This document shows positions 1 to 64,000 of a DNA stretch of 64,000 nucleotides, one piece after another; the first letter of the stretch is position 1, and every line of letters begins with the position of its first letter. This DNA is from Norana najaformis. Taxonomy: Eukaryota; Annelida; Clitellata; Crassiclitellata; Hormogastridae. The stretch covers positions 17,519,165 to 17,583,164 of the forward strand of contig OZ029927.1 of NCBI GenBank assembly GCA_964023275.1, given 5' to 3'. Under the pieces are notes generated by a model. The model saw only the letters and a program-made list of their open reading frames with translations. It ran no database searches and had not been told where the DNA came from. A program made the translations under genes and the position numbers.

Positions 1-10053: not shown

Positions 10054-13000
10054 ATTGACAACCAAAAATAATTAACAAGTACAATTATAGTCTGTCACAT
10101 ACAGTGGTGCCAATGGGCTGACCTAAAAGGAACAAACAGTTCCGCTACTAAGGTCACCTATTTACATCATGGATTACAAAAAGGTGACAGTATAATACTG
10201 AGTAAAACAATTAATAATCTAAAATATAAGTAATTATTATAATCAATGTCATTGCATAAACCTAAACAAAACAAAAAAACACTTAACTAAGCACCAAAAT
10301 ACTTAACTAATTGCATTGAGTATATGAGATTTTAGATTTGTTTTAAACTGGTATAATGTTGGCAAGCTAGTAATAACAGTTGGCAGAGAATTACAGAATG
10401 ACGGTCCACATATTATAATACTAAACTGCCTATTAGTAGTGTGAACAGAATGTTTATGATACATATGAGATGATCGTGTATAGTGACCATGCACATCTGA
10501 ATTCATACAAAAGTATTGGCATGTGTGTATGCATGTATTTATGAATGCATGTGTGTATGTATGTATGTATGTATGTAGGTATGCATGCATTAATGCATGT
10601 GTTTATGTGTGTGTTTATGTATGTATGCATTTATGCATGTATGTGTGTACCTGTGTGTATGTATGCATGCATTTATGCATGTATGTATGTATGTATGTAT
10701 GTATGTATGTATGTATGTATGTATGTATGTATGTATGTATGTGTTTATGTAAAGAAACGAATGCTCGAACGAACGAGCGAGCGAATGAGTGAATAAAATC
10801 CTGGTTAATCGCGAGAAAAACGCTGAAAAAGCGAACTTTGAACCAAGAAGTGATGAAAAGCGCAAATGTTCGCAACTAAAGGTCACAACGGAGTTAGCGT
10901 TGGCTTCTAAACACTGAAACTGACCACGTCTCTCATTTGTTCCTGCACAGTGAGTGGCCCAACGCAAGGGCTTGAGATAATTACAATCATCACTTCTCGT
11001 TACTTAAGAGGAAATGATGCCAATTAGATAGCTTCTCGCTCCCGACCTTTCTCGTGTATACTGTACACATGCCTAACAGCAAAATTGGCTAATTAATCCT
11101 CAGTAATTTGCTAATTCGAATCGATGAAGCAAAGAAGGTTATGACCTAAGAAAGGCGCAACGGAAGAAAGGCGATCGACGATGAGAGAGAGGAAGAGACA
11201 GACAGATAGACATACGGAGACAGACAGAGACAGAGAGCTAGAGAGAGAAAGAAAGAAAGAGAGAGACATAGAGCGACAGAGAGAGAAAGAGAGACAGACA
11301 GACAGACAGAGACAAAGACAAAAGAGAATAAGACAAAGAAATAGACAGACAAAGACAGAGAGAGACAGAGGGAAAGAGAAAGAGTGAGATGGACGGAAAG
11401 ACGCAGGGACAGATGAAGGGACAGGAAGCAAGAAAGCCTAGTTGCTTGAACTAGTGAGAGGATTATTAACTGACACGTCATAAACAAGGGCGGGTCAGAA
11501 GGTCACGCCGGCCATGCCTCCCTTGCTTTGATTTTAGAAAGCCAGCGCAATGGGCAAAGAACAAAATAGTGTGCAAGGGTGGTTTAAAGAGGGCCACTCC
11601 GGCCAGGCACCCACCCCTAAACACAGATGAGAAGGACCATGGCAAGATTGGCCTCCCTTTCAATGCACCAGTCGCCAAAAAAGAACAGAGGGACCGAAAA
11701 TCCGAGAAAGTAAATCATGAATAGATATCTTGAATAGATATCTTGAATAGATATCTTGAATAGATATCTTGAATAGATATCTTGAATAGATATCTTGAAT
11801 AGATATCTTCAATAGATATCTTCAATAGATATCTTGGATAGATATCGTTCTAGATTCAACGAAAAGGTAAATATAACACAGAAAAGCCGAGAGATAACTG
11901 TAGCCGATACAGATCCTACAGTCGTCGAAAATTTGTGCTAATAACTGTATTGGCCGTATCGATTTAGTCTTTAAATTCAGTGTTGAAAATGAAACAAAGA
12001 CATACACAAATAGGCATACGGACAGAAGTACAGAAAAACAGAGAGTAGGAGATACAGACATACATAGGAATACGGACAGAAGGACAGGTAGGCAGAGAGT
12101 AGGATACAAAGACAAACAGGAATACGGCACAAGGGAAGTGAGGCAGAATAGGATACACAGGCAGACATATATGCATACGAACAGGAGGGCAGTGAGACAG
12201 ATAGTAGGAGACAAACAGAAGAGGTAGTCAAAGCCAAGGCAGACACACAGAGACAGAAAGAAAGACTGAAGACTCATACAACAGGACAGGAACAGACAGC
12301 GACAGAGACAGAATCAGTGATAAAGAAAGAGATACATTAAAAACACAAATCCCTGTGTATTCCGTGAGCTAAGTCCTTCGCGTTACACTCCACCTGGCCT
12401 AAGCAGTCTGGAATTTGTTCTTTTTGCAACAGGTGTGGAACGATTACAATCTTCGATGGAACGAGTCGGAATTCGGCACAATCAAGAGCATTCGTGTGCC
12501 AGCTGGACTTCTCTGGAAGCCAGACATCCTTATGTACAACAGGTAATTATGATTATCAACTTCTATAGCGCCGGTGTCTAATGCACGATGCATCAACCGA
12601 CGACGGATCCAGTCGCAGGATTGGCTTTGTTTCTGGACAACAGTTCAATCGGCGCAGACAACCTTTTGACAACCGGACTTGGTTCTTGACAAACAACCTG
12701 GCTCTTGCGGACTTGATTTGACTAAGCGCCAGTGACTAAGTTGGTCTCCCTGACGGAGCTTTTGTGTGACCCTGAGAAAATGGGAGATTTACATTTACAT
12801 GAGTTTACATCTTTTAATCATTTACATTTACATGAGTTTACGTCTCTTAATCATTTACATTTACATGAATTTACGTCTTTTAATCATTTACATTTACATG
12901 AGTTTACGTCTTTTAATCATTTACAATTACATGAGTTTACATCTGTTTATCACAGCGCCGATGAAGACATAGACAGTACATTTGCAACTAATGTCGTGGT

Positions 13001-16000
13001 CTCGTCCAATGGCAACTGTCTCTGGGTTCCACCTGGGCTCTTCCTGAGCACCTGTAAGATTGACATCACGTGGTTTCCCTTTGATGACCAACAGTGCAAG
13101 ATGAAGTTCGGTTCTTGGACTTACGACAGCGCCGGCATCGACCTCCAACTGATGGCCGGAACCGGGGACCTGTCCAGCTTCATCCCCAACGGAGAGTGGG
13201 AGCTCATAGGTCAGCAGAGACTTCCTTGACCTATGTTGCATGGCGACATGTTACTTGTTGATTTATGTTACGTGTTGACTTATGTTACATGTTGATTTAT
13301 GTTACCTGTTGAGTTATGCTACATGTTGACCTATTTTGCGTGTTGACTTATGCTACATGTTGACTTATGCTACATGTTGACTTATGCTACATGTTGACTT
13401 ATGCTACATGTTGACTTATGCTACATGTTGACTTATGCTACATGTTGACTTATGCTACATGTTGACTTATGCTACATGTTGACTTATGCTACATGTTGAC
13501 TTATGCTACATGTTGACTTATGTTACATGTTGATTTATGTTACCTGTTGAGTTATGCTACATGTTGACTTATGCTACATGTTGACTTATGCTACATGTTG
13601 TGTTGACTTATGCTACATGTTCTGCGTCCGTCTGATGTTACCACCTCATGTCTCGTTCTCAGTTAATGTCACCATCTCATACAACATCAAACATCATTTC
13701 AACACCATACACGTTATATGATCATCTTTATTAATTATTATTAATATTAATATACACATTCTTATTCATATTCACATTCATGAAGTCTATGGCCTAAGAC
13801 TTGGCTTGCTTCAATTGCAACCAGTATGGCTGACGTACCTCTGCCACCGGCTTGCTTCAGGCCAACAGTCCAATCGTGGCAAGCAAGCCGTCCCATGCCG
13901 TATAACCTCCTTGGCTAAACACTGTCTAACATGTTTCTCGTTATCTATTTAACGATGTATAACATTGACTGCAACTGGAAGTGGCACTTCCTTTTTATTG
14001 CCAAATTATCACGCAAGACATGAATCTGCTGTGAACGAAACGTTGCTTTCATTGCGTCGGTGGTTATACTTGCTCCGCGTGTAGCGAAATAGTTTTTCTA
14101 CATGCGAAACAGGTACCTGAGCTAAATAAACTAAACACTTCTCTTAAACAGTTATTCTTTCAAGCAGTTATCCTTTTAAACAATCCCTTTATTCAACAGT
14201 TTTCTAGTTCGTTAAAGGCGTTTCAGGAAAATAAATAATTTAATAAGAAAACTAGTGGAGGTGGTTAATTTTCTTACTAATATTTCTTTCACTGAACATT
14301 CTCTTATTGAACAAATCTCTTACTAAAACTCTCTCATCGTAGAAACTGGAAGATTACATCTTTCAAATAAATCCTGACTGATGCTACTATACGTGGTATC
14401 ACGATTTTGAGAATAACATCCAGAACTGAGAACCAAACAGGACACCCATCATGCAAACTCATCGATGCTTCACCGCTTGCAATTTCTGCATCGGCCTTTC
14501 ACTCAAAACTGAAAACATTCCTCTTTCCAGATCCTATCCTGACACCCCTTATTCCTCTGTCTCTGTCTCTGTCTCTCTCTGCTGCAATCCTAAACACCAC
14601 CCACCGTAGCTCCCACGCTGTCTCTCTGTCTGACTTTTGGACCTTGAGCTGGAACCGAACCCTTTTGCCTATCGATTTGGTTTTGACTGAGTGCCTGTGA
14701 TTAAGCTGGTCCCTTGACGTGGCTTTCGTTGGGCGCTGTAGAAATCTTGGAATTACGATTACGATTACATCTAAAATACCTTCTTCATCCGACTTTCAGC
14801 CAGCTAGCTTTTTCATACGCGTCGATCTTAGACTTAAAGGAATTTGCCAGTTGAATAAAATTTAAGTGCATTTCTTTGTAAATTGAATTAAACTAAATTT
14901 AGAAATGTAGCACGATTTTATGTCAAATTAGAAACGAATCATTTCAGGTTTTAAGGAATTTGACAAAAGTTGGGGTGAATTTCGCCTTTGAATAAAATTT
15001 AAATAAAATTTAAGTACATTGAATTAAACTGCATTTAGACTTGTAGCACTATTTTATGCCCAATTAGAAGCAAATAATTTGGGTTTTTATCATTTTTCAG
15101 GAATGCCGGCTCAGCGGAATACGTTGAGCTATGAATGCTGCCCAGAAAAGTATGTTGATGTAACGTTCACAGTTCATATCCGACGTCGAACCCTGTACTA
15201 TGGGTTCAATTTGATTATACCCTGTGTTCTCATATCGTCCATGGCCCTTCTCGCTTTCACGCTGCCACCAGATGCCGGCGAAAAAATCTCTCTCGGTGAG
15301 CACATTGTAATGTACGCAGTAATGTACATTGTAATGTAACATTTGTATACTGAAGGGTGCGCATTAATCTATTATCCTTATGCGCAACTGCCTTCTAGGC
15401 TCTGCTCCGTCCTACTTAACTTCTTTTTGTATTCCGGTTTCCTCGTTGCCTGCCCATGCCTCCCTTCGCTCAGATACCTGTGGTCTTTTGGTAGTCCCTC
15501 GCGTCCGCACTACAACTGCCCAGTCCAGGAGCTTTGCCTTTGTTGGCCCTTCCAGCTGGAACTCCCTTCCTCTTGACCTGCGGCTTCAGTTACTTAGTCT
15601 CTCTCCTACCCAGTCTCGCAAACGCCTGAAATCCTTTTTGTTTGTTCAAGTCAGGAGCGCCACTGTTTCCTAAGTGGCGCTTTATAAATGTTCGTTTACA
15701 ATTACAATTACAATTACAATTACAATTCGTAAGCGAGTCGCCAACTCACACCAGAATTACGACAATTATCTGACCCATCACCCATCCTACGAAAACCCCT
15801 ACACTTCACCCCTTGCAATCTCTGCGCATGTCTTTCACTCGAAATTGAAAACTGTCCTCTTCCACAAATCCTGTCCCCGATTCCTCTTATCTATCTTGCC
15901 AGTTCAATTCTGAACACCATTCACCGTCTGACTGCCTCATGCCTGACTTTTGGATCTTGACCCGGAACCGAATCTTGATCCTGCCCCCTATCGATTTTAT

Positions 16001-17452
16001 TCCGAGTGCCTGTGAACAAACTGGTTCCCGCGACTTAGCTTTCTTTGCATTCTGCAGAAATTCCGAGTTTACGATTACATTTACGGACTGCAAACCCTTA
16101 TAATTCAGATTAGTATGGAGAGATATTTCAAGATGTCCGTCCCAATAACGCCTCGAGCAAACTCATCGATAAAACGAGTCCAGTGGTTTTATACTGTCGG
16201 TGGGAAGAGCAGACGATTAGAGATACGAGTGGCCACTCGCCCTTATTTGCCTAGGTCAAGAGAGGTCAAGTTCTCCCTGGGTTGGCTAACACGCTGTTTT
16301 CCAACTTCTTCTTTGCATATTGTAGAACGGGTGGTGCCAGTCCCAACCAGTGGTGCCAGGATTGCTTGCTCGGAGGGCAAGGGCATTTCCAGAGGGGCCC
16401 CACATTCTGGTAGTCCACCATGCACAGGTCTGGTCTGAGAGGGCCGGGAAATAAACAAGAGAGGCGGGGTGAGCCCCCACGCCTATAGCTAAATCCGCCA
16501 CTGACTGAGCACTAATAAAACTTAAATAAATACGTAACATACAAGTTTATGGATATGCTATCATTGTGCTAACTGGCAGAAAAAGCAATAGTATGTATGT
16601 ATGTATGTATGCATGTATGTATGTATGCATGTATGTTTGTATATATGTATGTATGTTTGTATGTATGCATGTATGTGTGTATGTATGTATGTTTGTTTGT
16701 ATGTATGTATCTTTGTAGGCTTGCATGTATGTGTGTATGTATGTATGTATGTATCTTTGTATGCTTGCATGTACGTGTTTGTAAATATGTTATCGAGACA
16801 TTTAATATAGCGCCATATACGTACCTCTTACCGAACTAAGCTGTGAGTCTTTTGTAAAAATCATTCAGGCGTAACGATTCTTCTGTCGCTGACAGTGTTT
16901 CTTCTACTCGTCGCAGAAACAATGCCACCAACCTCGGATGCGGTGCCGTTGATAGGTTAGAAGAACTAATGATGCCTACGTTCCATGCATTTATATACCG
17001 CCACTAGATGGTTCTATGCGACGGACAACAAACAAGAAATTTATTTCAACAAAATTTTCATTCTGTTTCTTTCGGTTATTTGAAAATGAATTGAGATTAT
17101 TTATGGAATTAAAATGTTTAAAGTCACTTTATTATTATCTTTAGTATAGTTATTAGTAATCTTCTTGTAATTATTATTGCTGTTGTTGTTATAATAATAA
17201 TAATTATTATTATTATATTCGTCTTTCAGGATTTAAATATGCAAAGCGGATATAAGTAATGATGTAAACTTTAACTCCGTATATGCTGCTCTTCGTGCAA
17301 GCGTCGACTGTAATAATCGTAATCGTAAACTCAAAATTTCGAAAGTGCTACTTAGAAGCTAAGCACAGGGCACCAGCTTATTCATGAGCGCTGCGTCAAG
17401 TCAGTGGGGTTGTCCAATGATGCTATGTCAAGAAGCAAGTCGGGTTGCCAGG

Positions 17453-17526
<74 letters not shown>

Positions 17527-19819
17527 GGAAGGAGCTGTTGAGGTGGGTTGTGTTTAAGCTGAGAGAAATGGGGAGGTGCATGTTATTGTTTATATTTACA
17601 GGAATGTACTTCGCCTGCATTATGCTGATGTGCTCGCTGTCCGTCGTCTTCACCGTACTCGTCTTGAACTACCATCACCGAAGTCCGGATACTCATGAGA
17701 TGCCTCGTCTGGTATAATACTTTCTCGCCGAAATTATATAGGCTGGAACTCCGCCACTGCCTTGTTTGGGGGTAGTGCCAGTCCCAAGCCTGGATAAAGG
17801 AGGAGGGCGACAGCAACGGCCTTTCATGCCATAAGCTGTCGTTAAACTGAGGAACTACTACTACTTAAATTGGCTGGCCTAGTTCGATACATTAGTTAAA
17901 GCGTACGTCAAGGCGCCTCCGAGGGTGAGGATGTCGGCTCGCATATTTTCAGTCTCAAATCAACAACAGTGACGTCATTACTTATGAATATTTATTAGTA
18001 GACCCTAGCTTCCAATCAACAGCAGGACGTCATTACTCGTGAATATTCATATCTGAATTCGTATATACAATGTTTTTATGCTGACGGCTCGCAACCCGAT
18101 CGCGGCTTATTGCAGAGATTTGAATCTCGGCCTAGCACGGTCCGTACACGGGGATCTTAAATGGTGTGGCGCCCATTCAAACGGGCAGCGGTGGTGAAGG
18201 ATCTGAGCAGGATCGAGACTATACGATCGCTATAGAAAACCGTGTAGGCCCTACATTTACATTTATAGAAACGACGTGGAGCGAATGCGAAAGATTTGTC
18301 TAGACTAAACCAGGATGACATTAAACGGTTCAGACCAGGGTTTCTTTGACGAAGACGTTGGACGGCGCCTGTTTAACACTCGGCTTAGGAATTGTAGGCG
18401 CTTCTGCATGAGAGGCTAATAAAAGGCGCTCTGTAAATTTATAGTTACGTTGGAATGCGTTGCACCGAATATAGGGGCCTATTTGATTACATTACACTGG
18501 ACTACCCTGACAATCACGTTTGTTGACTCCACATTGTGCCCAGAGCTTGCTACCACCGTGTGCGCTGATTGTGGTTCCAATAAACGTGGGTTTTTGGGCA
18601 GAGACTCGTAGGGGCAGCTAGGTATGAGTACGATACAGTGCATTGCATGGCAACACATCACATCGCATCGCATTACACATAAGGCCTGCAGTGAAAACTT
18701 CCCTTTGAACTTTGCTTCAAGGCGGCGAGACCGAAACTCGCACTTGTTCGAAATGAAGCCACTGAGGCGTAGAAGGATGACACAGAAATTTTGTGTCGCA
18801 GACTGATTTTTGGCGCTGAGATTCAAACACAGGTGTTTCGCACATAGGCCTATAAACGCCTTTGCGAGATTCTACAAGGCTCTGCATAAATAGCCAGTTA
18901 AATACTTTCATAGGCTACGTATGCACGTGTTATTAACTAACCGTTAGTGCGTGAATTCACTTATTAAAGTGAATTCACCGGATCTTAGTTAATTAGTAAG
19001 TTTGCCGAGGCTTAATTAAATTATTCCAAGCCCCTCAGGTTTGATTAAGTTAACTAAGAGAAATCAGTTAACTAAATTAAGTGAATAGTTTGAAGAGGCC
19101 GGTCCAACGGACTTCAGTTTAATTATATAAATACCGCGCTGTGAAAGTCTCAATGTTTGTAGGAACGAATTAGTCTATGCCAAACTCAATTTCATGAGCA
19201 ATCTCAACTGCATAAAGGAACGAGTCTTACAAGTAGTGTTTACAAATAATTTATTTTGATGGTTGACCAGGTAAAAATCGGCATTTGCCAATGGCTAGCT
19301 AGACTCCTACGAATGGAAAGACCAGGCCAGTCGCAATTACTTTCCAAGAAAACATCTCTATTACGACGAGACGTCGAACATCAGGCCAAGTCCTTGAAAG
19401 GACACAAACGGCCGAATTCAGTCGACACAGACGATAGAGGCACGCGACTTTCGAACCATACCATATGGACTTCCAGTTCGCGTGTGGCCCAGGAAATGTC
19501 GAACTGTCTGCCACAAAACAACGTACTCTTGCTGGAACGCCCGAGGTTCCTGCAAACCGCGCAAACAACGGCGGAAATGCACCCAGACCCGACGGACTGT
19601 TCCCACGGTAATAGATGCTCCCTGCTGAAGGAGATACTACGCGAACTGCAGAAGGTAAACGATAAAATCCGGCGAGATGAAGAAGTACAGGATGTGTGCA
19701 ACGACTGGAAGTTCGCTGCGATGGTCATCGATCGACTCTGTCTGATCGTCTTCACGATATTTACCATCATATCTACATTCGCCATTTTGTTTTCCGCTCC
19801 CCATTTTGCGGTGGGATGA
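6901..19819 (+). CDS. Nicotinic acetylcholine receptor alpha subunit, alpha7-like (5' incomplete)
   Basis: This encodes a cation-selective ligand-gated channel subunit of the cys-loop family. Coding exons are 6901-7052, 8645-8689, 12433-12542, 12956-13209, 15101-15295, 16869-16955, 17602-17711 and 19271-19819. All junctions are GT-AG and phase-consistent and give 499 residues plus stop. The cys-loop is complete ([15 protein letters not shown]). Loop C has the vicinal cysteine pair (SYECCPEKY) that defines alpha-type subunits. M1-M4 are present and the M1-M2 linker GEKIS carries the glutamate of cation channels. Exon lengths 45, 110, 195, 87 and 110 equal those of vertebrate CHRNA7; the 254-base exon corresponds to two CHRNA7 exons fused. 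The signal-peptide exon is not found. Homo- versus heteromeric assembly cannot be told from sequence. Confidence 0.93.
7085..7525 (+). repeat. (CCA/ACC)n array just after a splice donor
   Basis: Roughly 440 bases of CCA triplets with CAT and CCG variants begin about 30 bases after the donor of the 6901-7052 exon. An internal unit of about 75 bases is duplicated (7265-7390). Poly-Pro/His/Thr frames are artefacts. Confidence 0.9.
7600..8280. repeat. Duplicated intronic block with S7 elements
   Basis: 7735-8000 and 8075-8275 are related copies. Both begin with CCTCCTCCTTTATCCAGGC and CAGTGGCG words and continue to TTCAGTTCGTATTTCGC. The S7 element recurs inverted at 17750-17860. The block lies in the intron between the first two visible receptor exons. 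(ACT)n occurs at 7602-7630. Confidence 0.7.
8260..8520. mobile_element. LINE 3'-end fragment plus S6-like tail
   Basis: The plus frame near 8310-8360 reads [14 protein letters not shown], typical of the C-terminus of a non-LTR retrotransposon ORF2. 8440-8520 is, in reverse, an S6-like end (AACTTCTATAGCGC). It is short and decayed. Confidence 0.45.
8645..8689 (+). CDS. nAChR 45-base exon
   Basis: The exon lies between TTGGTTGCAG and gtatgtg and encodes [15 protein letters not shown]. The 45-base length is identical to the corresponding CHRNA7 exon. It carries the conserved NIWL strand of the complementary binding face. Confidence 0.95.
8700..9095 (+). repeat. (CAT/CAC)n and CCACGA arrays
   Basis: A CAT/CAC trinucleotide array (8704-8905) passes into a CCACCACGA-type array (8910-9095). 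It starts about 15 bases after the donor of exon 8645-8689. All long frames here are artefacts. Confidence 0.9.
9400..9735 (+). repeat. CT-rich microsatellites in a duplicated unit
   Basis: (TCTG)n and (TC)n runs occur in two copies of a longer unit, recognisable by ACTAATCCTCCAGCGACGG at 9350 and CTCTAATCCTCCTGCTTCGG at 9514. Both are followed by TTCATCTAGCC and CCAGAAGATT. Confidence 0.75.
9990..10045 (+). repeat. (TGTA)n and (GA)n microsatellites
   Basis: A short GTAT run (9990-10013) is followed directly by a GA dinucleotide run (10016-10045). Confidence 0.85.
10046..10512 (-). mobile_element. 5'-truncated LINE, ORF2 C-terminus
   Basis: The minus-strand frame 10303-10512 ends with [14 protein letters not shown] and FKTNLKSH. 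This is the conserved carboxy-terminal pattern of CR1/Jockey-type reverse transcriptase ORFs (tRxs ... WNsLP ... FKxxLKxxL). The polymerase itself is absent. 10046-10300 is probably its 3' untranslated part. Confidence 0.6.
10520..10745 (+). repeat. (ATGT)n microsatellite
   Basis: ATGT/ATGC tetranucleotide array of about 225 bases. Tyr/Cys/Met/Val frames and their reverse are artefacts. Confidence 0.92.
11180..11400 (+). repeat. GAGA/GACA purine-rich repeat
   Basis: A degenerate GACA/GAGA array. A related but weaker CAGA/ATAC array is at 12000-12330. Confidence 0.8.
11719..11849 (+). repeat. 13-bp minisatellite
   Basis: About ten copies of GAATAGATATCTT, nearly identical; the last three carry C or G substitutions. 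Each unit contains the palindrome AGATATCT. Confidence 0.92.
12433..12542 (+). CDS. nAChR exon: loop D to loop A
   Basis: A 110-base exon, identical in length to the CHRNA7 counterpart, after TTTTTGCAACAG and before gtaatta. It encodes LRWNESEFG and [10 protein letters not shown], which includes the WxPD motif and loop A of the agonist site. It ends in phase 2; the serine of YNS is completed by the next exon. Confidence 0.95.
12786..12955 (+). repeat. 33-bp minisatellite abutting a 3' splice site
   Basis: About five copies of a unit starting CATTTACATTTACATGAG end exactly at the CACAG of the 12956 acceptor. The final copy has diverged into the acceptor (TCTGTTTATCACAG). The unit is 33 bases and stop-free in the frame of the downstream exon, so an unspliced frame runs from 12732 into it. 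Confidence 0.85.
12956..13209 (+). CDS. nAChR exon: cys-loop and loop B
   Basis: A 254-base exon carrying the cys-loop with exactly 13 residues between cysteines. It also encodes loop B (GSWTYDSAG) and the conserved [10 protein letters not shown]. In CHRNA7 this region is split over two exons (80 and 168 bases); here it is one. It is followed by donor gtcag. Confidence 0.96.
13227..13625 (+). repeat. 17-bp minisatellite
   Basis: About 23 copies of TTGACTTATGCTACATG, highly uniform in the middle (13340-13520) and more variable at both ends. It starts 18 bases after the 13209 donor. Confidence 0.92.
14410..14785 (+). repeat. SINE-like S3 copy, long form
   Basis: This contains TTTCACTCAAAACTGAAAAC, TTTGCCTATCGATTTGG, GACTGAGTGCCTGTG and CGTTGGGCGCTGTAGAAAT, and ends with an ATTACGATTACG tail. 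Related long copies are at 15775-16085, 24495-24780 and 58335-58550. Confidence 0.8.
15101..15295 (+). CDS. nAChR exon: loop C and M1
   Basis: A 195-base exon, the same length as in CHRNA7. It encodes SYECCPEKY (the alpha-type vicinal cysteines), the conserved [17 protein letters not shown], then M1 ([16 protein letters not shown]) and the [10 protein letters not shown] linker with the -1' glutamate of the pore. Confidence 0.96.
15355..15726 (+). mobile_element. 5'-truncated LINE 3' end with (ACAATT)n tail
   Basis: The frame 15380-15673 reads [28 protein letters not shown] and RLKSFLF, the carboxy-terminal signature of CR1/Jockey/L2-like ORF2. After the stop come GTGGCGCTTTATAAATG and an ACAATT tail. 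SINEs S3 and S4 end in a similar GGCGCT...AAAT sequence. Confidence 0.7.
15775..16085 (+). repeat. SINE-like S3 copy, long form
   Basis: This has the same block order as the 14410 copy: CTTGCAATCTCTGCGC, TTTCACTCGAAATTGAAAAC, CTATCGATTTTATTCCGAG, CAGAAATTCCGAG and a TTACGATTACATTTACG tail. Confidence 0.75.
16590..16790 (+). repeat. (TATG)n microsatellite
   Basis: A GTAT tetranucleotide array with T/C variants, about 80 bases upstream of the M2 exon. Confidence 0.9.
16869..16955 (+). CDS. nAChR exon: M2 pore helix
   Basis: An 87-base exon, the same length as in CHRNA7, encoding [17 protein letters not shown] and [12 protein letters not shown]. The conserved 9' leucine and 20' glutamate are present. 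Acceptor CATTCAG, donor gttag. Confidence 0.96.
17310..17570 (-). repeat. SINE-like S3b copy and (GA)n run
   Basis: The plus strand shows ATCGTAATCGTAAACTC, CACCAGCTTATTCATGAG and GGTTGCCAGGAGACCAGAG, matching 23516-23700 on the same strand and 37160-37345 inverted. A (GA) run of about 33 units (17457-17522) is embedded where the sister copy has only GAGAGAAGGAAGAGAGG. Confidence 0.7.
17602..17711 (+). CDS. nAChR exon: M3
   Basis: A 110-base exon, the CHRNA7 length. It encodes [20 protein letters not shown] (M3) and [13 protein letters not shown], the conserved YHHR and MP residues at the start of the cytoplasmic loop. It ends in phase 0. Confidence 0.95.
17750..17865 (+). repeat. S7 element
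   Basis: GGTAGTGCCAGTCCCAAGCC and AGGAGGAGGGCGACAGCAAC are the reverse complement of blocks at 7735-7790 and 8040-8140. Confidence 0.65.
17900..18265 (+). mobile_element. SINE-like S2 interrupted by a small insertion
   Basis: The S2 head (GTACGTCAAGGCGCCTCC) and body (CACGGTCCGTACACGGGGAT, CGGGCAGCGGTGGTGAAGGA) are separated by 17944-18084. The 9-base word CGGCTCGCA flanks this insert on both sides (17935-17943 and 18085-18093) as a target-site duplication. The intact arrangement is seen at 47780-48000. Confidence 0.7.
19271..19819 (+). CDS. nAChR last exon: cytoplasmic loop, M4, stop
   Basis: Opens after TTGACCAG with [15 protein letters not shown], the amphipathic MX region. A variable loop of about 100 residues follows, then the MA helix ([19 protein letters not shown]) and M4 ([20 protein letters not shown]), ending FAVG. 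The stop is TGA at 19817-19819. The WKFAAxVxDRLCL motif is the usual pre-M4 nicotinic signature. Confidence 0.95.
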
Positions 19820-19894
19820 AGAGGAAAGTCGTGGTCACTCATTGCAGGCAATCAGCAGACAAAGCACTTGTTGCAGAAAACACGTCTCGTCTTC

Positions 19895-19995
19895 TCTTCA
19901 CAGGGACCGTAAATGGCGTGGCGCCCATTGAAACGGGCAGCGGTGGTAAAGGATCTCACGTGATTAATTCATTGTAAAATGAGCAGGCTCAGTGC
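19895..19995 (+). repeat. S2 fragment in the receptor 3' flank
   Basis: Contains GGGACCGTAAATGGCGTGGC, CGGGCAGCGGTGGTAAAGGA and AATTCATTGTAAAATGAGCA. It lies about 75 bases after the receptor stop, so it is probably in the 3' UTR. Confidence 0.7.
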
Positions 19996-19999
19996 AATG

Positions 20000-20946
20000 G
20001 TGACACAGAGACGCACCAAACAGCGTCTTAATTACTTATTCACCCACCCACCCACTCAGTCGTTCGCTCATTAGCTGATTCACTTCTCAATCTTAGTCAA
20101 TCGCCTACAATTCCTTGCTGAGCTGATGACATGTGGCGTGTTAACAAATGCATTACTTACTTGCGTACTGACTAGCTTGCTCAATTGCTCACCTAATTTC
20201 TTCCTCTTCTTTGCTTCACAACTTGCTTGCTTGTTTATACAGTATTTGGGCCTATGCATCATCTTCAAAATCCTCCAAAAGGCGTTCAAGTAAACAGAGG
20301 TCTAAAGAGGTACTATTATGGATAAAACTTGCTACAAGTAATAAATACCATGTAGGTATACTGAGTAATAAATCGGTAATATTGAGGAGACGGTTCACTT
20401 CGAAAGTGAGGTCCGTGTTTACAAGGGAGAGACACTGAACAACCAGAGTAATAAATCACAATTCTTACATTTCAGGTTTCTTTTAAAAGGCTAATCCAAC
20501 AACAGTACATTAAAACGTGTAAACATAGAACATAACCTAGTTTTTCCATATTTCTATGAAATTAAAAAAGGGTATTAGAATCATTGTCGACTGATTTTGC
20601 ATCGGAAATGCATTGGACTCGATCCGTTGATAATTTTGATGTATACTCTACTGGTACATACTCTACTCCTGCACTCAGTCAACACATGGTATACTCCGAA
20701 AACATATACTCTGGCCCTGTACTTCTGAACATTGACATTAACTGCGGATCTGCCATTTGCCCGTAAACTTTACTTTCTAATATGTTTAAACTTCAACAGA
20801 TTTGATAAAAATGTGTAAACTTCCAACAACAGTACATTAAAAACTTCAACAACCTTAATAATCTTTGCTCTCTGTATTATAGTTTTGTAACTTTTTGGAA
20901 TGCTACGGCTGGTCGCCAAGCTTGTCGATACCAGTTCATCGATTTC
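20000..20946. other. Convergent intergenic stretch
   Basis: About 1.1 kb separates the stop codons of the plus-strand receptor and minus-strand PGAP1. It should hold both 3' UTRs. AATAAA occurs on the plus strand at about 20340, 20368 and 20450. I see no further exon. Confidence 0.6.
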
Positions 20947-21124
20947 CTAGACTGTCTTTGGTTTCTGCCCAGCTTCATCTTTTGAAGTTAACGCAGACAG
21001 TGCCAAAAGTAACAAAATGGCTGACACAAAATACGATACACGGTACACAGACACCATTGCATACAGCACCATCAACACTGAGCTCACGTAGCATATTCTT
21101 GCCAGGGCGACAGTTGCTAAGTTC
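20947..21124 (-). CDS. PGAP1: PGAP1 last exon
   Basis: Encodes NLATVALARICYVSSVLMVL and a further hydrophobic segment (YFVSAILLLLALSA), then a short hydrophilic tail ending KPKTV and TAG at 20949-20947. It aligns with the final membrane segments of human PGAP1. The acceptor is TGATCAG. Confidence 0.9.
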
Positions 21125-24100
21125 CTGATCAACAGACAACAAAACATTCGGATTTAGCTTCCGAATTCATTTTCTGCACCAAATAACATTTGAAAGAATG
21201 TGCACCATAATTTGATGTCTGGTGCATCCAAAACTTGTACCACTGCAGTCTTTAAATCTGGGCTTTCTGCTAAACAATGATAATAATATGCCAACATCTA
21301 GAGCGCCATTGCTGTAAAACACAAGGCATCAGAATACGACTGCCTAAGCGAAACTGCATCCCGAAAAACAGAATCGTTTGGATAAAACCAGCCAGAATAC
21401 ACGAAGACCGGAAGATAAGCTATGGAGGATAAGTAGATCAGTTTCTAACCAAGTCTTGTTGACAGTGATACAACTACACTTACATTATCATAATTAATAC
21501 TCAAGGTAGTAATATATTAAACAAAACAACTTTTAGAAAAGGCCCAGCAAAATTTGACCAAGATCTTTACCACAATGCTTAAGATAGGGAATAGGAACTT
21601 TGGGCTAGAGAAGAAAGTTACTGCTGAAGTAAGCCTATAGATGTCCACGACTGACCTTCCCAGTGAATAATCTGAGTAAACCAGTGGAATCGAAGTTAAA
21701 CTGGCCACAATTCCAACAGCACGAGAAGGATCAATGAGGAGACTGGTAGTATCCCTGTAGCGAGACAACCAACGGCAAAACTTGAAAAATCCTCGTTTAT
21801 GTACGCATGGATCAAAGTATGTATGAAAATAATAAATACTATTTATGCATGAATGTACATATGAATGTAAATATGTAGCTAAACTTTAAAAATTTAAACA
21901 TTTACACATGCACAGATGAATACACATGCATGAATGAATGTTACGTATTTATGATTGTGTGTGTGAATGTGTAAAAATTTGCTTATAACGATAAGTTTGG
22001 GAGCAGCCAAATCAATTGCCGCATTATGTTCTGTTGTAGCGGAGGCACATGCAAGAGCTAAATTAAATCGGAGATCCATCTTTCCGACCCCAATATATCA
22101 GAATTTACATATAATGAAGTTTGCTCTTAAGATATTCCAGTGCGTCAGTGAATAAGCTGGTCCCCGGGATGTGGTTTTCATTGGGCGCTGTAGAAATCTT
22201 GGGATTACGATTACAATCCACGTTTATGTAGCATCTGTTTCTAAAGGGCCTAAGAGCAGGAAATGGGCACCATTCCTATGTTCCACTACAGACAAGGAAC
22301 CTTTACATTTTTACTTTACTGTGGCACAAGAATCCTATTTCATTCTCAACATTTAAAACTGATTTTACAAACATTTTAAAATATATTTCAAATAACCTGA
22401 GAGAAGATACAAAACCTCAGAGGTTCCTAAAAGGAACCTAACAGGGTTCAGGGAAACTTCTGTTGGTTATGGGGTATGCTGCTTCCTTGAAAACTACAAA
22501 TGATATGATGTAGAATAGGTTTACCGTGACAATCCATTCATCCATATAATGAATGGAACAGCATTTAAAGGAAGTGCCACCGTCAGAAGAATGACGACAG
22601 ATAAGCTGATATTGCAAGCGTTCTGAATATTTGGTTCCGACGCCGATCTTACTTTTGTACGCAAAGAAATTGCCTATAAAAAAAAGAGTAGACCCTTAAG
22701 TCAAATACAAGGGGCAGCCATTGATCAGAAGTGTTAGCGACTTCATTTTTCTTAGCCTCGGCATATGATGGCGGGTGGCTAGTCTTCTCCCTCACCAACT
22801 GATCTTCCCACTACCTGTGTACAGTCAGTGCACTCATTAAGGCTTGGTTGGCTGTGGGGTGCAAGTGTTGCCAAAACCTTGATAGCAATACAATATTTTG
22901 TCTGTTGCACTGGTCATGCTAAATGTTGCCATAAGTACATGCAGATCTGTATTTCATGGCTGGAGTGACCTGCTCATATATTTTCCTTGCACTTGCACTT
23001 TTCACTTGTGGCATCATCTGTGTGGCATAGTCTTCCTTTTGAACTCTCCCCTCTGAATAAAATGGCACTATATATATTATGTAAAACATCATACACAAAC
23101 TCATCATTTAGCATCTCCACAATCACAATTTTTAAAGCCTGTGGCTTAAACTCTTCAATTCTAAATCCATAATAAGGAAAGAAACTGATAACAGCTTTCA
23201 TACACAAATATCTGATACAAACAGACTTTAAATTTACAGTTTATAAATAAAATAGCTTCCGAAGCTGTGCTCACTATGTTATGTTAAGTAATACGTCTTG
23301 TTTACCTTAATCAGGTGAACTAAGTACGCAGTAATGAGGCCCAACGTGCCACACAACCAAAACGCAGCAAAGGCACCAGAAAGAAGAACAACATATTGGA
23401 CTCTGGCGAATAACCAACGAACCCATAACGGACAGCAACGTCTGACAAAATTTTTTTAAAAAGATGGAAATAACAATACAGAGCAACTAATCAATCGAAA
23501 GTCAAAACAGATCGTAATCCCAAAATGTCTAAAGTACTACTTAAACGCTAAGCACAGAGCACCAGCTTATTCATGAAGTTGCGTCAAGACAGTGGGGGTT
23601 GTCCAAAGATGCCATGTCAAGAAACAAGTCCGGTTGCCAGAAGACCAGAGAGAAGGAAGAGAGGAGCTGTGAGGTTGGGTTGTATTTAAGACAGAGACAC
23701 AGTGCGTGAGACAAAGACATGAGAAAGCTGGACAGAGATCTTGAGATAGAAGTATATAAAAAGACAGAGGAGACATATAAAAAGGACTGAGAGGGGAAGC
23801 ATGCAAAAATACAGACAGACAGACAGATACAGATCAGTCATCAACTCAATAAAAAATCTTTAAGAATTCACCGTTTAAAATCTTTTAATTACACAAGTCA
23901 CTTGTTTGTAGATGACCACTTAAAACTTCATCATATCACAGAAAACCCACAATAAACTTGAAAAAATTTCAAAAATATATATTGCTATTTCAAAGCAAAC
24001 AATTCTGACAGATAAAAATGAGAATACCATCTACACCCACAATTTTCTACAGGTAAAACCACTTACCGCCGGTAGCAGGTAACCAAAAACCATGACTGCA

Positions 24101-27100
24101 CAGTCAGAACACCCTCTGCTAGTCTCGCATAAAACGTCATGAAGGTAAATGCAAACAAGTAGAGAAGCAGCGGCAAAATACGTTGCCATGTGTCCTGTTC
24201 CTGTAGAATCACTGCATCATCCTCTGGAAGCCCCAACATTTTCACGACGTTGGAACCTTCTAGCTTGCTACACACAACAAAATAAACTTTTCCATTAATC
24301 GAACAAAGACACATAATTTGACACAAATATTTTGGATTTTATCAGGCAACCTAATTAACCACAAGTTCCTTCATTCATAGCATTTATATACAGCCCCTTC
24401 AAGGCTCCTACCCAGAGGCACTCTTGGTCCAGCCTTAGCAAAAGAGAACAGTTCTCAAGTGTTGATTAAAGGCACATGTAGACTAGCCAGAAGGACATGT
24501 AATTTCTGCACAGGTCTTTCACTCAAAACTGAAAACACTCCTCTTCCACAAATCCTATCCTGATTCTTCCTCGTCCCTTCATCTCACTTTCTGGTTCAAT
24601 TCCAAACACCATCCACTATAGCCATCTGACTGTCAGCCTGCCTGACCTTTGGATCTTGACCTGGAACCTAACAATTCCTGCCTATCAATTTTGTTTTGAC
24701 TGAGCGCCTGGGAATAAACTGGTTCCCGTGATTTAGCATTCGTTGGGTGCTGTAGAAATCTCAAGCTTACAATTACAAAAATAGGAAAGGTAAATGCTTG
24801 TGGTAATAAAACAACTGGAGAACATCGGGCCCACCAGATAAACCTAATGATACAGAAACATATCATGTTTACAGCAAAAGATTAAAAATGGTATTACGTG
24901 AGTAAGAAACGAAGAACTACAGCAACTGGAACTACTCGATATGGCTGAGCCCACCGTCCATGTGATTCAGAGAAACTTGGTGCTACTCCTGAAAATACAA
25001 AGAAAATATAAACAAACTAAACAGACATCAACTCAAATTCTTTTCTTGTTGGATGCACTCACGTTTAAATACTGTGTTCAATATTTCACAAATATTCTCT
25101 TTTCCCAGCAATTATTCTGAATATTAATGGGAATGTTTCTCTTTCAAAACTTTTGTGTAGTCTGCAAAACAGGTTTGTTCTTTTGGCAAAACTGATTTTT
25201 CCAGTTGTTTTTCGTAAATCATCAGCTCACCCTTATTATACTTTTTGCAATACTCTAAACAAGTACGCACATGTTCATATACTGAACCTGTGCAAAGATC
25301 AAACTTTAAAAAAATTTAAAATTGTCTCTAATCCTTCAAAAAGAACTCCTTTGATGCAATGTACAATGCAGCCTGTACATGTATTAATCTTAACAAGACT
25401 TAAGGTGCATATTCTAAATCCACTGGACCAGGAGGTGTTATGTTAAGTCTATCATGAGCAAACGATTTAAGTTCACCTTCCGAACAAAGTCTCCGTAGCT
25501 GCCAGCAAAGAGTCATAAACACTTGGATGACAAGGAACGCAGGAACGTACACTCCGTAGAATCGTACAAGCTGAAGAAGACAGGAAACAAACATTCAGTC
25601 ACTTTCTTAATTGTAGCTACAGTAAACAAAAGAAATTACAGAATTTACCTGCATTAAATCTTTAAATCTTTTATGATTGTGTTGTTATCCCACTAGAGTG
25701 GTGTTATATCATAGCAAGTTAAGGATAGGTACAAAACTGTAAGTACATTCATCTCATGTTTCACTAGTAGCATTTTAGCATTCATCCAGTGTGTTACTAG
25801 TAGCATTTATCCAGTGCTTTACTAGTAGCAATTTGTAATTCATCCATTTCGTTACTTTTAGTATTTTTAACATCCATCCAGTGTGCTCCTAGTAGCATTT
25901 TAGTATTTATCCAGTGCTTTACTAGTAGCAATTTGGCATTCATCCAGTGCTTTACTAGTAGCATTTCTAGCATTCATCCAGTGCTTTACTAGTAGCACTT
26001 TTAGCACTCATCCAGGATGTTACTACTATTATCCATTTCAGCATTAATCCAGCATCTGTTTCAACATATGAGACAAAGAAGAAATCAACTTAAATGCAGT
26101 TCTCAAAATCAGCTGAAGAAAGAAAACATATCTACCAACCTGACCAAACAACTCTGACCAAGACACTCTAATGGTAACTCGATAGGTACAGGACGGTTCA
26201 AGGTAGAAATGCAACTGAGCATTTTCTACAAAGTCTGCTGGTCGCCCGCTCTGAAGTTTCAGCGATAACTGTGTGCTCTGACCCTGTCTAAAAACATCAG
26301 ACAATATACAAAGGTAAGTATTCAAACAGTCCATACAATGCCTTTAAGTAGCTTAGAAAAGCACTGCCTAAGCAGTGTTCAAGTGTAAATAATAAATTAA
26401 GTTAATAATAAAATTAAAATAACAAGTTATAATGCATTAAAGTCTGCAAAATTGTTTTACACATATCAATTACAGATATAATTTTCAAACTTAATAAAAT
26501 GAATAAATCTCCATTAAGAAAAAACTTCAAACATCAAAATCAACTTAATAAGACATAAATAAGGTCAGATAAAAAGTAAAAACACGTGTGAAAAGCAAAA
26601 CGTATATTAGTCACTGCTTACTGGAGAGTGGTATAAGTGTGTTCATGACTCCATGGTATGTACAGCTTAACCACAGAAGCCACAGGAACATCTGTAAAAT
26701 CAAATATTACAGCAACACATACATGTATTAATGACTCTGGACAAGATGCTCGCACATACTTATCTCATTCACCAACCGGTACAATTTATTAAACTTGTTA
26801 AGACTCGTTTATTTAAATCTTGTAAGCAGTCATGTTCTCAGTGCTTTGGGGGATTTCTAAAATGCATTCTATAAAAGTCCAGAAACATACATTCATGCAG
26901 TATGGTGGCCTATCGGTAATGTGTTTGGTTAATGATTATGCGGTTGTGGGTTCCACTCCGTGTAACGACCCTGGGCAAGTTGTTTGCCCACTCCGTACCT
27001 CTTCACCAAGCAGTATAATATGATACCGGCATAAGCAGGGAAGTAAACAGCATGTCCTGTGATGCACTGGCCCCATGTCCAGGACCCTGGGATTCGTCCA

Positions 27101-30100
27101 TTGCCGGCTCAAGGGCCTAAAGAAAAGGAAATGAGCACCTCCCCACACATCACTAATATATGTAGGCATACAGTGTTAGTAACTTAGAGTTAGTAATGTT
27201 AATATACACGGAAAGAAATTAAATAATTCCACAAGCACCATAATTCGAAAGATTAAGCAATAAATACTATTCACCGGAGTTCCTTTCTGAGCACCCTGTA
27301 GATGCAGTGTCGACGATATAGGCTTGAAGTGGCAATTCAAGTCCAGTTAAGGTTATGTTGTAAAATGCAGCTTTCTCTTGGGTATGGTCCAAAAGAGCAA
27401 TTTCTGATTTCCACAAAAAACTCAATAAATGAGGTAAAGCAAATTCTAGATGACGCTTTGCCACTTTGTAAATATCCACAGTCACTTTGACCTAGGTGTA
27501 AAGAAAAGAAAAACAGCTTAAGATTTTCAGAAAAAAAATCTTCTTATGAAAGAACAGAACCGCATTTTCCAGTCCACATCAAACCTAGTATGAAGAGAGA
27601 GAAGGAAAGACGATTTTAAAATGTAAATTAAACCAGGACAGAACAAAGTAACAACTCATTTTATAAACTTACATCCAGTTCACTAAAAAAGTGAGGCTGC
27701 TTCATATTTCAGATTTCAAAATCGAAAGTCCATCTTTCTACTGCACATACAGTGCCACTGTCTCACAACAAGCAAAGGACGATGCATCCGAAGGGGAAAC
27801 AGGACTAGCTCAGTGTCCTTACAATATGACCGTCTTAGCAGATGACTAAGTGCACTTTCTGCACTGACAGGCTCTGCAGTAGTGAGGCATGGTAGCTGAT
27901 TGGTTAGAGAGCCAAGCTTGTAACGTGCAGAGTACGGGTTCGAACCTCCCCTGAGACGGTTACTGTATGGGGACTTTGAGCAAGTCCTTCACTCACAATT
28001 GCTCAGTGCCACAGATTAATGCTTAGTCATTAGGTAGTGGGGCTTAATAAATGCAAAAATAAAAAAGGCTAGCACAGTTGTCCACGAAGAACATGTTCAA
28101 GTTCCTAACACTGTGACCATATGCATGGAGGATTAAACCCATACTCTCCGCATTGTAAAGCAAGGGTTCAAACAATCAGCTTTCATGCCACAAATAAAAA
28201 ATAGCATTACTGAGCGTTTGTTCTTTTACAGTTTTGAATATGAATCTAATTGTCATTTTAAATCTGAACAAATGAAGGAAACTTACTGGACGTGATGACT
28301 TTGGAACGTGCACAACCCAATTTGTGAAGCCAGATAACTGGCTACTGTTCAAGTGAACGACCTAATTGGAAAAACACAACTCAAGATGATGACCTAATTG
28401 GAAAAATACAACACAAGATGATGACCTAATTGGAAAAATAAAAAAAAAGATGATGACCTAATTGGAAAAACACAACTCAAGATGATGACCTAATTGGAAA
28501 AATACAACACAAGATGATGACCTAATTGGAAGAATACAACACAAGATGATGCAAGTTTTAAGGCTTCACTTTACACAGTCAATTTGTAGGTTAAAATTTT
28601 AAACATAACCAAACATAATTAGCTTTAAATATATTTTTAGTATGTTAAAATATATATTAAAAATTAAAATACAATATATATATGTATATAAAATTTTAAA
28701 AAAATATATAAAATATATAAATAAAATAAAATATATAAAAAATATATATTATATATAAAAATACACAGATTAATATATTAAAATAATTAGCTTTTTGATA
28801 CAGCTGCAGCTGATTTAGACGGTTCAAGCTGTTAAAATGATCCTATTTTTTAATTCAAACTAAATTAAAACAATGGCCAACTGAACTGATCTCACCTTAA
28901 ACTTCAGGTTGTTTGGCGGAATCAATCGTGCCTCGTGATCAAAACTTTTCACCTCCTTGCTGCAAAATTAATTAATAGCAAAGTCATTTTGATGAATTAC
29001 ATAATGTCACACATGACACAATTTAAAGTAATGCATGGTAAGGCAAATTATTAAGTGTCAATTTAAAACACAAGCACAAAAAAATTAAGCACATTTTAAA
29101 AACCCAAGTACTTTTTGAAAACATGTGCATACGCAGCTGATCTGGTGAAATTTCATTTTAAAAATAATAAAAAAATTGAACTGAATATTCTTAAAAGTTC
29201 ACAGCTTGATAATAAACAACACCAAGTCAACAGCCAAAAGCTTACTCACCACCTGGTCGCTCCACCTTGCATCGAACATCCACCAATCCATGGCAAGCTG
29301 TCCTACAAAACCAGCAAAACAAACCAGAATAAACTGAAAATTCTGCACAATAAATTATCCAAACAGACACCAAGGTAAGGCGATCGTAATCATAAGAGCG
29401 AGGTTTCTACAGCACCCAACAAAAGCAAAGTCATGGAAAACAGCTTATTCACAGGTGCTCAGTCAAAACAAAACTGACAGTCAGAAAGTGTTTGGTTCCA
29501 GGTCAAGATCCAGAAGTCAGGCAGGAAGAGTTGAGGTGAGGCAAGGAAATATCAGGTGAGAGAGGTCAATTTTTGGCATTGCCATTTTGAGCCTGCCGTT
29601 TGGTACAGTGTGTATGTGTGATGGTTGGCGCTGGAAATTTTGGTTAATAAACATTTTAAGCTCTTGTTATGTCTTAAAATTGTAACCTATAAATAAACTG
29701 TTTAATTATTATTATTTATTTGCAAAAATGTACAGTATGCTGCACCAAAGCTGACCAAGAGTCCGACCTTCTAAGAAACAGTTACTATATACATTACGAA
29801 CAACCATAACATTACCAGACTGAGCACACTGAAATGAAAACCAATAATTGTTCCACAACGTTTTTCAAACAGTGGTATACGACACATAATGGCTTAAATA
29901 AACAGATAAAATTACAAGATTATTATGATTTGTGCTCGTACAATAATTGTACTTATGTATTTAAAACAATCAACACATTTGCATTTTGGAATACTATGAA
30001 AAAGAGCAACTAATCCACCAAGACGCTCACAAAATCAGTTTGCACCAAATGTGTGCATACAACTGAGACAAGCAACTTTGAAAGTAAATGCAAGTCTGAA

Positions 30101-33100
30101 ACATAACTGGACAGAGAACAGACCGTATTGGTGACAGTAACCAATGCAAAATGCATTGAAACATCTTGGCTGATCTCCACTGTGTGGTAAAACCCATCAG
30201 TAACCTAAAATTGAAAGAATTCATATTGATTATAGAAATCAAGCTTCTCAATGCTAACAAAGACTTAGCCCCACCTAACGACTAGCACCACATGTGCTTC
30301 ACACAGTGCAGTGCAAACCTGGCTACTAAATAATTCTCAACTACAATAGATATTCACATAAAGACCTGCAACCTAAGAAAGCATTAAAACATAGTTCCTC
30401 ATCAAAACCAATAAGAAATAACTTCATATTTACAGTACTCGTAACCCAGTAAAGAAACAGTGGGTAAATTCAATGAAATGGTAAAACCGCCTCAGAATCA
30501 TGGTTTTGAAGTAAAAGAAACGTCCGGCAGTGCTTGCCACTGCCATATCCACAGCACCTAGCAAAATGACTGCCAATAATGCATCGCAATTGGTTTCACA
30601 CATTCTTGTGTTAGACCATTTAAAATTACAAGAGAGACTCAATATCAGATGATCTGAACTGAGATGAAAATTAGAATCATTTAACAAAAACCGACCACAA
30701 CATTTTACCAGTAGATACTCGCCTGTTTTGCCTCATAGTTCCATAATCTTTCTTTCGATGCCACCCATGTGATATTGTCATCCAGTGAAATCTTTCTGTC
30801 TTCTTTGTGTGCCTCTAAAAACTTCGGACCTGAGTTACTTTCGTAGTGATACTTAAAAGCCCTATGACAAACCGATTGATCATCCGATATCTAGCAACAA
30901 AAACAGACAAAACTCAAATAAAAAATTCATATATTTAATTTCTTATTTACTGCACAATAAGAATTTCAGTCAGACTATCAGTTGAGGGACTAGATCGCTC
31001 TGTGCACCTCTGGGCACGAGGATGCCCGTTTGCACCCCATTTGTGGCTTATTTAAGAAATTTCAACCTCGAGCTAGCACGGTCTGTACACGGGGACCTTA
31101 ACTGGCGTGGTACCCAATCAAACAGGCAGCAGTGATGAAGGATCTCACCCAATAAATTCATAAAAAATTGAGCAGGGTCAAGGCCATACGGTTGCGATAG
31201 AAAAACGTTAACATTTACATTTACATCTGTAGAACTGGCCATGGATACAACATGCACCATTTCTCAGTGCTTCTTAAACAGTTCTCTGTTATCCTGGTGC
31301 TGGCCTGGGAGCACTTCTGAGCAGACTTCTTGAATTGGCACTTTATAATTTTAGTAAATGTAATTGGACATTTATATAGTGCTGCCTCAAAAGAGAAACA
31401 ACAATATATCGAACAAGTACATAAACAAAATGCATTTTACTAGCTTAACAAAGGGAGCTTACATCTACATTTTCACTGGTAACTAGCAGCAATTTTCCTA
31501 TGCACCAAGTGCTAGCACCATAAACAATAGATATATCTTTCTCAGTAATGAGGCAGACTAAAAATTCAGCCATTGTAACAAGAAACACAGTGAAACCTCC
31601 CCAAACACAGCATTCTCTCAGTAACTACACAATAAACAAAGGTTTCTTTAAAAATTCTAACCTGATTTGTTTCTCGATCAACACAGTCAAACATAGCTCT
31701 GACAGTAGCCATGACAACCTGCTTACACCTTAGAAACAAATGAAAAAAATGTTACAGGAAAGTTATTCTAGGTCACCAATGATCACTTTAGAATTATAAT
31801 TCACAAACCAGGAAACAACTTCAATAAATAACCAAAAAATGCGTTCAAAACATTGATTACTGTCCTTCTGTGCACTTCAGAGAAGAAGAGCAATCTCTAA
31901 AGCCAACCCCAAGATGCAGCACGGGTATAAAGTGTTAGTGATGACTTAATTTTCCGTAGCCTCTACATCCGAGCAGCCAGTCCTCATACTGACCACCTAA
32001 TCTTCCCAATAGTGTATTATCAGTAAACTCTGTTTATAGATTAGTTCATCAGGGCACAAGTGGATCAGAAGTTCAGAAATGTTTTTCAGCCCTGGCTGGG
32101 ATTTCAACCCCAACCTCTGGGTTGACAGCCATGCTCACCACTAGACTATGGTGCACCCCACTTGTAAATGGCATATTGTATTGTACTGTATTGTATTTGA
32201 TAACTTATGTAGCACTTCTTACAGAATAAACTACTCAGAAGTGCTTCCAGCATGAGAACCCAGGGAAAATAAGAGAGTCTTTAAACAACGAGCTGACTGA
32301 GCTCTATCACCAACAGTGATCCTTGCACATTTTTTAACATATTTTACTCCTCTTTGAGCATTCAAAAGGCGCTATATGAATTTCCCATAATTCTAAATTA
32401 CCCATAAATAAAAAAACAAAGCCAAAGGTCACGTCTGAGCAAATACTTCTACTGGAAGACAAAAATGTCAGTATATATACTCACACACATATAAATCAGC
32501 ATATAAACTCTATCGGCCTAAAAGCTTAACAACTGATACCAAAGCCATTAAAAAGATTCATTTACTTTACAACAAAAGCATCAGAGACTTGTTTCTAATC
32601 GGCTGCCAATACTGGGCTCAAGAAAATCAGCCCTTCAAAACGTAACAGTCAAATCTATTAATCAGTTAAGCAGAAATGCTCAAAAATCGTACAACACAAA
32701 GTTAAAGCTTACCAAACATGAGCCAAGTGATCTGTCGACACCCAAGCCTTTGGAATCGACATTGTCTACAGAAAATTCAGGTTTCAAATAATAAGGGCAG
32801 TGATTTCACAATAAAACCTAACATTTATATTGAACTACATTTAAAACATGAGGTCTGGTCAGATATAGTCAGATAATAAAATTCAGCCAAAAATATTCTT
32901 TATTCATTTCAATTAAGCAAGCATGGAAGTTTCATTTTTGTTCAATCACTAATTATAAATTCAGCTGTATACAACTAACCGACGACGAAATCTGATGTTT
33001 ACAGTCAACAATCTGCAAAATTAAAACAAAAAGAAAACCCACTATGAGAAACAATTAAAAGCAATTTAATGATTAATTATAGCCAAAATAGTGTATTAAC

Positions 33101-36100
33101 ATTATTATTATATTAAATCGAAATTTTTTTCTGAGCATTAGAACAACTATACTTTACAAAAACTTAACAACTACTTGGCCAACATAAACAAAATGCTATA
33201 GAATTTTATTGCTAAAATTAAAAAATTCTAATGGTAGCAGTGTGGCAGCAATGAATCCAAGTGACCTTGCTGAGAGACGTCAGTCCATTGCGAACAAGAA
33301 TGTCGCGATAGCCTCCTCCAGTGGACACGACGAGAACACTTCTTCCCAAATTATCTGACCAGCGCTCGTTCACTTGCTTGTAGAAGTCGGACAGGAAAGG
33401 GTCGATAGCAATGACTGGCATCTGGTGTGGCGTGGCTTGGGTTAGAATCCCACTCACCAGCGTCTGGTTGAAATCGGGCAGAGTGTACACAGCCCGGGCT
33501 ATCATGCCGCCCTATCGTCAAAAAACAACCTCATCAACTTCAATTCATATGGTGACCAATACTTATCGTTTAATTTAACAATGAAATAATGTATCAAACA
33601 AAAACCCATAAGAAAAAATCATTACATTTTATTATTATATATTATTTTTTATTATTATCACATAGTGTTATTATCAGTTTTGTTGTTCATGCTGCTGTTC
33701 TTACTGCAGCTCTTGTTGCAACTATTGCTGTTGCCTCTAGTACAGCTGGTGTTAGTTGTGTTGCTGCTGCTACTGCCACTGTTGTCAATTTGTTGCTGCT
33801 ACTGCCACTGTTGTCAATTTGTTGCTGCTACTGCCACTGTTGTCAATTTGTTGCTGCTACTGCCACTGTTGTCAATTTGTTGCTGCTACTGCCACTGTTG
33901 TCAATTTGTTGCTGCTACTGCCACTGTTGTCAATTTGTTGCTGCTACTGCCACTGTTGTCAATTTGTTGCTGCTACTGCCACTGTTGTCAATTTGTTGCT
34001 GCTACTGCCACTGTTGTCAATTTGTTGCTGCTACTGCCACTGTTGTCAATTTGTTGCTGCTACTGCCACTGTTGTCAATTTGTTGCTGCTACTGCCACTG
34101 TTGTCAATTTGTTGCTGCTACTGCCACTGTTGTCAATTTGTTGCTGCTACTGCCACTGTCATATCCAAAGTTGTTGCTGTTATAAGCGGTTAAATATTAA
34201 ACTGTTATGCAAGCGTGTTAGCATACATTCGTGCATGCATCATTCAAAGTTGAGGTCAAAGCATATCTTAGTCAAATTTTCTTTTCAAATCAAGAAACTC
34301 CAGACGGTCCTTTTGCTGTACCGAAAAGCGAAAACTTCATTCACTTTAGTTATAAATTCTGATGAGTGATCATATTTATTCTGATGACGCTTGCAGTTGG
34401 CTGGGCACAAACCACGTACAACACAGGAAGAAGTTACCCCTCACATACCGTACGAGCCACATCTAAATTATCCAGTTAATATGGAAAATTTTCCATATAA
34501 ATAAATAAAACAACACTAAATAATAAATAATAAATAAATAAATAAAACTGAATAAAATAAGCCATTAAGATGAACTCACCATTGAATGGCCAACAAGAAA
34601 GACTGATTTTGGTCGATTGTTCGTCAGGTGAGAATACAGACGCAAGATTTGTTTGATGCATATGTATGCAAACTCTGTCAGAAGAATATTCCATGCTATA
34701 TGACACACTATATATCTGACAAAAATCTCTAAATTCTGTATGACTTTGTCTGCACTGATCAGCACTGATGACCAAATACAGTAAAAGTATTCCATATCCC
34801 ATAAGTGATACATTGGGGAGGCGCTCATTTCCTTTTCTTTACGACTTTGAGCGGGTAAGATCCTGGAGGTGGGGCCAGCGCATCACAGGACTTGCCGTTT
34901 ACTTCCCAGCTTATGCTGTTACCAAATTATACTGCTTGGTGACAGAGGCACGGTATGCACAAATAACTTGCTCAGAGTCGAACCCGCAACCGCATGCTCA
35001 CAGACCAAACACGTTACCGACAGGCCACCACGCTGCACGACCAAATGTTTCACCTTTACTGTTAAAAGTCTAAACAATACTCAAGCGTTTTTAACCAGTC
35101 ATTAAAATTCTTACCTCAAGCCTTGAATCACCACCATCGTCATCGTAAAGAAACCTGATTACTGATTACTCACCTGTCTGCTCGAACAAGAAAGGTCCAT
35201 ATATCCCCGAGAGTTCCTGAAAGACAAGAGAAGACCTAAACTAGAATATAACATACCTGAAGTAAACAAACACAATTTCTGATGGATTAAAACACAATTT
35301 AAAAAATAAACCAAACACTTTTGGTTCTGTAAAAGAAGGGATATTTCCTGGAACTGAAGTTCTAGAGGTAACATAGGTTCCATAAAGTAAAACGTGGATA
35401 AAAAGGCAGAAGCGACATTTCCTGGAATCAAAGTTCTAGGGGTAACATATGTTCGATAAAGTAAAACGCGGATAAAAAGGAGAATGGACATTTCCTGGAA
35501 CTGAAGTTCTAGAGGTAACATATGTTCCATAAAGTAAAATGTGGATAAAAAAGCAAATACTAGAGTTGTGAAAAGCAGTTTTACACTTTATTTTTTTTGA
35601 AACACACTGCCCTACGCTTATATGACTAGCACTGTTGTCAAATTATAAAAAACATAAGAAAACTCATTATGACTTAAAAAGAAACTAAATGTCTTACTTC
35701 ATTTAAGTCGAGTGCGAAATAGTTAAAGCGGAACTTGGTTCGAAGACTGCCAGCCATTCGCAGAGCCACAGAACCAAGAGAACGCACTGTACAGAATGAC
35801 CAAAACAATTTAGCAGATATTTTGCAAGATACTGAAATCGTGTTACAATAAAAGTCTTGATACATTTACACATATATAGTTCTTCTTCCTCCTTCTGGCT
35901 GGAATTAATCCCTCCTAGGGGAGGGGTCGGCCACATGAATCCTTCTTTTCCATTTGTTTCTATCTCCAGTATATTCTTTTTTCAGTCTGAGAAGCTTTAG
36001 GTCTTGCTGAATCATGTCTCTCCATCTCTTCTTTTGTCTTTCCCGACTGTGGCGTCCGTAAACCTCTGCTGTCATAATTCTTTTACACATATATAGTACA

Positions 36101-39100
36101 CACACCTAAAAGGCAAGACTATAAGTAATTCCTACACAAATTATTTATACAGCACATTTACGAGATTCTTAAAAGGTGCTAAATAAAAATGAATGCATGA
36201 CCTAGTGTATGAGTGAGTGTCATTTTAACTGACACAAATCCTTCTTTTTTGATTGTTCTCAATCACAATTATAACTATGTTGAATGATTAACTTCCTTTC
36301 AACTATTAGATTGTCATTATTATTAGATTATCTCTTCTGCAAGCACTTGAAGACCATTCTGTTCCCCAATGGTTCTGGATTATCTGGCCGGGAGCACCTC
36401 TGATTGCATTATCTTGATTACGATTATGATTATCACATTTCTAAAAAAAATTAAAACAAGTTTTTATTCAGTCAGAGTTTTCCTTTGATAAATGATGAAT
36501 AATCAATTTTAATGGTCGTAGATTTTCTACAGAAACTACCTTGACGGTAACTCCCTGCATTCCCCGGAATGAAGAGAACTGGTATTCCGTTGAGACGAAA
36601 CCTTGAGTTTCTTTATTAAACAACAAACACCAAAAGCATACACCAAAACAGGCATTAAGCATCAATCTCCGAGCTCTAATGGAGCATAGCAGCCGGAAAA
36701 GAAAACTGTGAAGTCATATTTATCACAGTTAAACAATATGATCTAATCTTAAATCAAGCCTGTCTAGATTTTTTACACAGTCATGCTTACCAATTTTGAG
36801 AGATCCCTAAAATGCACTATGTAACTACCCAAATACATACATAGATACTTACATATATAGATTTATGTAAAACTACTGTCATTAGTCAGAGGCACAAAGA
36901 CAATTTTGCACTAATACAATCTAGCCACATATTTAAATCATAAATCAAAGATCAAGTAAGGACTTGCTCAAGGTCCCTTCACAACAACCATCTCAGGAAG
37001 GCTTGAACCTGCATACTTCGTATCAGGTTAAGTTGGTAAGGTTATTCAAAGCACTGGAACACATTAAGAAAGAACAACTGAAATGTCAAATAAGACATCT
37101 CATTATCAGGCATCATAAGAATTTCAAGGGAAGAAATTCAGATCTACAGAAACATCACCCTATCAGGAGAATCAAATCTGCTGCCTTCCAATTTCTCTGT
37201 GCTTAAATACAACCTAACAGCTCCTCTCAACCTTCTCAACCCCACTGACTCAACGCAGCTCTCGTGAATAAGCTGATGCCCTGCACTTAGCTTTCAAGCA
37301 CAGCTCTAGAAATTTAAAGTTTACGATTATGATTACAATTGAATTTAAGAGAATGCAGGAACAAACAATGAATTATGCAGTTTCTACTCACTTGGCATCC
37401 TGAGCATACTGTCTGAAAACAGAAACAATTTTCAGCATAAATCATACTGAGGAGAAGACAGCTCTCAGCCTACAAGACCAATAAGAAATCAAAATCTCAA
37501 ACGTCTACAACACAGTAAAAAACCTTGACAACGATAACGATGTAGTAACAAATATTGTACCTTTGTCACCTTTACACAATAATGCTAAAAAAATTTAAAA
37601 AGCATTTAGTGGCTAAAATACCAGGGTGGCATTGCAACCCTGTTGGATGATGATGCAGTTTAGTGCAATATCGCTATGGTTACCCATCTGCCATATTCCC
37701 AAAACTGTATTCGGTCTCCAGCAAATGAAACTGACAAATTAATCATTTTGCAATGTAGTTGTAAAATAGGAAGGAAAGGTATTTCAATTCAACCTGTTGA
37801 AACTAAAGCTGATGCGCAGATAAAAAGCTTTTACATATCAGTGGCGCCTTTTCTAGTCATCCGCTATCGCTTGTTTACAGATGAACTTGCTCTAATTGTG
37901 TGAGACACTTAAAAGTAAAGTATCCAACATCCCACAATTGAGACGAAGGGGAGGTCCTCGTTTCCTTTTCTTGGCCTTTGAGCCGGCAATGGACGAATCA
38001 CAAATCCCGGACATAGGGCCAATGTATCACGAGACTTGCCGTTTACTTCCCAGCTTACACTGGTACCAAAGTATACTGCTTGGTGACAGAGGCACAGTAG
38101 TGCAAACAACTTGCTGAGGGTCGTTACACGGAGTGGAATCTGCAACCACATGATCATTGACCAAACGTGTTACTAATTGGCCATCGTGCCTCCCTACTTA
38201 AAAGGCACTACAATGTCTAGATACATACACACACCATACGAGCAAGGCAAAGGTCTCAGCTCGTTGGTTTAAGATAAACCAAAAGCAACTTTAGCTTACG
38301 AACATGAAAAGAATACTCACCCTTCTCCATACAAATAGAGATTGTAGTGAGGAAACCTTTCAGTTACATTACGTCTTAGTTTAATTTGCTGCAAATTCAA
38401 GCACACAATACTTGATTAAAGTTTTAGCAGTGTTATATTCAACTGGGAGTACTTGTCATAACCAGTACTATAAACAGTGAACATGAGACAGCTATGTCAT
38501 AAGCAGCTACTCAGCATTCATACTGCTCCTTAGTTCCAATTTGCTTTAACTAATTGTAGAAATATCCACACAACTGTTAGAATAGCCTCATTTAGAAAGC
38601 ATACAAATTCTTATGTATGAGAAAATTTAGAATATTTCTGGTAGGAAACTATGAAGCTAACTAATAATGCTTTAAAATGTCACATGATATGATAAATCAG
38701 GCAACCGCACAGCTTAAAATACTCAGCAGGCCATGAAGTCACACCCAAGTGAATTGCTTGAACGGACAAAATGGTTTCAAAGAATTGTAAAGCGAAGTTT
38801 AGCATCATTCATGCCTATAAAAGATATAATCAACAAATGGGTCATGATGATGTTGATGATGATGGTGGTGGTAATGATGATGATTTTGCAGCCACTGCTG
38901 CTGGTGACGATGACGAAGACGATGGGTTTAACTACATGCAACATTCAACATTCTTGCAAACTTAAAAAACTGTATCATTGTTGCACTGTGGATGCAGTTT
39001 TATGCGTTGCCATGTCAACAGGTCGACAGAGAACGATAATGCAGGTTCCTGATAGAAAGTCCTGCATATGTGCCACTAGTCACAAGCAGCACGTACTAAA

Positions 39101-39258
39101 CATATTAGCTGCATTAAGGCTTAACTCACCAAGTATTCTGGCATTTCGTACATGTAAGTCATTTCACAGTTGTTGCTTTCAAAATTCTTAAGAAAGTCAT
39201 AAACCCCAAGGCAAAAAAAGCCTAAGATCAAACACAAAACAACTGCCTTGGCTAACAT
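20947..39258 (-). CDS. PGAP1: GPI inositol-deacylase PGAP1 (complete, 27 coding exons)
   Basis: An ER membrane lipase that removes the acyl chain from inositol of GPI anchors before export. Exons in transcript order: 39258-39130, 38388-38321, 37412-37392, 36601-36540, 35786-35698, 35216-35174, 34674-34580, 33511-33266, 33012-32980, 32765-32713, 31728-31662, 30890-30723, 30204-30124, 29302-29250, 28959-28896, 28361-28287, 27699-27673, 27491-27275, 26691-26622, 26287-26140, 25570-25477, 24988-24898, 24267-24067, 23441-23306, 22673-22525, 21754-21656, 21124-20947. They total 2757 bases, about 918 residues, close to human PGAP1 (922). All phases agree. The lipase motif GHSMGG has its serine near residue 168. 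There is one N-terminal membrane anchor and several C-terminal membrane segments. No frameshift or stop is seen. Confidence 0.95.
21656..21754 (-). CDS. PGAP1: PGAP1 exon 26
   Basis: A 99-base exon encoding DPSRAVGIVASLTSIPLVY, a membrane segment matching the DPxxxxxxxxxIP pattern near the PGAP1 C-terminus. Acceptor GCTACAG, donor gtcagt, phase 2 to phase 2. Confidence 0.88.
21800..22500. other. PGAP1 intron 25 (3' side)
   Basis: Mostly unique AT-rich sequence. 22150-22215 is a short S3 tail (ATTGGGCGCTGTAGAAAT then GATTACGATTAC). No coding exon is seen. Confidence 0.6.
22525..22673 (-). CDS. PGAP1: PGAP1 exon 25
   Basis: A 149-base exon with the membrane segment SLSVVILLTVALPLNAVPF and WMNGLS, after a run of seven or more T and ATAG. 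It aligns with the human stretch around LLTWIVLLSMPSLIYWLK. Confidence 0.88.
22720..22870. repeat. S5-like fragment
   Basis: AAGTGTTAGCGACTTCATTT, CTTAGCCTC and CTGATCTTCCCACTACCTGT match the first part of the S5 copy at 31915-32165. Confidence 0.55.
23306..23441 (-). CDS. PGAP1: PGAP1 exon 24
   Basis: A 136-base exon with a long membrane segment (YVVLSGAFAAFWLCGTLGL) preceded by an arginine- and cysteine-rich turn. Acceptor TTGTCAG, donor gtaaac. Confidence 0.88.
23516..23700 (-). repeat. SINE-like S3b copy
   Basis: Same block order as 17310-17460 on the same strand: CGTAATCCCAAAATGTC, CACCAGCTTATTCATGAAG and GGTTGCCAGAAGACCAGAG. Confidence 0.7.
24067..24267 (-). CDS. PGAP1: PGAP1 exon 23
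   Basis: The longest C-terminal exon (201 bases). It encodes LPEDDAVILQEQ, matching the LPELDAVIL block of human PGAP1, followed by a membrane segment (ILPLLLYLFAFTFMTFYA). Confidence 0.92.
24495..24780 (+). repeat. SINE-like S3 copy, long form
   Basis: Contains TTTCACTCAAAACTGAAAAC, CTATCAATTTTGTTTTGACTG and CGTTGGGTGCTGTAGAAAT, ending in a TTACAATTACA tail. It lies in a PGAP1 intron, antisense to the gene. Confidence 0.75.
25477..25570 (-). CDS. PGAP1: PGAP1 exon 21
   Basis: A 94-base exon encoding LVRFYGVYVPAFLVIQVF, matching VVRFHGGALPAYVV of human PGAP1, where the first C-terminal membrane segment begins. Confidence 0.92.
25745..26050. repeat. Degenerate repeat of about 33 bp, PGAP1 intron
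   Basis: About nine copies built on CATCCAGTGCTTTACTAGTAG and GCATTTTAGCATT, with variable length. Confidence 0.8.
26140..26287 (-). CDS. PGAP1: PGAP1 exon 20
   Basis: A 148-base exon: QLSLKLQSG, then PSCTYRVTIRVSWSELFGQ, matching the [20 protein letters not shown] block of human PGAP1 just before the membrane domain. Confidence 0.92.
26622..26691 (-). CDS. PGAP1: PGAP1 exon 19
   Basis: A 70-base exon: VVKLYIPWSHEHTYT matches SIYRLHIPWSYEDSLT of human PGAP1. Acceptor TTTTACAG, donor gtaagc. Confidence 0.92.
26900..27170 (+). repeat. SINE-like S1 copy (tRNA-derived)
   Basis: A tRNA-like head (GGTGGCCTATCGGTAATGTG, B-box-like GGGTTCCACTCC) is followed by the S1 body with TGCACTGGCCCCATGTCCAG and GGGATTCGTCCATTGCCGGC. 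The best-preserved copy is at 49393-49675. Confidence 0.85.
27275..27491 (-). CDS. PGAP1: PGAP1 exon 18
   Basis: A 217-base luminal-domain exon: RHLEFALPHLLSF matches RYIQLPVTHLFSF of human PGAP1, and AAFYNITLTGLELPLQAY matches the LYYNLELLNFGQIYQAF block. Confidence 0.92.
27673..27699 (-). CDS. PGAP1: PGAP1 27-base micro-exon
   Basis: Nine codons (QPHFFSELD) between phase-0 exons, replacing the human SKFVVDCEFF region. The acceptor is a weak TATGAAG. It is less certain than its neighbours because of its size. Confidence 0.6.
27880..28065 (+). repeat. SINE-like S4 copy (tRNA-derived)
   Basis: A box GTAGCTGATTGGTTAGAG and B box GGGTTCGAACCTCC (GGTTCGAACC at 27937-27946) are followed by GAGACGGTTACTGTATGG and TAGTGGGGCTTAATAAATG. 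Other copies are at 59175-59335 and 5560-5690. Confidence 0.85.
28287..28361 (-). CDS. PGAP1: PGAP1 exon 16
   Basis: A 75-base exon: GFTNWVVHVPKSSRP, matching SHLVVYVPSVRG of human PGAP1. Its acceptor CCAATTAG and first three bases are part of the adjoining tandem array. Confidence 0.92.
28359..28552 (-). repeat. 32-bp tandem array carrying a 3' splice site
   Basis: On the plus strand GACCTAATTGG starts at 28359, 28391, 28423, 28454, 28487 and 28519. Read on the coding strand each unit is a T-rich stretch plus CCAATTAG followed by GTC, the acceptor and first codon of the exon at 28361. Confidence 0.92.
28640..28790. repeat. A/T-only low-complexity stretch
   Basis: TATATA/AAAATA-rich intron sequence with no other feature. 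Confidence 0.8.
29250..29302 (-). CDS. PGAP1: PGAP1 exon 14 (two possible donors)
   Basis: Encodes DSLPWIGGCSMQGGAT, matching DTNSWIFACINSTSMCLQG of human PGAP1. Two in-phase donors lie 3 bases apart (29250 before gtgagt, 29253 before gtggtg), changing the junction by one residue. Confidence 0.88.
29385..29590 (-). repeat. SINE-like S3 copy
   Basis: Plus-strand words CGATCGTAATCATAAG, CAGCACCCAACAAAAGC, CAGCTTATTCACAGGTGCTC and TCAAGATCCAGAAGTCAGGC are the reverse complement of S3. Confidence 0.75.
30124..30204 (-). CDS. PGAP1: PGAP1 exon 13
   Basis: Twenty-seven codons (VTDGFYHTVEISQDVSMHF...) after TTTTAG, phase 0 to phase 0. The donor ACG|gtctgt is weak. It was chosen because it joins NT to DSLPW, like the human DTNSW. 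An alternative GTGAGC donor lies further on, at about 30020. Confidence 0.75.
30723..30890 (-). CDS. PGAP1: PGAP1 exon 12, GC-AG intron follows
   Basis: Fifty-six codons, including DNITWVASKERLWNYEAKQ, matching the MWVLVKVSKWTYVAYNE block of human PGAP1. The only phase-compatible end is CAG|gcgagt, a GC donor. Confidence 0.85.
31000..31225 (+). repeat. SINE-like S2 copy
   Basis: Contains AGCACGGTCTGTACACGGGG, ACCTTAACTGGCGTGG and AATTCATAAAAAATTGAGCAG. The 5' part (31000-31050) is tRNA-like but diverged. Confidence 0.75.
31662..31728 (-). CDS. PGAP1: PGAP1 exon 11
   Basis: A 67-base exon encoding CKQVVMATVRAMFD, matching CKQLQLTTVRAFFDLID of human PGAP1. Reading phase selects the upstream acceptor TTCTAAG. 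Confidence 0.92.
31915..32165 (-). repeat. SINE-like S5 copy (tRNA-derived)
   Basis: Read on the minus strand, the element starts TGGGGTGCACCATAGTCTAG with an A box (TAGTCTAGTGGTGAGC) and has B-box-like GGTTGAAATCCC about 35 bases on. Related fragments are at 61325-61445, 53130-53200 and 22720-22870. Confidence 0.7.
32713..33012 (-). CDS. PGAP1: PGAP1 exons 9 and 10 (33012-32980 and 32765-32713)
   Basis: The 33-base exon encodes IVDCKHQISSS. The 53-base exon encodes TMSIPKAWVSTDHLAHVW, matching SSAVPKTWVSTDHLSIVW of human PGAP1. Together they give exactly the human spacing (17 residues) between the LSK end of exon 8 and the WVSTDH motif, which carries the conserved Asp/His region of the lipase fold. 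Confidence 0.9.
33266..33511 (-). CDS. PGAP1: PGAP1 exon 8: lipase core
   Basis: Eighty-two codons opening GGMIARAVYTLPDF. The two glycines complete the GHSMGG nucleophile elbow begun in exon 7. It also contains LTQATPHQMPV, FLSDFY and GGGYRDILVRNGLTSL, all conserved in PGAP1. Donor AAG|gtcact. Confidence 0.96.
33760..34160 (+). repeat. 29-bp minisatellite, about 14 near-identical copies
   Basis: The unit is built on GTTGTCAATTTGTTGCTGCT plus ACTGCCACT. Copies are almost perfectly identical, so all plus frames stay open across it. It lies in the intron between the two halves of the lipase motif. Confidence 0.95.
34580..34674 (-). CDS. PGAP1: PGAP1 exon 7: GHSM half of the lipase motif
   Basis: Ninety-five bases encoding FAYICIKQILRLY, NNRPKSVFLVGHSM. 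The intron falls directly after the methionine of GHSM|GG. Serine near residue 168 is the predicted nucleophile. Confidence 0.95.
34805..35050 (-). repeat. SINE-like S1 copy
   Basis: On the plus strand GGGGAGGCGCTCATTTCC and ACTTGCCGTTTACTTCCCAG, ending in the inverted tRNA-like head (GAGTCGAACCCGCAACCGCA). The orientation matches PGAP1. Confidence 0.85.
35174..35216 (-). CDS. PGAP1: PGAP1 exon 6
   Basis: A 43-base exon encoding ELSGIYGPFLFEQT, matching ELVALYGGSLQKQT of human PGAP1. Confidence 0.92.
35343..35562. repeat. 74-bp tandem repeat, three copies
   Basis: Copies start near 35343, 35417 and 35490 with ATTTCCTGGAA and contain GTAACATATGTTCC and TAAAGTAAAACGTGGAT. It lies in a PGAP1 intron. 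Confidence 0.88.
35698..35786 (-). CDS. PGAP1: PGAP1 exon 5
   Basis: Encodes VRSLGSVALRMAGSL and FNYFALDLNE, matching VRSIGSIALRKAE and FDFFSVNFNE of human PGAP1. Confidence 0.95.
35881..36081 (-). mobile_element. Truncated LINE 3' end with 16-bp target-site duplication
   Basis: The minus frame reads EVYGRHSRERQKKRWRDMI and DRNKWKRRIHVADP, the carboxy-terminus of a non-LTR ORF2 (GRxSRGRQxxRW ... WRRxIHxADP), followed by a GAA-rich tail. The 16-base word TTTACACATATATAGT flanks it at 35865-35880 and 36082-36097. It is a clean, severely 5'-truncated insertion in a PGAP1 intron. Confidence 0.85.
36540..36601 (-). CDS. PGAP1: PGAP1 exon 4
   Basis: A 62-base exon encoding FRLNGIPVLFIPGNAGSYRQ, matching [20 protein letters not shown], one of the strongest PGAP1 signatures. 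Confidence 0.96.
37160..37345 (+). repeat. SINE-like S3b copy
   Basis: This is the reverse complement of 17310-17460 and 23516-23650: CACTGACTCAACGCAGC, GAATAAGCTGATGCCCTG and a TTTACGATTATGATTACAA tail. Confidence 0.7.
37392..37412 (-). CDS. PGAP1: PGAP1 21-base micro-exon (exon 3)
   Basis: Twenty-one bases with AG acceptor (TTTTCAG) and gtgagt donor. They supply QYAQDA between LYLYGEG and FRLNGIPVL. Both flanking phases require it. Confidence 0.85.
37920..38210 (-). repeat. SINE-like S1 copy
   Basis: On the plus strand ACTTGCCGTTTACTTCCCAG, TACTGCTTGGTGACAGAGGC and an inverted head ending TGGCCATCGTGCC. S1 conserved blocks are in the same order as 34805-35050. Confidence 0.85.
38321..38388 (-). 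CDS. PGAP1: PGAP1 exon 2
   Basis: A 68-base exon encoding RNVTERFPHYNLYLYGEG, matching KKLAKRYPAYELYLYGEG of human PGAP1. Confidence 0.96.
39130..39258 (-). CDS. PGAP1: PGAP1 exon 1: start and membrane anchor
   Basis: ATG at 39258-39256 opens 43 codons: a hydrophobic anchor (VVLCLILGFFCLGVY), then CEMTYMYEMPEYL, matching CSMSYMFEYPEYQ of human PGAP1. The donor is gtgag. The human protein has a few more residues before the anchor; no upstream in-frame ATG was adopted. Confidence 0.93.
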
Positions 39259-39514
39259 CTTCCACTGCTTCTAGTAAGATCAGTAGATTTTAAACGATCA
39301 AATTATAGCTAGAAGTTTATTGGATCAAAGTCTATAATATAGTATTATTAAAAATTCCCCTTTTACAAGCAACTGGCATATTCCAATCTCCCAGGGTCCG
39401 GCCGTCATTTTATAGAGACCACGATATAAAAGATTCTACACTTGATGACGTAAATGAAGCCCGTACTATAATATTTTCGAATTTCATTAGGGTCCAAAAA
39501 CATTGTTGCCAGAC

Positions 39515-39620
39515 CAGCTTATTTACAAAATTTACGAACGCTTAGTCAAAAACAAAATCGGTGAGACAGCTGTGGTCAGGTCTGGTCCAAATCCAGATCG
39601 GCTGGTAGACAGGCAGACTG
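39515..39620 (-). repeat. S3 remnant
   Basis: CAGCTTATTTACAAAATTTACG and GCTTAGTCAAAAACAAAATCG are the reverse complement of S3. It sits tail-to-tail with the plus-strand S3 copy that follows. Confidence 0.55.
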
Positions 39621-39624
39621 CTAG

Positions 39625-41145
39625 GTTCCTCATCTCTTCCTCATCCCTCTTTCCGCTCCAGTCCCAAACATCATCATCATCATCAAGAACCATGGGCTCA
39701 GCGCCCGTAGGTGTCCGCTGCCGTCTTCACCAAGTTCTTCCATCGCTCCCTGTCCATTGCCGTGTGACTCAGCTCTTGGATTGATGCTCCTCCCCACCCG
39801 ATGATGTCATCCAGCCATTCCCTGTGAGGCCTTCCTCTTCGATTTGTCCCCTCCATCCTGCCAAACATTAGTGTTTTTATTTTCCGATCATCCTTCATTC
39901 TGCAGATATGTCCGAACAGTTTCAGCTTTCTCTTGATCAGGTTCTGCATGATGGTTTCCTTAGGGCGTATTCGTTTGTATAGCTCTATGTTTGTGACCTT
40001 TTGTGTCCAGCCTATTCCCAAAATCTTTCGATAGCACTTTCTTTCGAAAGACAGCATCCTTTGCTCTATATCCTTTGTTACCACCCAGGACTCGCATCCG
40101 TAGAGCACTCCGCTGAAGATGCACGTCTTTAGTACTTTCACCTTAGTTTCCAATTTTATCGCTTTACTTCTCCAGATTTTATCCATAGCCTTTAGTGTTG
40201 TTGCAGCCCTTGCTATCCTTGTCCATACTTCCTTTCTGCTGTCTAGGTCATACGTCGTGTTGCTCCCTAGATATGTGAACTTTTCCACATTCTCCAGTTG
40301 GTTTCCATCAATGACTAGTTTCTTTCTGTGGTCCTTTTCTCCGAATACTAGAGTTTTGGTTTTTTCGAAGTTCATGGTTAACCCATATCTCTTTCCTTCT
40401 TCATTCAGAGCTTGCGCTGTTGTTTCCAGTCGTTCCTCGTCTCTTTCGATCAAGTCAATGTCGTCAGCAAAACACAGGTTGTTGATTCCTATTCCGCTTA
40501 TTACTACCCCATCTTCTTTATCTCTTATCTTATCCAAGACTCTTTCCAATAGTATGATAAAGGAGCTTGGGGATATTGGGTCCCCTTGTCTTGTGCCTCT
40601 GCTTGTTTTGAACCAATTTCCCTTCTCGTTCCCAATCCGTACTGCCGCTGTTGCGTTTCCATTTATTTCCTTTAGCAGGCGTGTCAGTTTCTTGTCCACC
40701 CCAAATGATGCAATAGCCGCCCAAGTTATGTTCTGATCTATGCTGTCAAAAGCCTTACTGAAGTCGATGAAACAGTTATATATTGGGATGTTTTTTCTTC
40801 TCGCTTTTTCTCCTATCAGTCTCAGTGCTAGTATTTGTTGTACTGTGCTTCTATCTTTTCTGAACCCTGCCTGTTCATCTGCCATATACTCCTCTGTCTT
40901 CCCTCTTAGTCTTTCTGTCAATATTGCCATCATTACTTTTCCCAAATGACTTATTAGCGCAATCGTTCTGTAATTGCTGCAGTCCAGTGCGCTACCCTTC
41001 TTGTGCCTAACTCTTGGGTCTTGACCTGGAACCGAACACTTTTGCCTATCGATTTTGTTTTGACTAAGCGCCTGTGAATAAACTGGATCCCGCGACTTAG
41101 CTTTCGATGGGCGCTGTATAAATCTCGAGATTACGATTACGAATA
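39625..41145 (+). repeat. S3 copy split by a LINE
   Basis: 39625-39675 (TCATCTCTTCCTCATCCCTC, CCAAACATCA) is the first part of an S3 copy as at 58346-58395. The second part (TCTTGACCTGGAACCGAACA ... ATTACGATTACG) resumes at 41013-41145. The LINE at 39685-41009 lies between, and about 30 bases of S3 are lost at the junction. Confidence 0.7.
39685..41009 (-). mobile_element. 5'-truncated LINE with intact reverse transcriptase half
   Basis: An uninterrupted minus frame (stop at 39700-39698) of about 430 codons holds RT motifs: NYRTIALI, DEQAGFRKDRST, CFIDFSKAFDSID, RGTRQGDPISPSSF, the catalytic LCFADDID, and EKTKTLVF. It is followed by YGCESWVV and KCYRKILGIGW, a C-terminal module common in RTE-like and related LINEs. 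The endonuclease half is missing. The 3' end is a short GAT repeat (39670-39684). The upstream 60 codons of the same open frame come from the SINE, not the LINE. Confidence 0.9.
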
Positions 41146-42275
41146 TGGGACTCTGTGAGCAGTTTCTCACAGTTTCGCTAGGTGGCACCAGTATTCATAG
41201 TGATCTAAACAGCTCAGTTGTTGTAGAGAGGTGGATAAAGTCCAGAAAGGCAGAGAATTGTTCAGCAAGGTCAGCAAATTACTTTCTTGCTTACTTAGCT
41301 CTTAGCGGATTATGCATAACAGCGATGACACACATAACAATAAAGACTTCACTACAATAATGTTGTTCCGATGGCGTCATCGCAACATAGATGACGTCAT
41401 CTTAGGCCCTGTTGTTTCGCGTCTTGGAAACGAATTTCATTTGGAAAATCGACTTGAAAGAGAAAAGACGAAAAGTTTTTTTCGAACAGGGAATTGTCGA
41501 AAATCATCTAACAGAAAAAAGCAGAAATCTGAAGTTCGATATGAGAGCTGTTGTTGAAGACACAAATCGACCATGAATCTGATGATCGAAATGAATTTGT
41601 CATTTCGAATAGAAAATCAATGATGAGATAGATATCCGAAATTAAAAGTAAGGATTGCTTAATTTTATGATATAATTGATCAGCAATTTAAATACTAGTC
41701 GATCGACAGATTTAAAAATCTAATCAAATCTTGAAACTTTTCTAGCGCCGTACGTTATAATGCACAAAGCCTCAATCGATTGACAGTTAAGAAAAATCGC
41801 ACATTCCATTGGAACCAGTTGAGATCTCGGACCCCCCGCGAGACTTCATTCAAGAAGCCTAATCAGCCGTTGTATTACGCAAGAGGTCATACTAAGTAAG
41901 TAAGTAAGTATTTAAGTAAGTAAGTAAGTAAGTAATGCATTTGTTAACACGCTATATGTCCATCGAGTAAGCGAGGAATCGTAGGCATGGGTGAGTCACA
42001 ACAAAAGCAAGACGTACTACCTCGTTGTTTTAATTTGTCCCAGTTTCGACTTGAAACTCTTGTCACCAAAGGACAACAGAGTTTAGGCTAGTCGTGGGCC
42101 TGATATGTGCAAGTCTGATGTATTATTTAATAATTATATGGACTTTCTTAAATTTCTTAATGCAGATACGCATCTTTGGTGACGAAGAATCTGCTGAGAC
42201 GAGTTTTGAATACCATGGTTCTTCGCTGCCTATCTTTCTCTTGTACTTGTCTGTCTATGTGTGTGTTTATGTTTA
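41146..42275. other. Intergenic, no gene recognised
   Basis: 41740-41800 is S6-like (TCTAGCGCCGTACG...CAATCGATTGACAG). 41896-41934 is an AAGT tetranucleotide run. No exon is seen. Confidence 0.5.
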
Positions 42276-42621
42276 GTCGTAGGACCCCGTGGGGCCTTTG
42301 GCGTGGGGTAAAACCCCGTAAGTTCCTGGGTCTGTTTGGGTCACTGGCGCGGCGTAAAACCCCGTAAACCCTACTCGTAGATTTTGTGTTAGTCGTAGGA
42401 CCCCATGGGGCCTCTGGCGTGGGGTAAAACCCCGTAAGTTCCTGGGTCTGTTGGGTCACTGGCGCGGCGTAAAACCCCGTAAACCCTACTCGTAGATTTT
42501 GTGTTAGCCGTATGACCCCATGGGGCCTCTGGCGTGACGTAAAACCCCGTAAAATCCTGGGCTCTGTTGGGTCCCTGGCGCGGCGTAAAACCCCGTAAAC
42601 CCTACTCGTAGATTTTGTGTT
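42276..42621 (+). repeat. 115-bp minisatellite, three copies, hairpin-rich
   Basis: Units start near 42276, 42392 and 42507 with GTCGTAGGACCCCGTGGGGC. Each contains several GTAAAACCCCGTAA words and CCCC/GGGG pairs that can fold. It is more GC-rich than its surroundings. Confidence 0.9.
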
Positions 42622-43119
42622 GCGTTTTTGTCGTCCTGTGCTGGGGGTGGGGGGAACTCGAAGAAGGAAAACGGAGCGACGGAAGGGAAGAGTCTCGGGA
42701 AACGGAGGCAAGAGCTGGAAGACTGCCACCGAACAGCACCAACTAATTAAATCGAACAATCTGTTACACTGTAATAATTCTAATACAACTTAAGTGATTA
42801 ATACTAACGTTTTAAAGAAACTTTTTATTATATAGACTCCTGGATAAAGTAAAAATGTATACGTACTGAAGCAATCAACGAGTTAATTATTATACAGTCT
42901 AGACAGATTAGACTGATGAGTTTTTATTGCATGTGGATAAAAAATCTTTAATCGCGAAGACAGACAATATAGTAGACTACTAGTTGTCTCGTTATTTTTC
43001 TAATAGGCCTAATGTCACACTGATTTGCGAATTTCACTTAATATATTAATTAAAACATCTAATTAGGCCTAACAGATGCTTAAAGTCTGCCATTTGGCAC
43101 TGCAGCCAATATTGGTCTA

Positions 43120-43355
43120 ATCGTAATCGTAATCGTAATCCCAAGATTTCTACAGCGCCCAACGAAAGCCGCGCCGTGGGGACCAGCTTATTCACAGGCG
43201 CTCGGTCAGAACAAAATCGATAGGCAAAAGGGTTCGGTTCCGGGTCAAGATCCAAGAGTCAGGCAGAGTCTACAGGGCCGTTATATGGAGTAGAACCATC
43301 AACCGCTTGATCACTGACCAAACGCGTTCCCGCTAGACCACCGTGCCGCACCAAA
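43120..43355 (-). repeat. S3 copy joined to an S1 fragment
   Basis: 43120-43265 is a full-length inverted S3 (starting ATCGTAATCGTAATCGTAAT). 43273-43355 is an inverted S1 head (CACTGACCAAACGCGTTCCC ... CACCGTGCCGCACC). They abut with almost no spacer. Confidence 0.75.
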
Positions 43356-43524
43356 GACCACGTGATTGCCTGATCGTAAAATTGCTTTAGGTATTGATTG
43401 GATCGTGGCATCAACGTTCAGTTGAGTTGATAATGTTGCAACAAAACTTGTTTTTATCATAGGGACAGTCATACTCATCGAAAAAAGAGTACGGCAGACT
43501 TACATGTTAAAAGGCAGTGTTATA

Positions 43525-43735
43525 TCAATGTACACGATTTTCTGTAGCGACCGTATGCCTCGACCCTGCTCGGGTTAGATCCTTCACCACCGCTCCTCGT
43601 TTGAATGGGTGCCACGCCATTTAAGGTCCCCGTGCACGTACCGTGCTAGCCCGAATTTCAAATCTCAGAAAAAAGCCACCTTCAGGTTACGAACCAGGGA
43701 TCCTCTCGCACAGAGGCTCCTTGGCGTATGCGTTT
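43525..43735 (-). repeat. SINE-like S2 copy
   Basis: Full-length inverted S2, from CACGATTTTCTGTAGCGACC to the tRNA-like head CAGAGGCTCCTTGGCGTATG. Confidence 0.8.
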
Positions 43736-44079
43736 ATCGATGTAGCTAAGTAGGCCAAATATCAACACAAAGTCTTTCATAACAAGACACTGGTATTAAA
43801 TACCATTTATTCAGTGATTATATATTTTTTATCTTACATCCGATCGCAAATTCGTTCATTGACAATACAAGAGTTAAGCAACAAAACACCAGTTTCTGGG
43901 CAACTATGAAGCCACCGACAAAAAGTAATTAAATTTTGGTCCTGTCCTGTTTCTAGCCTAATTCCATCGTTCTGTTCAGAACACATTCTGAAAAGACTGA
44001 TCTTCGTCAAAAAAAATACTAATGAATTAGAACTAACTGAGAACAAAAACCTAACTACAATTCTACAGGTAGGCTAAAT

Positions 44080-44260
44080 GTAAATGTACACGGTTTTCTA
44101 TAACGACCGTATGGCCTCGACCCTGCTCATTTTTCAAAGAATTAATCGGGTGAGATCCTCCACCACCGCTGCCCGTTTGAATGGGCTCCACGCTGTTTAA
44201 GGTCCCCATGCACGGACCGTGCTAGCCCGAGAATCCAGTCTCAGAAATAAGCCATGACGG
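44080..44260 (-). repeat. SINE-like S2 copy
   Basis: Inverted S2 body: CGGTTTTCTATAACGACCG, CTCATTTTTCAAAGAATTAATC and GGTCCCCATGCACGGACCG. The head is truncated. Confidence 0.8.
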
Positions 44261-45772
44261 GATAGGCCTACTCCCTCGAAGCCAACCGACTAACTAAAAC
44301 GCTACAGGCGTATCGTATAGGCCTATCGTATAGGCCTATACAAACTTAATTGCAGCTAAGTTTGCTAAAAGCCTACAGCCCTACAACTGGCTGAAAGTCT
44401 GTTATCAAGCCAACTATAAAAACTAAGTTCCTGTGGGGTTTTTCAAATTTAAATTTAGGCCCATATCTGTCAAGAAATTCTTTAATGCCAATTTTTGGCG
44501 GCTGTCCGATTCCATGGAGTAGCCCATGCCTAAAGAAGAACTGTGCTGAAGCATATGATGCCTTACACGATTTAAATAATTTACTACATTAGCTCAAACT
44601 TAATTAGGGCATTAATTAAAATCGCAGCTTGACATTGGCATGGGCCCGCATAGTCTGTTCAACAGAAACATTTTAAATGTACAGTATGATCCATTGGCCA
44701 TGATGATTCGCAAAGCACTTCATACAGTTTTAAATAAACGAACGTAATGTAACAATTATAAAGCTAATAAAATCGAACAAAAACAAAGAAACATCGTCAG
44801 CCAAATGTACGTATACAGATAAACATTTATATAGCTCCAGTCTGGAAGACGATGCATTCAATATAATTATTAGAATTTGCTATTATCCGGCGCTATCTAC
44901 ACTTTGGACATAATGAATATTGTACGTGCTTATATGATCTCCTTCAATTTGGGAGCGAAGAGTTTGCTATGGGGAGACCCGCCAATTTCATTTAAGTTTC
45001 TCTTTCTCATCAGAACTTATCCATCGTAGTATTCATGCTGATAAGCAATAGTGTTCATGCAAATATTTCTATAAACATCGCTGCAGATAATTATTTCAGT
45101 TATTGCAGTATATTATACGAATCTGTTCAAATAAGCGAATTGAAGTGGACTAAACTATGTCTGCATCTGCAAGCATGGTATGAATTTCAGTTTCATGACT
45201 GACCGTTCGTTAGACCCGATGTAGGGCCTACGACATTTTAAATCGTCGTAATTGTAAAAGGAAAATTTTGTATCCTTATAAATCTTATAGAGGCGTTGAA
45301 AAGAATTTACCAATAAGAATGCCGAGAGTGCCAAAATTGGTCTCATTTCATACATTGACAAAATATGGTCTAATTAGTTTTAATGCTGACTACAGTCGCG
45401 CAGTCAAAATGTCGGCGTATGGCCTACTTACAGTACGCACTAATTGCTTAACTCCGTTTTGGGTATATATAGACGTTTCTTGGATTTGACTCCCGGCTGA
45501 AAAGTTTCGAGAGACAGTGAGTGACAGTGATGAAGGTTTGGCCTGAAAACGCCGCGGAGGCAAACGATGCCTTGGCAGAATAAGTCTGATCCCAGCTAGA
45601 GTCCGTAATAATGCCAGAAATACGACTGCCCTTCGTACTTTAGTTGCTTTGCTTTCTTCTGATTTGAAGTTACTTGTATATTAGGCTACACGCTGAGGAA
45701 AATTTTCTTCTGCAGGAGCAACGCGAAGCAGCAATAAGCAAAATGTAGAATGTTATTTGCTCTCTCTCGCTC

Positions 45773-45811
<39 letters not shown>

Positions 45812-46340
45812 TTAGAAATTTTTAGTTTACGATTACGATTATTTTTGATTAACTTATTACAGCAGAAGATGCTTTGGCTGCAAAATCCCGGCCCCTGTTA
45901 ATGCATTACTAGCGTGTAGTAGCATACATCTTGCCAATATTTGACATGACATGCGGTTTCATTCAGATAGATGGCGACAGTACAGACCGAATCTACGCTA
46001 CTGTATCTCAGTTTAGATATTGATAAGTAGGCTATTGTAGCCAGCATTACAGATGGACCGTGATAAGCACTTGTATCGGTATGAATAAATTTTATAAAAT
46101 TAATAATTTTGGATATGATTCTGTTTCGTTGCATGTGTTCATTGCCAGTACATATGGAAACTCTTATCACAGAAGAACTGGATCCCTCTTCGATTGGACT
46201 ATTCCTACAGAATCATATATATGTATATATATTTATATATGTATAGGTATTCATGCGTGTGGATGCCCTATATTACATAGGAACATAAAGGATTAAGTTA
46301 TTATGTTGAGAGGCGGATCCTCGATAAGCGCTGGAGAACC
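44261..46340. other. 3' flank of the cyclase gene, no gene recognised
   Basis: About 2 kb of AT-rich sequence with short TC/TG microsatellite at 45760-45812. It presumably includes the 3' UTR of the minus-strand cyclase. No exon or RNA gene is seen. Confidence 0.5.
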
Positions 46341-61630
<15,290 letters not shown>

Positions 61631-61739
61631 CTGCGCAGTATAAACATTCCATTGTTGTTGTTGAAACCAGGAAGAATTGGATGATGAGTATTACCTCTGA
61701 TTTGCGGCGGTTCTTATAACGCAAGCCACTTAACATCTG

Positions 61740-62160
61740 TGTTATGTTATGTTATCTTATGACGTGTCGTGTTATTTATGTTGTGTCGTGTATTTATGTT
61801 ATGTAAACCCAATGTTATGTTATGCATGTTATTTTGTTATGCTATGCTATGTCATTTCATGTGTTATTATGGTATGTAAAACCTTAGTTATGTTATGGTG
61901 CTATGATATGTTGCTATGTTATACCATTTTGTGTTATGCAAAATCGACGTCATGTTATGTTGTTTTTGATATGTTGTTATGCTGTGTCATTTCATGATAT
62001 GTTATGTAAAACCCGTGTCATGTTTTGTGCATTATTACGTTGTTATGTTATGTCAATTCATGTTATGTTATGTTACATAAAACCCATGTTATGTTGTGTT
62101 AGTTCTGTTCTGTTTCACTGTGCGAAAAGCGTGTGCAGCATTGTGTATGTTATGTTATAT
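61740..62160 (+). repeat. GTTAT pentamer and related repeat
   Basis: A degenerate array of GTTAT/GCTAT/GTCAT with longer units ending GTAAAACCC. Cys/Tyr/Val frames are artefacts. Confidence 0.8.
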
Positions 62161-62699
62161 AACACATGTATTCTGGTTTGTGTCATTTTTTGCAAAAAAA
62201 TTCCCGAAAACCGTGCATTAATAGCTATTTATCAAGCGACCAATTATTATAGCACCACAGTATTTGTGCACCGCTATTGTTGCGGTTACTTTATAATTGT
62301 TAAACTAGATTATATATTAGTCATAATTAGCAATACATAAATAGTAATAACTTCAACTGGTTAGACGTTTTTGCCTAAATACTTTAAATGTAAACATCTG
62401 CTGGCATACAAAATAATGAATTGTAACATGTAATTCACGGCGTATTCTAGTCTACTATTTACATTTGTACTAGGCCTAATAAATTTTTGTTCCTTAACTG
62501 TACAGTGTACATATATCGTGACAGCTTTGTGAAACGTCCGTTCAATTCAAATCAAAGCCGATGTGCTAAAAAGACTAGGACTTTGATCCTTTGAAATCTC
62601 CTTAATAATGTCACCAGATGGTCCTAAGCCTCAGACAAAGTCAATAATAAGAAATTGATATAAATGATAATGTCTTTGTTGAAGATGTATATATTCTAT

Positions 62700-62910
62700 T
62701 GTCGTGACTGAAGATGTCGCGGAAAACGCCTTACTGTTTAATCCGGTTAATCCGGTTGAAGACCTGCATAAAGGACTTTTATTGATGCGTGAAGAGGATT
62801 TTTATCGACACCTGAGGCGGCCAACAGACCTGAAAATATTTTTGAGTGGAAAAAAACGTGTGTGCGTTTCTACCGAATCGGCTGAGAGGGTCGTCCCGGA
62901 CTCAAGTTGA
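62700..62910 (+). CDS. Unrecognised 68-codon ORF
   Basis: ATG at 62704, TGA at 62908-62910. Composition looks protein-like (PVEDLHKGLLLMREEDFYRH, LRRPTDLKIF) and not repeat-derived, but I recognise no family. An opposite-strand frame (62802-63029) overlaps it. Confidence 0.2.
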
Positions 62911-63144
62911 AGGAAAATGCAAATAAGAGGCAAACATGACTGAAGCAGTCGAACAACAGGGCAACCGGTGCAAATGGCTGAATGTCGCACAGCAAATATA
63001 ACGGGGTCGGGTGGAAGGTGTTCAGTCACACGCGTCTGTTATTCTTTAGGGCGATGTTTTTGTCTAGATTCGTGGAAATACACTGAGAAAAAGCTGAATT
63101 TTGTATATGTGGGCTGTTAAAGATTACAGCTTCATTATTCGTTA

Positions 63145-63285
63145 TTATGATTCGTCATCATCATCAACATCATCATCAACACCACCACCATCATCATCAT
63201 CACCAGCATCATCATCATCAGCATCAACAACAACACCATCATCATCCTCATCGCCATCAACAGCATCATCATTTTTACAACTTTT
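63145..63285 (+). repeat. (CAT/CAA)n trinucleotide array
   Basis: About 140 bases of ATC/ACC/ACA triplets; poly-His and poly-Ser frames are artefacts. Confidence 0.9.
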
Positions 63286-63364
63286 TTCTAGACTATAGCA
63301 GATTACATCTGCATTGTGTCACCTTTGCACTTCGGTTACTTTATTGTATAATGGTAAACTCGAA

Positions 63365-63490
63365 AACTTTTAAAGCGCTATATACTTAAAAGCAAAGTGC
63401 AGGGCGCAAGCTTGATTGCTAGCGCTGCGTCAAGTCAGAGGGGTGCCCATGTGAAGAAAACAAGATCCGGTTGCCGGCAGATCATGGACG
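63365..63490 (-). repeat. S3b copy
   Basis: GCGCTGCGTCAAGTCAGAGG and ATCCGGTTGCCGGCAGATC match the S3b copies at 17310 and 23516. Confidence 0.65.
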
Positions 63491-63688
63491 GAATAAATTT
63501 GCATTTTCATGCATACATTGCCACGCAGTCAAGTCATGAATATTCATCGCGATTTATCCGCATGTGATATACAGGGCGATGTAGCAGACCCATTAGGATG
63601 CACCTAAACGCCCATTTCTTTCCACTGGTCTTCTAGCACTGCTTCTAACCAAAGCTATACGACCCTTTGTATATGAATGGCGATATTT

Positions 63689-63955
63689 TAGATGACTGGG
63701 TGATATTGTATAAGACTGGATGATTTCGTATATGACTGTGTAATACTGTATATTGTATATGGCAAGGTGATATTGTATATGGCAAGGTGATATTTTATAT
63801 GACAGGGTGAGTTTGTATATGACTGGATGATATTGTATATGACTGAGTGATATGGTATATGATTGGGTGATATGGTATATGAATGGTGATATTGTATATG
63901 ACTGGGTGATATTTTATATGACGGGGTGATATCGTATATGACTTGGTGATGCTGA
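63689..63955 (+). repeat. 18-20-bp minisatellite
   Basis: About 14 copies of a unit like GACTGGGTGATATTGTATAT with point variants (GGATGAT, GGTGATATG). It runs almost to the right edge. Confidence 0.92.
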
Positions 63956-64000
63956 TACAATAGGTGATGCTTCTTGTTAACACCTAACTAGCATTGCTCT

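What the first reader, a model, noticed from the sequence alone, without database searches (positions are those of the whole stretch)
28287..28552. A tandem array made of six copies of one 3' splice site (PGAP1)
The 32-bp unit, read on the coding strand, is a T-rich tract plus CCAATTAG followed by GTC. That is the exact acceptor and first codon of the PGAP1 exon at 28361. Six such sites stand in series. Use of any upstream copy would add multiples of about 32 bases, and three copies would nearly keep frame. With the arrays at 53.95 and 59.63 kb this suggests a local process in which 3' splice sites seed tandem duplication.
Basis: partly seen in the sequence, partly recalled or inferred. Interest (0 to 1): 0.72.

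Follow-up and report, generated by a model that had tools for sequence, protein, structure and literature searches.

The report
One splice site copied six times
A short stretch of DNA that marks where an exon begins in an animal PGAP1 gene has been copied six times in a row, and similar copied exon edges sit in the neighbouring gene; the same oddity was described before in lancelets under the name 'mirage'.

Summary
In detail: six copies of CCAATTAG|GTC, 32 bp apart, end at the 3' splice site of a PGAP1 exon (minus strand, 28361-28287). The arrays at 53.95 and 59.63 kb also end at 3' splice sites, but of a neighbouring guanylyl cyclase gene. Two more arrays, at 51.8 kb and at 69.3-70.0 kb in the flank, repeat 5' splice sites of that gene. 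So exon-intron boundaries are copied, not 3' splice sites alone. The copy joined to the full exon keeps the reading frame; all five upstream PGAP1 acceptors lead to stops (+96 is exactly in frame, but the acceptor's own TAG is then read). Local splice scores do not single out the true site. This is the 'mirage' minisatellite of lancelet Adh3, globin and PGBD5 genes. Whether boundaries attract tandem duplication is open: 5 of 11 arrays hold one (expected 1.0, P 0.001, framed after the fact), but a coverage count shows no excess, and 33 other arrays show none for acceptors. RNA use is unknown. The species is unidentified.

The parts
28359..28551 (-). Array of six 32-bp units, each with CATCATC (branch-point-like), a T-rich tract, CCAATTAG and GTC; units 2-3 equal units 5-6, so a 96-bp block seems to have been doubled
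28287..28361 (-). PGAP1 exon (75 nt, enters and leaves in phase 0) whose acceptor is the last, exon-side copy of the array
30061..30204 (-). Upstream PGAP1 exon, ends in phase 0 at CTCAGTT|GTATGC (weak donor score -0.5; its start is not settled)
53946..54182 (-). Array of four 59-bp units over the acceptor (exon starts at 53966) of a kinase-like-domain exon of the guanylyl cyclase gene; the other copies carry the exon start as VLKQVKMP or nearly so, against VLRQLKSP in the exon
59635..60048 (-). Degenerate array of six 70-74-bp units (one interval longer) ending at the acceptor (exon starts at 59635) of the transmembrane exon of the same gene; acceptor AG kept in 3 of 6 units, the true one included. 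TRF rows (59644-60010) stop 9 bp short of the exon
51808..51982 (-). Array of 41-bp units over a 5' splice site (exon ends at 51978, CAATGCAG|GTCAGT); the true donor is the first, exon-side copy; GT kept in 3 of 5 units, the true one included

Best explanation
These are 'mirage' minisatellites: a segment spanning an exon-intron boundary was duplicated in tandem and then grew, by slippage or unequal exchange, into an array lying on the intron side. A tandem duplication across a boundary always leaves one copy joined to the complete exon, so the true site is the last acceptor copy or the first donor copy, and the rest become decoys inside the intron. In PGAP1 each 32-nt unit carries a branch-point-like ATCAT with its A 26 nt before the exon side, a T-rich tract and TAG|GTC, so the last unit could be recognised as a complete 3' splice site. 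If the spliceosome searches for the first AG after the branch point, the exon-side copy is chosen by branching in the last unit, probably helped by exon definition. Missed choices give stop codons and presumably nonsense-mediated decay, so the array is tolerated noise rather than a source of protein variants. Shown: anatomy, reading frames, similar local scores, more than one case. Inferred: mode of growth, use of the exon-side copy in RNA, decay of the rest.
For: Six identical acceptor cores and block doubling. Copies away from the exon carry coding sequence of the exon end (VLKQVKMP at 53.95 kb; the RYKYFHK codons, one of them often changed to TAA, at 69.3-70.0 kb), so there exon ends were copied into the introns and not the reverse. 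Five boundary arrays at 54 modelled boundaries, three acceptors and two donors, each with the frame-keeping copy next to the exon. Alternatives that end in a stop: 5 of 5 acceptors in PGAP1; at 53.95 kb 13 of 13 upstream AGs listed, the three homologous ones among them; at 51.8 kb 3 of 3 downstream donors fitting the pattern searched; 5 of 5 donors at 69.3-70.0 kb; at 59.63 kb 3 of 4 upstream AGs tried, both intact homologous ones among them. Leave-one-out scores of true sites against copies: 5.25 against 4.31, 6.50, 5.25, 4.31, 2.02 in PGAP1; 8.77 against 8.80, 9.35, 8.80 at 53.95 kb; donor 9.4 against 9.4 at +123. The same anatomy is described for lancelet globin genes (section 16 read) and PGBD5 (passages); the globin paper says that Adh3 data and its own RT-PCR suggest regular splicing.
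Against: No RNA was available, so use of the exon-side copy is not shown. In a human BRCA1 tandem duplication across an intron-exon boundary the duplicated part was found in mRNA and gave a stop (abstract and passages), so the exon-side copy does not always win. At 59.63 kb one non-homologous AG (before 59704) would give an open 23-residue insertion. In the PGAP1 array only GTC of the exon is shared with the units, so the direction of copying is not shown there. Some modelled junctions score very low and may be misplaced (acceptors PG_g and GC_coil; donor PG_j, the exon just upstream of the array; PG_c has a much better AG 9 nt upstream).
Confidence: 0.78

Rival explanations
1. Splice sites, or transcription through them, actively promote tandem duplication (for example through R-loops, paused polymerase or repair copying), so boundaries are hot spots.
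For: Founding-unit null: 4 of 7 arrays in the window genes hold a boundary, expected 0.70-0.75, P 0.003 by simulation and 0.006 by Poisson; with the flank 5 of 11, expected 0.98, P 0.0014. A few other arrays end within 25 nt of exons, judged by eye.
Against: Test framed after seeing the arrays. Coverage null: 3.6 of 46 expected, 4 seen, P 0.49. 15.5% of 400 random intron positions have a nearby direct repeat at least as good as the weakest of the four, against 4 of 46 boundaries (microsatellites not removed from this control). Acceptor content of 33 other arrays is at chance.
Confidence: 0.2
2. The extra acceptors are a regulatory device: competing similar sites divert PGAP1 transcripts into unproductive splicing that lowers expression.
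For: All six AGs are intact and most score alike; every upstream one gives a stop 42 or 93 nt after the junction.
Against: Units of the 59.63-kb and 51.8-kb arrays have lost AG or GT in 3 of 6 and 2 of 5 cases, so there is no sign that copies are kept as sites. Recent growth explains the intact PGAP1 copies as well.
Confidence: 0.08
3. An ordinary intronic minisatellite that by chance reached the exon edge, and the exon start moved onto its last AG.
For: Minisatellites are common here: 44 in the 264 kb of window and flank by the filter. In PGAP1 only three exon bases are shared with the unit.
Against: At 53.95, 51.8 and 69.3-70.0 kb the copies carry coding sequence of the exon ends, best explained by copying out of the exons.
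Confidence: 0.12
4. Assembly artefact: copies created or multiplied by misassembly of reads.
For: Not tested here; no reads available.
Against: Units differ by substitutions and the array is only 193 bp, short enough for single long reads; the genome is in 17 contigs.
Confidence: 0.02

Closest known systems
'Mirage' minisatellites of lancelets (Adh3; globins BflGb6 and BflGb9; PGBD5; troponin C)
   Same: Minisatellite-like tandem duplication of intron/exon boundaries; both 5' and 3' boundaries; units of 10 to about 160 bp; many but not all units keep AG/GT; reported not to disturb splicing (Adh3 and troponin C only as cited there).
   Different: Other genes (PGAP1 and a receptor guanylyl cyclase), five arrays in two neighbouring genes, species not identified here; length variation and RNA not examined.
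Intron gain by tandem duplication of an AGGT segment (Rogers 1989 and Hellsten 2011, both only as cited in PMC4974935; potato RdRp, PMC4974935)
   Same: Tandem duplication of a segment with AG|GT; the potato case copied an intron-exon structure including putative branch site, pyrimidine tract and 3' splice site (passages).
   Different: No new intron is bounded by two copies: the modelled donor of the PGAP1 intron lies about 1.7 kb upstream at the end of another exon (30061), outside the array.
Tandem alternative acceptors such as NAGNAG (recalled, no call)
   Same: Several AGs compete for one exon.
   Different: Spacing 32 nt, not 3; alternatives end in stops, not in one-residue changes.

Membership tests
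Mirage minisatellites | Tandem repeat whose unit spans an exon-intron boundary | tested here: met
   PGAP1 acceptor and three further boundaries in the window (the one at 59635 with TRF edge 9 nt short); one in the flank
Mirage minisatellites | Both 5' and 3' boundaries can be affected | tested here: met
   Three acceptors, two donors
Mirage minisatellites | Many but not all units keep AG or GT signals | tested here: met
   6 of 6 PGAP1, 4 of 4 at 53.95 kb, 3 of 6 at 59.63 kb, 3 of 5 at 51.8 kb, 6 of 6 at 69.3-70.0 kb
Mirage minisatellites | Regular splicing of the gene is not disturbed | not testable with these tools
   No RNA data; of the six PGAP1 acceptors only the exon-side one keeps the frame
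Mirage minisatellites | Copy number varies between haplotypes or somatically | not testable with these tools
   One assembly only; identity of units 2-3 and 5-6 points to past growth
Mirage minisatellites | Host is a lancelet (all reported cases seen here) | tested here: inconclusive
   GFP family PF01353, a lancelet marker, gave no match in the own genome, but none of the 14 control genomes rang either; mollusc haemocyanin PF14830 likewise none, and no control rang
Intron gain by AGGT tandem duplication | GT of one copy and AG of the next bound a new intron | tested here: not met
   The modelled donor of the intron is in another exon 1.7 kb upstream, outside the array (its score is weak)

The most novel reading that the evidence does not exclude
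Exon-intron boundaries in this genome are hot spots at which tandem arrays are born, at both acceptors and donors, by a process tied to transcription or splicing; the spliceosome then has to pick one of several near-equal sites, and does so by branch-site choice and exon definition.
Probability: 0.17. Interest if true: 0.75.

Novelty: new member of a known kind. Interest (0 to 1): 0.45.

Why it matters
Up to six splice sites with similar local scores in series, of which one keeps the protein intact, make a natural test of how the spliceosome chooses among near-equal sites. If boundaries do attract tandem duplication, this would be a source of new introns, decoy sites and disease-type duplications.

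Tried and rejected
Rejected: that the +96 copy gives an in-frame protein variant (the TAG of the acceptor is read as stop); that the phenomenon is confined to 3' splice sites (donor arrays); that the extra donors of exon GC_E70, at multiples of 105, stay open (in frame by length, but the first retained copy carries TAA). One alternative AG, before 59704 in the 59.63-kb array, stays open and is reported against the general rule; there the upstream exon is unknown and the frame was taken from phase 1, and a further AG at -362 was not translated.

Led nowhere: PDB search with the 25-residue exon alone; Rfam and tRNA scans of the window; exon-k peptide against shuffles; a codon-usage scan for further exons, which missed 11 of the 13 complete PGAP1 exons; taxon markers. 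Own-genome searches with PF00069, PF00211 and PF16915 did not complete, so no genome-wide exon sample was made.

Papers: eight were opened. PMC3087553: section 16 read, plus passages. PMC3902484, PMC4974935, PMC2812944, PMC11839443, PMC1431707, PMC10506793: passages only. PMC2891723: abstract and outline. Not held and not seen: the Adh3 paper PMC117041, Hellsten 2011 PMC3265369, Zhuo 2007 PMC1783408 (a PubMed id guessed for the Adh3 paper was also not held). PMC7530620 was asked for with a term that was rejected and was not seen.

Rows and limits: the 54 boundaries are those I could model by homology and phase; exons of both genes are missing. Arrays were filtered at period 20 or more, TRF score 150 or more, not reducible to 1-6 bp motifs. 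The array at 59.63 kb counts as boundary-holding because a 12-nt margin was used when arrays were listed against junctions; without it the count is 4 of 11. For the 33 other arrays only one unit each was scored, and their genes are mostly unknown. The 264 kb contain 15,020 N.

Full report
What is there. The window holds two genes on the minus strand: PGAP1 (from about 39.3 kb to below 23.4 kb) and a receptor guanylyl cyclase that runs in from the flank and reaches at least 50.2 kb. Pfam confirms both: PGAP1 PF07819 at 1.3e-39 and PF24660 at 4.5e-35; Guanylate_cyc PF00211 at 8.6e-57 with a kinase-like domain; an ectodomain exon in the flank matches ANF_receptor PF01094 at 1.6e-9. I modelled 24 exons with 46 junctions in the window by homology and phase, and four more exons of the cyclase gene with 8 junctions, one in the window and three in the flank.

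The PGAP1 array. TRF gives 32 bp x 6.0 at 28359-28551. On the minus strand the core CCAATTAG|GTC stands six times, exactly 32 apart, and CCAATTAGG occurs nowhere else in the window. Units 2 and 3 equal units 5 and 6; unit 4 carries a run of T, unit 1 one C. A 96-bp block thus appears to have been doubled. Each AG is preceded by a T-rich tract and by an ATCAT whose A lies 26 nt before the exon side and which fits a loose branch-point pattern. The exon after the last copy is 28361-28287 and joins in phase 0 to the exon at 27491; the preceding modelled exon ends at 30061, also in phase 0, with a weak donor. The protein of these exons aligns to recalled human PGAP1 through this exon with one-residue gaps only, though the 25-residue peptide alone is not better than shuffles (894 of 5000).

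What the copies could do. I translated the transcript for each of the five upstream acceptors. All five meet a stop 42 or 93 nt after the junction. So none of the five can add protein to a full-length product. A position weight matrix from the other 22 acceptors scores the true site 5.25 and the copies 4.31, 6.50, 5.25, 4.31 and 2.02, so local sequence does not single out the true site.

It is not alone. The array at 53946-54182 (59 bp x 4) lies over the acceptor of a cyclase exon that starts at 53966; the other copies carry GTCCTGAAGCAG, G or T, TGAAGATGCC, coding VLKQVKMP or nearly so, next to VLRQLKSP in the exon. The array around 59.63-60.05 kb (six degenerate units, mostly 70-74 bp) ends at the acceptor of the transmembrane exon, which starts at 59635; 3 of 6 units keep the AG. 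The array at 51808-51982 (41 bp) repeats a 5' splice site, ATGCAG|GTCAGT, whose first copy is the true donor at the end of the exon coding STPMQ. In the flank, 69339-69997 repeats six times, 105 bp apart, a donor AAAT|GTAAGT (AAAC in the last) with the exon end coding RYKYFHK; the first copy is the true donor and joins in phase to the next exon. In each case the frame-keeping site is the copy next to the exon. This follows from geometry: only that copy is joined to the whole exon. Alternatives ended in stops for 13 of 13 upstream AGs listed at 53.95 kb and 3 of 3 downstream donors fitting the pattern searched at 51.8 kb, for 5 of 5 donors at 69.3-70.0 kb, and for 3 of 4 AGs tried at 59.63 kb; the fourth, a non-homologous AG before 59704, would give an open insertion of 23 residues.

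Direction of copying. Copies inside introns carry coding sequence of the exon ends at 53.95, 51.8 and 69.3-70.0 kb, so there the exon edges were copied into the introns. For PGAP1 only GTC is shared, so this is not shown there.

Is it more than chance? The repeats themselves are beyond doubt. Their place on boundaries is less clear. If each array grew from one founding unit placed at random in the two genes, 0.70-0.75 of 7 arrays in the window should hold a boundary and 4 do (P 0.003 by simulation, 0.006 by Poisson); with the flank 0.98 of 11 are expected and 5 seen (P 0.0014). This test was framed after seeing the arrays, and one of the five (59.63 kb) needs a 12-nt margin. Against it: by plain coverage 3.6 of 46 boundaries should lie in arrays and 4 do (P 0.49); 15.5% of 400 random intron positions have a nearby direct repeat as good as the weakest of the four, against 4 of 46 boundaries (microsatellites were not removed from this control); and one unit from each of 33 arrays elsewhere in the 264 kb contains acceptors no better than random windows (mean percentile 0.50; 3 of 33 at 0.9 or more) and donors slightly better (0.59; 9 of 33; KS p 0.045).

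How it most likely works. [quoted passage not shown] Under that rule the true PGAP1 acceptor is used only if branching occurs in the last unit; each unit has its own candidate. The AG of TTGAG in the last unit lies about 7 nt from the candidate and would be passed over. Exon definition would favour the copy next to the exon. This is inference; no RNA was available. A human BRCA1 duplication across an intron-exon boundary did keep the duplicated part in mRNA (abstract and passages), so the outcome is not guaranteed.

What is known. [quoted passage not shown] PMC3902484 (passages) adds PGBD5 and cites troponin C. The arrays here meet the three anatomical features tested. I therefore file them as mirages in other genes. 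All cases I saw are from lancelets. I recall, without a source here, that the lancelet Asymmetron has 34 chromosomes, which would fit 17 contigs; but a GFP family search of this genome found nothing, although an abstract in a search listing reports GFP genes in Branchiostoma and Asymmetron (PMC4911609). No control genome rang in that search, so this does not decide. If the species is not a lancelet, the phenomenon is wider than the papers that I found say; my searches for such reports were made, in one open-licence library.

Verdict. The claim of a local process seeded by 3' splice sites should be widened to exon-intron boundaries and remains unproven.

Noticed in passing
69339-69997 in window coordinates (flank, within locus L012): Six tandem copies, 105 bp apart, of a strong 5' splice site (AAAT or AAAC before GTAAGT) with the end of a guanylyl cyclase ectodomain exon; the first copy is the true donor.
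   Followed up: yes
12787-12952 and 13248-13621: A nicotinic-receptor-like exon (about 12956-13209, plus strand, ends judged by eye; Pfam Neur_chan_LBD 4.3e-25) has a 33-bp array ending 3 nt short of its start and a 17-bp array starting about 40 nt after its end; neither unit holds the junction itself.
   Followed up: partly
86793-87111 and 111334-111754 in window coordinates (flank): A 25-bp array ends about 12 nt before the likely acceptor of a long exon that looks by eye like TNRC6/GW182 (not tested); exon and array occur twice, on opposite strands, so the region seems to hold an inverted duplication.
   Followed up: no
-34569 to -34428 in window coordinates (flank): A 20-bp array with the unit core CTATTAACAG, branch-point-like, ends about 25 nt before the likely acceptor of an exon with a SOCS_box match below the curated cut-off.
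   Followed up: no
56654 in the window and 67627 in the flank: Two cyclase introns seem to start with GC instead of GT (ATCAAG|GCAAGT and CTACAG|GCAAGT), judged from frame continuity.
   Followed up: no
39701-41194: Open stretch of 498 codons on the minus strand that looks by eye like a retrotransposon reverse transcriptase, just upstream of PGAP1.
   Followed up: no
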